Assembly: GCA_035515795.1 (NCBI GenBank)
Contig: DATJAY010000004.1
Span: forward strand, 1-64,000
Reading direction: 5' to 3'
Length of the DNA stretch: 64,000 nt
Source of the DNA: Candidatus Acidiferrales bacterium
Lineage (GTDB): Bacteria > Bacteroidota > Ignavibacteria > Kryptoniales > JAKASW01
Part shown: in pieces, positions 1-64,000 of the stretch
How the letters are laid out: every line of letters begins with the position of its first letter
How positions within the stretch are numbered: the stretch's first letter is position 1
Translations under genes and position numbers: made by a program
The notes under the pieces: model-generated
What the model saw: the letters and a program-made list of their open reading frames with translations, nothing else
What the model was told of the DNA's origin: nothing
Databases searched by the model: none

Positions 1-1
1 T

Positions 2-757
2 ACAAAGACAAAACCCGAGAAGGCTCTCATAGTTCCTTTGAAGAGCACAGCCGGAAGAAACAACCAAGGAAGGATCACTTCCCGTCACCGGGGCGGGGCA
101 CATAAGAAGTTCTATCGCATAATAGATTTCAAGAGAAATAAAGTAGGGATCAATGCGAAAGTCGCTTCAATCGAATATGATCCGAACAGAAATGCCCGCA
201 TAGCGCTGCTCCACTATGTTGACGGCGAGAAGCGATATATCATTTCCCCCGACGGATTGAAAGTTGGCGAAATTGTCCAGACGGGTGAGCAGGCGGAAAT
301 CAAAGTCGGCAATGCGATGCCTTTGAAGAACGTACCGGTCGGAACGACGGTTCACGCAGTCGAGCTTAAGCCCGGCAAAGGAGCACAATTGGCTCGCAGT
401 GCGGGAAATTCAGCTCAGCTCGCCGCGAAGGAAGGTGATTTCGCAACCCTCAGGCTCCCATCGGGTGAAATGCGGATGGTCAGAGCGGAGTGCATGGCAA
501 CGGTCGGCGTCGTCAGTAATGCAGAGTTTGAGAATATCAGCTGGGGAAAAGCGGGAAGGATGAGGTGGTTTGGACTCAGGCCTCAATCCCGCGGAGTAGT
601 CATGAACCCGGTCGACCATCCTCACGGCGGCGGCGAAGGCAAATCTCCGCAGGGAAATCCGCATCCGGTTTCTCCGTGGGGCTGGAAAACAAAAGGTTTA
701 AAGACACGCAAGAAGAAAAAGCAATCAAGCAAGTACATCGTTAAACGCAGGAAGTAG
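2..757 (+). CDS. rplB: 50S ribosomal protein L2, 5' end outside window
   Basis: L2 binds 23S rRNA next to the peptidyl-transferase centre and is needed for subunit joining. The reading frame is open from base 2, so the gene begins upstream of the window; 251 residues are visible, against about 275 for the family. The conserved C-terminal motif [10 protein letters not shown], which holds the histidine implicated in peptidyl transfer, is present, as are the basic tail GLKTRKKKK and the N-terminal RNA-binding stretch [12 protein letters not shown]. It is followed by rpsS, the normal S10-operon order. Identification is certain; only the start is missing. Confidence 0.98.
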
Positions 758-770
758 TAGTTGAGATAAT

Positions 771-1061
771 ATGGCACGTTCTGTAAAAAAAGGCATTTTT
801 GTCGATCCTAAACTTCTTAAGAAGATCGAGGATCTGAACAAGAAAAATCAGAAAAAAGTGATCAAGACGTGGGCGCGCGACAGTATGATCGTTCCTGATT
901 TTGTGGGTCATACTTTCGCGGTTCACAACGGAAACAAATTTATTCCCGTTTACATAATTGAAGCCATGGTAGGTCACAGGCTCGGCGAGTTTGCTCCCAC
1001 ACGCACTTTCAGAGTGCATCCCGGTGTGAAGAAAGAAACCGAAACCGCGCCGGCATCGTAA
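771..1061 (+). CDS. rpsS: 30S ribosomal protein S19
   Basis: S19 sits in the head of the 30S subunit with S13 and contacts the A-site finger. The 96-residue product starts [12 protein letters not shown] and carries the family core [20 protein letters not shown] and the [13 protein letters not shown] segment. It starts 13 bases after rplB and ends 13 bases before rplV, as in the S10 operon. The final residues ([10 protein letters not shown]) form a short polar tail. The ribosome binding site upstream of the ATG is weak. Confidence 0.98.
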
Positions 1062-1074
1062 GGAGTCTAATCAT

Positions 1075-1419
1075 ATGGAATCACGTGCAGTAGCGAGATA
1101 TATCGGATCGTCTCCAAGAAAGATGCGGCTGGTTGTCGATCTCATAAGGGGCAAAAGTGTCGGTCAGGCATTGTCCATACTTCACTTTTCCCCGAAGCAC
1201 GCATCTAAGGATGCCGAGAAGGCCGTGAGATCCGCGGTCGCGAACATCATGAATCGGGAAGACGTCGGCAAGGTGGATGAAGAGAGTTTGTACGTCAAGG
1301 AAATTTTTATCGATGGCGGTCCGTCCGCGAAGAGAGTTTTACCCGCTCCGCAGGGACGAGCATATAGGATCAGAAAAAGAAGCAACCACATTACCGTGGT
1401 AGTTGCTACGAAAGAATGA
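1075..1419 (+). CDS. rplV: 50S ribosomal protein L22
   Basis: L22 lines the nascent-peptide exit tunnel through a long beta-hairpin; changes in that hairpin are a known route to macrolide resistance. The 114-residue product has the N-terminal motif RYIGSSPRKMRLVVDLIRG and the hairpin region GPSAKRVLPAPQGRAYRIRK. A good AAGGAG overlaps the rpsS stop region about ten bases before the ATG. Length and neighbours are standard. Confidence 0.98.
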   Translation: MESRAVARYIGSSPRKMRLVVDLIRGKSVGQALSILHFSPKHASKDAEKAVRSAVANIMNREDVGKVDEESLYVKEIFIDGGPSAKRVLPAPQGRAYRIRKRSNHITVVVATKE

Positions 1420-1433
1420 ATTAGGAGGAACTT

Positions 1434-2075
1434 TTGGGACAAAAAACTAACCCCATCGGCTTCAGACTCGGGATTACTCGCGATTGGGATTCGACATGGT
1501 TTGAACGCAAAGGGTATTCCAAATTGCTGGGTGAAGATGAGAAGGTCAGAAGTTATCTGCGGAGCCGCCTTGATAAAGCGGGCGTCTCGCGGGTAAGTAT
1601 CGAGAGGAAAGGAAGTCAGATGACGGTTTCAATTCATACGAGCCGTCCGGGGATAGTCATCGGAAAAAGCGGCAAGGATGTGAACCAGCTCGAAGCTGAG
1701 TTAAAAAAGCTGACCAAGAGAGAAGCGGTGAAGATCAAGACTTTCGAGATCAAACGACCCGAGCTCGACGCTTATTTAGTTGCCGAAAATATAGCGACTC
1801 AAATCGAAGGACGGATAAATTTCCGGCGTGCCATGAAGAATGCCATTACATCGGCAACCCGAATGGGAGCAGAAGGAATTCGTGTGATGTGCGCGGGCAG
1901 ACTCGGGGGAGCAGAAATTGCCCGAACGGAACAGTACCGCGAAGGAAGAGTTCCGCTCCATACCCTTCGTGCGGATATCGATTATGCAAGCCTGGCGGCG
2001 AGGACGATATACGGTTTGATCGGTGTGAAGGTTTGGATCTGCCGCGGCGAAGTTTACGGACCTCTGCCGAGGTAA
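1434..2075 (+). CDS. rpsC: 30S ribosomal protein S3
   Basis: S3 lies at the mRNA entry channel and takes part in the ribosomal helicase activity. The gene uses a TTG start at 1434, supported by an AGGAGG at 1423-1428; the protein then reads [12 protein letters not shown], the invariant S3 beginning. The KH domain (about residues 40-105) holds [11 protein letters not shown], and the C-terminal domain holds [20 protein letters not shown]. At 213 residues it is of normal length, without the long tail seen in some lineages. Confidence 0.98.
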
Positions 2076-2094
2076 TGCAAGGAGAGATTGAAAA

Positions 2095-2514
2095 ATGTTA
2101 ATGCCGAAAAGAGTAAAATATAGAAAAGCCCAGCGCGGAAGGATGCGCGGCAAGGCCCAGCGCGGAAGCTCTGTCGCTTTCGGAGATTTCGGACTGAAGG
2201 CACTTGAACCGGGATGGATTACCGCAAGGCAAATCGAAGCTGCTCGTGTCGCGTTGACGCGACAGATGAAGCGTGACGGCAGAATCTGGATCAGAATATT
2301 TCCGGACAGGCCGGTTACCAAAAAACCCGCTGAAACAAGGATGGGAAAAGGAAAGGGTATGCCGGAGTTCTGGGTTGCTGTCGTAAAGCCGGGCAAGATA
2401 ATGTTTGAAATAGGCGGCGTCGCTGCGCCTCTTGCCGAAGCGGCGCTGAGGCTGGCGGCTCACAAGCTTCCGATTAAGACGAAGTTTGTCGCACGAATGG
2501 ATTACGAGGGTTAA
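2095..2514 (+). CDS. rplP: 50S ribosomal protein L16
   Basis: L16 helps shape the A-site region of the large subunit. The 139-residue product begins [17 protein letters not shown]. An in-frame ATG two codons later is possible, but the GGAGAG at 2082-2087 is better spaced for 2095, and MLxPKR is the usual form. The conserved [17 protein letters not shown] is present. In many bacteria the arginine of this loop is hydroxylated; that cannot be judged here. It is followed directly by rpmC. Confidence 0.97.
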
Positions 2515-2518
2515 TGAG

Positions 2519-2749
2519 ATGATCAAGCCTCATGAGATTCGGTCGATGTCAGAAAAAGAAATTTTGCAGCATATAAAAGAAAATGTTGAAGCATTGGATA
2601 AGATTAATTTCCAGAAGGCTGTTGGCGGAGAAGTGAAGAATCCGGTCCAGGTTAGATTCCTGAAGAAAGAGATTGCGAGAATGAAAACAATTCTCCGAGA
2701 GCGTCAAGCTGAAGCGGCGAAGAGTCCTTCTGAAAAGGAGACTGCGTGA
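2519..2749 (+). CDS. rpmC: 50S ribosomal protein L29
   Basis: L29 sits near the exit tunnel and is part of the docking site for trigger factor and SRP. I place the start at the ATG of 2519, giving [16 protein letters not shown] and 76 residues; an upstream in-frame ATG inside rplP would add 11 residues unlike the family. The two-helix core ([20 protein letters not shown] and [18 protein letters not shown]) is clear. A charged tail of about ten residues extends beyond the usual 65 or so. Its TGA overlaps the rpsQ start. Confidence 0.95.
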
Positions 2750-3012
2750 TGGAAGCGGCAAGCAGAAGTTTGAGAAAAGTGAGGATCGGAAAAGTCGTGA
2801 GCACGAAGATGCAGAAGTCTATCGTTGTAAGTATCGAGAGGCTTGTTCAGCATCCTATTTATAAGAAATATTCCAAGAGAACGACCAATCTGATGGCGCA
2901 TGATGAAAAAAATGAAGCGGGTCTTGGAGACACCGTCAAGATCATGGAGACCCGGCCGCTGTCGAGCAGAAAACGCTGGCGTCTAGTCGAAATTGTCGAA
3001 AAAGCAAAGTAG
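2749..3012 (+). CDS. rpsQ: 30S ribosomal protein S17
   Basis: S17 is a primary 16S rRNA binder of the OB-fold type needed early in 30S assembly. The ATG at 2749 overlaps the rpmC stop (ATGA), which suggests translational coupling; a GTG one codon upstream is an alternative. The core [31 protein letters not shown] and [20 protein letters not shown] are typical. The product is 87 residues. The 89 bases before rplN hold no gene. Confidence 0.97.
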
Positions 3013-3101
3013 AAACTGAAACTCATGGTACGTGAAGAGAAAAATAAGGTGGATCATTGTTTTTCATGGCACATGAAGAGTAAGAGAAGGTAGATCAGGA
3101 A

Positions 3102-3470
3102 ATGATTCAGGAAGAGACTAATCTTGTCGTCGCCGACAATTCCGGTGCAAAGAAAGTACGATGTATTCGCGTGCTCGGCGGACATGATCGTCGTTATGCC
3201 GGGCTCGGAGATCTAATCGTGGTTTCGGTGAAACAGGCAATCCCGGGTGCCGAAGTGAAGAAGGGCGATGTGTCGAGAGCCGTTGTTGTACGCACGAAGA
3301 AAGAATACAAGAGGCCTGATGGTACTTTCATAAGATTCGATGAGAATGCGGCGGTGTTATTGAATCCGCAAGGCGAACCGCGCGGCACCAGAATTTTTGG
3401 GCCTGTTGCCCGTGAGCTCCGAGACAAGCAATTCATGAAAATAGTCTCGTTGGCGCCGGAAGTTCTCTAA
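3102..3470 (+). CDS. rplN: 50S ribosomal protein L14
   Basis: L14 forms intersubunit bridges and is the docking site of the silencing factor RsfS. The 122-residue product begins [19 protein letters not shown], the invariant beginning, and contains RCIRVLGG and [20 protein letters not shown]. An AGATCAGGAA precedes the ATG. Length is exactly that of the family, and the position between rpsQ and rplX is conserved. Confidence 0.98.
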
Positions 3471-3487
3471 GCAGAAAGGTTTCAAGA

Positions 3488-3808
3488 ATGCACGTTCACA
3501 AAAATGACATGGTCCTGGTAATAAGCGGCAATTCGCGCGGCAAGACGGGAAAGGTCCTTCGCGTTCTCCCTGACAAGAAAAAAGTTCTGGTGGAAGGCGT
3601 AAATGTCAGAAAGCGCCACACGAGGCCGACGCAAAAAATGCCGGCGGGCGGAATACTCGAGCGCGAGATGCCGGTTCACGCTTCGACTGTAATGGTGATC
3701 TGTCCTAAGTGCAACAATGCGAGCCGGATCGGCTATGCGAGTGTTGCCGGAGCAGCAGGACGGAAACAAAAGATGAGAGTCTGCAAAAACTGCGAAGAAA
3801 TGTTTTAA
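3488..3808 (+). CDS. rplX: 50S ribosomal protein L24, zinc-ribbon form
   Basis: L24 is an assembly initiator of the 50S subunit. The N-terminal KOW motif ([18 protein letters not shown]) and [13 protein letters not shown] are typical. Near the C terminus two cysteine pairs ([11 protein letters not shown] and CKNCEEMF) would bind a zinc ion; this four-cysteine form occurs in many bacteria, whereas E. coli L24 lacks it. The product is 106 residues. rplE follows within 15 bases. Confidence 0.97.
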
Positions 3809-3821
3809 ACGAGTTTTGAAT

Positions 3822-4586
3822 ATGGCAAAAGAAAAAACTAACGACCCCGCTCACAGGAAAGAGAATCCCCCGAAGGAATCGGCCGCGGCTGATCCTAAAA
3901 CGGAGGCTGTGGAAAAAAAGAAGAAGCCTGCTCAGGCAAAACCGGCTACTGAGAAGTCCAAGGCGAAGCCGGAGAAAGCCAAAGCCGAGGAACCGCCGGA
4001 GCCGAAAGTACCCCCGCGTCTATTTGAGATTTACAGGAAAGATATCATCCCGGCTTTGATGAAAAGGTTCAGTTATAAAAATACCATGCAGGTGCCGAAG
4101 CTGGAGAAAATTGCTCTCAACTGCGGTGTCGGCGCTGCAACTCAGGATCCAAAAATTCTTGACACGGTTGTTCGGGAATTGACGGTTATCGCCGGTCAGA
4201 AACCCTCAATCAGAAAATCGAAGAAGGCGATCTCGAATTTCAAACTCCGTGAGAATATCCCGATCGGCTGCAAGGTTACGCTGCGAAGAGAGAAGATGTA
4301 TGAATTCATGGATCGCCTGATAACTCTCGCGATTCCCCGCGTTCGCGACTTTCGCGGGGTGCCTGATAAATCCTTCGACGGCCGCGGCAATTACACGCTC
4401 GGCTTAAAAGAGCAAATCATTTTTCCGGAGATCGATGTCGACAAGGTAGAGAGAATTTTTGGTATGGACATCACTTTTGTAACTACAGCCAAGACCGATG
4501 AAGAAGCTTACGAATTGTTGAAAGGCTTCGGGATGCCTTTCAGAAAACGCGAAGCGTCCGAGGGAGAGTTTGGGAAAGCTGCCTAA
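3822..4586 (+). CDS. rplE: 50S ribosomal protein L5 with long N-terminal extension
   Basis: L5 anchors 5S rRNA in the central protuberance. The L5 core starts near residue 66 ([19 protein letters not shown]) and carries [23 protein letters not shown], the P-site loop RVRDFRGV and the tail GFGMPFRKR. The core is of normal length (about 189 residues). Ahead of it lie about 65 residues rich in Lys, Ala, Pro and Glu with no predictable fold. The start is uncertain: ATG 3822 (MAKEKTND) is preferred over TTG 3816, but neither has a clear ribosome binding site, and a later start inside the extension cannot be excluded. Confidence 0.95.
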
Positions 4587-4608
4587 TCTCAAAAGGAGTA
4601 ATTGAAAA

Positions 4609-4794
4609 GTGGCACGAACTGCAATGATCGTTAAGGCTCAGAGAGAGCCGAAATATAGAGTGAGAAAGCATAACCGATGCACGATATGCGGCAGGCCGAG
4701 GGCATATTATCGCAAGTTCGGTATTTGTCGTATATGTTTTAGAAAATTGGCGCTGGAAGGGTTAATACCCGGCGTCAAAAAAGCAAGTTGGTAA
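4609..4794 (+). CDS. rpsN: 30S ribosomal protein S14, zinc-binding type Z
   Basis: S14 is a late-assembling protein of the 30S head. This is the short 61-residue form with a zinc ribbon made of CTIC and CRIC, as opposed to the 100-residue zinc-free E. coli form. The start is GTG at 4609 ([19 protein letters not shown]), with an AAAAGGAGT upstream. It lies between rplE and rpsH, its usual place in the spc operon. Confidence 0.98.
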
Positions 4795-4816
4795 TTTAAT
4801 TTAGGAGTGGAAGTCG

Positions 4817-5212
4817 ATGTCAATGACTGACCCCATTGCTGATTTTCTCACGAGGTTGAGAAACGCCGCGCTTGCACGACAGAGAAAAGTCGATGTGCCG
4901 GCAAGCAATTTGAAAAAAGCAATCACAAAAATACTTTATGAACAGCACTACATAGATAAATACACCGAGCTTCAGTCTCCTCCGCAGGGGACGATACGGA
5001 TTTATCTTAGATACTACAACGGCATGCCGGTTCTTTCCGGAATGAAACGCGTTTCCGTTCCGGGACGCCGGGTGTACGCCGGAGCGGAGGAGCTTCCTCG
5101 CGTCCTTAACGGACTCGGGGTCGCAATCATCTCCACCAACAAAGGCGTGATGACCGACAAGGATGCGCGTCGCCTAAACGTGGGCGGTGAAGTAATCTGT
5201 TATATATGGTAA
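4817..5212 (+). CDS. rpsH: 30S ribosomal protein S8
   Basis: S8 binds helix 21 of 16S rRNA and, in E. coli, is the autogenous repressor of the spc operon. The 131-residue product reads MSMTDPIADFLTRLRNA and ends with the conserved GVMTDKDARRLNVGGEVICYIW. AGGAG at 4802-4806 fits the ATG at 4817 better than the in-frame ATG at 4823. No S8-binding mRNA site was recognised near rplE. Confidence 0.98.
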   Translation: MSMTDPIADFLTRLRNAALARQRKVDVPASNLKKAITKILYEQHYIDKYTELQSPPQGTIRIYLRYYNGMPVLSGMKRVSVPGRRVYAGAEELPRVLNGLGVAIISTNKGVMTDKDARRLNVGGEVICYIW

Positions 5213-5224
5213 GGAGTTTCTAAA

Positions 5225-5770
5225 GTGTCACGAATTGGTAAAAAGCCCGTTCCCATTCCAAAAGGAGTAACGGTACAGGTCACCGGAAACGAAGTGAAAG
5301 TCAAAGGACCGAAGGGTGAAATGTCTACGGTTCTTCACCCCGATATTTCGATAGAAGTGAAACCCGAAGAAGTTGTTGTCAGAGTCAATAGTGACGATAA
5401 TTTCCATAATGCCCTCCATGGTTTATGGAGAGCCAATCTTAACAACATGGTTAATGGAACGACCAGGGGCTATGAAAAGAAGCTTGAAATAGTAGGAGTT
5501 GGATATCGTGCCGAAATGAAAGGAACGAATATTCAGATGACACTTGGTTTCTCGCATTCAATTCTTTTTAAGCCTCCGAAAGGGATCAAGGTCGAGACAC
5601 CTTCGCCTACCAACATCGTCGTGTCGGGTGTCGATAAGCAGCTTGTCGGACAGATTGCTGCGAAGCTAAGATCTTTTCGCCCGCCTGAGCCGTATAAAGG
5701 CAAAGGAGTCAAGTATGAAGGTGAGTTTATTCGCCGCAAAGCAGGCAAAGCAGCAGCTGCGGCCAAGTAA
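5225..5770 (+). CDS. rplF: 50S ribosomal protein L6
   Basis: L6 lies near the sarcin-ricin loop at the factor-binding centre. The gene starts with GTG at 5225 preceded by TAAGGAG, which includes the rpsH stop codon. The 181-residue product has SRIGKKPVPIPKGV, the second-domain motif GVGYRAEMKG, and the near-C-terminal PEPYKGKGVKYEGE. Family length is about 178. Confidence 0.98.
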   Translation: MSRIGKKPVPIPKGVTVQVTGNEVKVKGPKGEMSTVLHPDISIEVKPEEVVVRVNSDDNFHNALHGLWRANLNNMVNGTTRGYEKKLEIVGVGYRAEMKGTNIQMTLGFSHSILFKPPKGIKVETPSPTNIVVSGVDKQLVGQIAAKLRSFRPPEPYKGKGVKYEGEFIRRKAGKAAAAAK

Positions 5771-5788
5771 AATTAAAGGTTTGATTAA

Positions 5789-6160
5789 ATGGGACGTCTT
5801 CAAGTAAAGAAAGAGCGCAGGGAAAGAGCCAAAAGAGGACTAAGGAAGAGTATCAGAGGAACATCTGACTGCCCGCGCCTGGTGATTTTCCGAAGCCTGA
5901 AACATATTTACGGCGCAATTGTCGATGACACGCAGGGGAAGACAATCCTGCAGGTGTCAAGCTTAAGTAAAGAAATTGCCGACGCAGTGAAGGCTGCGAA
6001 AGGGAAAACCAACCGAAGCAAAGCAGTTGGTGTTGCACTTGCCAAGAAGGCGCTCGAGAAAAACATTCAGAAAGTGGTATTTGACCGCGCAGGATATCTG
6101 TACCACGGCAGACTCAAGGCGTTTGCAGATGGTGCCCGCGAAGGCGGATTAAAATTTTGA
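5789..6160 (+). CDS. rplR: 50S ribosomal protein L18
   Basis: L18 binds 5S rRNA with L5. The basic N terminus (KKERRERAKRGLRKSIRGT) and the core PRLVIFRSLKHIYGAIVDD and VFDRAGYLYHGRLKAFADGA are characteristic; the tail AREGGLKF is invariant. At 123 residues it is normal. The ribosome binding site is weak. rpsE follows. Confidence 0.98.
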   Translation: MGRLQVKKERRERAKRGLRKSIRGTSDCPRLVIFRSLKHIYGAIVDDTQGKTILQVSSLSKEIADAVKAAKGKTNRSKAVGVALAKKALEKNIQKVVFDRAGYLYHGRLKAFADGAREGGLKF

Positions 6161-6182
6161 CCATGATTAAAGGGGTTTGGAA

Positions 6183-6770
6183 ATGAAACTAAAAAACCTA
6201 AAAGGCGCACAAAGAGTTAAGCCGGATCAAACGGAGCTTAAAGAGAAGCTGGTTCATATTAACCGCGTTGCGAAAGTCGTCAAAGGCGGACGGCGTTTTA
6301 GCTTTAACGCGATAGTTGTTGTTGGTGATGGGAAGGGAAGCGTCGGCATCGGACTCGGTAAGGCAAACGAGGTCAACGATGCCATCAGCAAGGGAGTTGA
6401 TGACGCGAAGAAAAACGTCGTACACGTAGCGGTTCTTAGAGGAACGATTCCTCACGCCATCGTCGGAAAGTTCGGAGCCGCGAAAGTTTTGCTGAAGCCG
6501 GCTACTCCGGGTACCGGTGTAATTGCCGGCGGAGGCGTACGGGCAGTTCTGGAGTCCGCGGGAGTTCAGGATGTCTTGACGAAGTCCATGGGTTCATCGA
6601 ATCCACATAACGTTGTTAAGGCAACGATGCGCGCGCTTTTGAATCTTTCGGACCCAAGAATGGTAACTGAAAGAAGAGGACTGCAAATCAGGGATCTGTT
6701 CCCTCTAGAGCGGACGTCTTCCGACTCCAGTGCGGATGGATCGCAAGAATCTCCGCAGGTGACGAAATGA
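6183..6770 (+). CDS. rpsE: 30S ribosomal protein S5
   Basis: S5 contributes to decoding fidelity and mRNA unwinding at the entry channel. I chose ATG 6183 ([12 protein letters not shown]) because AGGGG at 6171-6175 is well spaced for it; a TTG two codons earlier is possible. The S5 double-stranded RNA-binding domain has [17 protein letters not shown], and the C-terminal domain has [19 protein letters not shown]. The product is 195 residues with a Ser-rich tail of about 20 residues. The final ATGA overlaps rpmD. Confidence 0.97.
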
Positions 6771-6955
6771 GTAGCGCGAAGAAAATCAAGATCACACAGA
6801 TTAGAAGTACGATTGAGAGGCCTGAACCGCAGAAACGTACCATCAAGGCGCTTGGTTTAGGTAAGATCAGAAAATCGGTTGTAAAAGCAGACACTCCTCA
6901 GATAAGAGGAATGATTGCAAAGGTTCGACACCTGATTCAGGTCGAAGAGGCATAG
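6767..6955 (+). CDS. rpmD: 50S ribosomal protein L30
   Basis: L30 is a small large-subunit protein absent from some bacteria. The 62-residue product has the family pattern [20 protein letters not shown] followed by [11 protein letters not shown] and [16 protein letters not shown]. Its ATG overlaps the rpsE stop by four bases, indicating coupled translation. Its position between rpsE and rplO is standard. Confidence 0.97.
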
Positions 6956-6966
6956 GAGTTTTTTAG

Positions 6967-7458
6967 ATGAATATTCTCGGAAATTTGAAGCATTCGCCGG
7001 GCGCGAGGAAAAAAGTGAAGCGGATTGGACGTGGCGTCGGCTCGGGACACGGCAAGACTGCCGGCAAAGGTCATAAAGGTCAGCGTTCACGGTCGGGAGA
7101 CCAAATCAGGCCATGGTTCGAGGGCGGACAGATGCCTCTCAATCGCCGGATTCCAAAATTTGGTTTCAGGAGCCCGTTCCGTGTTGAGTACCAGGTTATC
7201 AATGTATCGACACTCGGCAAGTTGGCCGAAGCTGGTAAATTGCCGGATGGTGTGGTCACGCCGGAGATTCTATACAAAGTCGGCGCGGTGTCGAAGAAAT
7301 CTCGGCCCGTGAAAATTCTCGGGGACGGCGAGCTCTCTAAAAAATTGGATGTCTCAGCGAACGCATTTAGCGGTTCAGCATCGAAAAAAATCGAAGCTGC
7401 CGGCGGCTCGGTGAAGAAAATCACGGAGCTATCCGCGGCAAAAACAATTGAGTCGTAA
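6967..7458 (+). CDS. rplO: 50S ribosomal protein L15
   Basis: L15 is a late 50S assembly protein with a long basic N-terminal extension threading through 23S rRNA. The product has RIGRGVGSGHGKTAGKGHKG and GQMPLNRRIPKFGF, then the globular C-terminal half with VKILGDGELSKKLDVSANAF. At 163 residues it is slightly longer than the typical 145-150 because of a polar tail. secY starts three bases after its stop. Confidence 0.98.
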   Translation: MNILGNLKHSPGARKKVKRIGRGVGSGHGKTAGKGHKGQRSRSGDQIRPWFEGGQMPLNRRIPKFGFRSPFRVEYQVINVSTLGKLAEAGKLPDGVVTPEILYKVGAVSKKSRPVKILGDGELSKKLDVSANAFSGSASKKIEAAGGSVKKITELSAAKTIES

Positions 7459-7461
7459 CAA

Positions 7462-8805
7462 ATGTCAAGACTAACTGACAGCCTGAGAAATATTTTCAAG
7501 GTCGAAGACCTGAGGAAGAGAATTCTTTATACCGCAGGGTTGCTTATCGTGGTACGCATCGGCGCACATATTACCCTGCCGGGAGTTGACGCTTCGTTAC
7601 TAGCGGAGTCGATTCGAAACCAGTCACAGAACACTTTGTTCGGTCTTTATGATCTGTTTGCGGGCGGCGCGTTCCAGAACGCGGCGATATTTGCAGAAGG
7701 AATCATGCCGTATATCAGTGCGTCGATCGTCATACAGTTGCTGGGCGCCGTAGTTCCATATTTCCAGAAGCTCCAGAAGGAAGGCGAGGAAGGTCACAAG
7801 AAAATCACTCAACTGACGCGTTACGGCACGGTTTTGATCTCGGCTCTGCAAGGCTGGGGAATCAGCGTCAGACTCCAGAGCATGGTTGCAACCGGGGGTC
7901 TTCCTGTCGTTCCCGATCCAGTTCGTGGACTCGGATTTACGATCTCAACGGTCATAGTTCTGACGGCAGGGACGATCTTCATGATGTGGCTCGGCGAGCA
8001 GATGACCGAAAAAGGGATCGGCAACGGGATTTCGTTAATAATTACTATCGGCATCATCGCCAGGTTTCCGAATGCAGTTCTCGATGAGTATCAGCTTGTC
8101 AGCTCCGGTACGCGCGGGTTTATTTCCGAGGTTGTGATTGTCGCCCTCATGATTGCGATCGTCTCGGCGATTGTTTACGTCACGGACGGCACCCGAAAAA
8201 TTCCCGTTCAATATGCGAAGAGAGTGGTCGGCCGAAAGGTTTACGGCGGTGTGACGCAGTACATTCCGATCAGAGTCAATACGGCAGGCGTCATGCCGAT
8301 CATCTTCGCGCAGTCGATCATGTTTGTGCCGCAGACGATCTTGACTTTTTTCCCTGAAAACGAATTCATGCAGAGTATATCGGGATATTTTTCATATACG
8401 TCGTGGGTCTATTCGTTCATCTATGCACTTATGATTATTTTCTTCACGTATTTTTACACTGCCATCGCTTTTAATCCGAAGGACGTAGCGGACAATATGA
8501 AGAAACAGGGGGGGTTCGTCCCCGGAATCAGACCCGGGCAACATACTGCAGATTTCATTGACAACATTCTGACGAAAATCACTTTGCCGGGATCCATTTT
8601 TCTTTCGATCGTTGCCATTCTCCCCGCGTTTATGGTGAGATTTGGCGTAAGTTCATCATTCTCGTCGTTCTTTGGAGGAACAAGTTTGTTGATTATCGTC
8701 GGAGTTGCCCTCGATACGGTTCATCAAATCGAGTCGCAGCTCGTGATGCACCACTATGATGGCTTTATGAAGACGGGAAGATTGAAGAGCCGTCGTTACT
8801 CTTGA
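7462..8805 (+). CDS. secY: Protein translocase subunit SecY
   Basis: SecY is the pore subunit of the SecYEG translocon in the inner membrane, which exports unfolded proteins and inserts membrane proteins. The 447-residue product has ten hydrophobic segments; the first follows RKRILYTAGLLIVVRIGAHI. The plug/TM2 region LYDLFAGGAFQNAAIFAEGI and the cytoplasmic C5 region GFVPGIRPGQHTADFID are typical. It keeps its spc-operon place after rplO. adk, which lies between secY and map in many phyla, is absent. All signal-peptide proteins of the downstream locus would pass this pore. Confidence 0.98.
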   Translation: MSRLTDSLRNIFKVEDLRKRILYTAGLLIVVRIGAHITLPGVDASLLAESIRNQSQNTLFGLYDLFAGGAFQNAAIFAEGIMPYISASIVIQLLGAVVPYFQKLQKEGEEGHKKITQLTRYGTVLISALQGWGISVRLQSMVATGGLPVVPDPVRGLGFTISTVIVLTAGTIFMMWLGEQMTEKGIGNGISLIITIGIIARFPNAVLDEYQLVSSGTRGFISEVVIVALMIAIVSAIVYVTDGTRKIPVQYAKRVVGRKVYGGVTQYIPIRVNTAGVMPIIFAQSIMFVPQTILTFFPENEFMQSISGYFSYTSWVYSFIYALMIIFFTYFYTAIAFNPKDVADNMKKQGGFVPGIRPGQHTADFIDNILTKITLPGSIFLSIVAILPAFMVRFGVSSSFSSFFGGTSLLIIVGVALDTVHQIESQLVMHHYDGFMKTGRLKSRRYS

Positions 8806-8811
8806 TGGCTT

Positions 8812-9579
8812 ATGATAAACATCAAAACATCCCGCGAAATAGATCAGATGCGCGAGGTCGGAAGAATAGTCGCTGGAATTCTTGATTTGGTTGAGAAAAA
8901 TATAAAGTCTGGAATCACGACCAAGGAATTGGACGAACTCGCGGAAGATTATGTTCTTTCAAAAGGTGCGAAGCCTGCCTTCAAGGGCTATGGATTTGAC
9001 AAGAAGAATCTTTTCCCTGCCACGATTTGCTTGTCGATTGACGATCAGGTCGTGCATGGCATCCCGGGTGCCCGCAAGTTAGAGAAAGGGCAGATTCTCT
9101 CCGTCGATGTCGGCGCTGTAAAGGATGGATATTATGGAGATGCCGCGAAGACTTTTGCGATCGGAGACGTATCCGAGGAAAAGAAAAAATTGGTGGAGGT
9201 GACGGAAAAAGCGCTTCAGCTCGGGATTGAGAATGCCGTAGCAGGAAACCATGTTGAAGATATTTCCCAAGCCATCCAGGAGTATGTCGAAGGAAACGGA
9301 TTTTCCGTCGTCCGCGATTTGGTAGGCCATGGGATTGGAACAAAATTGCACGAAGATCCGCCCGTCCCCAATTACGGCAGGAAAGGGAAGGGATCTCTGT
9401 TGAGAAATGGAATGACGATCGCAATTGAACCGATGGTCAACGCAGGAGCCTATAAGGTTTTTACTGCGGAAGACGGTTGGACGGTCTATACATCGGACGG
9501 CAAACCTTCGGCGCATTTCGAGCACACGATCGTTGTGACTGATGGACGACCAGAGATATTGACGTTTTTAAATGGCTAA
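8812..9579 (+). CDS. map: Type I methionine aminopeptidase
   Basis: This cytosolic metalloenzyme removes the initiator methionine. The pita-bread fold ligands are visible: [16 protein letters not shown] (two Asp), [13 protein letters not shown] (His), AIEPMVNAG (Glu) and FEHTIVV (His/Glu region). The product is 255 residues with no N-terminal zinc-finger extension, hence type Ia. The ATG at 8812 has no obvious Shine-Dalgarno and lies seven bases after secY, so coupling is likely. The last eight bases overlap infA. Confidence 0.97.
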
Positions 9580-9790
9580 ACAGGGACAAATTAAAGTCGA
9601 CGGAACGATCACTGAGACTTTGCCGAACGCAACTTTTCATGTGAAGCTGGAGAACGGTCATGAGGTCCTGGCTCATATCTCCGGCAAGATGAGAATGAAT
9701 TTCATAAAAATTCTTGTAGGAGATAAGGTCACGGTGGAGCTTTCGCCGTATGATCTCAGCAAAGGCAGAATCATTTACCGTTACAAATAA
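9572..9790 (+). CDS. infA: Translation initiation factor IF-1
   Basis: IF-1 is an OB-fold protein that blocks the A site during initiation. The 72-residue product has the expected pattern [53 protein letters not shown]. It overlaps the end of map by eight bases. Length and sequence are standard. Confidence 0.98.
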
Positions 9791-9831
9791 ATATTTTGAA
9801 GTGGCAAAAATTTTATTAAAGAGAATCTAAG

Positions 9832-9948
9832 ATGAAAGTCAGAGCATCGGTCAGAAAACTTTGCGATAATTGCAAGGTGATAAAACGTAAAGGCGTCGTT
9901 AGAGTCATTTGCAAGAAGAACCCCAAACACAAACAGCGCCAGGGGTGA
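9832..9948 (+). CDS. rpmJ: 50S ribosomal protein L36, zinc-binding form
   Basis: Reading from the ATG at 9832 gives a 38-residue basic protein beginning [20 protein letters not shown] and ending NPKHKQRQG. Three cysteines (C11, C14, C27) and H33 form the C-C-C-H zinc site of the standard L36, which stabilises the 50S factor-binding region. The start context is GAGAATCTAAG. Its place between infA and rpsM is conserved in nearly all bacteria. Confidence 0.97.
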
Positions 9949-10007
9949 GAGAGAATAAGGTGTCAGTCGATGACGGATGCCGATAGTTAACAAAAAGGAG
10001 AATTAAG

Positions 10008-10391
10008 TTGGCGAGAATTGCTGGAGTAGATTTACCGAAAGCCAAGCGCGCTGGCTACGGTTTGACATATATCTTCGGGATCGGTCACCATTCCGCCCTG
10101 CAAATATTGGACAAGGCAGGTGTGGATCCGACGAAGCATGTCGGTGAGCTGACCGATGAGGAAGTCGCGAGAATTCGACAGGTGATTACTTCGGATTACA
10201 AAGTTGAAGGCGCACTCAGAAGTGAGACACAAATGAATATCAAGCGCCTCATGGATATCGGTAGTTACCGCGGGCTCAGACATCGTAAGGGGCTTCCTGT
10301 GAGAGGACAGCGCACAAGGACGAATTCCCGCACCCGTAAGGGAAAAAGACGAACAGTTGCAGGGAAGAAGAAAGTTTTAGCTAAGAAGTAA
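10008..10391 (+). CDS. rpsM: 30S ribosomal protein S13
   Basis: S13 in the 30S head contacts the large subunit and P-site tRNA. The gene starts with TTG at 10008 after AAAAAGGAG. The product (127 residues) has [34 protein letters not shown], the helix-hairpin-helix region, and the basic tail [20 protein letters not shown]. The 59 bases after rpmJ hold only the leader. Confidence 0.98.
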
Positions 10392-10409
10392 AAAATAGGA
10401 GATTTTGAT

Positions 10410-10796
10410 TTGGCGAAGGTTGCAAGCAAGAAGCGGAAAAAAACATCGGTCGATGCTCATGGAATAGCGCATATAAAAGCAACATTCAACAACACCGTTG
10501 TTGCTCTGACAGACATCTATGGAAACATTGTGGCGTGGTCATCTGCCGGCAAGATGGGATTCAAAGGGTCGAGAAAGAGCACACCGTATTCGGCGCAGAT
10601 GGCCGCAGAGGCGGCAGCGAAGGAAGCTGCAAATCTGGGAATGAAGAAAGTAGAAGTGCTCGTGAAAGGCCCCGGGTCAGGCCGCGAGGCAGCTATCAGA
10701 GCGCTGCAAACCGGCGGTCTGGAAATTACAAGCATACGCGACGTCACGCCTATTCCGCATAACGGTTGCAGGCCCCCAAAGAGACGCAGAGTTTAA
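10410..10796 (+). CDS. rpsK: 30S ribosomal protein S11
   Basis: S11 lies on the 30S platform near the E-site codon. The gene starts with TTG at 10410 after TAGGAG. The product (128 residues) has [52 protein letters not shown] and the tail [18 protein letters not shown]. The order rpsM-rpsK-rpsD-rpoA-rplQ is the alpha operon. Confidence 0.98.
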
Positions 10797-10819
10797 TTAA
10801 AAATTTTTCGGAGTGGTAG

Positions 10820-11452
10820 ATGGCAAGATATGTTGACGCAAGTTGCAGACTTTGCAGAAGAGAGAGACAAAAACTGTTTTTAAAAGGAGTAAAGTGCTAC
10901 ACGGAGAAATGCCCGCTCGAGAGGCGTAACTACGCTCCCGGTCAACACGGACTCCGCAGAAGAGCAAAGGTGAGCGAGTATGGAGTGCAGCTTCGCGAAA
11001 AACAAAAAGTGAAGAGGATTTACGGAGTGTTTGAACAGCAATTCAGACGCTACTTCGAGATGGCGACTCATCAAAAAGGAAGAACCGGCGAGAACCTGCT
11101 GAAACTTCTTGAGCGAAGACTCGATAATGTTTTGTATAGAATCGGATTTGCTCCATCCAGGAAATCTGCAAGGCAGCTTGTGCTCCACGGCCACTTTATG
11201 GTTAACGGCAGAAAAGTCGACGTCGGGTCTTTTCTACTCAGAGCGGGTGATGTAATCAAGGTTGCGGAGCGAAGCAACCAGGTCGATACGATTCACTCCT
11301 CCTTGAAACGAGTTAAAGACGGAATGTTGCCGTCGTATTTGCAGCTTGACAAGGCACAACTTACCGGTACATTTCTGCAAATCCCGGAACGCGCTGAAAT
11401 ACCGCTCCCGGATGTTAACGAGCAACTTATCGTCGAACTGTATTCCAAATAA
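10820..11452 (+). CDS. rpsD: 30S ribosomal protein S4, zinc-finger form
   Basis: S4 initiates 30S assembly and, in many bacteria, represses the alpha operon by binding its mRNA. The 210-residue product has an N-terminal four-cysteine cluster (C9, C12, C26, C31; CRLCRRE then [11 protein letters not shown]) and [11 protein letters not shown]. The S4 RNA-binding domain follows ([20 protein letters not shown]). No pseudoknot operator was recognised upstream of rpsM. Confidence 0.98.
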
Positions 11453-11538
11453 TACCATGGTACGTCTGAATTTCAGGATTAACGAAATCTTGAGAATTCT
11501 CTGAATCCAGGTCAAATTTTAATTGAGGTGAAAATCTA

Positions 11539-12528
11539 ATGAGCACCGTGAAATTGCAAATGCCCGAAACGATAGTTTTAGACCAATCAACCTATAGCAA
11601 CAATTTCGGCCGGTTTTTTGTGGAGCCGCTGGAACGCGGCTTCGGGACAACTTTAGGAAATTCATTCAGACGAGTTCTTTTGTCTTCAATTCCGGGATGG
11701 GCATTTACCCATTTTAGGATTCCAGGTGCTCTTCATGAGTTTTCGACCATAAAGGGTCTGTCGGAAGATCTCGTCGACTTTACCCTGAACTTGAAGGGTG
11801 TCCGGATCAAGCTGATAGATAAGAAATTGAACAAAATAAATCTTAAGCTGAAAGGTCCGATGGATTTCAAAGCTGAAGAAATTCAGAGGCAGTATCCGCA
11901 GATTGAGGTTTTGAATCCGGAACATCACGTAGGAACGTTGAGCGATTCTAAGGAATTGGAAATTGAATTGCGGATAGGAAGAGGAAAAGGTTATGAGCCC
12001 AGTGAGGATCATAAACTCACCGAGGCGCCGGAGGATCTGGTCTCGATAGACGCACTTTTTTCTCCGATCAAAAATGTCAGGTTCTTTGTCCAGCCGACCG
12101 GAGTCGGTGAGAAAACGACACTCGAAAAATTGACGATTGAAATCGAGACCGACGGTTCCATAACTCCTGAAGATGCATTGACCACTGCTGCGAAGATGTT
12201 GCAGGACCACATCCAATTATTCTTGAATCTTGGAATACATCAGGAATCCTCGGACGAGAGTTCGGCGGCGGAGGAAGAGGCTGCACGAATCAGAAAACTA
12301 TTGAAAATGTCGGTGGACGAACTCGAACTTTCCGTCCGAGCTCACAATTGCCTGAAAGCTGCAAACATCCACACCATTTCTGAACTCGTGAACAAAGATG
12401 AGGCGGAACTTCTTCGCTTCAGAAACTTCGGACGGAAATCGCTGGCCGAACTCGCTGAGAAAATCGGGAGCATGGGACTCAATTTTGGGATGGACATCAG
12501 CAAGTATTTGAAAGACGACAACGAATAA
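11539..12528 (+). CDS. rpoA: RNA polymerase alpha subunit
   Basis: Alpha dimerises to nucleate RNA polymerase assembly; its C-terminal domain contacts UP elements and activators. The N-terminal domain (about 1-235) has FVEPLERGFGTTLGNSFRRV, with assembly motif RRVLLSSIPGWA, and the C-terminal domain (about 255-325) has ELELSVRAHNCLKAANI and RNFGRKSLAELAEKI with the helix-hairpin-helix. A Glu/Ala/Ser-rich linker joins them. The product is 329 residues. A 13-bp inverted repeat lies between its stop and rplQ. Confidence 0.98.
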   Translation: MSTVKLQMPETIVLDQSTYSNNFGRFFVEPLERGFGTTLGNSFRRVLLSSIPGWAFTHFRIPGALHEFSTIKGLSEDLVDFTLNLKGVRIKLIDKKLNKINLKLKGPMDFKAEEIQRQYPQIEVLNPEHHVGTLSDSKELEIELRIGRGKGYEPSEDHKLTEAPEDLVSIDALFSPIKNVRFFVQPTGVGEKTTLEKLTIEIETDGSITPEDALTTAAKMLQDHIQLFLNLGIHQESSDESSAAEEEAARIRKLLKMSVDELELSVRAHNCLKAANIHTISELVNKDEAELLRFRNFGRKSLAELAEKIGSMGLNFGMDISKYLKDDNE

Positions 12529-12541
12529 GTTGAAAGCTAAT

Positions 12542-12588
12542 AGTGAAGAGCTAAAAACGGGACGCTCCATTATTCTTAACTCTTCACT
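12542..12588. repeat. Imperfect inverted repeat between rpoA and rplQ
   Basis: AGTGAAGAGCTAA (12542-12554) pairs with TTAACTCTTCACT (12576-12588) over 13 positions with one mismatch, leaving a 21-base loop. There is no T-run after it, so it does not look like an intrinsic terminator. The arm sequence resembles an AT-rich repeat in the region around 16586-16656. It may be a small dispersed palindromic element or an RNA-processing hairpin. Confidence 0.6.
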
Positions 12589-12615
12589 CCTGAAAGAATT
12601 GCGGAGTTTATTGAA

Positions 12616-13101
12616 ATGAGACATCTGAATAAAGGAAGAAAACTGAAGAGAACGGCGAGTCATCGAGAGGCGCTGATGGAATCGCTGGCAACAAGCTTGA
12701 TTCTTTACAAGCAAGTGCGGACGACTCTTGCTAAGGCAAAGGAAATGCGCAGTTTTATTGAGCCTCTGATCACGAAGGCAAAGAGCGATGGGGTTCCTGC
12801 ACGGCGACAAGTTGCAAGATTTATCAAGAATCGGGATGCGGTGAAGATTCTTTTTAGTGAGATCGCGCCAAAGGTTATGGAGAGAGCAGGCGGATATACG
12901 AGAGTAGTGAAGTTGGGTCAACGGCATGGTGATGGCGGCGAGGTAGCCATTATCGAGCTGGTCGACTTCAATGCCGCCGACGAAGCGGAGAAGCGTCGGA
13001 AACAACCGAAGGAAAAAGAAGCTCAGCCAAAGGAAGAGAAATCTGAAAAGGCTACTTCAGGACAGGAATCAAAAGCAGAGTCCGCTGCCTCAAGGCAGTA
13101 A
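12616..13101 (+). CDS. rplQ: 50S ribosomal protein L17 with charged C-terminal tail
   Basis: L17 lies near the exit tunnel rim. The start MRHLNKGRKLKRTASHREAL is invariant, and the core ends near residue 121 with GDGGEVAIIELVDF. About 40 further residues are almost only Lys, Glu, Gln, Ala and Ser (for example RRKQPKEKEAQPKEEKSEK), so the 161-residue protein is longer than the usual 116-130. The composition resembles the N-terminal extension of L5 in the same cluster. It closes the alpha operon. Confidence 0.97.
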   Translation: MRHLNKGRKLKRTASHREALMESLATSLILYKQVRTTLAKAKEMRSFIEPLITKAKSDGVPARRQVARFIKNRDAVKILFSEIAPKVMERAGGYTRVVKLGQRHGDGGEVAIIELVDFNAADEAEKRRKQPKEKEAQPKEEKSEKATSGQESKAESAASRQ

Positions 13102-13183
13102 TCGACACCTCCACCAGAGAGGCGCCCAATAAAGGACCAGCCGTGAAAGAAAAACTGTCACAGGCCGTCATTGTCTGGGTAGA

Positions 13184-13212
13184 TTGAAATTTTCCCGCCT
13201 TTTTACTAAATT
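13184..13212 (+). promoter_or_regulatory. Candidate promoter of engB
   Basis: TTGAAA (13184-13189) is followed 17 bases later by TAAATT (13207-13212), inside the AT-rich run TACTAAATTATAAATG. It lies 45 bases before the engB ATG in the 155-base gap after rplQ. Matches to the sigma-70 consensus are partial, and promoters in this phylum may differ, so this is only a candidate. Confidence 0.35.
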
Positions 13213-13256
13213 ATAAATGATGTGAACAAGTCTAACTTTGATGGGGATATGACCTT

Positions 13257-13853
13257 ATGAAAATTGACACGGCGAAATTTGTGACCAGTGCTGTGGACTA
13301 CTCCCAAGTACCGGACACGGAATTACCGGAGATCGCATTTATCGGCAGGTCAAATGTCGGCAAGTCTTCCCTGATAAATAAGCTCTGCAATAAAAAGAAT
13401 CTTGCGCAGGCAAGTTCAACTCCCGGGAAAACACGTTCTTTGAATTTTTTCCTGATAAACGAGGAGCGTTACTTCGTTGATCTACCGGGGTACGGTTACG
13501 CTATTGCTCCTGAACATATGAAATCAAGCTGGGCGAAACTAGTCGAAACCTACCTTCAAGAGCGAAAGCAGTTAAAACTTGTAATCCAGATATTGGACGC
13601 GCGACACGAACCGATGGAGTTGGACAAGATAATGATAGGCTGGCTTGAATTCTACAAAATCCCCTACGTGATAGTCATGACAAAAGCTGACAAGCTTTCC
13701 CAGAACAAGATGAACACGCACATGGCCCGTGCAAAGGCCCAGCTGCCGAACCTGAGGCTCTGTCAGTGCTTCTTACCTTTCTCGGCAATCTCCGGACAGG
13801 GACGGCCCGAGCTTGTGAAACTCATAGATGACTTCTCGCAGTCGAAAGACTGA
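13257..13853 (+). CDS. engB: Ribosome biogenesis GTPase YsxC/EngB
   Basis: EngB is an essential small GTPase that acts in late 50S assembly. The G1 loop GRSNVGKSSLINKL, the G2 threonine in STPGKT, G3 DLPGYGYA and G4 TKADK are all present, giving a 198-residue protein of family length. It lies after its own leader, 155 bases from rplQ, and next to ribosomal genes, which suits its job. The gene on its far side is transcribed towards it, so the unit ends here. Confidence 0.97.
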   Translation: MKIDTAKFVTSAVDYSQVPDTELPEIAFIGRSNVGKSSLINKLCNKKNLAQASSTPGKTRSLNFFLINEERYFVDLPGYGYAIAPEHMKSSWAKLVETYLQERKQLKLVIQILDARHEPMELDKIMIGWLEFYKIPYVIVMTKADKLSQNKMNTHMARAKAQLPNLRLCQCFLPFSAISGQGRPELVKLIDDFSQSKD

Positions 13854-13958
13854 GAGAAACAGGCTTAAATTCTACTTACACTATTAGGCGGGACCGCGGT
13901 GACGATGCGGGTCCAGCGTGTCGACCTCGCCTTGCTGCCCCTTAGCCGGCATAGATCT

Positions 13959-15116
13959 TCAGCCTCGTGAGCTCACTGCGGCTTTGTCTATCGCCATCAC
14001 TTTAGAAATCATCCATCCAACAACACCAAGCCCCGCAACGAACAGAAGAAGAAAAATTATCATCGGGCTCCACTGAGTGTTTACGGTCTCCGTTGTAATA
14101 TCCCGAAATCGAGATAGCTCTGTATTCTGCACCCACTGCCTGCTGATTGCATTCAATGTTATGACCACGAACTGCGCAAGTGCCGCAGTCGCTACCAAGC
14201 TCTTACTCGGCAGCAGATTCGATTTGACTCTCATGAACATCAGCAGCATAGCAAGCCATGGAGCACCGGGTGAAAGTGCGGTAAAGATGAAAAGAACAAT
14301 CACCGATGGAGAATTACCAACGCGAGTCAGTGTGAACTCATCCAGCGCGCCGAAAATGTACCAGCTTCCGGTAACGGCGAACCAAATCGCTGCAAAGGTG
14401 AAAATGCCGAAGGCAAATCGTATAGCCCACGCCTTGTATCCGCTCGACGTAGAATCTTTTCTGAAGTAAAAAGCATCGAACACAATGTAAACAGCCGTCG
14501 TCATCATCGCTATCCCGAACATCATCAGCCACCGGGGAAACAGGGTCGGATCGGAAATGTTCAAGGCCTGGCCCGTCACTGCTCCTGCCGCGTTCGTTCG
14601 TTCGAAGATTCTTGTCCACTCGTTTACATTTACCATCAAACTAAAGTTGTTGGCAAAAAGAAATCCGATAATTATGAAAAGGATCGAGCTTACCCACGCC
14701 GATGCGACAGCGAATTTCGTCTTCCTGTTATTTCGAACGTTGAGCGAGTAGACGTAGACGCCATAGTAAGCAAAGACCAGAAGGAAGATCACGCTCAGCC
14801 ACGGCCATCCTATTAAAACTCCGGCCGGATAGTAAAATTGATAATAGCTGACCTGTGTGAAGAGAAGAGGAACGATGCCGAGGTTGACACCCATTGCAAC
14901 GATTATCGGCATACTTCGAGAAAGACGATGGGAAAGCTCTTCTGCGTGATTTTTCCCGAACGTTCCAAAGACCGCGACGATCAACATCCCGGCATACCAG
15001 ATATTCATCGGGATCATGTGAAGAATAAATCCTAGGACTTTGAAGAAAGTTATGAACCAGAATGGTGCGGGGTTTCCGAGCGGTGAGGATGGCGCGATAA
15101 GATCTTGTGGATTCAT
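13959..15116 (-). CDS. Second membrane subunit of a cytochrome bd-superfamily complex
   Basis: The 385-residue product is an integral membrane protein with about nine hydrophobic segments. It lies downstream of the CydA-like gene and overlaps it by four bases (ATGA), so the two are co-translated. It does not look like classical CydB. The beginning FFKVLGFILHMIPMNIWYAG carries H33 in the first segment, and the protein has the size and layout of the second, CydA-derived subunit of the CydAA'/OR-N branch of the bd superfamily. That assignment is an inference. Which haems it binds cannot be decided from the sequence. No third subunit gene is next to it. Confidence 0.7.
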   Translation of the reverse strand: MNPQDLIAPSSPLGNPAPFWFITFFKVLGFILHMIPMNIWYAGMLIVAVFGTFGKNHAEELSHRLSRSMPIIVAMGVNLGIVPLLFTQVSYYQFYYPAGVLIGWPWLSVIFLLVFAYYGVYVYSLNVRNNRKTKFAVASAWVSSILFIIIGFLFANNFSLMVNVNEWTRIFERTNAAGAVTGQALNISDPTLFPRWLMMFGIAMMTTAVYIVFDAFYFRKDSTSSGYKAWAIRFAFGIFTFAAIWFAVTGSWYIFGALDEFTLTRVGNSPSVIVLFIFTALSPGAPWLAMLLMFMRVKSNLLPSKSLVATAALAQFVVITLNAISRQWVQNTELSRFRDITTETVNTQWSPMIIFLLLFVAGLGVVGWMISKVMAIDKAAVSSRG

Positions 15117-16543
15117 TTCCCAATACCTCCTCCCTTCATTTGGGTTATGTCGGATTTTGAACGAATTGTTTCTCCCGAAAATATCATCCCGCTCGGGGAG
15201 TTGAGGGATATGCTTTCAAGAAATTTTGTTAGCAATATAGCCTCCTCCCTAGTTCCGCACCATGGCGGCATAAAGTAATGTGCCTTGTCGAGGTGGGTCA
15301 CCACCGTATTGATCATGCTTTCACTCCAGCCGCGGGTGTATTCAGACACGCCCGAGAATCCTTTTTCCGAATGACAATCATTGCAATGATATTGGAAGAG
15401 GATTTTTCCAACCGCAAGTTGATCCGTTTCAGGCAACTGCAACAGTTTTGCACCATCTATATTTCCGTCCAAACCCATGACCTGCGGGTAGTGAGATCTA
15501 ACAAATGCTTTTGTCCAGACCCCGCCGTTAAGGTATCCGGTCGCCTGCAGCTTTGGTATCTCTGAAGTGAGGACGTTGTTTCCTACCACATAATTATAGA
15601 TGATGAAGGGTTTGCGCACACCTTCGCGGATGAACTCGCCGGTCGATGTGGCTGCTATTCCGATCGCAAAATATAGTATCGCAAATCCCGGATTGATCCA
15701 GCCCGGGTTCTTATGCGGGCCGAAGTACAGCATGAAGAAAACGACCGCCGAGGCTGCGAAGACGAGTGCGGTCAATACATTCAATGCGCTGGCGCCGGCG
15801 AGAGCTGCTTTACTGCTCGCAGGAAGGTTTATGTACCACCATGCTCCTCCGATCGTCACGAGCGCGGCTCCCACCATCGACCACGTAGCCGTTCTAGTTT
15901 CGACCAGAGATCGCAGATTTGAGTCGTTCTTCAATTTGAATGCCGCGTGCAAATAAATGTAGAGCGATGCCATCAGGAGGGAAGCTCCGCTTCTTGCGAC
16001 AATCTGAGGCAACGTTTGCGGATTAAAAAATGCTACCCACATTCCTTTGTCGGGAGTCCAGGTTCCGATGTCAAGTTGGAACGCCGTAATGCCGGTTATT
16101 ATCACGAGGCTCATATAGGCCGATACAGCATAGATCCAGCCTATGATCTTGTGCGTATGCGGGTCCAACTTTCCCCAGTAGTAGAAGAAAATAAATGCGG
16201 ACGAAATCTCGAGCACGAAGAAGACGTACTCCATCGCCCATCCGAAAACGAATATATGAATCAACGATTCCGTGGCGAGTGGAGAGGAGAGTCCAATTAT
16301 CCACCATATTCCGACCCCGGTTATTGCCCCGAAGACAACGGTGAGGAGGATAAAGAAAAACGTGTGTGATCTCAGGTAATCGAGAAGAGATTTGTTGTTT
16401 ATTTTGTAGGCGTGAGAAACCTCACCTGCTAATACTATTCCACCGCCAACGGCGTACAACGAGGTGAAAATATGGATCGTGGCGATTAAAGCGATGAGCA
16501 TTGGGGAGGTGAGGTATGGTACGTACCACCATGGATAATGCAT
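15113..16543 (-). CDS. CydA-like quinol oxidase subunit with C-terminal cytochrome c site
   Basis: The first about 320 residues align with CydA: H24 in ALIATIHIFTSLYAVGG matches the haem ligand His19 of E. coli CydA, PLATESLIHIF matches the PLAIEGLMAFF helix with its conserved Glu, NPQTLPQIVARSG matches the NPxxxPQ segment, and REGVRKPFIIYNYV matches the GRQPW region. Around residues 385-389 a CNDCH motif gives one covalent haem c site, followed by YFMPPW, a plausible Met ligand. The glutamate matching E. coli E107 appears to be absent. The usual Q-loop is not recognisable. The likely role is a quinol- or cytochrome-linked terminal oxidase in the inner membrane. Confidence 0.75.
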   Translation of the reverse strand: MHYPWWYVPYLTSPMLIALIATIHIFTSLYAVGGGIVLAGEVSHAYKINNKSLLDYLRSHTFFFILLTVVFGAITGVGIWWIIGLSSPLATESLIHIFVFGWAMEYVFFVLEISSAFIFFYYWGKLDPHTHKIIGWIYAVSAYMSLVIITGITAFQLDIGTWTPDKGMWVAFFNPQTLPQIVARSGASLLMASLYIYLHAAFKLKNDSNLRSLVETRTATWSMVGAALVTIGGAWWYINLPASSKAALAGASALNVLTALVFAASAVVFFMLYFGPHKNPGWINPGFAILYFAIGIAATSTGEFIREGVRKPFIIYNYVVGNNVLTSEIPKLQATGYLNGGVWTKAFVRSHYPQVMGLDGNIDGAKLLQLPETDQLAVGKILFQYHCNDCHSEKGFSGVSEYTRGWSESMINTVVTHLDKAHYFMPPWCGTREEAILLTKFLESISLNSPSGMIFSGETIRSKSDITQMKGGGIGK

Positions 16544-16585
16544 TCAGTCCTCCGAAAAGGTTACGGCACAATTGAACGATGATGT

Positions 16586-16656
16586 ATAGTGAAAAGTCTA
16601 TAATGAATGGTCAACGGTGAGACCGCATTTTCTTTTGTCGATTCACTTTTAACTAT
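16586..16656. repeat. Inverted repeat beside tRNA-Ser
   Basis: ATAGTGAAAAGT (16586-16597) is complementary to ACTTTTAACTAT (16645-16656) except at one position. The arms enclose 47 bases. It sits between the CydA-like gene and tRNA-Ser and has the AT-rich, TCACTATTC-like look of dispersed repeats. It could also be a leftover of duplicated intergenic sequence. Confidence 0.45.
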
Positions 16657-16661
16657 TTTTG

Positions 16662-16748
16662 CGGAGAGGGAGGGATTCGAACCCTCGATACCCCGAAGGG
16701 TATTCCGGTTTTCAAGACCGGTCGATTCAACCACTCTCGCACCTCTCC
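16662..16748 (-). tRNA. tRNA-Ser, anticodon TGA
   Basis: Read on the minus strand, the acceptor GGAGAGG (16748-16742) pairs with CCTCTCC (16669-16663). The D arm TGCGAGAGTGGTTGAATCG, the anticodon stem CCGGT-loop-ACCGG with TGA in the loop, a long variable arm TACCCTTCGGGGTA (typical of class II tRNAs) and the T arm GAGGGTTCGAATCCCTC are all present. The 3' CCA is not encoded. It reads UCA and probably other UCN codons. Confidence 0.96.
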
Positions 16749-16851
16749 AGTACGTCCTGGCACGATTTTTGGCTCCGGCCATGGTTGATGGCCGCCATGC
16801 GTTCAGGGACTACAGCAACAATTTACAGGTCTTCAGATAGAGTTACAATTC

Positions 16852-17490
16852 TTATAGCTGATTTCCCTCGAGTGACCTCTTGAAGATCACGAAGTTCAGG
16901 CCAAATGGAATCGGATGAGTATATTCGCCGGGTTTCAGTTTCTGAAGCACGTCTTGAACTTCATCTTCATACATGTGAATATCCACGGGCCCTAAATCTC
17001 CGCCATTTTGTGCTGAAGGGGAAGCGGAATATTTTTTAGCCAGAGACTCAAAACTATCTCCGGTCTGCAACGCAGCGTAGGCTGAATCGGCATCTGCCAT
17101 AGTGGTACACATGATTTCTGAAAGCTTCATCATTAGAGGCGGCGACGGGATGACATGAGCAAGTTGTGAAATCTTTAACTGGATCGGCTTCCCGTTAGCC
17201 ATAGCGGGTGAGTATCTCCATTGAAGAATGCACTTTACTGCCGCAGAATCCCATTGCGGATCGCCTGTAGAATTCTGAAGTTGTGCATAAAGGACTTTGC
17301 CTTCCTTGCTAATGAGCAGGTCCATTTTGAGATTGAAGTCAGATGATTTGAGAGCCGGTGGCGGAGAAGGAAGTGGAATCTTCTGGATCAACGTCGGCGG
17401 AGTGATTTCCGATCCCATTTGTCCGAATGTCGCGCAGCCGACATACAGAAATACTACGAGTCCCAGCGGAAGAACCTTTAACCCTGACAT
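16852..17490 (-). CDS. Lipoprotein with TonB-C-like and parvulin domains
   Basis: The 212-residue product begins MSGLKVLPLGLVVFLYVGC, a likely lipoprotein signal with C19, though the lipobox is imperfect. Residues about 45-110 look like a TonB/TolA C-terminal domain (KMDLLISKEGKVLYAQL, SAAVKCILQWRYSPAMANG). Residues about 130-208 look like a PpiC parvulin domain (DSFESLAKKYS, SPSAQNGGDLGPV, FGLNFVIFKR). This is an unusual pairing, suggesting a periplasmic foldase tethered to a membrane. AAAGGAG precedes the ATG. It is divergent from the rimP operon. Domain calls are from pattern only. Confidence 0.7.
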   Translation of the reverse strand: MSGLKVLPLGLVVFLYVGCATFGQMGSEITPPTLIQKIPLPSPPPALKSSDFNLKMDLLISKEGKVLYAQLQNSTGDPQWDSAAVKCILQWRYSPAMANGKPIQLKISQLAHVIPSPPLMMKLSEIMCTTMADADSAYAALQTGDSFESLAKKYSASPSAQNGGDLGPVDIHMYEDEVQDVLQKLKPGEYTHPIPFGLNFVIFKRSLEGNQL

Positions 17491-17815
17491 AGTAATCTCC
17501 TTTCTTTGTTCGTTGTTTTTACATTACTAACAAATGTTTTTAAAAGCAACTCTGGGGCCTTGTGGTCCAGTAGACTCGCTCGTGGACCTTGTCTCGTGTC
17601 AAAAACAAGAATAATGTCTCCACCAATAGAGGCAACTGATGGAGAAATCTCGACCGAAAACATGCAAAAGGACTTTTCTTAAGGTTTTGATCCATAGACT
17701 CAGGCGCTCCTTTGCTGAAAGAGCTGTGGTGTGGGTTGAACAAGTAGATTCCTTAATGTATATTGCTTTACTCCGACTAGTGGCCCGGAATTTCTGGGCT
17801 ATTTTTTTAGAAGAT
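17491..17815. other. Divergent intergenic region before the rimP operon
   Basis: These 325 bases separate the lipoprotein gene (-) from rimP (+). The minus gene's ribosome binding site is at about 17493-17502. A candidate promoter for rimP lies at 17736-17764. A longer in-frame start for rimP at 17639 would add 59 residues that do not resemble the family, so I treat that stretch as leader. Nothing else was recognised. Confidence 0.6.
17736..17764 (+). promoter_or_regulatory. Candidate promoter of the rimP-nusA-infB operon
   Basis: TTGAAC (17736-17741) and TATATT (17759-17764) are separated by 17 bases, a good sigma-70 layout (5/6 and 5/6 matches). They lie about 50 bases before the rimP ATG. 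A strong site is expected here because nusA and infB are highly expressed in all bacteria. Confidence 0.45.
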
Positions 17816-18274
17816 ATGGAAAAAACAGAGAAAATAGAGAGTTTAAAGAGATTGTTGAAACCGGCGATCGAAAGTAACGGAGCCTTCTTGGTAGATATTT
17901 CTCTTAAGGGAGACCAACGGCGGCCACTCCTTGAGGTCTTTTGTGAGACAGAGAGCGGAATATCAATTGACAAGTGTGCGGAGATTAGCAGAGAAATATT
18001 ACCGTTGATCGACTCATCCAGAGTTCTGGGAGATAATTTCCGTTTAGATGTCTCTTCGCCGGGTATAGGAGTGCCACTGAAGGACAAGAGGCAATTTAAA
18101 AGAAACATCGGCAAGCTGATGTCCATCAAGTACCGTGACGAGCTAGAGGTGAAACATATTGAAGGCGATATGATCGATATAAAAGATGAGAAAATGGTCG
18201 TAAAGACGCAAAGTGGTACGGTCGAAGTCGGTTTTGATTTGGTCGATGAAGCAATTGTAAAAATAAGATGGTGA
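17816..18274 (+). CDS. rimP: Ribosome maturation factor RimP
   Basis: RimP helps assemble the central 30S domain around S12. The ATG at 17816 gives 152 residues (MEKTEKIESLKRLLKP), the family length. The N-terminal alpha/beta domain has GAFLVDISLKG and LLEVFCE, followed by SIDKCAEISREILPLID; the motif RLDVSSPGIGVPLKDKRQF is the RimP signature. The C-terminal Sm-like domain ends with EAIVKIRW. It opens the rimP-nusA-infB operon. Confidence 0.93.
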   Translation: MEKTEKIESLKRLLKPAIESNGAFLVDISLKGDQRRPLLEVFCETESGISIDKCAEISREILPLIDSSRVLGDNFRLDVSSPGIGVPLKDKRQFKRNIGKLMSIKYRDELEVKHIEGDMIDIKDEKMVVKTQSGTVEVGFDLVDEAIVKIRW

Positions 18275-18306
18275 CATCAACAACGAACGCCATCGGGAGA
18301 AGATAA

Positions 18307-19806
18307 ATGCATACTGAAAAAAGTGAAATAATTTCAGCGGCTGCGGAGATTGCTAAGGAGAAGGGCATCGACAAAGAAGTCGTTTCGGAAATTTTGGAAG
18401 AGGTCTTCTCGGGAATTGTACAGAAGAAATACGGAGAAGACGTAGAAACAGATATAGTCACGAATGCGGACCGGGGTGAGATCGAGATTTACGTCATCAA
18501 GACGATCGTGGAACACGTGGATAACCCCGCAAAAGAAATCAGTCTTGAGGCGGTGAAACAATTGGACCCGAGCGGTGAGTTTGAAATAGGGGATCAGTAT
18601 CCGGAAGAAATTTCTCCAGTGGATCTTGGCAGGCGGCTCGTGGTCTTTGCCAGACAGACGTTCCTACAGCGTCTCCACGAGTACGAAAAGAACGTCATCT
18701 ACGACGAGTATAACAAGATGATCGGAGAGATCGTCGTCGGAGAGATTTACCAGGTCAAGCGCGACTTCATACTTGTTAATCACAACAGGCGTGAACTTTT
18801 TCTCCCACGTTCGGAGCAAATCTCGAATGAGCATTATAGAAAAAATTCTACGATCCGCGCCGTGGTCAAGGAGGTGCGGAAAGGAACTTCGGGACCTCAG
18901 GTGATCATATCGAGATCCGATCCGATGTTTCTTAAAAAACTGTTCGAGATGGAGATCCCTGAAATTTTTGACGGCGTTGTGGAAATCAAAGCAATTGCGC
19001 GTGAACCCGGCAAGAGAGCAAAAGTTGCGGTTCTTTCTATAGATTCGCGAGTTGACGCCGTCGGTGCTTGTGTCGGGATGAAAGGCGTGAGAATTCATTC
19101 GATCGTTCGCGAGCTGAATAATGAGAATATCGATGTCCTGAATTATTCCGACAATCCCACTCTTTTCGTAGAACGAGCACTTACTCCGGCAAAAGTCACG
19201 CGTGCTGAAGTGGACTTGGAAAACCACAAGGCTCAGGTGTGGGTCGACAATAATCAGGAGTCAATAGCGATCGGTAAGGAAGGCGTTAACGTGAAACTGG
19301 CATCGCGGTTGACAGGTTTCGACATAGATTTGATGAGAGAGAGCGCAGCACCCGAAACAAAGAGGGGTGAAAAGAGGCAAGCTGAAGAATATGATATCGA
19401 TCTGTCCGAATTCAAAGAGGAACTTGGCGAGGTATTGTTGACAAGTTTTCTGGATGCCGGTTACCTGACTGCAAGGAACGTCTTGGAAGCGACAGAGGAA
19501 GAAATAAAGACCGATGTCGATATCTCTCTCGAGGAAATTTCCAAGATAAAGGACATGATGCGCAAAGAGCTTGAGGACGAACCTGAAAGCGAAGATGAGA
19601 ATGAAATCGCAGATCAGCCGCAGGGTCTGAGCCAGACTCATGATGAGAAGACGGAATCTACCGAGGCGGTTCGCTCGGGCGAGGACAATCCAGCCGCTTC
19701 CGGAAATTCAGATGATGGGCCTTCCGCAGACGGAGAAACCGATAGCGCAAAGGTTGAGGATTCTGGCTCAAATGATGGAATAAATCCGGGCGTGAAAGAA
19801 GAATAG
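18307..19806 (+). CDS. nusA: Transcription termination/antitermination protein NusA
   Basis: NusA binds RNA polymerase and nascent RNA and controls pausing, termination and antitermination. The N-terminal polymerase-binding domain (about 1-130), the S1 domain (VVGEIYQVKRDFILVNHN), and two KH domains (VGACVGMKGVRIHSIVREL and IAIGKEGVNVKLASRLTG) are clear. After about residue 380 there is one helix-hairpin-helix-like repeat (FLDAGYLTARNVLEA). The last about 80 residues are an acidic, Ser-rich tail. At 499 residues it compares with 495 in E. coli, but the tail replaces part of the acidic repeats. Confidence 0.97.
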   Translation: MHTEKSEIISAAAEIAKEKGIDKEVVSEILEEVFSGIVQKKYGEDVETDIVTNADRGEIEIYVIKTIVEHVDNPAKEISLEAVKQLDPSGEFEIGDQYPEEISPVDLGRRLVVFARQTFLQRLHEYEKNVIYDEYNKMIGEIVVGEIYQVKRDFILVNHNRRELFLPRSEQISNEHYRKNSTIRAVVKEVRKGTSGPQVIISRSDPMFLKKLFEMEIPEIFDGVVEIKAIAREPGKRAKVAVLSIDSRVDAVGACVGMKGVRIHSIVRELNNENIDVLNYSDNPTLFVERALTPAKVTRAEVDLENHKAQVWVDNNQESIAIGKEGVNVKLASRLTGFDIDLMRESAAPETKRGEKRQAEEYDIDLSEFKEELGEVLLTSFLDAGYLTARNVLEATEEEIKTDVDISLEEISKIKDMMRKELEDEPESEDENEIADQPQGLSQTHDEKTESTEAVRSGEDNPAASGNSDDGPSADGETDSAKVEDSGSNDGINPGVKEE

Positions 19807-19826
19807 AGGCAAAGAGAAAACTCGAC

Positions 19827-22631
19827 ATGGCAGAAAGTACATTCAAGAAAAAACTCGTAACAAAAGTGGCTTCTGAGTTTCAAGTCTCTGCAAATGACAT
19901 CGTAGATTTTTTGAAGACTAAGGGACACGACAAAATCAAGCGTACTTCGTCCATAGACGAGCAGATGTATAATGAGCTCGCTGCTCATTTTAAAAAGGAG
20001 CTTGATCAGGTTGAAAAGCGGCAGAAGATCAAAGAGCAGCTCACGGAGAAGCAAGAGGAAAAGGTAGCCGTCAAAAAACTAGTCGATACCGTGACTATTG
20101 AGAGACGCCTGCACATCGATGCAAAGGCGACTTCTCACATGCAAGAGGCTCCTTTGGCCGCTGAGGTAAAGGCTGAGCCAAGAGAAGACAAAGCCCTAGA
20201 TGATGAGGTTTCCATCTCCTCAGCTGAGGTCTTAGATCGTGGCAAGATGGCACAATCTGACACTGTTTCAACGACGGCTGGAGGGTTTGAGAAGGAGCTC
20301 GAGTTAGGATCTGCCGAAACAGTCTCGGATACCTCGCCTATTAAGACGGAGGTCGAAAAAAAGGCTGCGAAGAAAAAAGCTGCGGAGACTCCTCAGGCAG
20401 CCGTGGATGTGAAGGCCAGGCATGCTGAAGTTCCTCCCGCAAGCAAAGAAGAGGGCGGGTTAAAAATTCGGGGACGGATCGACCTTCGTACTGGAAGGAA
20501 GATAACCGAGGAAGAACTCAGGTTGCAGCATGAACTCGAAGAAGCCGAGAAAAAAACAAAAGAAGCTGCGGCCGAACTGGAGACAGAAACATCAGCACAC
20601 AAGAAGAAGAAGAAAAAGAAGAAAAAAATTCGAGAGGAAAGCTCTCCGGAGCCTGTGGTTGCAGCGGAAATTACCGAAGAAGACCTCAAGAAGCGGAAAA
20701 AGAAAAAGGGCAAACACCCGGATGTCGACGAAGCAGAGGTTGAGTTGGCTTTCCAGCGAACGATGGCAAGCCTCGATGACGCCGGGGAATCCGACCGGGC
20801 GGCGATGCGAAAGAAGAAAAGAAAGGAAAAGTTTGAGGCCGCCCAACGTGCTATCGAGGAGCAAGAAAAAGAGAAACGCAAATTAAGGCTTCCTGAGTTT
20901 GTCTCGGTCGGTGAGCTCGCAAAACTTATGGAAGTTGATGTTGCTGATGTTATTTCAAAGTGTATTTCCTTCGGCTTGATGGTTTCGATCAATCAAAGGC
21001 TTGATCTCGAGACAATTACTCTTCTCGCAGACGATTTCGGTTATGAGGTCGAGTTGCAGGAGGAATACACGGACGAACTCCTCGAGGATAAACCCGATTC
21101 CCCGGAGAGCCTGAAGCCTCGCCCGCCCGTTGTTACCATCATGGGACATGTAGATCACGGAAAGACTTCCCTGTTAGATTTCATAAGACAGACTAACGTA
21201 GTGGCGGGCGAAGCTGGTGGAATTACTCAGCATATCGGCGCCTATCAGGTAAGATTGAAAAACGACAAGCAAATAACTTTCCTCGATACGCCGGGGCATG
21301 AGGCGTTTACGGCTATGCGCGCCAGGGGCGCTCAAGTAACCGACATCGTCATTCTCGTGGTTGCCGCCGATGACAGCGTGATGCCGCAAACAATCGAAGC
21401 CATTAACCATGCACGCGCCGCCAATGTTCCGATGATCGTAGCAATAAATAAAATTGACAGACCTGAGGCCAATCCGGATCGGATTAGGAAGCAGTTAGCG
21501 GATCAGAATGTTCTCCTGGAAGAATGGGGTGGAAAGACTCAATCGGTGGAAATCTCTGCAAAAAAGGGAACTAATGTTGAGCTCTTGCTGGAAAAAGTTT
21601 TGCTCGAGGCCGAGATACTCGATCTCAAGGCGAACCCGAACAGGCTCGCAAGGGGCGTCGTGATAGAATCGACACTTGACAGAGGTCGCGGTGCAGTTGC
21701 GACCGTATTGGTTCAAAAGGGAATTCTGAAAATTGGAGATCCGTTTGTGGCGGGGACAAGCAACGGAAGAGTCAGGGCCATGGCAGATGAGCGCGGAAAT
21801 CGAATCGAAGCCGCATTGCCATCGATGCCGGTTCAGGTCATCGGATTTGACGAACTCCCGACTGCGGGTGATATCATGGTCGCGGTCGTGAACGACAAGT
21901 TCGCTCGCGATATCAGCAACCGCAGAAAAATAATAAGACGCGAGCAGGAGATGCGCGGTACGCGCCAGCATGTGACTCTTGAAGATATCTCGAAAGAAAT
22001 TAAAGAGGGGATGATTAAGCAGCTTAACATTGTCGTGAAAGGCGACGTCGATGGCTCAGTTGAGGCGTTGAGTGACGCTCTTGCAAAATTATCCAACGAT
22101 GAGGTCCGAGTACAGGTTATCCACAAAGCGGTGGGCGGAATTTCCGAATCGGATGTTTTGCTCGCTGCCGCTTCGAATGCAGTTATTCTCGGATTCCACG
22201 TTAGGCCGGGGTCTGCCGCGAGGAAACTGGCGGAGACGGAATCTGTCGAAATCAAATTATACAGCATTATTTATGATGCGATTGAGAATGTACGGAAAGG
22301 ATTGGAGGGATTACTTAGCCCGGAGATTCACGAAGATGTGGTGGGTTCGGTAGAAGTCAGACAAGTTTTCAAGGTCCCCAAGGTGGGAACGGTTGCGGGC
22401 TGCTATGTGGTCGACGGAAAGGTTCAGAGAAGCAACCGTGTAAGACTCATTCGAGACGGAATCGTAGTTTATGAAGGCACCATAGGCTCGTTAAAGAGGT
22501 TTAAAGATGACGTCAGGGAAATTGAAGAAGGTTATGAGTGCGGTTTGAGTCTCGAAAACTTCAACGACATAAAGGTTGGTGATACCATTGAAGCTTTTGT
22601 TATTGTTGAAACTCAACGAACGTTGGACTAG
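19827..22631 (+). CDS. infB: Translation initiation factor IF-2
   Basis: IF-2 is the GTPase that places initiator tRNA on the ribosome. The C-terminal part is standard: G1 [15 protein letters not shown]3 [16 protein letters not shown]4 NKID, then domains II-IV ending [13 protein letters not shown]. The N-terminal 340 residues are a low-complexity, charged region with a run of about nine lysines (codons near 20600-20630) and further KKKRKEK clusters. The extension is typical in kind but specific in sequence. At 934 residues it is in the family range. The stop lies inside an 18-bp perfect palindrome. Confidence 0.98.
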
Positions 22632-22645
22632 CGGCTAGCCGCTAG
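22628..22645. repeat. 18-bp perfect palindrome at the infB stop
   Basis: CTAGCGGCTAGCCGCTAG is its own reverse complement. It includes the infB stop codon (TAG at 22629-22631). In RNA it could form a 7-bp hairpin with a tight loop, but no T-run follows, and rbfA starts 41 bases later. It may be a processing or attenuation hairpin, or a palindromic repeat copy. Confidence 0.7.
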
Positions 22646-22686
22646 CGATAGGTATTTGGAATCCAGTATCTAAAATTTGTCCTAAA

Positions 22687-23037
22687 GTGTCTGTTAGAAC
22701 AGAAAAAGTAGCTCACTTAATCAAGCAAGAAATCAGTCTCCTCATTGAACGGGATTACAGAACTTCAGAGATGGGGTTTATGACGGTTACGAAGGTAACC
22801 ATGTCGCCTGATCTGAGACTGGCGAGAGTTTACATAAGCGTTCTTGGTGACACTAAGACGCAAGAGCGAACGCTCTTCCTGTTAAATGAAGCGAAGAAAG
22901 ATATCAGGCAGTTCATCGGCAAAACGGTGAGGATTAAATTCACGCCTGAGATCGTCTTCTTCATCGACGATACCATGGATTACGTCGCCAACATAGAGCA
23001 GTTGTTGAAGAAAGCTCGTGAGAACGATGGCAAGTAG
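22687..23037 (+). CDS. rbfA: Ribosome-binding factor A
   Basis: RbfA is a KH-fold factor that acts on the 5' end of 16S rRNA during 30S maturation and cold adaptation. The 116-residue product from GTG 22687 has RTEKVAHLIKQEISLLIERD, FMTVTKVTMSPDLRLARVYI and the C-terminal RIKFTPEIVFFIDDTMDY. There is no good ribosome binding site. The infB-rbfA-truB order is nearly universal. Confidence 0.95.
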   Translation: MSVRTEKVAHLIKQEISLLIERDYRTSEMGFMTVTKVTMSPDLRLARVYISVLGDTKTQERTLFLLNEAKKDIRQFIGKTVRIKFTPEIVFFIDDTMDYVANIEQLLKKARENDGK

Positions 23038-23071
23038 GATGAATGAGTGATGAGGTTGAGAGAATAATAAA

Positions 23072-23800
23072 GTGAGAACATTAGGAGAAATCATTCCGGT
23101 TTACAAACCGAAAGGTGTCACTTCCTTCGAAGTCGTCAGGATATTGCGGCGAGAGTTGTCGAAGGTTTCACCTGAGCGAAAGCCTGAGAAGATAGGCCAT
23201 GCCGGCACACTTGATCCGCTGGCAGAAGGGCTGCTCATCGTTCTCACCGGGAATAAAACGAAACTGATGAACGAGTTCTTAAAACTTGATAAAGAGTACC
23301 TGGCGACATTCAGACTAGGAGCTACGTCGAAAAGCCACGATCTCGAGACGGAGCTTGTTGAACAGACCCCTCACGTAAGTTTGTCCGAGGAGCAGGTTCG
23401 CGACGCTTTGAAAAAATATATTGGAAAAATCGAGCAAATACCGCCGGAGTTTTCGGCGACGCGCATCAATGGCAAGAGGGCATATAAGCTGGCGCGACGT
23501 GGAGTGAAGTTCGAGTTGAAACCCAAAATAGTGTCAATAACCGAATTGGACGTTGAAGAATTTGCAGCAGCGCATCTCAAGGTGAGAATCGTGTGCTCAA
23601 GCGGTACTTACATTAGAAGTTTGGCAAGAGACATCGGCCGCGATCTTGGGTGCGGCGCGGTGCTGGAGGAACTCATCCGGATTCGTATCGGCTCTTACTA
23701 TGCGAAGAACGCCGCTAAGCTTGACGAATTGAACTTGTCGGATGGCGTTTCCGGGAAGTCCGGGCCTTCGAATAATAAGCACGAAAGGGTCGCCGCGTGA
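23072..23800 (+). CDS. truB: tRNA pseudouridine(55) synthase
   Basis: TruB makes pseudouridine 55 in the T loop of tRNAs. The catalytic motif KIGHAGTLDPLAEGLLIV contains the nucleophilic Asp, and PPEFSATRINGKRAYKLAR and SSGTYIRSLARDIGRDLG are also typical. The 242-residue product from GTG 23072 lacks a long PUA domain, like many short TruB proteins. Its last four bases overlap the start of ribF (GTGA). Confidence 0.96.
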   Translation: MRTLGEIIPVYKPKGVTSFEVVRILRRELSKVSPERKPEKIGHAGTLDPLAEGLLIVLTGNKTKLMNEFLKLDKEYLATFRLGATSKSHDLETELVEQTPHVSLSEEQVRDALKKYIGKIEQIPPEFSATRINGKRAYKLARRGVKFELKPKIVSITELDVEEFAAAHLKVRIVCSSGTYIRSLARDIGRDLGCGAVLEELIRIRIGSYYAKNAAKLDELNLSDGVSGKSGPSNNKHERVAA

Positions 23801-24738
23801 TTTGTTATTCCCTTGAGGAAATCAAACGCGATCCGAAATCGGTGGTCACTGTCGGGACATTCGACGGGATGCATGCGGCTCATCGCAAAATATTGGACAC
23901 GCTTGTTGAAAAGACGATCGCGATCGGCGGAAGGAGTGTCGTGATTACCTTCAAGCCGCATCCACAGGAGACTCTTGGTAATGGAAGCGTCGAGCTTTTG
24001 ATGACGGAAGAGGAACGTGTCGGGATGATGAGCGATGCCGGCATCAACGAGATTTGTGTCCTCCACTTCGATCGCAATTTTTCCCTTGTAACTGCCGAAG
24101 ATTTTCTCGTTAAGCTGGTGAAAGAAAAAATCGGCTTGCACGAACTGGTACTCGGCTATAATCATACTTTCGGGCATAAGGCCCAAGGCACCGTCGAATT
24201 TGCCCGCGAAGTTGGCGGTAGAATCGGATTTGGTGTAGATTTCGTTGACAAAGTTCTGATTGAGGGAATGATTGTTTCAAGTTCCAGCATCAGGAAGCTT
24301 TTGAAAGAGGGAAACCTTCCTCTCGCAAACAAGATGCTCGATCGCTCATATTCGTTCGAGGGCTTCGTGATACGCGGCAACGGGCGGGGAAGACTTCTCG
24401 GTTATCCGACCGCAAATCTGAAGCTGGTCGATGACCGCCTCCTGGTTCCTTCTTTCGGAATATATATCGTGGAAGTCGCGGCGGAAGGGGAAAAATTCGT
24501 GGGACTCGCAAGCATCGGTGTGCGGCCGACATTCGAAAATTCCGGGCTCCCTATCGTGGAAGTCTGGATCTCCGACTTCGACCGGGACATTTATGGTAAG
24601 AAGATAAGAGTTTCTTTCATAAGGAGACTTAGAGAAGAAATGAAGTTCAATTCATCTGATGAGTTGATCTCGCAAATGAATGAGGATAAAAAAATGATGA
24701 ATGAATATTTGATCAAAACATTCAGTAAACAAAAATAG
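23797..24738 (+). CDS. ribF: Bifunctional riboflavin kinase/FAD synthetase
   Basis: RibF phosphorylates riboflavin to FMN and adenylates it to FAD. The N-terminal nucleotidyl-transferase domain has [17 protein letters not shown] and [14 protein letters not shown], with [12 protein letters not shown]; the C-terminal kinase domain (from about residue 185) has [18 protein letters not shown] and IGVRPTF. The length is 313. It starts with GTG overlapping truB and is followed by rpsO, a common arrangement. Confidence 0.96.
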
Positions 24739-24748
24739 GAGTCTTGTA

Positions 24749-25018
24749 ATGCCTTTGACAAAGGAGCGAAAGCAAGAACTAATTAAGAAGTACGGCAAAT
24801 CCACGAGTGACTCGGGTAATACCGAAGTCCAGATTGCAATTTTGACCGAAAGGATTAATGAACTATCGTCGCATTTCGAAGCCCACAAGGGAGATAACCA
24901 TTCTCGCATGGGACTCCTCGGGATGGTCGGAAAAAGGAGACGTCTCCTGGACTATCTGCAATCGAAGAATATCGATCGATACAGGAAGATTGTGGACGAA
25001 TTGGGACTCAGAAAGTGA
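24749..25018 (+). CDS. rpsO: 30S ribosomal protein S15
   Basis: S15 binds the 16S central domain and forms a bridge to the large subunit. The 89-residue product is standard: [45 protein letters not shown] precedes the ATG. The rpsO-pnp pair is conserved from E. coli to this phylum, where the mRNA between them is often processed by RNase III. Confidence 0.98.
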
Positions 25019-25025
25019 ACCCGCT

Positions 25026-25038
25026 GACCTTAAAGGTC
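25026..25038 (+). other. Short hairpin between rpsO and pnp
   Basis: GACCTTAAAGGTC can fold as a 5-bp stem with a three-base loop, eight bases after the rpsO stop. It lies where other bacteria carry processing or terminator hairpins controlling pnp. It is small, so the role is speculative. Confidence 0.3.
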
Positions 25039-25085
25039 TTTGAAAACTGTGAGGCCTTCGGGAACTTAAACGAAAAGGATAAATA

Positions 25086-27302
25086 ATGGAAGATTTTATA
25101 AGTAAAGAGATTGAAATTGGCGGAAGAAAGTTGACTCTTGAAACGGGTCGACTTGCTAAACAGGCAAGTGGAGCAGTCTTGGTACGATATGCCGATACAC
25201 TTGTTCTCACTACGGTAGTTGCAGCTGAGGAGGCGGTTGAGGGAACAGATTTCCTGCCGCTGCAGGTTGAATATCGGGAGAAGACTTCCGCTGCCGGAAA
25301 AATTCCCGGCGGGTTTATAAAGCGAGAGGGGAAACCGAGCGAGAAAGAGGTCCTTTCTGCAAGGCTGATCGACAGGCCGATCCGGCCGCTTTTTCCGAAG
25401 GAGTGGCGATATGAAACTCAAGTAGTCTCGACCGTTTTCTCGTTCGACGGTGAAAATGACGGCGACATTTTAGGTGCAATCGGGGCTTCGGCAGCGTTGG
25501 CAGTTTCAGATATTCCGTTCGACGGGCCGATTGCTGAAGTAAGGGTGGGAAGGGTCGATGGCCAATATGTGATCAACCCGACCATCCCACAACTGGGAAA
25601 GAGCGATATCGATTTGACTGTTGCCGGCACTGAAGATTCGATCGTGATGGTCGAAGGCGAAGCGAGGGAGATTTCGGAAGCTGAGATGATAGGCGCACTT
25701 GAGCTCGCGCATAACCACATAAAGGAAATTGTTGCTCTTCAAAAGGAATTTGCCGCTCTCGTTAACAAAACGAAGCGGGAAGTAAGTGCCCCGGAAGCAA
25801 ACGAGCCGCTTGTCGTCGAAGTAAAATCCCTTGCTTGTGATCGCATCCGCGAATCAAACAGGACCCTTGCAAAGAAGGCAGAGAGAAGCGAGCGGACGAA
25901 AGCGATAAAGGCGGACGTACTGGCTGCACTTGCAGAAAAACATCCAGTCGAAGATCCTGTCTTGCGCGAGAAACAGGAAATGATCATCGGTGAGATTCTT
26001 CACGATATCGATCGGGAAGATATGCGTCAAATGATCTTGAAGGAAGGCCACAGGCTGGACGGAAGAGGATACAAGGACGTTCGCCCGATATCGTGCGAAA
26101 TCGGCGTCCTCCCGCGTACTCACGGTTCTGCTCTCTTTACGAGAGGCGAAACTCAAAGCTTGACGACGGTTACGCTCGGGACGAAATTGGACGAGCAAAC
26201 GATCGACGGTTTGCTCCCTGAATCGACCAAGCGCTTCATGCTTCACTATAACTTCCCGAGTTTTAGTGTGGGAGAAGTTGGAAGAATGTCAGGACCGGGT
26301 CGACGTGAGATAGGACATGGAAATCTTGCCGAGCGGGCATTGAAAAATCTCGTTCCCGGCGAAAAAGAGTTTCCGTACACGGTACGCATCGTGTCGGACA
26401 TTCTTGAATCGAATGGGTCTTCTTCGATGGCGACTGTATGTGCGGGTTCTCTGGCTTTGATGGATGCAGGCGTGCCGCTTGCAAAGCCGGTTGCCGGAAT
26501 CGCGATGGGATTGATCAAGGAGGGCGACGATGTTGCAATCATAACGGATATTCTCGGAAACGAGGATCATCTCGGCGACATGGATTTCAAAGTTGCCGGC
26601 ACGCGAGATGGCATTACCGCGTTTCAGTTGGATATAAAAATCCGCGGTATATCGTTCGAAATCATGACTCGTGCGCTTGATCAGGCGAAAGAAGGGCGAC
26701 ACCACATTCTCAACATCATGGAACGGGCAATCTCAGAGCCCCGTAAGGAACTCTCAAAGTATGCACCTCGATTGACTTCGATCAAAATTCCTGTTGATAT
26801 GATCGGAGCGGTGATAGGGCCGCAAGGAAAGGTCATCAAAAACATAGTCCTGCAAACAGGTGCCGAAGTAAACATCGAAGATGACGGGACGGTACTTATT
26901 GCAGCTGTATCCGGAGAAGCGAGTGATAAGGCGAAAGAAATGATTGAGCGACTTGTGGAATCGCCGGAAGTCGGAAAGATCTACAAGGGAACCGTAAAAC
27001 GCCTCATGGACTTCGGTGTGTTCGTTGAATTTCTTCCGGGCAAAGAGGGTCTACTGCACATTTCGCAGATAGATCACAAACGAGTTAACAAGGTTGAGGA
27101 TGTCTTCAAGGTCGGCGATGAGGTTGAAGTCAAGCTGATGGAAGTTGACGACATGGGAAGATACAATTTGAGCAGGAAAGTCTTGATCGAAAATCCTAAT
27201 CCAAATCAGAACCCATCTGAAGGGTCCTTTGGAGAAGAGGAAAAACACAGGCATTCGCAGCATCGACATTCGCATTCCGACAGATCAAAGGGAAGAAGGT
27301 AA
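25086..27302 (+). CDS. pnp: Polynucleotide phosphorylase with His-rich tail
   Basis: PNPase degrades RNA 3' to 5' using phosphate, in the degradosome. Two RNase PH domains (about 1-140 and 315-540) surround a helical domain; the second has RLDGRGYKDVRPISCEIG, THGSALFTRGETQSL and the active-site GDMDFKVAGT. KH (PVDMIGAVIGPQGKVIK) and S1 (GKIYKGTVKRLMDFGVFVEF) domains follow. The last residues (KHRHSQHRHSHSDRSKGRR) are rich in His and basic residues and have no counterpart in the core family. The length is 738. Confidence 0.97.
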   Translation: MEDFISKEIEIGGRKLTLETGRLAKQASGAVLVRYADTLVLTTVVAAEEAVEGTDFLPLQVEYREKTSAAGKIPGGFIKREGKPSEKEVLSARLIDRPIRPLFPKEWRYETQVVSTVFSFDGENDGDILGAIGASAALAVSDIPFDGPIAEVRVGRVDGQYVINPTIPQLGKSDIDLTVAGTEDSIVMVEGEAREISEAEMIGALELAHNHIKEIVALQKEFAALVNKTKREVSAPEANEPLVVEVKSLACDRIRESNRTLAKKAERSERTKAIKADVLAALAEKHPVEDPVLREKQEMIIGEILHDIDREDMRQMILKEGHRLDGRGYKDVRPISCEIGVLPRTHGSALFTRGETQSLTTVTLGTKLDEQTIDGLLPESTKRFMLHYNFPSFSVGEVGRMSGPGRREIGHGNLAERALKNLVPGEKEFPYTVRIVSDILESNGSSSMATVCAGSLALMDAGVPLAKPVAGIAMGLIKEGDDVAIITDILGNEDHLGDMDFKVAGTRDGITAFQLDIKIRGISFEIMTRALDQAKEGRHHILNIMERAISEPRKELSKYAPRLTSIKIPVDMIGAVIGPQGKVIKNIVLQTGAEVNIEDDGTVLIAAVSGEASDKAKEMIERLVESPEVGKIYKGTVKRLMDFGVFVEFLPGKEGLLHISQIDHKRVNKVEDVFKVGDEVEVKLMEVDDMGRYNLSRKVLIENPNPNQNPSEGSFGEEEKHRHSQHRHSHSDRSKGRR

Positions 27303-27381
27303 GCGTTGAGAGTCTAGCAGCTGTGGATTAGTACTTGGTCTGCAGCTCACGACCTGCATGTAAACCCATATATTGTTTTTT

Positions 27382-27401
27382 GGCCGACGGCCTTTTAATT
27401 T
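27382..27401 (+). terminator. Possible intrinsic terminator after pnp
   Basis: GGCC-GAC-GGCC forms a GC-only 4-bp stem followed by TTTTAATTTT. It lies 80 bases after the pnp stop and just before tRNA-Leu. The stem is short, so the call is weak. Confidence 0.35.
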
Positions 27402-27412
27402 TATAACCCCAT

Positions 27413-27496
27413 GCCGAAGTGGTGGAAATGGTAGACACACTGTCTTGAGGGGGCAGGGCCCGAAAGGGCGTGCGGGTTCGAGTCCCGCCTTCGGCA
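27413..27496 (+). tRNA. tRNA-Leu, anticodon GAG
   Basis: The acceptor GCCGAAG (27413-27419) pairs with CTTCGGC (27489-27495), with discriminator A. The D arm (GTGGAAATGGTAGACAC), anticodon arm CTGTC-TTGAGGG-GGCAG with GAG, the variable arm GGGCCCGAAAGGGCGT and the T arm GCGGGTTCGAGTCCCGC are all present. The long variable arm fits leucine. CCA is not encoded. It reads CUC and CUU. Confidence 0.96.
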
Positions 27497-27762
27497 CTAG
27501 ACCGTGGGGTTAAACCACCTCTAGAAATTAATTCCCCGACATCCGTTTATTGTCCCTCGCGCTTGCTTATGATGATATTATGGATGGCCATGAACCATGG
27601 TTTAATGAGGGCGGATATGGTCTTCTTCTGCTTAGGATCTGAAGATGTCCATCAAAGATTACGGCCCGGTTGAACTACATAGGGTGCGGTTAGTTTATTC
27701 TTCGCCAAGGTATCCATGTTGTACTTTCGTGGTATGAAGTACCCCGTACTTTATTTTTGTTG
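27497..27762. other. Region between tRNA-Leu and the small HTH gene
   Basis: No gene was recognised here. The only structure noted is the inverted repeat GTACTT (27721-27726) and AAGTAC (27737-27742), which lies 21 bases before the -35 box of the next gene and could be an operator. Confidence 0.4.
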
Positions 27763-27791
27763 TTGACAAATACAATTCAGTGAGTTATTAT
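27763..27791 (+). promoter_or_regulatory. Near-consensus promoter of the small HTH gene
   Basis: TTGACA (27763-27768) is separated by 17 bases from TATTAT (27786-27791), followed 30 bases later by the ATG with AGGAG at 27809-27813. It is one of the two best sigma-70-type promoters in the window, although it serves a gene of only 60 codons. Confidence 0.7.
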
Positions 27792-27820
27792 ACAGCCGTA
27801 AAATAAATAGGAGAAAAGTC

Positions 27821-28003
27821 ATGACTAGTGATGTTCAAAAAAGATTGAAGATAGTTCAGACTTACAAGAAAGTTGGAAGTCTTAGAGGTACGGCTGAAAA
27901 GGTTGGTGCCAATGTCAAGACAGTCAAGAAGTGGATTGACAGGTACTCCAAGTTCGGCCAGAAGGGACTTACAGATAAGAGATTCAAATCACCGAAAAGA
28001 TAG
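27821..28003 (+). CDS. Small helix-turn-helix protein, transposase-N-terminus type
   Basis: The 60-residue basic product has a helix-turn-helix of the IS630/HTH_23 kind (GSLRGTAEKVGANVKTVKKW, then IDRYSKFGQKGLTDKRFKSP). In transposases this module is followed by a linker and a DDE domain. Here a stop codon ends the protein right after the module, and no DDE-domain remnant was seen downstream. It has a strong promoter, a good ribosome binding site and a terminator-like hairpin, so it looks like a live solo gene. Options are a small DNA-binding regulator or a decayed transposase. No function is assigned. Confidence 0.7.
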   Translation: MTSDVQKRLKIVQTYKKVGSLRGTAEKVGANVKTVKKWIDRYSKFGQKGLTDKRFKSPKR

Positions 28004-28018
28004 ATCACGCTGGCTGGG

Positions 28019-28045
28019 AGGACGGAAGTTCTAAACCGTCCTTTA
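28019..28045 (+). terminator. Hairpin after the small HTH gene
   Basis: AGGACGG (28019-28025) pairs with CCGTCCT (28036-28042) over 7 bp with a ten-base loop, and the 3' side runs into TTTAAATTT. It lies 16 bases after the HTH stop and is a plausible intrinsic terminator for that transcript. Confidence 0.55.
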
Positions 28046-28176
28046 AATTTGGTTGACGAGACTCGAAAATTCATTTTCGTTTTGCCGGCATGGTTAGAAT
28101 AAGTCGGAGTCAACGCTTTGAAGAGACATTGGTGAACAATAGAGATAATATTTGCCAAAAAGAGATGTGAAAATTT

Positions 28177-28220
28177 GTGAGTCGTGGCCCGGCGAAGTGG
28201 GCGCCGGGAGCTCACCCACG
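28177..28220 (+). ncRNA. Candidate structured RNA element before yicC
   Basis: CCCGGCG (28188-28194) and CGCCGGG (28202-28208) form a perfect 7-bp stem with loop AAGTGGG. An outer helix GTGAG (28177-28181)/CTCAC (28211-28215) encloses it. The loop bases GTGGG can also pair with CCCAC at 28215-28219, giving an H-type pseudoknot, and CGTGG (28183-28187) can pair with CCACG (28216-28220). The rest of 28046-28303 shows nothing but the yicC ribosome binding site. It matches no RNA family I know. Confidence 0.35.
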
Positions 28221-28303
28221 CAACGGCAGAAAGTCCTTCAACATCTCCGGTGAGAATTCATTTTTAGAGTCAGTCTTAAGTTTGCTTTAGGGAGTTTCCG
28301 CAG

Positions 28304-29179
28304 ATGATACAAAGTATGACAGGTTACGGAAAAGGCGAGGCAACGGTAGGGGTGTGCTATGCGCTGGCAGAGATACGGAGTGTCAATAGCAGATATTTAG
28401 AAATAAACGTCAAACTTCCCCAGAGTCTTTCAACTCGCGAGATTGACGTTCGAGAAATGGTGCGGCAGCAGATTTCTCGCGGGAAGCTATCGGTCCTTGT
28501 TTCAATGATTGGTCTAGGCAGCGAGGACGAAGTCACAGTTGATCCCGAGTCCGTAAAGCATATCTTAGAGCTTTTGAAGTCCTTGAAGAAGTATGCCAGA
28601 ATTTCCGGTCCGATAAAGTTGGAACATGTTCTAAGCTTTAAGGATATTTTCAAAGGAGCAGCGAGTGAAACGTTGAACGGTGATGATTGGCAAGCAATCA
28701 AATTGGCAATCAATGATGCTATTGAACAACTGAAGCAGGCCAGACTCGCAGAAGGGTTATCGCTGAAGAACGACCTCTCAGTACGGATTGATAAATTGGA
28801 CGCGGAACTCGGTAAGATAGAGAAGCTCTCGCATCTTAATATTGATGAAGAAAAGTCAAAACTCCGTCAAAAGGTTGATGAAGTTTTGAACGGAAAGGAA
28901 ATTGATCCTGCGCGGATTGAGCTTGAAGTCGTATTGTTGGCTGACAAACTTGACATAACTGAGGAAGTGGTTAGATTCAGAACTCACAACAAGTTTTTTA
29001 GGGAGCTTCTCAACAGTGAGGACTCAAATGGGAGGAGATTGAATTTTCTTCTTCAGGAAATGAACAGGGAAGCAAACACAATGGGTTCAAAGGCGTTTGA
29101 TGCCGGGATGTCTCACCTTGTTGTGGAGATCAAAGAGGAATTGGAGAAAATAAGAGAGCAGGTGCAAAATCTGGAATGA
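28304..29179 (+). CDS. yicC: YicC family endoribonuclease
   Basis: YicC-type proteins are endoribonucleases linked in E. coli and Bacillus to small-RNA decay. The 291-residue product has the diagnostic start MIQSMTGYGKGEA, SVNSRYLEINVKLPQ and the C-terminal RLNFLLQEMNREANTMGSKA. AGGGAG precedes the ATG. In many bacteria yicC heads an operon with gmk and rpoZ, as here. The 218 bases before gmk contain several copies of a TTTAGGCTTG-like word but no gene. Confidence 0.95.
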   Translation: MIQSMTGYGKGEATVGVCYALAEIRSVNSRYLEINVKLPQSLSTREIDVREMVRQQISRGKLSVLVSMIGLGSEDEVTVDPESVKHILELLKSLKKYARISGPIKLEHVLSFKDIFKGAASETLNGDDWQAIKLAINDAIEQLKQARLAEGLSLKNDLSVRIDKLDAELGKIEKLSHLNIDEEKSKLRQKVDEVLNGKEIDPARIELEVVLLADKLDITEEVVRFRTHNKFFRELLNSEDSNGRRLNFLLQEMNREANTMGSKAFDAGMSHLVVEIKEELEKIREQVQNLE

Positions 29180-29397
29180 CGTGATGTCAACACGGGCGGA
29201 CTGATCTAACGCTGGTTCTGATATCCGCCTGAAAGAACTCCAAACATCGGATTCCAAATCCTGCGATGCCGGTATTCGGCGTATGATTAAATATCTTTGA
29301 CGAGATAAGTTCGGAGCACAGACCGTTTTTCTTTCTAGTTTGGAATTTTAGGCTTGTGATTGTTTAGAATTTAGGCTTGAAATTTAGGACATCACTG

Positions 29398-29985
29398 GTG
29401 AACAGAGGATTGCTTCTCGTAATTTCGGCGCCCAGCGGGGCGGGGAAAACAACGATCGTGAGAGAGGTTTTACAGCGTTTCCCATCGTTTGAGTTTTCCG
29501 TATCAGCCACTACCCGTGAAATGCGACCCGGCGAGATAAATGGGCGAGATTATTTTTTCCTATCAAAATCGGACTTCGAAAATAAGATTGCCGGCGGTGA
29601 GCTCGTCGAATATGAAGAGATATACTCAAACTACTACGGCACGTTGAAAGGCGAAATCGAAAGAGCAATATCTGCGGGAGAGAACATAGTTTTCGACGTT
29701 GATGTGAAAGGTGGTTTGTCGATCAAGAAGAAGTTTCCTCAGGCGGTGACAATCTTCATCAAGCCGCCGAGCTTCGAAATACTGAAAGAAAGGCTTGAGA
29801 TGCGAGGAAGCGAGACGAAGGAACAGATTGAAAGACGGCTGAAGCGGGTGCCGATGGAGCTTGAGAAAGGGGAATTTTATGACTATATTATTATAAATGA
29901 TGATTTGGAAAGAGCGGTTTCTGAGGTTTCCGAGATCATAAATAACAAAATGAAGGAATTTTCCGGTGGGACTAAAACCAATTGA
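29398..29985 (+). CDS. gmk: Guanylate kinase
   Basis: Gmk converts GMP to GDP with ATP. The P-loop SAPSGAGKTTIV, the GMP-binding stretch SATTREMRPGEINGRDYFF, VDVKGGLSIKKKFP and RRLKRVPMELE are all present. I place the start at GTG 29398 because AGGA at 29386-29389 suits it; a TTG at 29377 would add seven residues. The product is 195 residues. The last 20 bases overlap rpoZ. Confidence 0.96.
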   Translation: MNRGLLLVISAPSGAGKTTIVREVLQRFPSFEFSVSATTREMRPGEINGRDYFFLSKSDFENKIAGGELVEYEEIYSNYYGTLKGEIERAISAGENIVFDVDVKGGLSIKKKFPQAVTIFIKPPSFEILKERLEMRGSETKEQIERRLKRVPMELEKGEFYDYIIINDDLERAVSEVSEIINNKMKEFSGGTKTN

Positions 29986-30262
29986 ATTGTCACAACTCGA
30001 CGTCGTAACGGGTAACGCCTACGAGGCGATCGCAGTCGCATCGCAAAGAGCAAGACAGATCAGCGACGAGAGAAAAGTCGAATTCACTCAACGGCTTGAG
30101 GGCATAAAACAGGTCCAGGAGTCGCTTGAGGAGGATGAGAAAGTAAATCCGGAGCAAGTTGAATTGAGCAAAGAATTCGATAAATGTTCGAAGCCAACGG
30201 AGCAAGCCCTCGATGAGCTGGTCCATGGCAAGATTGCTTATCGCTATAAATCGTCCGAATAA
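29966..30262 (+). CDS. rpoZ: RNA polymerase omega subunit
   Basis: Omega helps fold beta-prime and stabilises the polymerase core. The 98-residue product has NAYEAIAVASQRARQI, the conserved omega helix, followed by an acidic stretch and the C-terminal KIAYRYKSSE. It starts at a GTG inside the end of gmk, so translation is probably coupled. The gmk-rpoZ-coaBC order is common in Bacteroidota and Firmicutes. Confidence 0.92.
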   Translation: MGLKPIELSQLDVVTGNAYEAIAVASQRARQISDERKVEFTQRLEGIKQVQESLEEDEKVNPEQVELSKEFDKCSKPTEQALDELVHGKIAYRYKSSE

Positions 30263-30333
30263 AAACCAATTCTTAGTTCATGCCCCATAGCTCCTAGAGT
30301 ATATCATGGTCGTTCAACTATAAATTATGAGCC

Positions 30334-31563
30334 ATGACCTCTCAACCATCATTTCTCAAAGATAAAAAGATAATTCTAGGAATATGCGGAAGCATAGCGG
30401 CTTATAAGAGCGCATATTTGCTCCGTGAGCTTCAGAGGAAGGGGGCCGACGTCAGAGTGGTAATGACTCGACCCGCTACTAACTTTATCGCACCCCTTAC
30501 TTTTTCATCGCTCTCTCATAACCAGGTATATGTTGAAATGTTTCCAGATCAGGACACTTCCATCGAACATGTTAACCTTGGTTTATGGGCTGATGCGATG
30601 CTGATCGCGCCGATAACGGCATCTACTATTGCTAAGCTCGTTCAGGGTTTCGCGGATAATTTTCTTACTTCGACAGCGTTGGCGCTTCGTGCGCCGCTGA
30701 TTATTGCGCCTGCCATGGACGTTGATATGTATGTCCACCCGGCAACGAAAGCCAATATTTCTAGATTGAAAGAGCGCGGCGTTGTGGTCATTGATTCTGA
30801 AGAAGGAGAGCTTGCCAGCGGACTCAGCGGTGCGGGACGACTCGCCGAAGTGGAAAAAATTGTTAATGAGGTCGAACGTTTATTTGAAAGTGGCCGTTGC
30901 GATCTCTCAGGCAAGAATATTCTTGTGACTGCGGGCCCGACTCAGGAGCCGATCGACGCAGTAAGGTTTATTTCGAACAGAAGTTCAGGCAAAATGGGGT
31001 TTGCTCTAGCATCTGCCGCGGCGAACCGAGGGGCCGAGGTGAAGTTGATTTCCGGTCCGGTTTCTCTGGAAACACCGCGAAATGTTGCAAGAGAAAATGT
31101 TTCGACGGCATACGATATGTATGAGGCTGTGCAGAAAAATTTCGATTGGTGCGATGCGCTGGTGATGACTGCAGCCGTATCTGATTACAGAGTCCCAGAT
31201 CCATTCGATAGGAAGTTGAAGAGAGAGGGATCCGGCGGTCGGAATTTGGAGATCAGACTTGTCGAAAATATTGACATCTTGAAATCGCTGTCCGATAAGA
31301 AGGGAAAGCGGATAATTGTCGGCTTTGCACTTGAGACAGATGATGGCGTCGAAAATGCCGTCAAAAAACTAAGAGAGAAGTGCCTGGACATGATCGTGCT
31401 GAATAACCCTCGCGACGAGGGCTCTGGTTTTGGAACCGACACCAACAAAGTGACCCTCTTTTTGGGAGACGGCGAGAAAAAGGATATTCCGCTCTTGCCA
31501 AAGTACGAGGTAGCTCTGAAGATATTGGATGAGATAGTTGTCTTTCTTCGAGAGAAAGTTTGA
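30334..31563 (+). CDS. coaBC: Phosphopantothenoylcysteine decarboxylase/synthetase
   Basis: CoaBC carries out two steps of coenzyme A synthesis: joining cysteine to phosphopantothenate (CoaB) and decarboxylating the product (CoaC). The flavin-binding CoaC domain (about 1-185) has LGICGSIAAYKSAYLL, H79 (SIEHVNL, the catalytic His position) and APITASTIAKL. The PxMN motif reads PAMDVDMY, with D129 where E. coli has an essential Asn. The CoaB domain (from about 190) has VTAGPTQEPIDAVRFISNRS and GFALET. The length is 409. Confidence 0.95.
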   Translation: MTSQPSFLKDKKIILGICGSIAAYKSAYLLRELQRKGADVRVVMTRPATNFIAPLTFSSLSHNQVYVEMFPDQDTSIEHVNLGLWADAMLIAPITASTIAKLVQGFADNFLTSTALALRAPLIIAPAMDVDMYVHPATKANISRLKERGVVVIDSEEGELASGLSGAGRLAEVEKIVNEVERLFESGRCDLSGKNILVTAGPTQEPIDAVRFISNRSSGKMGFALASAAANRGAEVKLISGPVSLETPRNVARENVSTAYDMYEAVQKNFDWCDALVMTAAVSDYRVPDPFDRKLKREGSGGRNLEIRLVENIDILKSLSDKKGKRIIVGFALETDDGVENAVKKLREKCLDMIVLNNPRDEGSGFGTDTNKVTLFLGDGEKKDIPLLPKYEVALKILDEIVVFLREKV

Positions 31564-31710
31564 AGTCGAAGCTTGTCCATGTGGCTTCTCAAAGCAGATG
31601 TTTCGGCTGACCATCAAGAAGTCGAGCCCCACATAATTTATCACACCTTCTGCCCCGGAGACATGCCGCGGATAGTTTCGCACAACAGGGCAATCTGCAA
31701 ATCAACACTG

Positions 31711-31796
31711 ATTAGATGATGCATTGAGTCGGAAAAGCTAAGCCACGCGCCCACCGAAATCTCAGCGCGGTAGATACGATTCATCTAATTGTTTTT
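31711..31796 (+). ncRNA. Candidate structured RNA or leader with U-tract
   Basis: ATTAGATGA (31711-31719) is perfectly complementary to TCATCTAAT (31781-31789), and the 3' arm is followed by TGTTTTT. Inside, CGCGC (31745-31749) can pair with GCGCG (31765-31769). A long-range closing helix followed by a U-run is what a small RNA with its own terminator, or a leader terminator, would show. No known family matched by eye. Orientation is chosen from the T-run. Confidence 0.3.
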
Positions 31797-32004
31797 CGTT
31801 TCAGGCTTTATTTCTCAAAGAGATTTCCAGTGATCGCGGTACATTCTGATCCGATCATTCGGTTGGTCGGTTAACTTTCCATAATTTCATGCAAATGACT
31901 GCAGAATAACAATTCGCATTCGTGGAAGAGTTTCCAACCATGTAATGTGCACTTTTCGGTCGCCTTTCAAAAGAATTGTGGTTTACCATCCTTCTAAGTC
32001 CAAT

Positions 32005-32016
32005 GTTAGCGCTAAC
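32005..32016. promoter_or_regulatory. Palindromic operator-like site
   Basis: GTTAGCGCTAAC is a perfect 12-bp palindrome with a central CG, the layout of LacI/GalR-family operators such as cre. It is 142 bases before the regulator start, so it could be the distal site of a looped repression complex or belong to another regulator. Confidence 0.5.
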
Positions 32017-32100
32017 TTATAAAGATGCCCCTTAATTTTTCTCGATTTCTTAGCATTTAGAACCGCTTCCATAAGACAGAAGAAATCCTTAAGAAATGAC

Positions 32101-32129
32101 TTGACAGGAATCTTTTGGTTGTTTATCAT
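32101..32129 (+). promoter_or_regulatory. Promoter of the lacI-led alpha-glucan operon
   Basis: TTGACA (32101-32106) and TATCAT (32124-32129) with a 17-base spacer form a near-consensus promoter. The operator palindrome begins at the last base of the -10 box. The start codon follows at 32159, with AGAGG close before it. Confidence 0.7.
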
Positions 32130-32146
32130 TTGGAACCGTTTCCAAA
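32129..32146. promoter_or_regulatory. LacI-family operator overlapping the promoter
   Basis: TTTGGAACCGTTTCCAAA is an inverted repeat matching at eight of nine positions around a central CG, typical of LacI/GalR operators. It covers the region from the -10 box through the expected transcription start, where a bound repressor blocks initiation. The divergent copy at 32056-32073 keeps GAACCGCTTCC. Negative autoregulation by the downstream LacI protein is the simplest reading. Confidence 0.65.
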
Positions 32147-32158
32147 AATAAGAGGTTT

Positions 32159-33190
32159 ATGGCTTTAAAGGTTACAATCTACGATATCGCAAGAGAGGCT
32201 AGCGTCGGCATCGGAACTGTTTCACGCGTTCTTAACAATCACCCAAATGTAACTCCTGAAACTCGCCAACGTGTGAAAGATGTTCTCAGAAGGTTGAAGT
32301 ATCAGCCGCACACATATGCCCAACGCCTTGCACGCAGACAGTCTGAAACCGTTTCTGCAATAATTCCATTTTTTACAAACTACTTCTTCATTGAAGTGCT
32401 CCAGGGCGTCCAGGACAGGATTTCCCAGCTGGGATATGACTTGGTGCTCTACGGGGTAAACGATGTCAGTCAGGTTGAGGCCTATCTTGCGCGCGCTCTT
32501 CAGAGGGGGAAAGTGGATGGGATTTTATTTTTTTCCATGAAACTCCCTGAAAAAATAATTCCGAGATTGGAAGAGACCGGACTTCCCGTTGTGCTCGTTG
32601 ATACCACGTCTCCCGATTTCGATTCGATTTCGGTGGCGAATGCCGAAGGTGCATACGCAGCCACAACACATCTAATCGAACTCGGCCACCGCAAGGTGGG
32701 ATTGATAAATGCAAAACTCGCCAGCACGCCGGCTATCGAGCGGCTTCAAGGTTATAGACGCGCTCTTGAGAATCACGGGATAATTTTTTCCGATACTCTC
32801 GTAAGAACCGGAAACAACAACAAGCAAGATGGATTCAATCGCGAGGCGGGCTACGAAGCCATGATGGAGTTCATCAAGACGGGTTCGGAAATGCCGAGAG
32901 CATTTTTTATCTCCTCGGACATTCAAGCGATGGGCTCGATAGCGGCACTGGCGGAGAATGGATTAAAGGTCCCTGAGGACGTCGCAATTGTCGGATTCGA
33001 TGACATTGAGCTCGCGAGGCATATCAAGCTGACCACAATGCGACAGCCGATGTACCAAATTGGAGTACTTGCCCTTGAGCGGCTTGTAGCACGGATGGCA
33101 AATCCGGATATGGAAGTGTTACACACCACATTTTCGCCGACGCTTATCGTGAGAGAAAGCTGCGGTGCTTTGAGGAGAAATCAAAATTGA
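32159..33190 (+). CDS. LacI-family transcriptional regulator of the alpha-glucan locus
   Basis: The 343-residue product has an N-terminal LacI helix-turn-helix (TIYDIAREASVGIGTVSRVL) with hinge helix (LKYQPHTYAQRLARRQ), then a periplasmic-binding-like sugar domain (about 65-335) with VPEDVAIVGFDDIELARHI, the usual C-terminal signature. It probably senses a maltodextrin-type sugar, inferred from the downstream genes. The TonB-receptor gene begins eight bases after its stop, so regulator and transport genes form one operon. It is likely autoregulated through the operator at 32129-32146. Confidence 0.93.
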   Translation: MALKVTIYDIAREASVGIGTVSRVLNNHPNVTPETRQRVKDVLRRLKYQPHTYAQRLARRQSETVSAIIPFFTNYFFIEVLQGVQDRISQLGYDLVLYGVNDVSQVEAYLARALQRGKVDGILFFSMKLPEKIIPRLEETGLPVVLVDTTSPDFDSISVANAEGAYAATTHLIELGHRKVGLINAKLASTPAIERLQGYRRALENHGIIFSDTLVRTGNNNKQDGFNREAGYEAMMEFIKTGSEMPRAFFISSDIQAMGSIAALAENGLKVPEDVAIVGFDDIELARHIKLTTMRQPMYQIGVLALERLVARMANPDMEVLHTTFSPTLIVRESCGALRRNQN

Positions 33191-33197
33191 GGTGACG

Positions 33198-36044
33198 ATG
33201 CAAAAGATTTCTACTGCTTCATTGATTTTTTTTCTTTCATTAAAAGTTTTCGCCGGAGACACAGGCAAGATAGCCGGAAGAGTAGTGGATGGCTCGTCGA
33301 AAGAACCTCTAGTCGGAGCAACAGTCATGGTGGTAGGAACTTCCTTTGGTGCTGCTACCGATCTTGATGGAAGATATGTGATCCTGAATGTACAGCCGGG
33401 CGTGTACACAGTCCGGGCGAGCGCTGTCGGGTACCAGCCTGTCGAGAGTAAGAATAATAACGTATCAATTGATCTGACAACTGAAGTTGACTTCGAATTG
33501 AACGAGTCTGCCGTCACGACTGAACCCGTGGTAGTGACGGCACAGAAGCCGTTGGTCCAGAAAGACATGACCGCATCCACGGCGGTTGTCAGCAGCTCTC
33601 AGATCGAGGCCATGCCAGTTACCAGCATGCAGGATGTGCTGAATTTGCAGGCCGGAATTTATGTCGATAGAGATTTACACTTGCATGCCAGAGGCGGCCG
33701 CTGGGGTGAGGTAACCTATATGATCGACGGTGTGCCGGTTACAGACAGCTATGATGGCTCAACTGTTGTCGACGTCAACAAAAACTCAATTCAAGAAATG
33801 CAGCTCGTTACCGGTGCCTTCAACGCGGAATACGGACAGGCGATGAGCGGGATCGTAAATATTGCCACCAAGACAGGCGGCGATGAGTTCAAAGGGAGCA
33901 TCACGGCGTATGGCGGGAGCTATGCGACTTCACACTCAGATATTTTCGCAGGGCTCCAAAAAATAGATCCGCTTTCTATTCGATGGCTCGAAGGATCGCT
34001 TGACGGCCCTATTGTCAGCGATAAGCTCTTCTTCTATGCCGATGCTCGTTATTACTACACGGCGGGCGACCTGATGGGCATTAGAAAGTTCAACACCTAT
34101 GATCGGACAAATGCAATTGCTGCGAGCCCAAGTGATTGGATAATACGAGCAACCGGCAATGGGCAGGTCGTTCCGCTGGCTCCGTACTTGGAGGGATATG
34201 GCCAGGGAAAGCTCACATATAAAGTCACTCCGGAATTCCAGTTGTCATACAATTTTATTTTGGACAACGCGCGCGGAAAGGATTTTGACTGGAGTTACAA
34301 GTATAACCCTGATGGGGAGCTGAGCAATTTTAAGAAAGGGTACCTGAACACTCTTAACCTAACTCATACGTTGAACCCCTCAACATTTTACACTCTTGGA
34401 CTTTCCTACTATTTCAGAGACTATCGCGAATACTTGGACGAAAGTCCTTTTTCAATTTCAGATTTGTTCGCAAGGCAGGACCCATTTAACCAGCAATATG
34501 TTCATACTGCACTCCTGCAGGCTCCTGAAGGGACCTTCCTCACGGGCGGAACGAACATGGCACACAATATTCACAGCACGAACACCTATGTCGCGAAGTT
34601 CGACATAACCAGTCAGGTCTCCGACGAACACATGATCAAAGCAGGTTTGGAATTCGACCAGTATCAATTGTTTCTACATAACATAAATTTGCAGATGCAA
34701 GGAAAAGATATCGAGCGTAACCCTATAACGGATGCGGATACCAACGCGTTTCTCGAATCACCTATATTCATCCCCGGGACAGAATCTCCGAATAACCTGA
34801 TGTACCTCCATAAGCCGCAGCAATTCTCCGCTTATTTGCAGGACAAGATGGAATACAAGTCTCTTATCGTCAACTTAGGAGTGAGATTGGATTGGTTTCA
34901 TCCAGACGGACAGATCCTTGCTAGTCCTGCCGATCCCAATGTGTACGCACCAGTCGAGCCGCAATATCAGGACAGTGTCATCGCTCCTGTTGGCAGCAGG
35001 ATCAACGGCGTCACAGTAACATCGACCAATCAGCATGACCTTGCAGTGCAACAGAGGATGAAATTCTGGTACAGGAATGCCTCAGATAAATACCAGCTCA
35101 GTCCGAGGCTTGGCGTGTCGTTTCCCATAACGGACCGCGGCATCGTTCATTTTTCCTACGGGCTTTTCTTTCAAATGCCGTCGTTTGATGAGTTATATCA
35201 GAGCCCCGGCTACAAGTTACAGCTGGCGGGAAATTCCAATCTCGGAGTCATAGGAAATCCCGATCTGCAGCCCGAAGAAACGACGAGCGGCGAACTCGGG
35301 CTGCAGCAACAGCTCACGGACGATATTTCGATTGACATCACGGGATTTTTCAGGGACATCCGAAATTTGGCTGGAACGCTTAACGAGATTGAATACGTGG
35401 CAGGAGGTTCATATGAGTACAGCAAGTTCGTGAACACAGATTTCGGCTTTGTGAAAGGGATAGTGATCTCAGTAGACAAGAGATTCTCAAATTCTATTTC
35501 CGCAACGGTAGATTATACATTTCAAATCGCGAAAGGCGATGCATCGGATCCCAACGCTGCATTCAACCTGAGAAACAGCGGCGTGCAGCCCGAGACGCAG
35601 TTGATTCCGCTCGATTGGGATCAGCAGCATACTCTCAACGCATCACTCAATTACGATAACGCCGATGACTGGGGAGCCAGCTTCATATTCAGATACGGTA
35701 GTGGTACACCCTACACTCCGCAGGGGCTCTCGAATGTCGGAGAGCTTGTATATAACTCCGGCCTAAAACCTTCGACTTACAACCTGGATGCTCGCCTGTA
35801 CAAGAATTTCAAACTCGGAACGACTTTGCTGTCGATTTTCTTGAGTGTCAACAACGTGCTCGATACGAAAAACGCCGTCAATGTTTACAACGATACAGGT
35901 TTGCCGGACGTTTCTCTGGCGGAAGAGTCGCTCCTGCAATCTAATCCTTCGCAGAGAGTTGCGACAGTTCAAGATTGGTACACAAATCCAAGTTTTTACT
36001 CCGAACCGAGAAGAGTCGAATTTGGAACAACAATTTCCTTTTAA
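33198..36044 (+). CDS. TonB-dependent outer-membrane receptor, SusC-like role
   Basis: The 948-residue product has a signal peptide (MQKISTASLIFFLSLKVFAG), a carboxypeptidase-regulatory-like domain (about 24-105; GKIAGRVVDGSSKEPLVGAT, LDGRYVILNVQPGVY), a plug domain (about 125-235; MIDGVPVTDSYDG, GAFNAEYGQAMSGIVNI) and a 22-strand-type barrel ending in Phe (RRVEFGTTISF). ATG 33198 fits the TTGAGG ribosome binding site better than GTG 33192. The context suggests import of malto-oligosaccharides powered by TonB. No SusD partner gene follows, unlike Bacteroidia loci. Confidence 0.9.
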   Translation: MQKISTASLIFFLSLKVFAGDTGKIAGRVVDGSSKEPLVGATVMVVGTSFGAATDLDGRYVILNVQPGVYTVRASAVGYQPVESKNNNVSIDLTTEVDFELNESAVTTEPVVVTAQKPLVQKDMTASTAVVSSSQIEAMPVTSMQDVLNLQAGIYVDRDLHLHARGGRWGEVTYMIDGVPVTDSYDGSTVVDVNKNSIQEMQLVTGAFNAEYGQAMSGIVNIATKTGGDEFKGSITAYGGSYATSHSDIFAGLQKIDPLSIRWLEGSLDGPIVSDKLFFYADARYYYTAGDLMGIRKFNTYDRTNAIAASPSDWIIRATGNGQVVPLAPYLEGYGQGKLTYKVTPEFQLSYNFILDNARGKDFDWSYKYNPDGELSNFKKGYLNTLNLTHTLNPSTFYTLGLSYYFRDYREYLDESPFSISDLFARQDPFNQQYVHTALLQAPEGTFLTGGTNMAHNIHSTNTYVAKFDITSQVSDEHMIKAGLEFDQYQLFLHNINLQMQGKDIERNPITDADTNAFLESPIFIPGTESPNNLMYLHKPQQFSAYLQDKMEYKSLIVNLGVRLDWFHPDGQILASPADPNVYAPVEPQYQDSVIAPVGSRINGVTVTSTNQHDLAVQQRMKFWYRNASDKYQLSPRLGVSFPITDRGIVHFSYGLFFQMPSFDELYQSPGYKLQLAGNSNLGVIGNPDLQPEETTSGELGLQQQLTDDISIDITGFFRDIRNLAGTLNEIEYVAGGSYEYSKFVNTDFGFVKGIVISVDKRFSNSISATVDYTFQIAKGDASDPNAAFNLRNSGVQPETQLIPLDWDQQHTLNASLNYDNADDWGASFIFRYGSGTPYTPQGLSNVGELVYNSGLKPSTYNLDARLYKNFKLGTTLLSIFLSVNNVLDTKNAVNVYNDTGLPDVSLAEESLLQSNPSQRVATVQDWYTNPSFYSEPRRVEFGTTISF

Positions 36045-36059
36045 GGTCAAGGATTGATC

Positions 36060-39000
36060 ATGAGTAAATTCTCAATTGCATTTCTCGTCCTCCTTTTTTC
36101 AAGCGCAGGATTCGGACAAACGCCGGAGCTTCTAAACTGGGCGAAGACTCATGGAGGCAAGGCGCTCTATACCCGGTTTGGTGTTCACAACGGTAACAGA
36201 GTAGCGATCTCATTTCGCAGTGACGGCTCAATTTCAGGAACAAACGCAAACGATATTCGTGGAGAATGGCCCTATCCTGCGACCCATGATAGTTATATCG
36301 GGGACGTCACGCCTTTGGTGGGAATTGAAATACCGATTAGCGATTACACCGGCGACGGGATTCCGGATACTTTGCACTCAGTGACAATTTCTCCAGGCCC
36401 AAGAAACGGACAGAGCAACAAAGTCGATCCGAACACGGGTCAGTTTCAAGGATTTGAGCCTGAACCAGGATATGTCAATCTGAATCAGGATACAGTTGCG
36501 ATGAGCCATATCCCTTCCAGTTGGCCATCAATATGGCCGGATCATCCGGATTGGATCGTTCCCGGCACCGGAAAATCATACTGGGACGGCTATTTCGGCA
36601 AAGGCGTCAATAACGCCGATCAAGAAAGCTATTTCGTGATGGATGATGCACAGGACAACAGCGTTCAACAGAGGACGCATTACTTGTTTCATCCGGACTC
36701 GACCGACACGTCCCGAAGCGGGATGGGATTAGTTGTAGCCGTCCGCGGTTTCCAGTGGTCGCAGATACAAGCTCAGGATGTGATCTTCTATCTCTACGAT
36801 ATAACCAACATAGGTACTACAAATTATAGTAAAGCAGATTTTGGTTTGATCATAGGAGGATGCGTCGGAGGTTATGACAACGATTTGAACGATTTGGGCA
36901 ATGTATGCAAAGACAATCTTGCGTATTTCGATCTAAATAATAATCTGACTTATACATGGCAGGCGAACGATAATGTGTACGAAGTTCGTTTCACTCCAAT
37001 AAGTCAGGTCTTACCTGGAGTTCGGAATAGCATAGGCTATGCCGCATACTCATATTTGGAAAGTCCGGGGAACCCGTACGATGCCATCGACAACAACAAC
37101 AGCAGCGAAGAACCGAATGCTCCTGTGTTCAGCGAGAATGATTTCACTTTCAATTCGTCGACGGCCAGTTATCTTGCCACGCGGACCCTACATAGGACGG
37201 ATGATGGCAAGAATCCTAATTTCCCCAGCGATAAGATTGTCCTGATCACTCTTACTCCTGAAATAATCACAGGCGGTACTCAAACACCGTTCCAGGTGAT
37301 TCGGTACGAAAGACAGGTTGTTCTGTTGGATACGCTCCTGAGGAGCGCGGCGGATACGGAGACTGTCTATTCGCAAGGAATCCCTTACAGGATATATGAC
37401 GGCGAGGTTTTAGCCGATATTCCGAATAACGGATACGACGATAATCTCAACGGAATAATCGATGAGAATCACGATCTGCATTATCAAAGAATATTTCGAG
37501 ATGCAAATGGAAATGTAATCAAGCAAGATACCAGACCCCTTGCATACGCCAATTATGTGACGGGAGCAGGTACGGACAATACCATGGTCGATGAGGCACG
37601 CGACAGCGGGCCGGGGCACGTAGTCACCGGATACGTTCCCGATTACACGCAGCCCCGCGATTTGTCAACCGGTAAGTATCCTCCTGCCATGAAATCGCAT
37701 TGGTCGGGTGATGAGAATGGAAACTGGAATCCGAATTTTGATGATGTTGGAGCTGACGGCGTCCCGCATACAGGTGATTTTGGAGAAGGTGACGGCATAC
37801 CGACCGAGGGTGAGCCTCATTTTGATCAAACGGATGTTAATGAGTCCGACCAGCTCGGATTGACGAGTTTCAATTTCTTCAACCAAAGTGAATCTCCCGA
37901 CATGAGCAAAAGCGAGGTCCTATGGAACAGGATGATCCCGGGATATTTTGACGTCATACCGCAGACCCCGATGGATGGAGATTTCATTTTTGCGTCCGGT
38001 TACTTCCCGCTTCCTTCGCTGCACACCGAGAGATTTTCTATGGCATTGGTATTCGGTCCGGACAGTTCGACCGTATTTGAAAACAAACAAGTTGTCCAAC
38101 AGATTTACGACAACAATTATAATTTTACCAAGCCACCGTACAAGCCGACGCTGACCGCAATTCCCGGAGATAAGAAGGTTACTCTTTTATGGAACTCGAT
38201 TGCAGAGAGCTTTGTAGACAATACGATTCAGGATACCACAAAGCAGCACACATTTGAAGGATACAAGGTTTATCGCTCGACCGACCCGGGATTTACTGAA
38301 GGAGATGGGCAGGCTATAGCAACATTTGATCTTGTGGATCAGGTGAGAGGTTATTTCCTGCCGCAGACACAGGCGCTTGCAGCCTTGCCGAAGTTCTATC
38401 TGGGGAATGATGTTGGGTTGGTTCACACTTACGTTGACAGCGGCCTTCAGAATGGTGAGGGATATTTCTACGCGGTCACAGCATATACAAAAGGCGATGC
38501 GGGAAACAGCGTCTATCCTGCGGAGACTCCTAAGTTCGTTACTATTGACGCTCAAGGGATTGCGCATCCTGATATTAATGTAGCCTATGTCGTTCCCCAG
38601 GCCCCATCTGCGGGGTACAATGCTCCCGGCACACCTAACGTCCTTTCGGCGGTTCCCGGCACCACGCTCACAGGAACGGGAACTGTCAGCCTCAATGTTG
38701 CGAATCCTCGCGCGGTTTTCAACAAGACTTACCGGGTAACATTTAGTGACACGCTCGCAAATTTCGTCCCCTCAACCACCGGTTACTATGTGGTTGATTA
38801 CACGGACTCATTATCGCCGGATACGCTGGTGAAAGCACAATTGGTGCAAAATGAAACCGTTGGGACATTCGATAACTATTTGTTCGACGGCATGTACATA
38901 ACTGTAAACAATTCGTGGAGTGTTTCGCCGATCGATACATTATCGGGCTGGAATAGGAACTACGCGCTGCCGAACTATACTTTCAAAGGACCCATACCTT

Positions 39001-39803
39001 TGCCGGCAAACAATATCCCTAACACCATGGATGTAGGTGTTGCATATCCTGAAGACTATATCATCGTATTCGACTCGACCCTCTCTGACACGACGACTGC
39101 GTTTTCGTTTCATACGAAGAGCGGCGGGCTCCTTCTGGCTCCCAGAATAGCTGTCAACTTTCGAGTATACGACGCACATACGCATGAGCCGATCGGGTTT
39201 GTTTTTTCTCCCGGGACTTCAACCAAATACCGGCCACTGGGTTTCGTTGTTGCAAATTCCCAGGTCATTCTGCTCAAGAATGTCAAAACTGCGTCTGGCG
39301 CCGACTCCGCAATTACGACATGGTTCTATACATTTTCGGGCGCAGATTCGACTCGCCATATCCCCTCGGTTGGAGACACGCTTCTCCTTTACACTTCCAA
39401 ACCTTTTTCAAGTGCAGATGTTTTTCAGGCAAAGACTCAAGCCCAGGGTGTCAACAATAAGCTTGGCGCCTCACAACTTGCCAATATAAGAGTGGTTCCG
39501 AATCCTTACATCGCCGCGACGACGCAAGAGCAACCTCTACCGCCGGGAATCAACAGCGGCCGTGGCACAAGGAAAATTTCATTTATCCACCTGCCGCCGC
39601 GTTCAACGATTTACATTTTTACGTCACGCGGAGAACTGGTGAAAAAGATCATCATGCCTTCCGGGCAGGATATTGCAGATGGCACCGTCGATTGGGATTT
39701 GCGAACCGATGCAAATTTGGACGTGGCATTCGGAGTTTATTTCTATCTCGTCGACGCACCCGGCGTCGGTCAGAAGTACGGAAAAATTGCGATTATTAAG
39801 TGA
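36060..39803 (+). CDS. Very large exported protein with Fn3-like and sorting-type end
   Basis: The 1247-residue product has a signal peptide (MSKFSIAFLVLLFSSAGFG, then QTPE). It contains calcium-loop-like Asp/Asn/Gly segments (DYTGDGIPDTLH, GYDDNLNGIIDENHD, GEGDGIPTEGEPHFD). A fibronectin-III-like segment begins near residue 690 (GDKKVTLLWNSIAE, FEGYKVYRSTD). The end resembles a diverged T9SS sorting domain (RVVPNPYIAAT, later VAFGVYFYLVDAPG and KYGKIAIIK). It lies between the TonB receptor and the PorV-like protein with 15- and 8-base gaps. I recognise no enzyme domain; a surface substrate-binding partner of the receptor is an inference. Confidence 0.75.
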   Translation: MSKFSIAFLVLLFSSAGFGQTPELLNWAKTHGGKALYTRFGVHNGNRVAISFRSDGSISGTNANDIRGEWPYPATHDSYIGDVTPLVGIEIPISDYTGDGIPDTLHSVTISPGPRNGQSNKVDPNTGQFQGFEPEPGYVNLNQDTVAMSHIPSSWPSIWPDHPDWIVPGTGKSYWDGYFGKGVNNADQESYFVMDDAQDNSVQQRTHYLFHPDSTDTSRSGMGLVVAVRGFQWSQIQAQDVIFYLYDITNIGTTNYSKADFGLIIGGCVGGYDNDLNDLGNVCKDNLAYFDLNNNLTYTWQANDNVYEVRFTPISQVLPGVRNSIGYAAYSYLESPGNPYDAIDNNNSSEEPNAPVFSENDFTFNSSTASYLATRTLHRTDDGKNPNFPSDKIVLITLTPEIITGGTQTPFQVIRYERQVVLLDTLLRSAADTETVYSQGIPYRIYDGEVLADIPNNGYDDNLNGIIDENHDLHYQRIFRDANGNVIKQDTRPLAYANYVTGAGTDNTMVDEARDSGPGHVVTGYVPDYTQPRDLSTGKYPPAMKSHWSGDENGNWNPNFDDVGADGVPHTGDFGEGDGIPTEGEPHFDQTDVNESDQLGLTSFNFFNQSESPDMSKSEVLWNRMIPGYFDVIPQTPMDGDFIFASGYFPLPSLHTERFSMALVFGPDSSTVFENKQVVQQIYDNNYNFTKPPYKPTLTAIPGDKKVTLLWNSIAESFVDNTIQDTTKQHTFEGYKVYRSTDPGFTEGDGQAIATFDLVDQVRGYFLPQTQALAALPKFYLGNDVGLVHTYVDSGLQNGEGYFYAVTAYTKGDAGNSVYPAETPKFVTIDAQGIAHPDINVAYVVPQAPSAGYNAPGTPNVLSAVPGTTLTGTGTVSLNVANPRAVFNKTYRVTFSDTLANFVPSTTGYYVVDYTDSLSPDTLVKAQLVQNETVGTFDNYLFDGMYITVNNSWSVSPIDTLSGWNRNYALPNYTFKGPIPLPANNIPNTMDVGVAYPEDYIIVFDSTLSDTTTAFSFHTKSGGLLLAPRIAVNFRVYDAHTHEPIGFVFSPGTSTKYRPLGFVVANSQVILLKNVKTASGADSAITTWFYTFSGADSTRHIPSVGDTLLLYTSKPFSSADVFQAKTQAQGVNNKLGASQLANIRVVPNPYIAATTQEQPLPPGINSGRGTRKISFIHLPPRSTIYIFTSRGELVKKIIMPSGQDIADGTVDWDLRTDANLDVAFGVYFYLVDAPGVGQKYGKIAIIK

Positions 39804-39811
39804 GGTACGCA

Positions 39812-40819
39812 ATGAAGGAAAAATTAATAGCTATCATTTTGATTCTGAGTGCTGCTCAAGCGTATTCCCAAAACAAAGTGGGAACAACCGCCGTCCCGTT
39901 TCTTGGAATCGGTGCAGGGCCAGCCGCGATTGGCATGGGCGGGGCGTTTACCGCGGTTGCAACGGATCCGTCCGCGCTATACTGGAACCCCGGAGGTATC
40001 TCAAGAATCGGACAGACAGGCGCTTTGCTGGAGCACACGAACTATCTCGTCGGCACTAGCTATAACTACTTCGCCGGCGTTGTCGCCTTCGATGAAGACA
40101 ACGCCGTAGGTTTGAGCATAACCGATCTTAACTATGGCAGCGACATTGTGACCACTGTTGAAAATCCCGACGGCACGGGTGAGACATGGAGCGCCAGCGA
40201 TTGGGCAATTGGGCTGACTTACGCTAGAAACTTAACCGATAGATTTTCTATAGGTGGCACGGCCAAGATGATCATGGAGAACATTTATCGGGAATCTTCG
40301 ACGGGATGGGCGCTCGATGCCGGGCTTCTCTATATAACTCCTTTTAACGACATGAAAATTGGAATGGAGATCTCGAACTTCGGCACGGACATGCAGCTCT
40401 CGGGTTCCGATCTTTTGATCACTTATGATCCTGATAAATCGCTGGCAGGAAACAACAAAAACATTCCGGCGCAATACTACACAGAGTCTGCTCCCCTGCC
40501 TCTCTTCTTCCGCGTCGGCCTGGCGATGGATGTGGTTAAAGGCAATGACAACCGTCTCACGCTCGCGGTGGATGCCATTCATCCGAGCGACAATCTGCAA
40601 AGCGTCAACGTCGGAGCGGAATATTCATGGAACAACCTTCTCTTCGCGCGCGCAGGCTATAAGTCGCTGTTTCTTCCGAACACTCAGGAAGGATTGACCC
40701 TCGGAGTGGGACTTCGCTACGAGATAACTTCTCTCCTCACAGTAAAGTTGGATTATGGCTATGAAGATTTCGGAATCTTGAAAAACCTGCAGGAGTTTGC
40801 CTTGACAGTTGGATTTTGA
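39812..40819 (+). CDS. PorV/PorQ-like outer-membrane protein
   Basis: The 335-residue product has a signal peptide (MKEKLIAIILILSAAQAYSQ) and the family N terminus GAGPAAIGMGGAFTAVATD with ALYWNPGGI, which marks the PorV/PorQ/UPF0164 group of FadL-like 14-strand barrels. In T9SS, PorV carries cargo by its sorting domain from the translocon to the attachment complex. Two flanking genes encode probable T9SS cargo, so this may be a locus-specific shuttle. ATG 39812 fits the AGG spacing. The upstream gene ends eight bases before. Confidence 0.8.
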   Translation: MKEKLIAIILILSAAQAYSQNKVGTTAVPFLGIGAGPAAIGMGGAFTAVATDPSALYWNPGGISRIGQTGALLEHTNYLVGTSYNYFAGVVAFDEDNAVGLSITDLNYGSDIVTTVENPDGTGETWSASDWAIGLTYARNLTDRFSIGGTAKMIMENIYRESSTGWALDAGLLYITPFNDMKIGMEISNFGTDMQLSGSDLLITYDPDKSLAGNNKNIPAQYYTESAPLPLFFRVGLAMDVVKGNDNRLTLAVDAIHPSDNLQSVNVGAEYSWNNLLFARAGYKSLFLPNTQEGLTLGVGLRYEITSLLTVKLDYGYEDFGILKNLQEFALTVGF

Positions 40820-40839
40820 TTCGGTCAGGATATGAGATT

Positions 40840-43800
40840 ATGAACGGAAAAATTTTCTTCTTTTTGGTTCTGACGGCGACGGTTTCATTTGCACAAACGT
40901 CGACGATTCCGGTCACGTTTTATCTGAACAGAACACTTCTATCAAATGAAGTCGGCATCGGCTTAAACGGCACATTTAATAATTGGGGAAATAATTCCGA
41001 CGGCACAGGCTCCAACAAACATTTGATTCCGCTGACAGATAACGGGAGTAATCTGTGGACCGTAACGATAAATGTACCGGCCGCCGTGTACGCTTATAAG
41101 TTTATTACTTATTCGGTTAATGCAGGCGATACGATCGTTGACGTGTGGATAACTGATCCGGACAATCCGAAGGTCGATGGATCAGGATATAACAACAGCA
41201 TTATCAACGTGAAGGACCCTATGATCTATTACGTTACGCCGTTGGACGGATCCACCATCAATAATTTTTCGTCGACGATATCCGCGAAAATTTCATGGGC
41301 CGACAGTTCGGACGTTACCGGGGCCAATATCGGGATCTCCGTCGATAACTTTTCGCTTGGGAATACAGGTCAATATTTCGATAAGACTTCTCGCGTTATC
41401 TCCTATACTCCTACTCCGTTTACTTTTACGACCCATTCGGTGATGATCACCGTAAGAAATTCGCACGGCAGCGTCGACACGGCAGTTTCAACATTCAAAG
41501 TTGTAAATCAAATTATCGCTGCGCCATATACCTTCTATTTCGATCCGGGGTCGCCCAATCTTCAGCTCGTCGGCAAACTTAATTCCATTTCTGTAAAAGG
41601 ATTATTCAACAGCTATGGGAGTGACCCGCTCTCGGGACCGGACAGCGACGGCGTATATTCGATTACTGAGCAGCTCGCGATCGGTGTTCCATTTCCATAT
41701 CAGTACATAATAAACGGCGGACAGTACATCGATGATCCGGACAATCCATTGATGACTTCGGATTTCGAGACGATCGCCATCAAGCATGTCATATCCAATC
41801 CGTACTTCAACGTGGTTTCTCCACGGCAGGGCCAGGTTTTCGCGGCAGGCAATGCATTATCAATCGGTGGTTATTTGATGATGAGCGATTCCGGAAAAGC
41901 GATCGATAAATCATCGATTGCCGTTTATCTGGACGGCTCTCCAATTTCCATTGCTGCCGTCGATTCCGTCGCGGGCGGAGTTTCTTTTCAGACAGGTACT
42001 TTCACTCCGGCGCAGGGAAGACATCAACTTAGATTTTTTGGATCCGACATAGGAGGAAATTCAACCACCAGTTATCTGACGTTCGGCTCTTTCCAGCCTA
42101 ATTCAGGGTTTCATTATATCGATGCAGATCTCGATGACAACGGACCGGGCAATTATAAGTACCCATCATTTAGTCCAAGCGGTTCTGCCGACATAAAAGA
42201 AATAGACATTGATACAAACGCGACCGACGATTCGCTCGTGTTTAATATCGAGATGGCTTCCATCTCGGACTACACACGTATGTCATTCGAGATTGTAAAT
42301 TCTCTCGGCGATTCACTGATCATGGATCCGAACAAAGCGGGAATTCAAATTCCGGACTTTGCTGACCATGGCGTTTATTTCATCCTTGCTGCGCCGAATT
42401 CGTCCGTCCTTGCGGGAACTGAAAACCAGATTTACGCGCAGCAGAATATTTATTCTCCTTCGGTCGCTAATATAGCGGTCAACTCCGATGCGAAAGCTTC
42501 CGGGATATTCAGATTCGGAATCCCAATAAGCTTGTTGGAATCGACGATGGGAACTTTTGCAAAAGGGTGCTACTTCATCGCGTATTCCTATCTCGGGAAT
42601 ACGAACGGCGCTTGGAAGGTGACTCAGACTTATGGCGGCTCACTTTTCGACGAACAACCAAACATCTATGACGGCGCATTTTTCTATAATTCACAGATTG
42701 AGAAACGCAACCTCGCAAATTTTAATTACTCATTCAACAACGGCGGCTCGCGGTATGTAAAACTCGCCTCAAACCGCAGGGGAGCCCTGCTTATAATGCC
42801 GGGCGACATATCTTCATCTCTCGCCAATAAACCTTATGTCAAAATTCTCACGGACGGCGGAGACATAAGGTGGAGTGATACCATTAAAGTTTATGTTGCC
42901 GTGAGTGATTCCAGCGCGCATACTGGTACACTATCGGTTGGCGGGACCAATTATGATCTAGATTTTTCGAGTGACACGGCTTCAGTCAATATCACTCTTC
43001 TGGAAGGAATAAATCAGCTTCAGGCATCTGTGCCTTACGGATCCGGCCAAACGAGCTACAGTACGAAAGTCTATTTCGATAGAATCAAAGATCACGAGCC
43101 GGCGATAACGATTGTGAAAGGTATTCCTGGAGGTACAGCGTCACTCGACGGCAGCGGCACGACAAATCCAGACGGACTCCCGATGACATTCGCATGGTCG
43201 CAAGACCGTGCAAACCCGCAGGCAGTGAATTTTTCTTCGACGACGTCATCGTCGGTAACGTTTTCTGCCCCCACAGCAAAGGGGGACTACTTCTTCACCG
43301 TCACCTGTTCGACATCTAAAGACACATCTTATCAACGCGTGGCGTTGGTCGTCGACTCATCAGGTAATCATTTCCCGGACATCTCCAATTGGCACGCATC
43401 ATGGATTGATTCCGCAGTGATTTACGAAGTATACGTAAAGACATTCAGCCTCGACGGGGATTTCACTGCACTTACGAACAGGATCCAGCAAATAAAAAAT
43501 CTCGGTATAAATGTAATCTGGCTGATGCCGATTCATCCGACTCCGCAACTCTCGCCGAGCAATCCGGGTTATGCGATTGAGAATTATTTCGCCGTTAATC
43601 CGCAGTACGGCTCATTCACCGATTTCAAGACTTTTGTCGATTCTGCACACGCGAACGGCATAAGAGTAATGATGGACTATGTGGTCAACCACACTCACAA
43701 CACGCACGGTTTCATGCTTGATGCTATGAAATATGGCATGGCGTCCCCGTATCATGGATTCTACGATTGGAATCCCGATGGAACGTACCAGTATATGTTC

Positions 43801-45024
43801 ACCTGGACGGACCTTCCGTCGATCAGCTATGACGGTCCGGACAGCGCGAGGAACATGAATTATCTCATCAACATGGCAAAGTTCTGGATGGAGAATTATA
43901 GAGTTGATGGGTTCAGATGTGATGTTGCATGGGGAATAAACGACACGCGCAGAAACGGCCCGGAGTTTTGGCAGAAATGGCGGCAGGCATTAAAGACAAT
44001 CAAGCCCGACGCGTTTCTGCTCGGCGAACTTGATGCAATGGATACCTCGCGCACGTACTTCGACAAAAAATTCGACGCCGGCTATGACTACAGTACGATT
44101 AACGCTTTGCGAAATGCGCTCTCAAACAACACTCTAATTCCGCAGCTTGGCCTCGTTGAAAACTATTACGCATCTCCTAGTTATCCGTCCTATGCGGTTC
44201 CGATGAAATATATTGAAAATCACGATGAGCCCCGGTTTATATCTCAATATAATCCTGCGGAAACGAAAGCCGCAGCCACTATAGAATTTACACTTCCGGG
44301 CGTTCCGTTAATTTACGCAGGGCAAGAGGTAGGAGAGACGACCCAACGCGGCCTTGTGACCTGGACTGACCCAAATGGTCTCCTGCCTTTTTATCAGAAG
44401 CTTGTCAGTTATCGACACAAATTCAAAGCGCTGGAGTTTGGAAAATATCTTACGGTGAACACCACCGCGGCGGATACTGTTTTTGCTTTTGCCCGTGTCT
44501 CCGATACTCTTCCCGCGATCGTTGCCGCGAACCTTACCGGCGGGCGTGCCACTTTCGCTCTCTCGATTGATTCAACCACATTCAACATGGCGCAATCGCG
44601 ATCATATTATCTTAACGATTTGATGAGCGGAAGCATCTATCCGGTCAGCCGAACGACCATAGGGAATTTCACAATGACTCTTGCGCCCTACCAGACCGCC
44701 GTCATGATTCTCGCCGATACGGCGTTTGTCACTTCGGTCCAGGAGCCGCCGAACATTGCCACCAAATACGAACTTCTCCAGAATTATCCAAACCCGTTTA
44801 ATCCGAGTACGATCATAAGCTATCAGCTGCCGGTGGCCGGCCATGTTACTTTAAAGGTTTATGATGTGCTGGGCAGAGAGGTAAAAACACTGGTCGACGA
44901 AGCTAAGCAGCCCGGAAGATACGAGATCAGGTTCGACGGATCGCGTCTCGCAAGCGGGGTTTACTTCTATGTGCTTAAGACAAACACTTTTTTCCAGGCA
45001 AAGAAAATGCTGATGATAAAATGA
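40840..45024 (+). CDS. Multidomain GH13 alpha-amylase with T9SS sorting domain
   Basis: This 1394-residue secreted enzyme should cut alpha-1,4-glucans. It has a signal peptide (MNGKIFFFLVLTATVSFAQ), a CBM48-like domain (about 20-125; GLNGTFNNWGNN), a second similar domain (about 225-320), a segment like the glucodextranase C domain (DADLDDNGPGNYKYP, near 427), then a GH13 barrel from about 854. The four GH13 motifs are intact: D946-N950-H951 (MDYVVNH), nucleophile D1028 (GFRCD), acid/base E1063 (LLGEL) and D1129 (ENHDEPR). The C terminus (from about 1314) is a T9SS type A domain (NYPNPFNPSTIISYQ). Confidence 0.92.
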   Translation: MNGKIFFFLVLTATVSFAQTSTIPVTFYLNRTLLSNEVGIGLNGTFNNWGNNSDGTGSNKHLIPLTDNGSNLWTVTINVPAAVYAYKFITYSVNAGDTIVDVWITDPDNPKVDGSGYNNSIINVKDPMIYYVTPLDGSTINNFSSTISAKISWADSSDVTGANIGISVDNFSLGNTGQYFDKTSRVISYTPTPFTFTTHSVMITVRNSHGSVDTAVSTFKVVNQIIAAPYTFYFDPGSPNLQLVGKLNSISVKGLFNSYGSDPLSGPDSDGVYSITEQLAIGVPFPYQYIINGGQYIDDPDNPLMTSDFETIAIKHVISNPYFNVVSPRQGQVFAAGNALSIGGYLMMSDSGKAIDKSSIAVYLDGSPISIAAVDSVAGGVSFQTGTFTPAQGRHQLRFFGSDIGGNSTTSYLTFGSFQPNSGFHYIDADLDDNGPGNYKYPSFSPSGSADIKEIDIDTNATDDSLVFNIEMASISDYTRMSFEIVNSLGDSLIMDPNKAGIQIPDFADHGVYFILAAPNSSVLAGTENQIYAQQNIYSPSVANIAVNSDAKASGIFRFGIPISLLESTMGTFAKGCYFIAYSYLGNTNGAWKVTQTYGGSLFDEQPNIYDGAFFYNSQIEKRNLANFNYSFNNGGSRYVKLASNRRGALLIMPGDISSSLANKPYVKILTDGGDIRWSDTIKVYVAVSDSSAHTGTLSVGGTNYDLDFSSDTASVNITLLEGINQLQASVPYGSGQTSYSTKVYFDRIKDHEPAITIVKGIPGGTASLDGSGTTNPDGLPMTFAWSQDRANPQAVNFSSTTSSSVTFSAPTAKGDYFFTVTCSTSKDTSYQRVALVVDSSGNHFPDISNWHASWIDSAVIYEVYVKTFSLDGDFTALTNRIQQIKNLGINVIWLMPIHPTPQLSPSNPGYAIENYFAVNPQYGSFTDFKTFVDSAHANGIRVMMDYVVNHTHNTHGFMLDAMKYGMASPYHGFYDWNPDGTYQYMFTWTDLPSISYDGPDSARNMNYLINMAKFWMENYRVDGFRCDVAWGINDTRRNGPEFWQKWRQALKTIKPDAFLLGELDAMDTSRTYFDKKFDAGYDYSTINALRNALSNNTLIPQLGLVENYYASPSYPSYAVPMKYIENHDEPRFISQYNPAETKAAATIEFTLPGVPLIYAGQEVGETTQRGLVTWTDPNGLLPFYQKLVSYRHKFKALEFGKYLTVNTTAADTVFAFARVSDTLPAIVAANLTGGRATFALSIDSTTFNMAQSRSYYLNDLMSGSIYPVSRTTIGNFTMTLAPYQTAVMILADTAFVTSVQEPPNIATKYELLQNYPNPFNPSTIISYQLPVAGHVTLKVYDVLGREVKTLVDEAKQPGRYEIRFDGSRLASGVYFYVLKTNTFFQAKKMLMIK

Positions 45025-45174
45025 CGAATCCGTTTCATTGGGAATCCTGCCTGGGCGGAATTTCCTTCAAAGTGAGGAGGTGGTACATCCATCGAGTTTT
45101 TCTGTCTAAGATCCTCCCGTGATGCGGGAAGAGATTTGAACTTATTAACAACAACCAAAAAGAGGAGTAAAAAA

Positions 45175-46719
45175 ATGTCAAAGCGTTTCATGACATTAAT
45201 GGCTGCGGCTTTTGTAATAGCAACGAGCTCGCAGTCCTTTGCCACAAAGAACGTGACGTTCCAGGTGGACATGGGCATCTACGTCCAGATTGGCTTGTTC
45301 AATCTCGCTACGGATACTGTTGTAATCCGTGGTGATTTCCAACTGATGGCCGGGGACACCGGATATTATGGCGCCGGCCTCACCAGTCACAACTGGGGTG
45401 GAAGAGCGTTTATGATGGCACCATCCATGACGAACGATTCCATTTACACCCTGACCGTGGCTTTCCCCGACTCTGCTGCCGGAAAGACGATCAATTATAA
45501 GTTCGTCATCATTAACGCGGCCAATCACTACGTTGATAGCACCACAAATGGCGGCAGTTGGGAGAGTATAAACAATCGCACGTATGCGATTACATCGGAT
45601 GCCAATCAACAGATTCCGGTTGATTATTTTAACCAGCGTTACACAGCCGGAGTGCAGGCGAATATTACTTTTCAGGCTGACATGACAAATCTGATCTCCG
45701 AGGGATTTGACCCGGCTCACGATTCGATAGGCGTGAGGGGCCCTACTGCACCTCTCAGCTGGGGAAGTTCGATAACGATGGCGCCAATTTTTGGGACGCC
45801 CACCACGTATTCTGTTACGGTATCAATGACTGCTGCCGTCGGTTCATCACAAGAATATAAATTCTTCGCGCAAGGAAGAGATCTGTTCACGAATGGTGGA
45901 TGGGAAAATTCAGGAGCCGGAGATGGTTGGGATGCTGGCGGCAACAGAGTCTTTACGTTCCCGTCGGCCAGTGACACAACGTTAACCGCGGTCGCCCCGA
46001 ATCTCGATGTCACTGCTGCAACAACGACTGCAGACACCGTCACTTTTTCGGTCGACATGACCGGTGCTAAGGAGCGATACCACAATAGTGAGATTACCGG
46101 ACTGACGCTCGTTGTCTTGAAAGGCGGTGATGCGCCGCTGACCTGGGGAGGAACCTGGGTGACTGGTGATACCGCATCGCCAAGTACAGACGTAGTTCTC
46201 GCGGATTCCGGCAACGGCATTTGGTGGGCAAAAGTAGTTTTCCCTGTCCAATCCGTTTCAGCTCTTGGTTACAAATATGGTTCGTACTTTTCCGGCGCCG
46301 ATACTCTCAATGGCGGCACAGACTATATGGATAACGAGGCTGGTTTTGGTGTGAACCATAATGTGACTCTTGCTGGCACCAATCAGTATTTACACAGCAA
46401 ATTTGGCGACCAAGCAACTGCCATACGTCAGAACCCGAACGGGGTCAAGCTGCCGCAAAATTATTCTCTGAGCCAGAATTATCCGAACCCATTTAACCCG
46501 ACTACTCAGATCAATTATTCCATACCGAAGAACGGATATGTGACTTTGAAAGTTTACAACGTTCTCGGACAGGAAGTTGCGACGTTGTTTGAAGGCAATC
46601 AAAAGGCCGGGGATTACATCGCAACGTTTGACGCGAACAGATTTGCCAGCGGAGTTTATTTCTATCGTCTGGAAGCCGGCACATTCTCCACCGTCAAAAA
46701 GATGGTATTGATGAAGTAA
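45175..46719 (+). CDS. Exported protein with three starch-binding-like repeats and T9SS domain
   Basis: The 514-residue product begins with a signal peptide (MSKRFMTLMAAAFVIATSSQ) after AGAGGAG. It contains three repeats of about 120-140 residues starting VTFQVDM (near 26), ITFQADM (near 164) and VTFSVDM (near 288). Each has a ...WGG/WGS... and YKF/YKYG pattern like CBM20/SusE-type beta-sandwiches. The C-terminal T9SS domain (NYPNPFNPTTQINYS) starts near 430. No catalytic motif is seen. It is probably a surface glucan-binding protein that passes polymer to the amylases. A terminator hairpin follows. Confidence 0.85.
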   Translation: MSKRFMTLMAAAFVIATSSQSFATKNVTFQVDMGIYVQIGLFNLATDTVVIRGDFQLMAGDTGYYGAGLTSHNWGGRAFMMAPSMTNDSIYTLTVAFPDSAAGKTINYKFVIINAANHYVDSTTNGGSWESINNRTYAITSDANQQIPVDYFNQRYTAGVQANITFQADMTNLISEGFDPAHDSIGVRGPTAPLSWGSSITMAPIFGTPTTYSVTVSMTAAVGSSQEYKFFAQGRDLFTNGGWENSGAGDGWDAGGNRVFTFPSASDTTLTAVAPNLDVTAATTTADTVTFSVDMTGAKERYHNSEITGLTLVVLKGGDAPLTWGGTWVTGDTASPSTDVVLADSGNGIWWAKVVFPVQSVSALGYKYGSYFSGADTLNGGTDYMDNEAGFGVNHNVTLAGTNQYLHSKFGDQATAIRQNPNGVKLPQNYSLSQNYPNPFNPTTQINYSIPKNGYVTLKVYNVLGQEVATLFEGNQKAGDYIATFDANRFASGVYFYRLEAGTFSTVKKMVLMK

Positions 46720-46740
46720 CCATTATCTCTCCAATTAACT

Positions 46741-46779
46741 ATCCCGCAAAGTCGCCGAGGCTTTGCGGGATTCTATTTT
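46741..46779 (+). terminator. Intrinsic terminator after the starch-binding-like gene
   Basis: ATCCCGCAAAG (46741-46751) and CTTTGCGGGAT (46761-46771) form a perfect 11-bp stem with a nine-base loop, followed by TCTATTTTC. It should end the transcript from the preceding gene, although the next gene begins only 12 bases later and may rely on readthrough or its own promoter. Confidence 0.8.
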
Positions 46780-46790
46780 CAAAAAGAGAA

Positions 46791-48677
46791 GTGAAACCCT
46801 CCAGCAAAGAAATAGAAGAGTCTCAAGGCCGATTCGGGTCGAGGAGGCAAACTGCAATTTTCTACGTCGCCATGGTGTTGATCCCTGTCCTTTTCTTTGT
46901 TCTTTTGGAGATGGTGCTGAGAGTCTTCAACTACGGTGATGGCTTTGCACAATGGACGAGCTACGGAAATGGGACACTCAAGTTAAATCCTGACATAGCA
47001 CGCAAGTATTTTTACAGCATTCGGAACATTCCTCATCCTGACGGAGACACTTTTGACGAAATCAAAATGCCTGACTCCTTCAGGATATTCGTGCTCGGAG
47101 AAAGTGCAGCTGCCGGCTATCCTTTTTTGCCGAACGGAGCATTCTCACGATATCTTCAGCAGCGTCTCAGCCTTGCATTTCCCGCATCGAAAATTGAAGT
47201 GGTCAACTGTGCCATGACGGCCATTAACAGTTTTGCGATGCGCGATATGATGCCTGGCATTCTCAAAGAGAAACCGGATTTGATAGTAATTTATGCGGGG
47301 AATAACGAATATTACGGCTCACTTGGAGTGGGTTCTATGGAGTCATTCGGAACTTCGCGTGCCATGGTCGATATGGTATTGTACCTCGAACGGTTCAGGA
47401 CGTTTCAACTATTAAGAAATCTAATGAGGGACATCGGCGGCATCTTTCTGAAGCAGCAGGAGCCATCCGGCACGCTGATGTCCCGTATTGCACGCGACCA
47501 GTACATCGGTCTTGGTTCAAAAATTTATAATGAGGGAATTGAGCAATTTGAAGGAAATATGGGAGATATCCTCGAGATGGCGAGCGAACGTCATGTCCCG
47601 GTTATCCTGGGAACTCTTGCCTGCAACTTGAAAGATCAATATCCGTTTATCTCGATCGCCGAACACGGATTTCCACGAGCCGACTCTGTTTTCAGACAGG
47701 CGAACCGAGCACTTGCGGGCAAAGATCTTGATGCCGCCGATTCGCTTTTCAGGTATGCGAAAGACCTCGACGCTCTAAGATTCAGAGCTCCCTCCGAGCT
47801 TAACGATGTGATAGAAAGTTTGGGAATAAAATTCCATGATCCTGTTATCAAAATCGATTCCGCATTTGATGCAATGAGTCCCGACCACGTCGTCGGCGAT
47901 AACCTCATGAGCGACCATCTTCACCCTACTCTTTACGGATACCGGCTAATCGGTAAACTCTATTACGACGAGATGGAACAGAAAGGATTGCTCCCGAAAT
48001 CCAGGCCGCTCGGTATCAACGACGGGGAGCAGGACAGTCTCACGATTGCAAAGTTCGCATTCTGCCCCCTTGATTCGGTAATAGGCGATTTTAGAATAAA
48101 ACTATTGAAAAATGATTGGCCGTTTGTGGAGAAGGATGATGAAGCGTCCAAATATACTCTGCTTGGGGCAAAGAATTACATCGATTCTCTCGCCTATGAG
48201 GTCATTGAAGAGAGAAATGATTGGGCGACCGCTCATCGTGAAGCGGCAAGATGGTACGCCGAGAGGAGCGACCTTACCTCCTTTGTTCGGGTGATGAACG
48301 TTCTGATTGCCCAATATCCATCGACAGTTGAGAATTATGATTATGCTGCAGATGTACTCATGAAGTCAAAGCAATTTGATGCGGCGTACGATTATTTGAA
48401 GAAAAGGAATGGAATAGCCCACAGTGCATATTCGGATAAATGGCTCGGAGCCATCGATCTTAATGAAAAACGGATTTCATCCGCAAAGGATTACCTTTGT
48501 GAAAGCATAAAATATGATAACAGCGACCCTCAGGTGTGGTACAACCTTGCAGGTGTATACATCGCAGAAAAGGATTTTCAAGATGCACTTCAGTCGATCA
48601 ATATGGCACTGTCATTGCTTCCGAATTACTCGAGTGCAATCGCTTTGAAGGAACAGTTGATTAAGGCGGTCAAATGA
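46791..48677 (+). CDS. Membrane-anchored SGNH hydrolase with TPR repeats
   Basis: The 628-residue product has a cytoplasmic N terminus and one membrane segment (IFYVAMVLIPVLFFVLLEMV, about 25-44). The SGNH catalytic positions are visible: S105 in GESAAAGYP (GES in place of GDS), N in IYAGNNEYYG (about 167-176) and D375/H378 in DHLHPTLYG. The C-terminal about 190 residues look like tetratricopeptide repeats (WYNLAGVYIAEKDFQDALQS). It is probably periplasmic and could be an esterase acting on carbohydrate or cell-surface groups. The GTG start has a poorly spaced AAGAGAA. Confidence 0.8.
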   Translation: MKPSSKEIEESQGRFGSRRQTAIFYVAMVLIPVLFFVLLEMVLRVFNYGDGFAQWTSYGNGTLKLNPDIARKYFYSIRNIPHPDGDTFDEIKMPDSFRIFVLGESAAAGYPFLPNGAFSRYLQQRLSLAFPASKIEVVNCAMTAINSFAMRDMMPGILKEKPDLIVIYAGNNEYYGSLGVGSMESFGTSRAMVDMVLYLERFRTFQLLRNLMRDIGGIFLKQQEPSGTLMSRIARDQYIGLGSKIYNEGIEQFEGNMGDILEMASERHVPVILGTLACNLKDQYPFISIAEHGFPRADSVFRQANRALAGKDLDAADSLFRYAKDLDALRFRAPSELNDVIESLGIKFHDPVIKIDSAFDAMSPDHVVGDNLMSDHLHPTLYGYRLIGKLYYDEMEQKGLLPKSRPLGINDGEQDSLTIAKFAFCPLDSVIGDFRIKLLKNDWPFVEKDDEASKYTLLGAKNYIDSLAYEVIEERNDWATAHREAARWYAERSDLTSFVRVMNVLIAQYPSTVENYDYAADVLMKSKQFDAAYDYLKKRNGIAHSAYSDKWLGAIDLNEKRISSAKDYLCESIKYDNSDPQVWYNLAGVYIAEKDFQDALQSINMALSLLPNYSSAIALKEQLIKAVK

Positions 48678-48819
48678 AAAGGGACGCAAAAAATATTTCA
48701 ATTGCCGGCCGTTTTGGAAAATCCACTTTAGTTTGTCGTTCTTTCCCGGGCTTGGCGCCGCCAGGGAGACTACGACAAAACATGCGCCGACGTCAAGTGA
48801 AACTTTTGGAGGAGGAAAT

Positions 48820-50046
48820 ATGAAAAGATTGATTCTAATAATTATGATGCTCGCATGGTCATCATTTGTAACAGCGACCACTTATCACACCGTGAGCTTC
48901 TCAGGGACGCCGAGCTCTGATTTTGCTTCCGATGAAGCCGTCTCCACTTCATCCGGCGGGGTCACTGCCTACCTGACGTGGGACGCCACGAACCTTTACC
49001 TCGCTTATGCCGCTAACAATGGAGAACCGGTCGTCATTTATATAGACACCGATCCGCAATTAACTCCGACAAATGGAACCGGAACGACTGGAGGTTTTAA
49101 TTATGACGGCATAACGCCGTCGTTACCATTTACGGCAAATTTTGTCGCGTTCTTGAAAAACGGCTATCAAGAATATCGAACTTGGACGGGCAGCGCCTGG
49201 AGTTCCAACACAACGACTGGGATTTCCACTTACTTTGGGACGAATACCGAAGAGTATTCAATTCCGTGGTCGACGATGGGCGGAAAACCGACGACAGTTT
49301 ATTTCCTGATGTACAAAGACAACGGCGGAACCTACGTATATGGACAAGCACCTGCACAAGTGAGCGATGGAACGAATTCATCGCCGACATTCGCCTATTT
49401 TTACTCCGATGAAGTGACGACTGGAATTTCTCCGTTCGGCAGCTACGATGTAGCCCTATCGGTTGATATGTCCTCCTATTCAGCAAGTTATGCTTACAAC
49501 GCAGTTACTTTGAATTGGAGAACTCAATCCGAGATCAGCAATGCAGGATTCAACATTTACCGCAAAGCGTCGACCGATGCGAGCTATTCTGGAATCGCAA
49601 GTTATGCCAGTGACATTTCTCTTTGTGGTCTCGGTACAAGTGCGACAGGCAAGTCGTACTCGTTCACAGATAGGAAGATAGCGGGCGGAACAATTTATGA
49701 CTACAGGATAGAGGAAGTATCAATGAGCGGCTCGATTAGAGAATTCGGGCCAATCCGGATTCAAGCGTCGAATTCGATTCCGTCTGCGTACCAACTCCAC
49801 CAAAATTATCCGAACCCGTTCAATCCATCCACCACTATAACGGTCGATGTGAAGAAAGACGGCTATGCCCGCCTTGAAGTTTTCAACGCACTCGGAGAAA
49901 AAGTCGTGACTCTTTTCGACGGCTACATTCAAGCCGGAACGCGCCCGTTTACATGGGACGGTTCAAAGACGCCGAGCGGAATATATTTGTATCGATTTAC
50001 CGTCGACGGCTTCACGGCGGTGAAGAAAATGATTTTGATGAAATAA
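48820..50046 (+). CDS. Exported protein with T9SS sorting domain
   Basis: The 408-residue product starts at ATG 48820 after a perfect GGAGGAGG, with a signal peptide (MKRLILIIMMLAWSSFVTA). Residues about 30-200 form a beta-rich domain (AYLTWDATNLYLAYAANN, YIDTDPQ) similar in style to carbohydrate-binding or DOMON-like modules, followed by an Fn3-like segment (VTLNWRTQSEISNAGFNIY). The T9SS type A domain starts near 325 (NYPNPFNPSTTITVD). No active site is evident. It may be a surface glycan-binding protein. Confidence 0.8.
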   Translation: MKRLILIIMMLAWSSFVTATTYHTVSFSGTPSSDFASDEAVSTSSGGVTAYLTWDATNLYLAYAANNGEPVVIYIDTDPQLTPTNGTGTTGGFNYDGITPSLPFTANFVAFLKNGYQEYRTWTGSAWSSNTTTGISTYFGTNTEEYSIPWSTMGGKPTTVYFLMYKDNGGTYVYGQAPAQVSDGTNSSPTFAYFYSDEVTTGISPFGSYDVALSVDMSSYSASYAYNAVTLNWRTQSEISNAGFNIYRKASTDASYSGIASYASDISLCGLGTSATGKSYSFTDRKIAGGTIYDYRIEEVSMSGSIREFGPIRIQASNSIPSAYQLHQNYPNPFNPSTTITVDVKKDGYARLEVFNALGEKVVTLFDGYIQAGTRPFTWDGSKTPSGIYLYRFTVDGFTAVKKMILMK

Positions 50047-50089
50047 GTTTTTGTTGGATCCTTCTGATTGCATGGCTGAAGGTGACAGG

Positions 50090-50159
50090 GCTGTGGGCAG
50101 TTTTTTCCTGCCGCAGCTCTTTGTTATTTGTCGGTTGCCGGAAAGTTCCGGCAACCTTT
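50090..50159 (+). terminator. Two tandem hairpins, likely terminator
   Basis: The first hairpin (50090-50117) pairs GCTG...GGCAG with CTGCC...CAGC around a TTTTTTC loop and runs into TCTTTGTTATTTG. The second (50133-50156) is a perfect GGTTGCCGGAA/TTCCGGCAACC stem with TTTA after it. They lie between two genes of the locus and would end transcription of the 48820 gene. Confidence 0.6.
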
Positions 50160-50193
50160 AGGACATTCCGAACTGGTTCGGGGTCTTGAGAAG

Positions 50194-50205
50194 TCGAGAT
50201 CTCGA
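50194..50205. promoter_or_regulatory. 12-bp palindrome before the second amylase
   Basis: TCGAGATCTCGA is a perfect palindrome 35 bases before the amylase ATG. It differs from the LacI operator, so it may serve another regulator or be chance. No promoter boxes were identified beside it. Confidence 0.3.
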
Positions 50206-50239
50206 ATCGTGTTCCGGATGGCAAAAAATAGGAACGAAG

Positions 50240-53200
50240 ATGCATAAGATTTTTCTTATCTCCACGGCGGCTTTTTTAATCGCAAGCTCTCTGTATGCCC
50301 AGGACAGCGTTGACGTAACTTTTTATTTTAAACCTACGGACAATCCAACCGTCGTTTACCTGCCGGGCGAATTCAATAATTGGGCAAACAATAACCAGGG
50401 CGTTATTGCGCCGGGTTCGCCTACTGCGATGACGAAAGATGCTGGAACGGGTATCTGGTCAAAGACTTACCGGTTGAAGGTGGAAGGACCACAATCTGGA
50501 GGCGGAGTCGCCGGTGCGTACCAATATAAGATCAACGAAAATGGCACATCGAATGGATGGCTTCCGGATCCGCTTAACCCGTATCAGAATTCCGCGGACA
50601 ATAATAATTCGATGCTCTACGTGAAGAGTCCGACAGTTTTTCATTTTCTTCCGAATTCAAAATCAGGGATTGTCAGCTCGCAGCAGCCTGTGATCTCCGC
50701 GTACATTTTCCCTTCACTTGCGAGCGCAGTCGACACGTCAAGCTTCATGGTACAGATTGACGCGGTCCTATATAAAATAGCCGGAGCGGCTTACAATCCT
50801 GCAACGAATTTTCTAAGCTTCCTTTCTCCAATCTCATTGCAAAATGGCACGCGGACCATGAAGCTTTCTGTGAAGAACCTAGCGGGAAATTTGATTTCGG
50901 ACTCGACCTCTTTTGTCGTCGAGGCGGGCGCAATTCAAATATTAAATCAGGGCGGACATGTGACCGTCAAACCGGGAACGACAATTCTCGGGGTTGTGGA
51001 GGATACTTCAGTTCATAACGTGGAAATTGTTCAGAACGGGACGGATACCATAGGCGTCCCTGCAAATGACGGAAATTTTTCTTTTAGCGCCTCGTACACC
51101 GAGGGACTAAACACTTTTGTTGCAGTCGCAAAAGACAGCAGCGGTGCAACGATAGTATCCAGCCCATTCACGATCACATATCTTGTCAATCACTCGCCAA
51201 ACGCCGTGATCAGTTTCTCGTCCAATGGAAACTCTATAACTCTTTTCGCAGGAAACAGCACCGACCCGGATCCAGGCGAGTCCGCACTACTGACTTTTGC
51301 ATGGGGGGTAGATCCATCTAATCCTTCCGTCGTAAATGGAGTTCAAGGATCGACATCCTCATCGATAACCGTTCCCCGGCCGTCGAAACCGGGTGAGTAT
51401 TATTTCTCGTTGATCGCCACCGATTCGAGCGGCAACAAAGATACCACACGTTCATATTTCACGATTGATACAAACGACTCAGTGACCTTTCCGACGTACG
51501 CTTCAAATCCTCTATGGGCCAAGATGGGACGGATCTATGAGATTTTCTTCAATTCATTCACACCGCAGCAGACGATCAACGCCGCAACTCAGAAGCTGGA
51601 CTATTTGCAGGAGATGGGCTTTAACATTATCTGGGTGATGCCGGTCATGAAAAACAATCAGCCGATCGATAATTCATCCGGAACCGGTTACAACATCGTT
51701 GATTTTTATACTGTGGCACCTCAATATGGTACAAATGCCGACTTCAAGGACTTCGTCGATAGAGCTCATCAACTTGGCATGAAGGTCATTCTTGATGTCA
51801 CCCCGAATCAGACGAGCTACAATCATCCGTTTGTCAACGACGCACGGTTGTTCAAGACGTATTCTTTCTATTGGGGATTTTACCAGCATCAGCTTATTAC
51901 CAATTCCAATTATCACCCTAACTTTTCGGAATCCATAACGAGTGATGGTTTCGTTTACTACAGCGGCTTCAGCGACCAACTCTTGAATTATAATTGGAGC
52001 GATCTCGATTCGCGCACGTACATGGAAGGGGTTTACAAGTGGTGGGTCCAGCAGATGGGACTTGACGGGTACAGATTTGATTCTTATTGGGGTCCGCACG
52101 ATCGAGCGGATAACGGGAATGGCGGCGAAAATGAAATGGGAACTCCTACACGGACTCTGCTTAAGCACATCAAGCCGGATATTTTTTTCCTTGGAGAGAC
52201 TGCGGGAACTGGAACGGGAACCGAGGTTAATTATGCAGACGACGGAGGGGGTCTCGATGCTGCTTATGATTGGAACATGCTTCACAACGCGGTTCAGTCG
52301 TTCAACTTCGGAAGTTCGTCGAGCGTCTCGAATCTGAATAATTATGTCACGAATGGCGGAGGCGCGTCCATGGGATTTACTCCAGGTCCGAATGCGCTGT
52401 TCATGCGCGGCATGGAGAACCACGACGAGGATCGCATCGCGTATACTTATGGCTCTTACGCCAAGACGATGCCTATGGGGACCGTGATCTTCACTATTCC
52501 GGGAATTCCAATGCTCTACTCCGGGCAGGAGGTGGGATGGGGTCTCGGTATTTCAGATTTCGATCAGCGCCGGCGAGGGGTTATAGATTGGAATAGTGCG
52601 GGCAAGTCGCTGCTGACTCCACATTACCAGAGACTCGCGTGGATTCGGGCGACGTTCGCGGGATTTTCGACACAGACGTTTGATGAATTGTCCACGGGAA
52701 ATGGCTGGGTCTATGGTTACACGAGGCCCTATGTCGATCAGAATGGGATCGCTTTAGAAAATTTCGGCGGTTCACCTGCAACGGCGAGCATCACGCTTGT
52801 CGGGAGCGGAAACTCGCCGAACGTTTACTTTGCAGGCGGAGCGGTCGATGGGAAAACTTATTACATGAACGACGTTTATAACGATTCCTCTTCGGCGGTT
52901 ACATTCAGCGGCGGTTCGTTAAATTTAAGCGTGACGCTTCCCGCATATGGCTCAGCAGTTTATGTCCTCAGCGATTCGCTTATAAACCTGGCCGTGCCGA
53001 CTTCGGTAAGAACCGGTGACTTAAACATTCCCGAACGCTGCACGCTGGAGCAAAATTATCCGAATCCGTTTAATCCCACCACGGTCATCGGTTATCAGTT
53101 ATCTGTTGTGACTCACGTAACGCTAAAAGTCTACGATGTGCTTGGAAGGTCGGTCGCCACACTGGTAAATGAAAAGCAGGGTGCCGGCACCCATGTGGCC

Positions 53201-53296
53201 ACGTTCGACGGCTCGCGTCTTTCGAGCGGCGTTTATTTTTATCGGCTGCAAGCCGGAGCATTTACGGATGTAAAAAAGTTGATGCTGATGAAATAA
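50240..53296 (+). CDS. Second GH13 alpha-amylase with CBM48-like and T9SS domains
   Basis: The 1018-residue product has a signal peptide (MHKIFLISTAAFLIASSLYAQ), a CBM48-like domain (about 20-125; YLPGEFNNWANN), an Ig-like segment (SKPGEYYFSLIATDSSG, near 400), a GH13 barrel from about 425, and a T9SS type A domain from about 932 (QNYPNPFNPTTVIGYQ). Catalytic residues are D614 (GYRFDS), E653 (FLGETAG) and D729 (NHDED). Motif I reads D519-N523-Q524, with Gln instead of the common His. Motif differences suggest a different product profile from the 1394-residue enzyme. It overlaps the next gene by one base. Confidence 0.9.
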   Translation: MHKIFLISTAAFLIASSLYAQDSVDVTFYFKPTDNPTVVYLPGEFNNWANNNQGVIAPGSPTAMTKDAGTGIWSKTYRLKVEGPQSGGGVAGAYQYKINENGTSNGWLPDPLNPYQNSADNNNSMLYVKSPTVFHFLPNSKSGIVSSQQPVISAYIFPSLASAVDTSSFMVQIDAVLYKIAGAAYNPATNFLSFLSPISLQNGTRTMKLSVKNLAGNLISDSTSFVVEAGAIQILNQGGHVTVKPGTTILGVVEDTSVHNVEIVQNGTDTIGVPANDGNFSFSASYTEGLNTFVAVAKDSSGATIVSSPFTITYLVNHSPNAVISFSSNGNSITLFAGNSTDPDPGESALLTFAWGVDPSNPSVVNGVQGSTSSSITVPRPSKPGEYYFSLIATDSSGNKDTTRSYFTIDTNDSVTFPTYASNPLWAKMGRIYEIFFNSFTPQQTINAATQKLDYLQEMGFNIIWVMPVMKNNQPIDNSSGTGYNIVDFYTVAPQYGTNADFKDFVDRAHQLGMKVILDVTPNQTSYNHPFVNDARLFKTYSFYWGFYQHQLITNSNYHPNFSESITSDGFVYYSGFSDQLLNYNWSDLDSRTYMEGVYKWWVQQMGLDGYRFDSYWGPHDRADNGNGGENEMGTPTRTLLKHIKPDIFFLGETAGTGTGTEVNYADDGGGLDAAYDWNMLHNAVQSFNFGSSSSVSNLNNYVTNGGGASMGFTPGPNALFMRGMENHDEDRIAYTYGSYAKTMPMGTVIFTIPGIPMLYSGQEVGWGLGISDFDQRRRGVIDWNSAGKSLLTPHYQRLAWIRATFAGFSTQTFDELSTGNGWVYGYTRPYVDQNGIALENFGGSPATASITLVGSGNSPNVYFAGGAVDGKTYYMNDVYNDSSSAVTFSGGSLNLSVTLPAYGSAVYVLSDSLINLAVPTSVRTGDLNIPERCTLEQNYPNPFNPTTVIGYQLSVVTHVTLKVYDVLGRSVATLVNEKQGAGTHVATFDGSRLSSGVYFYRLQAGAFTDVKKLMLMK

Positions 53297-55143
53297 TGCC
53301 GAAGGATAAAGTGAAAAAAAAGAATTTGAGTCTTGAGTGTCTGCCTGGTTTCTTATCTTTTCTCCTTTTGATCTTTTCACCTCCGCCGGGAATTCTAGCC
53401 CAGAATCAATCTAGCACCGGCTCACGCAAGGTTGATACTCTCGCTGTCGTTGATGGCCAGCCGATTACGAGCGAAGATTTTCTCAACCGGTTTGAAATGT
53501 CCGTCTATCCAGGGAAGGACAACCCGACTTATCTTGAAGCCGAAAAGCGGGAGTTCCTGAATTCGATGATTGCTGAGAAACTCCTTTCGAATGCGGCTTC
53601 ACGATCGAACTTACCTTACACGGAGCAGGAGGAAGAGCTTTGCATGGTGATGGAAGAGATATTCATGCGCGATGCCCTGTACCGGCAGGAAATTGTTCCG
53701 CACGTCAAAATAAGCAACGACGATTTGCTTCACGGCTTTGATATTTCCGTTTACAAATATTTGGTAGATGCCTTTTATTTTGACGACAGCGCTTCTGCCG
53801 GCAGTTTCTATTCGCTGCTGCGAGAAAATTCTAGAGAGAATATTTACGCTCTGGCCGATAGTCTCCACATATCTCATGACACATTGGAAATTCCCTATGG
53901 CGAATCGACCGATAAGATCGAAGATGCATTCTTCGGTCATAGGAAAGGTTTTGTTTCCACACCTGTAATCACGGAAGACGGCTGGGTGATTTTCAAAATT
54001 CTATCCCGCTCGTTGAACGAAAGATTTACGACCGGTTCGACCCCCGATCGGTTAGGCAGAATTCGAGAGATCCTGGCCGGCAGAGAAGAGGAACAGTTGG
54101 GCAACCTGTATATAGAATCTATGATGAAAGATATAGAAGTGAGTGTCAACTACGAAATCTTCCGACCATTGGTTTATGCTATTCGGAAGATTTTTGAGAA
54201 GAAAAATCCCCCTTCTTACGACCCGTATTATCAACTAAATCCGGCGGATCTGACGGCGCTCGCGAATAAATTTTCTTCCTATCTGGATGATCCGCTGCTG
54301 AGTTTTAAAGGCGGCTCTCTGTCTCTGCGGAAAGTTTTGCTGGAGCTTCCTACGGCAATGTTTGCGGCTAAAGATTCAACGGTCCCTGAAATCACTTTTG
54401 CGCTTCACAGTTCGCTCCGTTTTATTTCCCAGAATTATTTTCTTGTAAGGCGGGCCGATGATCTCGGCCTGGAAAATTCTCAAGAAGTCACATACAACGT
54501 GCGGATGGTTCTCGATGCGTTCAGATCGTACAGGATTGCGAACGAAATTACCGACACGGTGAGGGTGACGCAGGGTGAGGCGGATAAATTTTTCGCGGAG
54601 CACCACGATGAGGTTTTAAACTCGGTGAGACTGAAACTGAAGATGTACGGAGTCGATAACATAAATCAAGCAATCGAAGTTTTTGATGAGGTCAACAAAG
54701 AGAAAAACGATGCCACCGACACTCTTGGAGCGACCTGGATAAACGCCTTCAACCTTGGTGAGATCGGGGCTGTCCTATCTGAACTGAAGAAGGGCGACGT
54801 TTACGGACCGGTCGAGGACAACGGGAAATTTCACATTTATCAATTATTGGACAAGAAATCTTCTATCGATGATTCCGCAATTGAAAACAGTATCGAGGTT
54901 GCAAAAGAGATATTGTCGGCTCAAGAAAAAAGAAAGGCTCTCGGTAGGTATATTGCAAAGTTAGCCGAAGATGATAACGTAAAGATCTTTCCGCAAAAGC
55001 TTGTCGATGTGAAAGCGACGCCTTTTCAGATGTTGACTTTTCGATATATCGGCTTCGGCGGCAGGATTATCGCGGTGCCGCAGTTGTTTCCTCGAGAAGA
55101 CTGGGTAAAGTACTATCAATACAAGAAACCTCCTGTACCATGA
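53296..55143 (+). CDS. SurA-like periplasmic foldase, parvulin domains diverged
   Basis: The 615-residue product has a signal-like hydrophobic segment (FLSFLLLIFSPPPGILA) and the SurA N-terminal pattern VDGQPITSEDFLNRFEMSVY plus KREFLNSMIAEKLL. Two regions (about 150-235 and 430-520) look like diverged parvulin domains (FVSTPVITEDGWVIFKILSR; GDVYGPVEDNGKFHIYQLLD). The usual active-site residues are not convincing. The start overlaps the amylase stop (TAATG), so translation is coupled. It probably helps fold or deliver the large secreted proteins of this locus. Confidence 0.75.
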   Translation: MPKDKVKKKNLSLECLPGFLSFLLLIFSPPPGILAQNQSSTGSRKVDTLAVVDGQPITSEDFLNRFEMSVYPGKDNPTYLEAEKREFLNSMIAEKLLSNAASRSNLPYTEQEEELCMVMEEIFMRDALYRQEIVPHVKISNDDLLHGFDISVYKYLVDAFYFDDSASAGSFYSLLRENSRENIYALADSLHISHDTLEIPYGESTDKIEDAFFGHRKGFVSTPVITEDGWVIFKILSRSLNERFTTGSTPDRLGRIREILAGREEEQLGNLYIESMMKDIEVSVNYEIFRPLVYAIRKIFEKKNPPSYDPYYQLNPADLTALANKFSSYLDDPLLSFKGGSLSLRKVLLELPTAMFAAKDSTVPEITFALHSSLRFISQNYFLVRRADDLGLENSQEVTYNVRMVLDAFRSYRIANEITDTVRVTQGEADKFFAEHHDEVLNSVRLKLKMYGVDNINQAIEVFDEVNKEKNDATDTLGATWINAFNLGEIGAVLSELKKGDVYGPVEDNGKFHIYQLLDKKSSIDDSAIENSIEVAKEILSAQEKRKALGRYIAKLAEDDNVKIFPQKLVDVKATPFQMLTFRYIGFGGRIIAVPQLFPREDWVKYYQYKKPPVP

Positions 55144-55177
55144 TGGGAATCGGTGCCGTTCGATCTTCAAGGTCGTC

Positions 55178-56407
55178 ATGAAACCTCTCGGCCACACTCT
55201 GCGCTTCTGTGCCTTTGTGCTTCTGTGTATGTGTAGTTTTTCTTGTTCAAGGAGCACTCTCGAAGATCCGCACCAAATCGTCATCTGGCATACGATGCAT
55301 CCCGATGAGCAGGAAGAGTTTAACAAGATTTTGCAGGAGTACATGGCCCAAAATCCGGATATCAAGATCACGGCTCTTTACAAAGAAACCGAGACGCTGC
55401 GCTCAGGTTTTCAGATTGCCGCCATCGGAGGCGCTGGCCCGGACATTGTTTGGGGACCTTCGGATCAGGTCGGACCGTTTGAAGCGATGGGGATCATACT
55501 CCCGCTGGACACTCTGTTTGATAAGAAGTACCTCTCCAAATTTGATCCGAAAGCCCTTGTTTACGGACACGGGCATTTGTATTCCATCGCCGACAAAATC
55601 GGCAACCATCTCATGCTGATCTACAATAAGTCGTTGCTTCCCGATCCACCCAGGACAATGGATGAATTGATTGCGGACGGAGAAAAATTCGATGAGGCAA
55701 CGAAGGGACACGCGCTGGTTTGGAATTACACCGAGCCATATTTTTTCATTCCTTTCCTGACCGGCTTTAACGGATGGGTCATGGACTCGCTCGGCAATCC
55801 GACTCTCGATACTCAGGCGATGATTAGTGCACTCGAATTCATGAAAGACTTGCGGGACAAATATGAAATTATCCCGAAGTCATGCGACTACGAGACCGCG
55901 GACGCACTTTTCAAGGAGGGAAAAGCAGAGATGATCATCAATGGTCCATGGTCGTTCGGAAGTTACAAACGAGCGGGGCTCGATTTCGGGGTGGCGAGGA
56001 TTCCTTTCATGAAAGAAACAGGATTATGGCCCGCGCCAATGGTATCGCCGATGGGGTACTCGATCAATGCTTCGATTCCTTCGTGGAAAATTCCTGAAGT
56101 AGTGAAGTTCGTAAGGTTCCTTCTCAGTCCGCAAGTCCAGCTTGAATTCACGACGCACTTCGAGACGATTCCTACGCTCACCGAGCTTTACAATGACACG
56201 TCGGTCCAAAACAATGAAGTCATAAAAGGTTCTGAAGATGAAATGGAGGTCGGCCGGCCGATGCCGATAATTCCGGAGTTGAGGGCAATATGGGATGCCA
56301 TGAGACCGAGTTATCAAGCAGTCCTTGGAGGGACCGAAACTCCTGAGCAAGCCGCGAAAGAGATGCAGAGGAGCGCGGTGCAGAAAATAAAAGAGATGAA
56401 CGAGTGA
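55178..56407 (+). CDS. ABC transporter sugar-binding lipoprotein, MalE-like
   Basis: The 409-residue product has a lipoprotein-type signal ending SFSCSRS and a type 1 extracellular solute-binding fold (IVIWHTMHPDEQEEFNKIL, GGAGPDIVWGPSDQVGPF, MIINGPWSFGSYKRAG). The pattern matches the maltose/maltodextrin-binding family, and its neighbours are two permease genes, so it likely delivers maltodextrins. The cysteine lipobox is imperfect but plausible. The protein would sit on the outer face of the inner membrane. Confidence 0.88.
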   Translation: MKPLGHTLRFCAFVLLCMCSFSCSRSTLEDPHQIVIWHTMHPDEQEEFNKILQEYMAQNPDIKITALYKETETLRSGFQIAAIGGAGPDIVWGPSDQVGPFEAMGIILPLDTLFDKKYLSKFDPKALVYGHGHLYSIADKIGNHLMLIYNKSLLPDPPRTMDELIADGEKFDEATKGHALVWNYTEPYFFIPFLTGFNGWVMDSLGNPTLDTQAMISALEFMKDLRDKYEIIPKSCDYETADALFKEGKAEMIINGPWSFGSYKRAGLDFGVARIPFMKETGLWPAPMVSPMGYSINASIPSWKIPEVVKFVRFLLSPQVQLEFTTHFETIPTLTELYNDTSVQNNEVIKGSEDEMEVGRPMPIIPELRAIWDAMRPSYQAVLGGTETPEQAAKEMQRSAVQKIKEMNE

Positions 56408-56468
56408 TGAGAGCGAGGGGTCATTATCAATTATCGATCAGCACATTATGATTCAACAAAATAAAGAG

Positions 56469-56504
56469 TGTCATTCCGAGGAACGAAGTGACGAAGCAAT
56501 GACA
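56469..56504. repeat. 36-bp palindromic repeat element
   Basis: TGTCATT (56469-56475) and AATGACA (56498-56504) are exact inverted repeats around CCGAGGAACGAAGTGACG-type sequence. From memory, this TCATTCCGAGGAACGAAGTG word occurs as a dispersed repeat in many unrelated genomes. It lies between the MalE-like and MalF-like genes. Confidence 0.65.
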
Positions 56505-56556
56505 GGTGCGCCGGATTTTTGCAGGCAACTGTAAGGATGTCCTTTTGGAAGAACGA

Positions 56557-57489
56557 GTGAAAAACGATTCGGCAGAAAAGATGTCATCGAGAGCTTTTTT
56601 TGACACGGAGAGAATTTCTCCCAACACATTCGCCTACATTCTCATGGTCCCGGCGGCGTTGGTAATGTTCGGGGTCGTCATCTATCCTTTCTTCTACAAC
56701 GTCCTGCTGTCGTTTTCCAACATGAGTTTGCGCCACTTCAAAGACTGGCATATTATCGGCTTCAGGCAATATGGAGAAGTATTCAGCGAGAAAATATTTT
56801 ATTCGGTTTTCTTCAAGACGTTAGTCTGGACTTTTGTCAATATTTTCTTTCATGTTACAATCGGAGTTGCGCTTGCAATAATCCTGAATAGGAAACTTTT
56901 TGGAAAGGGTGCGATTCGTACTTTGTTGATCCTGCCCTGGGCAATTCCACAGGTCATTGTTGCTTTGACATGGCGCAGCATGTTCAATTATGAATACGGT
57001 GCGATCAATCTTTTCATCGCGCAATACTTCCACATGACGCCCATTCAATGGCTGGGGAAGCCTCTTGAAGCGTTCAGTGCCTGTATAATAACAAACATCT
57101 GGCTCGGCTTTCCTTTCATGATGACGATTGCACTCGGAGGACTCCAGAGCATTCCGCGGGAGCTTTACGAGGCTGCCGACATCGACGGCGCTACCGGCTG
57201 GCAGAAATTCTGGACGGTCACCGCCCCTCTACTAAGGCCGGTTATGATACCTGCAATAACGCTCGGCATAATCTGGACATTCAATAACGTAAACATAATC
57301 TGGCTTGTGTCGAATGGAGGCGAGCCATCAGACCAAACTCACATTCTCGTTTCGTACGTTTACAAAGCGGCATTTAACCTTTACAGGTACGGTTACGCCG
57401 CAGCATTGTCTATGGTAATCTTTGCGATACTACTTATTTTCAGCCTGTTCTTTTTGAATAGGACGAGAGCGTCGGAGGCAGCGTACTGA
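56557..57489 (+). CDS. ABC sugar permease, MalF-like
   Basis: The 310-residue product has six membrane segments and the EAA loop [18 protein letters not shown], which contacts the ATPase. I chose GTG 56557 because GGAAGAA precedes it; ATG 56581 ([13 protein letters not shown]) is the alternative, and an upstream GTG at 56506 lies in the repeat. It lacks the long periplasmic P2 loop of E. coli MalF and so resembles the shorter MalF/UgpA-type permeases. The MalG-like gene follows after two bases. Confidence 0.88.
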
Positions 57490-57491
57490 GG

Positions 57492-58391
57492 ATGAAATCA
57501 GAGGTCAAAAGGCTTGCCCTGAACGGAGTGAAGGGTCAAAAGTCAAAATCCCAAATTGTAAATCTTAAATCTAAGATTTCAAATCTCATTCTTTATTTCC
57601 TTCTTCTCGGCTTCACCCTTGTCGTTCTTTACCCGATCATAAACGTCTTCAGTATTTCACTGCGTCCGTCAGATAGATTGCTGTCGACTTCATTGAGAGT
57701 GATTCCCGCCGACGCTTCGTTCCACTCTTACAAAGTTTTATTCACCCAGACTCCCTTCATACATTGGTTCTTTAACTCGGTTATTATTGCCGTCGTCGTG
57801 ACATTGACCGGAGTGGCGCTTGCATCGACTGCCGGTTACGCCTTCAGCCGATTCGATTTCTACGGGAAGAAAAGTGCGATGGTCGGACTTCTTGTGACTC
57901 AGATGTTTCCGCCGACGATGCTCCTTCTGCCGATGTATATCATGCTTCTCAAGCTGCACTTGATAAACAGCTACTTAGGGATAATTGTCATTTACACTTC
58001 GACTGCGCTGCCGTTTTGTGTCTGGCAGATGAAGGGATATTATGACACCATTCCTTTCAGCCTTGAAGAAGCCGCGCGAATCGACGGATCGACCCGCTGG
58101 GGAGCGTTTACGAAAGTTGTGCTGCCGCTCGCGGCCCCAGCCCTCGTAATAACCGCGCTTTTTTCATTCATGACCGCGTGGGCCGAGTACGTCGTTGCGG
58201 CTCAGGTGCTCCAGGATACGAGTCTGTTCACTCTTCCTCTTGGATTGAAACAATTCGAATCGAGCATGTCGACGGAGTGGGGCCTTTATGCGGCGGGTTC
58301 TTTAATTATTAGCATTCCCGCCGTAGCTTTATTTTTATTCCTGAGTCGATGGTTGATCTCCGGACTGACGCTCGGCAGTGTAAAAGGATGA
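57492..58391 (+). CDS. ABC sugar permease, MalG-like, repeat-coded N terminus
   Basis: The 299-residue product has six membrane segments and the EAA loop SLEEAARIDGSTRWGAF, typical of MalG/UgpE permeases. The N-terminal about 30 residues (RLALNGVKGQKSKSQIVNLK) are encoded by sequence that looks like a dispersed repeat and are not typical of the family. No gene for the ATPase (MalK/MsmX) is next to it, so an ATPase elsewhere must serve the transporter. The two-base gap to the MalF gene indicates coupling. Confidence 0.87.
   Translation: MKSEVKRLALNGVKGQKSKSQIVNLKSKISNLILYFLLLGFTLVVLYPIINVFSISLRPSDRLLSTSLRVIPADASFHSYKVLFTQTPFIHWFFNSVIIAVVVTLTGVALASTAGYAFSRFDFYGKKSAMVGLLVTQMFPPTMLLLPMYIMLLKLHLINSYLGIIVIYTSTALPFCVWQMKGYYDTIPFSLEEAARIDGSTRWGAFTKVVLPLAAPALVITALFSFMTAWAEYVVAAQVLQDTSLFTLPLGLKQFESSMSTEWGLYAAGSLIISIPAVALFLFLSRWLISGLTLGSVKG
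57513..57590. repeat. Repeat-like sequence inside the MalG N terminus
   Basis: The stretch contains CCTGAACGGAGTGAAGGGTC, then AAATCTT (57560-57566) and AAGATTT (57573-57579) as an exact inverted repeat, and TTTCAAATCTC. Such words are typical of intergenic dispersed repeats, yet here the frame stays open. Confirmation requires other copies in the genome. Confidence 0.45.
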
Positions 58392-58441
58392 CAGACAGGT
58401 TTAAGCTGATGGCTGACCGCTAAATCAAATTTGGTAAATAC

Positions 58442-59929
58442 ATGAAAAAGCCTCGATTGAGTTTCTGGCAAATATGGAACATGAGCTTCGGGTTCATGGG
58501 AATCCAGTTCGGCTTTGCGCTTCAGAATGCGAACGTCAGCAGGATATTTGAGACGCTCGGCGCGAAGATAGATGCCATTCCGATTCTATGGATCGCGGCA
58601 CCGATCACCGGCCTGATCGTTCAGCCGATAATCGGCCACATGAGCGACAAGACGTGGAACAAACTCGGCAGGCGGCGCCCGTATTTCCTGACCGGGGCGA
58701 TCCTGGCTTCCGCCGCTTTGTTCATCATGCCGAACTCGCCGGTCCTTTGGGTTGCGGCGGGAATGCTCTGGATCATGGATACGTCGATAAACATTTCGAT
58801 GGAGCCTTTCAGGGCTTTCGTCGGCGACATGCTGCCGTCGGAACAGAGGACCATCGGATTTTCCATGCAGAGTTTCTTCATTGGCATCGGAGCTGTCGTC
58901 GCTTCTGCACTTCCGTATATCATGACGAACTGGTTCGGCGTGAGCAACACTGCGCCGGAAGGGATGATACCTGTGTCCGTCAAGCTGTCGTTTTACGTTG
59001 GTGGAATAATCTTCTTTGCCGCAGTTTTGTGGACGGTAATTCGCTCGAAAGAATATCCGCCGGAGGAATTGAAGAGATTCAGCGTGGAAGGAGGAATGCC
59101 GCGCCGGGAAACAAATCCGATTGCTCACTCGAAATTTCTAAAAAACGGAATCGTCTGGACGATCATTGGCATTCTGCTGTTTCTGATTTTCTTTTATTTC
59201 ATATACATGGATTACGGGCTCGGAGTTTTCTTTGGAGGCATAGCGGCGTTCGGATTATTACAGATTGCTGCGGGATTGATCACTAAGAGAAACGGCGCAG
59301 AGACCGGCCTGGTCGTCGTCATGAACGACCTCTTCAAGATGCCGAAGACGATGGTGCAGCTTGCGTACGTGCAATTCTTCTCGTGGTTTGCACTCTTTGC
59401 AATGTGGATATACACGACTCCGGCAGTTGCGCATCATATTTACGGCGCGACGGACACAGCCTCGGCTTTGTACAACGATGGTGCGAACTGGGTGGGCGTT
59501 CTCATGTCGGTATATAACGGCTTCGCCGCAGTCATGGCATTTGTGCTAGTCTGGCTCGCGAAGAAGACGAGCAGGAAGAGCGTCCACGCCATCAGTCTGC
59601 TGTGCGGCTCGCTCGGCCTAATGTCGTTCTATGTGATCAAAGATCCGAAGCTCCTCCTGGTTTCGGAGCTCGGGATCGGGCTGGCGTGGGCGTCGATTCT
59701 CGCGATGCCTTACGCGATACTTACAGGCTCGCTTCCCGCGGAGAAAATGGGGACGTACATGGGGATATTCAATTTCTTCATCGTCATTCCGCAGATCACA
59801 GCGGCGGCAATACTCGGTTTCTTCGTGAGGAGTCTGTTCCGTGGTGAGGCGATTTACGCTTTGCTGCTCGGCGGGCTGTCGCTGGTTGCGGCGGCGCTTC
59901 TTGTGATGAAGGTCGAAGACAGGGCGTAA
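58442..59929 (+). CDS. GPH/SLC45-like MFS sugar transporter
   Basis: The 495-residue product has twelve membrane segments and the motif GRRRPYFLTGAILASAA with SMEPFRAFVGDMLP, seen in MFS sugar:cation symporters close to SLC45 and sucrose/maltose permeases. In Bacteroidota such genes lie in starch loci as cytoplasmic-membrane disaccharide importers. It follows the ABC permeases, so the locus has two inner-membrane routes. The substrate (maltose or similar) is an inference. Confidence 0.85.
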   Translation: MKKPRLSFWQIWNMSFGFMGIQFGFALQNANVSRIFETLGAKIDAIPILWIAAPITGLIVQPIIGHMSDKTWNKLGRRRPYFLTGAILASAALFIMPNSPVLWVAAGMLWIMDTSINISMEPFRAFVGDMLPSEQRTIGFSMQSFFIGIGAVVASALPYIMTNWFGVSNTAPEGMIPVSVKLSFYVGGIIFFAAVLWTVIRSKEYPPEELKRFSVEGGMPRRETNPIAHSKFLKNGIVWTIIGILLFLIFFYFIYMDYGLGVFFGGIAAFGLLQIAAGLITKRNGAETGLVVVMNDLFKMPKTMVQLAYVQFFSWFALFAMWIYTTPAVAHHIYGATDTASALYNDGANWVGVLMSVYNGFAAVMAFVLVWLAKKTSRKSVHAISLLCGSLGLMSFYVIKDPKLLLVSELGIGLAWASILAMPYAILTGSLPAEKMGTYMGIFNFFIVIPQITAAAILGFFVRSLFRGEAIYALLLGGLSLVAAALLVMKVEDRA

Positions 59930-60134
59930 CAGAATACCGGAGTTTATTCCTTACCGGGCGTTGCGTCGTCAATGGTACAGGAGAAACAAACCTGTTGCGA
60001 CAATTCCCCGCTGATGCGGCATCTTCGACATGAACTGACGCTATGATATTGATTGCCAGGACCGGTGACCGTAAACGGTCATAGAACCTTTGCACCATGG
60101 AATCGTCAAGATGTAGTAAAGGAGGTTGTCGAAC

Positions 60135-60635
60135 ATGCAAACGACGTTACCTTGCAGATGGAACCTCGCGACAGGAAGCCGTATTTTTTCAAGCGTGCTA
60201 GTTTTCATCGCTGTCCTTCTTATTCCCCTTGTGTTCCTCGGTTGTGATGATTACAGCTGGGTAAACCCGGTGGATGGAAGCGGAGATGATGGAGGGGTGC
60301 CATACTTTGACAACTCGGATAACGCTTTCTATTATGAGTATGACGCGACCGATTACAGTTCCAGCGCGACGTATTCTCTCACATTCTATTCGAACGACGT
60401 AACCTGTTCACTTGCGGTGGACAATTACGAATCGGGAAGCGTTACCGTGTCCGTCTTCGACGGCGGTGGAATTGCCTGGAGCGATCGGGTTTCATCCGGA
60501 GTGAATGAGTCGATGAATGTCTACGTGCCGACTCAGACGTATTGCACCATAACGTATGACGATTTTACGGGACATGTGAGTTTCTCCTGCACGGGCAGTG
60601 CTTACGTTGTCGCCGGCAATCGCGAAAAAACTTGA
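60135..60635 (+). CDS. Small secreted lipoprotein of unknown function
   Basis: ATG 60135 follows AAAGGAGG at 60118-60125 with nine bases between. The 166-residue product has a long signal ending VFLGC (lipobox, cysteine near residue 38) and then an acidic, Tyr/Ser-rich beta-type region (SGDDGGVPYFDNSDNAFYY). No family was recognised. The 205 bases before it hold only the leader. Confidence 0.7.
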   Translation: MQTTLPCRWNLATGSRIFSSVLVFIAVLLIPLVFLGCDDYSWVNPVDGSGDDGGVPYFDNSDNAFYYEYDATDYSSSATYSLTFYSNDVTCSLAVDNYESGSVTVSVFDGGGIAWSDRVSSGVNESMNVYVPTQTYCTITYDDFTGHVSFSCTGSAYVVAGNREKT

Positions 60636-60738
60636 ATTGTGGGAGGAGAATGTTAAACTAGTAAAACCAAAGCAAGAAGAAACTGTGCTGAAAATATAAA
60701 TCCGTTAATAACAACACGATCCTGATTAGAATATTTCT

Positions 60739-61578
60739 ATGAAGAGATTTTATTCCATCCTTATCATTCTGACATTTACGGCAGTGAAACTGTGGGCTGG
60801 CAACAATGAGATAAAGACCCAACACATCTCGTTTTCCTGTTCGATAGATGGGAAGAATTATCGCCTTGAAGCCATGCTCTATTTCCCTTCGGATTCCGGG
60901 AATCAACATTCGTTGATAATCATGACGCACGGGAGAAACGGACCGAATCCGCCGATCGATAAGCGGGAGGTTTTTAGATATCGGCCTCTATGTGAGGCAC
61001 TGGCGAACAAAGGTTTTGTGGTGATGATGCTTGTGCGTCGCGGGTATGGTAATTCCGAAGGTCCGGATTGCGAGTATCTGGAGACTGCCGAAGAATCCGG
61101 TCTAGCAGGCGCGCAGGATGTGAAAGCCGCGGCGGACTATATGAGCACCGCACCTTATGCATCAAATGGGCGCGTCGTGGTCATAGGCCAGTCGCAGGGC
61201 GGTTGGGTGGCACTCGCGGCATCCACACTAGGAATCAAAGGAGTCCTCGGTACTGTAAATGTTTCAGGAGCTACGAATTTTCGACGTGCATCCGGGTTTT
61301 CAATAAGGTCTTCCATGGTTGAGGACCAGTTGGATAATTCGGCAGCGGCATACGGCAAATCATCGAAAGTACCGACTCTCTGGATCTATGCGGAAAATGA
61401 TAATCATTTGCCTGCGACTGTAAAGAGATGGTTTGATTCATATAAGCAGGGCGGCGGTCGAGGAGAGCTCGTGATCAAACCGGCTTATGGAGACAACGGA
61501 CACAAGATTGTCGGTGAACCCGATCTTTACATTGACGACATCCTGAATTTCTTCAAGGAGATCGGTTTCAGCAAATAA
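60739..61578 (+). CDS. Exported alpha/beta hydrolase
   Basis: The 279-residue product starts with a signal peptide (MKRFYSILIILTFTAVKLWAG) and has an alpha/beta-hydrolase fold with LIIMTHGRNG (oxyanion region), nucleophile motif GQSQGG, probable acid D in AENDNHLP and catalytic H in GDNGHKIVG. It resembles the dienelactone-hydrolase/BAAT-like esterase group. The substrate is unknown. It is not clearly part of the glucan operon. Confidence 0.82.
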   Translation: MKRFYSILIILTFTAVKLWAGNNEIKTQHISFSCSIDGKNYRLEAMLYFPSDSGNQHSLIIMTHGRNGPNPPIDKREVFRYRPLCEALANKGFVVMMLVRRGYGNSEGPDCEYLETAEESGLAGAQDVKAAADYMSTAPYASNGRVVVIGQSQGGWVALAASTLGIKGVLGTVNVSGATNFRRASGFSIRSSMVEDQLDNSAAAYGKSSKVPTLWIYAENDNHLPATVKRWFDSYKQGGGRGELVIKPAYGDNGHKIVGEPDLYIDDILNFFKEIGFSK

Positions 61579-61651
61579 ACTCTTTAAGGACACAGGGGAT
61601 CCAGAGTTTCCGGCAGGCTAGATACGACATAGTTTTGTTGAACAGATTCCC

Positions 61652-61945
61652 GGGACGGAGACGCAGGTTGTCGGGAAGACGATGCAAGTAGTTCGGACGA
61701 CGGTGCAGGTCGTCGGGATGAGGACGCAAGTAGTCGGGAAAGAGATGCAGGTAGTTGGGACGAAGATGCAGGTAGTTCGGACGGAGATGCAGGTAGTTCG
61801 GACGAGGATGCAAGTAGTCGGGAAAGAGATGCAGGTAGTTCGGACAGAGATAAAAGTAGTCGGGACGACGAACCTAGTCGTTGGGAAAGCCGACCTAATT
61901 GTTGGGACGACAAACCTGGTCGTTCGGACGACGGCGCAAGAAGCC
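61652..61945. repeat. 14-copy 21-bp tandem repeat (minisatellite)
   Basis: Fourteen consecutive units of 21 bases fill 294 bases; the commonest form is CGGACGGAGATGCAGGTAGTT-like, starting GGGA/CGGA and ending GTAGTT/C. Units differ by a few bases and become more diverged at the 3' end. Since 21 is a multiple of 3, several frames stay open; + strand translation gives heptads of the type MQVVRTE. Most frames lack upstream translation signals, so it is treated as a repeat rather than a gene. Confidence 0.9.
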
Positions 61946-62101
61946 ACGGGGAGAAGATTGATTATGTGGAGTGGGGGGATTAGATTTTTGGGGAGATGAA
62001 AGGCGTGGGGATGGAAGAAAGGAAGGCTCATTCAAGCCTAATCAATACAATTCGGTAGACTGCTTGAAATAAATTTGACAAAACCATGAAAGGGCAAAAT
62101 C

Positions 62102-62848
62102 ATGAAAGTAATCACTCTCTCATTTCTCCTGACTCTGACCCTCCTGATCAGTCCGGAGAGGAGCTTTTCGCAAGCACCTGATTCGACATCCGCTTCGTTA
62201 ACTTTTGGCAATGCGCTGCAGTTCCAGCTAATCGGGGGCGTGGGACTGAACTACCTCGGTGAGTTGAATTCATCCTCTTACTTTCGCATCGGCGCCGATT
62301 TGTCTTTGAGTCACTCGAACCAGTCAGGTTCTCAGAGTAACTCTGAGGTGGAGAGCTACGCTCCGCCGTCGGTCAACTCCGATACCATTGCTACAAATCC
62401 TGACCAGACATCGAATTCATACGGTATCACCCTGTCGGGCTTGTATGTTCGGAAACTGGCAGAGTATCGAAATACTATTCTCTACCTTGGGGCCGGCCCG
62501 GAAGTGACTTATTCATGGACGAAGTCGTCGGATGATGAACCGGGGACGAGGACAAGCGGGGGCGTGAGTGCTTCGGAGGGAACCGATAATGAGAGCACGA
62601 ACAAAACCGCCGGGATTGGTCCGGTGGCCGTCCTGGGTGTAGGAAGCAAAATTATCGAGCAGGTCAGTCTGACCGCCGAAATCGGAATCTCTGCTCTCTA
62701 CGAATGGAACTCGTCTTCATCGGGATACATCTACAGCTTAGACCAGCCGTCTTATCAATACACAGAGAGGTCCAATAGCAGCTCGCATATCACCGGCTGG
62801 GTCATCTCGCTCGCCAATGTGAGGGTCGGAATCCTCATTGGACTGTAG
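62102..62848 (+). CDS. Predicted outer-membrane beta-barrel protein
   Basis: The 248-residue product has a signal peptide (MKVITLSFLLTLTLLISPERS, then FSQAPDS) and alternating hydrophobic strands with an outer-membrane-protein pattern (LNYLGELNSSSYFRIGADLS, ITLSGLYVRKLAEYRNTIL, LGAGPEVTYSW), ending in short strands. Serine-rich loops are long. The family is not identifiable. It follows the tandem repeat and is monocistronic as far as seen. Confidence 0.75.
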   Translation: MKVITLSFLLTLTLLISPERSFSQAPDSTSASLTFGNALQFQLIGGVGLNYLGELNSSSYFRIGADLSLSHSNQSGSQSNSEVESYAPPSVNSDTIATNPDQTSNSYGITLSGLYVRKLAEYRNTILYLGAGPEVTYSWTKSSDDEPGTRTSGGVSASEGTDNESTNKTAGIGPVAVLGVGSKIIEQVSLTAEIGISALYEWNSSSSGYIYSLDQPSYQYTERSNSSSHITGWVISLANVRVGILIGL

Positions 62849-63010
62849 TCGATTTATTGCGGTTGGACGCAATTGACCGCGGCGGCGGGGTGGTTGACTA
62901 AATGGTGGAGAGGGAGTAGACTTTCTAAGGAGAAAATGCGTGGGATGCAAAAGGGAAGCGCATATGATCTTATTCAATTCTGTGAGGCGACCGTATGAGA
63001 AGAGTAATCA

Positions 63011-63301
63011 ATGATAACACCTGAAGAAATCGTTCCGACGCTTGAAAGCATACTCGCGGATGAGGCGGTGTTTATCTCCAAGCTTCAAATGATGAAGCCT
63101 CGCAGCAAAACCTCCGACGAGGTGAGGGAACTTGAGGAAGAGGTTTTTCCGATCTGTGAATCCATGACAGAAATGGTAGAGGCACTGGTCTCAAACAGGC
63201 CCGACCCGAAGCCCATCGGCGATAAGTTTAAGATTGCGTTCAATAACGTTGGAGTTATCTATGAGCTTCTTACCGGTCTCATCGACAAGCCGGCGAAGTG
63301 A
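63011..63301 (+). CDS. Small protein of unknown function, mostly helical
   Basis: The 96-residue product reads MITPEEIVPTLESILADEAV and is acidic and apparently all-helical, without a signal peptide or membrane segment. The ATG has weak ribosome binding sequence. No family is recognised. Coding character is supported by the absence of rare codons and by normal start and stop spacing only. Confidence 0.5.
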   Translation: MITPEEIVPTLESILADEAVFISKLQMMKPRSKTSDEVRELEEEVFPICESMTEMVEALVSNRPDPKPIGDKFKIAFNNVGVIYELLTGLIDKPAK

Positions 63302-63466
63302 GATGATGTATGCCGGTGTGGAGTCCGGATTTGCGATGGCGTGGGCGGGATTTCCATCCGGAACAGAGATCGGCGGCCTGTCAGGAGAGAACTCCTGCTT
63401 TCACGTCTAAGAATGTGAGAAATGGATTATGCCAACTTTCAGAATAAATAACATCACGAGGAAAGC

Positions 63467-63928
63467 ATGTACATACTAACTGTTGTTTTGCTGGCATTCG
63501 TATTTCCAGTTATCTCTATTCTCACAGACGTATTCCTTTTCAAAAGCGCATCGAGTACTATGTACCTCGTCGGGAAGTGGTTCGTGTTCTGGGGAGTCGG
63601 GATTAGATTCTTCACTGCAGGGCTGCGACAGTCGATAACTCCGAGGTTCACGGCGGAAAAAATATTCGGGTTCAAGACCGATGAACCGCTGGTATTCGTG
63701 CAGGAGCTAGGATTTGCAAATATATCGTCAGGATTGTTGGGCATCCTCACCATCTTTGATGGCAACTGGATCCTACCCTCAGCAATCATCGGCGGCTCCT
63801 TTTATGGTTTGGCCGGGATAAAACACCTGACAAGAAGCGGAAGGAGTTCCACTGAGAATGTAACGACGTATTCAGATCTTCTGATGTCTATTATCCTTCT
63901 GGTGTATGTTGCCAGGTCTATAATCTGA
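63467..63928 (+). CDS. Small integral membrane protein, DUF6790-like
   Basis: The 153-residue product has four hydrophobic segments (YILTVVLLAFVFPVISIL, LVGKWFVFWGVGIRF, NISSGLLGILTIFDG and DLLMSIILLVYVARSII) and the motif FVQELGFANISSGLLG. From memory it resembles the DUF6790 family of small membrane proteins; the role is unknown. GAGG precedes the ATG by about six bases. Confidence 0.65.
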   Translation: MYILTVVLLAFVFPVISILTDVFLFKSASSTMYLVGKWFVFWGVGIRFFTAGLRQSITPRFTAEKIFGFKTDEPLVFVQELGFANISSGLLGILTIFDGNWILPSAIIGGSFYGLAGIKHLTRSGRSSTENVTTYSDLLMSIILLVYVARSII

Positions 63929-64000
63929 AGAAGTATCATGAGCAGAGCTCATTCTCAAATGTTCTCCGGAGATTTCCATCCAGGCCGGGAACCGGCAGGT

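Follow-up and report, generated by a model that had tools for sequence, protein, structure and literature searches.

A CydA-like protein with a fused haem c and a CydA-like partner: a cytochrome bd-superfamily pair most likely of the OR-C family

The window analysed here is a stretch of 64,000 nucleotides from contig DATJAY010000004.1 of a Candidatus Acidiferrales bacterium (assembly GCA_035515795.1; Bacteroidota, Kryptoniales), and it carries on its reverse strand two adjacent open reading frames, gene A (15113..16543, 476 amino acids) and gene B (13959..15116, 385 amino acids). The stop of A and the start of B overlap by 4 bp (15113..15116, reverse strand), which makes translational coupling likely, and the same arrangement occurs in close relatives, e.g., loci L002, L003, L004 and L005. 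The pair is flanked on one side by engB (YihA/YsxC, identified by family match; 13257-13853) and on the other by a gene at 16852-17490 with Pfam matches to TonB_C and PPIC rotamase, which probably encodes a lipoprotein with a TonB C-terminal domain joined to a PPIC rotamase domain; a related ORF lies upstream of A in close relatives. The wider neighbourhood contains what we take, from the ORFs, to be a ribosomal protein gene, rpoA, nusA and infB. Neighbour genes of the window also flank A-B in L003 and L229 and cluster with it in L002, L004, L005 and L015, and because the same neighbours surround the pair in close relatives, A-B is taken to be an old resident of the lineage. Promoter and terminator scans found no more than in shuffled sequences, and NCBIfam supplies no name for A or for B. 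The A protein is the sole PF01654 protein of its genome.

The A protein matches the Pfam family Cyt_bd_oxida_I (PF01654) over residues 16-231, with an E-value of 8.7e-9 that lies just above the cut-off. Its AlphaFold2 model (pLDDT 82) has eight transmembrane helices, and the best structural matches of the model are CydA chains (Z about 32), with a matched range of residues 5-324 that defines the CydA core (15572..16531, reverse strand). The core is followed by a predicted haem c domain at about residues 372-446 (15206..15430, reverse strand), delimited by a match to Cytochrome_CBB3 over residues 375-436 that falls below the cut-off and by model helices at 372-386, 408-416 and 432-445. This domain contains the haem c attachment motif C387-N-D-C-H391 (15371..15385, reverse strand) and, in an M-P-P motif, Met425 (15269..15271, reverse strand), the probable distal ligand of the haem.

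Relatives of A were collected in two ways. A genome scan with peptide patterns gave 66 loci, and since the patterns included the haem c motif this set is biased towards CXXCH; it covers Bacteroidota/Kryptoniota, Acidobacteriota, Chloroflexota, Planctomycetota, Zixibacteria, Armatimonadota, Bipolaricaulota, Fischerbacteria and Sumerlaeota. A second set was drawn through PF01654, whose main match is in the N-terminal core, which lowers the haem c bias, and here A-clade proteins were found in 19 of the 20 loci L200-L219 and in L188, all of them with CXXCH, the single exception among L200-L219 being L207, which is OR-N-like. The CXXCH motif and Met425 were invariant in 58/58 rows and then in 88/88 of the merged A-clade set, close and distant homologs alike, and CNDCH is therefore not a chance motif. 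A haem c motif lacking conservation in close homologs had been named in the initial annotation as a ground for refuting it, and on this count the annotation stands. Equally invariant (88/88) are His24, Trp102, Glu105, Glu112, Arg184, Glu303, Arg306, Glu307, Arg310, both cysteines and His391. At locus L224 (7940-10630; the same as L079, genome G283 of the same class), the A-clade protein has 896 amino acids, with B upstream, and its usual CXXCH is followed by seven more such motifs, with Cytochrome_C7/MtrC-like matches, so that a multihaem wire would here extend the bd-type core.

The active site was mapped on that of E. coli cytochrome bd-I, for which the excerpted text of PMC6853902 gives His186 and Met393 as ligands of haem b558, Glu445 as a ligand of b595 and Glu99 as axial to haem d. 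E. coli His19, Glu99 and Glu107 align with His24, Glu105 and Glu112 of A, and alignment of GWFVAEYGRQPW with GEFIREGVRKPF places Glu445 opposite Glu307 and Arg448 opposite Arg310. The initial annotation had recognised in A a member of the cytochrome bd superfamily with a fused haem c and a retained H24 ligand, all of which holds; it had further supposed that the equivalent of E. coli E107 was missing and the active site changed in consequence, and this part has to be withdrawn. Glutamate occupies the Glu112/Glu107 column in 16/16 quinol oxidase (qOR) rows and 56/56 A-clade rows, and the spacing from Glu105 to Glu112 is seven in the profile alignment, the same as in Geobacillus CydA. According to the same excerpts of PMC6853902, Leu101 in helix 3 of E. 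coli CydA is an insertion relative to Geobacillus, and the apparent loss of E107 is explained by the one-residue shift that this insertion causes. By these alignments, A retains both acids and the ligands of the high-spin haems, and it is the side of the low-spin haem b558 and of quinol that is lost.

On that side, E. coli His186 falls opposite Ala183 of A, a position that among the 88 relatives is Ala in 51, Leu in 13, Phe in 6, Ser in 5 and Val in 4. His199 was considered as an equivalent of His186 and rejected, as His186 lies opposite Ala183 and His199 is present in only 59/88. Across the A clade, neither a His nor a Met is invariant in the helix that corresponds to that of Met393, E. coli Arg9 is replaced by Pro14, and the place of the Q-loop is taken, in the model and the alignment, by a loop of 13 residues (239-251) that connects helices 6 and 7. 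A protein that works like canonical cytochrome bd, as a quinol:O2 oxidase with merely an extra haem c, would be expected to share the catalytic acids, high-spin ligands and fold (Z about 32) of CydA, as A does; the substitutions at His186 and Arg9, the missing Q-loop, a partner that is not CydB (see below) and the rejection of a tree in which A is forced to group with the quinol oxidases (p-AU 0.0084) make this reading quite improbable. Positive charges favour an outside N-terminus for A in 83/88 sequences, which would put the haem c domain outside as well, on the side where CydA has its Q-loop and b558.

The B protein has no significant Pfam or NCBIfam family, and a PDB sequence search returned no match. 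Profile comparison nevertheless related it to A at 97.5% and to CydA at 92.5%, versus 43.6% for CydB. Its AlphaFold2 model (pLDDT 92, nine transmembrane helices) likewise has CydA chains as best structural matches (Z 28.2, rmsd 4.2, 351 residues aligned). In the VIA-align comparison, membrane subunits of alternative complex III ranked well behind CydA (Z about 20 and 18), and their likeness to A and B was taken as a common helical-bundle arrangement. The helix-1 histidine (His33) of B is kept in 71 of 72 sequences, the A-B alignment shows no acids at the places of Glu99 and Glu107, and the Glu445 position is Gln in 50, Asp in 13 and His in 6 of the 72. Given the CydA-like profile and fold, the retained histidine, and the loss of the acids and of the Glu445 equivalent, B is a degenerate CydA paralogue, and it probably fills the structural place of CydB. 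Like A, it is predicted to have its N-terminus outside (69/72 by positive charges).

Co-occurrence of A and B is near-obligate. Among 63 contig loci, 51 have B next to A, and the 12 loci without an adjacent B comprise one fusion (L060), six that are truncated or interrupted close to the end of a contig (L019, L021, L024, L054, L059 and L062) and five from Planctomycetaceae, all five of whose genomes encode B elsewhere. Of the 10 genomes searched overall, 9 encode B elsewhere, and only in that of L024 was none found; outside the 63-locus set, L216 has no B within its 2.6 kb flank. The fusion at L060 (8001-10583) is a natural in-frame planctomycete A-B protein of 860 amino acids with a Pro/Ser-rich linker, in which the outside C-terminus of A is joined to the outside N-terminus of B, and this fits the predicted topology of both.

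The phylogenetic position of A was examined in a tree of 93 rows and 274 columns of the common core, which separated a qOR clade that includes E. coli CydA (16 rows, support 100/98), an OR-N-like clade (20 rows, 100/99) and an A clade (57 rows including one on a long branch, 100/98). The initial annotation placed the pair, with a partner other than classical CydB, in an OR-N/CydAA' branch. The partner was correctly described, ordinary CydAB is rejected by the AU test already given, and the CydAA' architecture of two associated superfamily paralogues fits A-B by profile, pairing and fusion; the OR-N assignment is the part that fell. The label OR-N-like is our own, given by features to proteins that we liken to the described Nitrospina, Nitrospira and Kuenenia bd-like oxidases. 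OR-N enzymes, described as CydAA' in the excerpts of PMC10839748 and PMC12342949, share with A-B a CydA-like catalytic subunit that lacks the Q-loop and possibly a CydA' partner, and the profiles of A and of the OR-N-like proteins are related (98.5%), as would be expected if A-B were a CydAA' enzyme of OR-N type, akin to those of Nitrospira/Nitrospina and altered in its active site. The OR-N-like proteins, however, have 10-17 predicted helices, lack CXXCH in 21/22 and mostly have separate adjacent cytochrome c genes, whereas A has eight helices, the invariant motif and Glu105 at the Glu99 position; they form a separate clade, and joining A to them was rejected (p-AU 0.0147, with 20 stand-in rows and no named references). 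We regard this reading of A-B as highly improbable. The OR-N-like clade (L180-L199) has Tyr at the Glu99 position in 20/20 tree rows and Glu or Asp at the Glu107 position; it is thus in that clade, and not in the clade of the window, that an acid is altered.

The names qOR, OR-C and OR-N are those of three published families, as given in excerpts of PMC13189123. The A protein has a fused haem c motif, with CXXCH and Met in 88/88, and its residue mapping fits a subunit without a quinol site in which the active-site haem ligands are kept. Murali, Gennis and Hemp (2021) reportedly defined OR-C by just such a CydA-like subunit, lacking the quinol site and carrying a covalent haem c; PMC7618691 gives the number of bd sequences in their alignments as 265. 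The A-B pair most likely belongs to OR-C, a name that, like OR-N above, is assigned here from features and from the reported definition. The window gene is then probably a member of a known, uncharacterised family, and what is new is the trading of the b558/quinol side for haem c, together with the operon with complex III described next.

Within the A clade, there is one subclade (support 99/91) in which the immediate neighbour of A encodes cytochrome b in 13 genomes. In all ten of these clusters fetched with longer flanks (L220-L223 and L230-L235) the genes run B, Rieske, cytochrome b and A along the same strand, and Pfam confirmed the Rieske protein, cytochrome b and A protein of L201. The nine cytochromes b examined all contain PEWY, which we take to be the quinol-oxidation motif. 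The bc-linked clusters show no gene for a separate cytochrome c1; the sole other CXXCH ORF (L234, 11624-12448) partly overlaps a larger ORF on the opposite strand and is probably not a gene. With no c1 gene in view, the most economical interpretation is that the haem c of A performs its task, and A probably stands in for cytochrome c1 in this sister clade. In the literature searched, which included few subscription papers, no bc operon with a haem-c CydA was found.

The window's own clade has A-B alone or near unrelated genes, with no bc linkage, and most A members lie outside bc operons; in L058, of the window's clade, a bc cluster lies some 6 kb upstream. In the own genome of the window, cytochrome b is encoded by two unlinked genes; there are also an alternative-complex-III-like cluster, after which comes a haem-copper oxidase cluster that looks A-type, and genes for cytochrome c assembly proteins. 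On contig C33 of this genome (L228, 13420-14829), the complex III-like and cox cluster ends with a gene for a protein of 469 amino acids for which eight helices are predicted and which has a monohaem cytochrome c domain at its C-terminus; it shares the outline of A and has no Pfam match to the CydA core.

A further A-like protein, at L227 (8309-9703; the same as L082, genome G001 of the same phylum), lacks CXXCH and has Phe in place of His24 and Gln in place of Glu105. Its gene follows a haem-copper oxidase cluster and has as neighbours the genes for cytochrome b, a B-like protein and a small cytochrome c encoded separately, and the protein is possibly a non-catalytic bd-like subunit of a bc complex. 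Since it has lost His24, Glu105 and haem c and stays beside bc genes, part of the fold family may serve a non-catalytic role. Extended to the family, this would mean that A-B is no oxidase and that it serves complex III in electron transfer or as a structural partner, its bd-like core being a relic, a reading with which the sister-clade operon of Rieske and cytochrome b also agrees; against it stand the invariance of the catalytic positions in all 88 other members, across about nine phyla, and the position of most A genes outside bc operons, and we consider it improbable.

We instead favour, with good confidence, A-B as a heterodimeric bd-superfamily O2 reductase fed by cytochrome c chemistry and not by quinol. 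What favours cytochrome c feeding is the combination of the invariant ligands with CXXCH and Met425, the loss of His186 and the Q-loop, the predicted topology, the A-B pairing, the bc operon and the cytochrome c assembly proteins. What counts against a c-fed oxidase is that the bc linkage is in the sister clade, that the bc and alternative complex III genes of the own genome are unlinked, that the haem c match is below the cut-off, that L216 shows no B within its flank and that the degenerate L227 protein keeps its place beside bc genes. In the proposed mechanism, a periplasmic donor would reduce the C-terminal haem c of A. For the relatives this donor would be the Rieske/cytochrome b complex of the same operon; for the window, to which a donor is carried over by analogy with the sister clade, it might be alternative complex III or one of the two unlinked cytochrome b complexes. 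From the periplasmic side, haem c would hand the electrons on to a pair of high-spin haems within the core of A, presumably held by His24 and by Glu307/Glu105, where O2 would be reduced with protons from the cytoplasm, and B would sit in the structural place of CydB. We infer the O2 substrate, the electron route, the haem types, the proton coupling and the physical association of A with B from these sequence and model features.

For the Bacteroidota/Acidobacteriota/planctomycete clade with the bc operon, a bolder proposal is that A, the CydA-haem c subunit, replaces c1 and is united with Rieske, cytochrome b and CydA' in one obligate bc-bd complex, which would oxidise quinol by a Q-cycle and reduce O2 with neither copper nor a mobile cytochrome c; we put this forward tentatively, as somewhat less probable than its negation. 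To our knowledge, those cytochrome bd enzymes that have been characterised oxidise quinol and so gain nothing from a Q-cycle. If true, a bd enzyme with covalent haem c in an operon with complex III would represent a second chain of complex III plus oxidase, copper-free, with a higher proton yield and possibly a high O2 affinity. Besides respiration, the surroundings of some A genes are suggestive, but only that, of a role in keeping O2 off oxygen-sensitive enzymes: a pyruvate:ferredoxin oxidoreductase gene lies upstream of A on the same strand in L009, L012, L032, L040, L057 and L061 (by Pfam for L012). In the same six loci, from two phyla, a dihydroorotate-dehydrogenase-like gene also lies upstream of A-B. 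Planctomycete RND efflux genes beside A-B (L031, by Pfam) offered no functional lead. A-B is widespread in uncultured lineages, and because the A protein of the window barely passes the Pfam cut-off and has no NCBIfam name, such genomes could be scored as having no bd oxidase or an ordinary one; the claim of a lost Glu107 is also corrected.

Among known systems, canonical CydAB (qOR; E. coli 6rko/6rx4 and Geobacillus 5doq) resembles A in the CydA fold and in the equivalents of His19, Glu99, Glu107 and Glu445, whereas A lacks the b558 ligand His186 and the Q-loop, has a haem c domain and a CydA-like partner, and falls in a separate clade. OR-C, the third family beside qOR and OR-N, is reportedly like A in its CydA-like subunit, absent quinol site and covalent haem c. 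For the bd-like oxidases of the Nitrospina, Nitrospira and Kuenenia types, 14 helices are described in the excerpted part of PMC3578206, and excerpts of PMC6606698 contain a proposal of a III-IV supercomplex with bd-like oxidases for Nitrospira moscoviensis, which concerns another family than that of A. As far as these excerpts go, the OR-N oxidases are like A-B in belonging to the bd superfamily and in being thought not to use quinol, theirs being clustered with c-type cytochromes, and are unlike A in their 14 helices, in having no fused haem c and, in the stand-in sequences, in the Tyr at Glu99. The actinobacterial bcc-aa3 system joins complex III to a haem-copper oxidase through a fixed haem c, and the structure entries 6hwh and 9qef are, we take it, supercomplexes of this kind. 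The bc-bd complex proposed here would share with it the linking of complex III to an oxidase by a fixed haem c, and would differ in that the oxidase is of the bd type.
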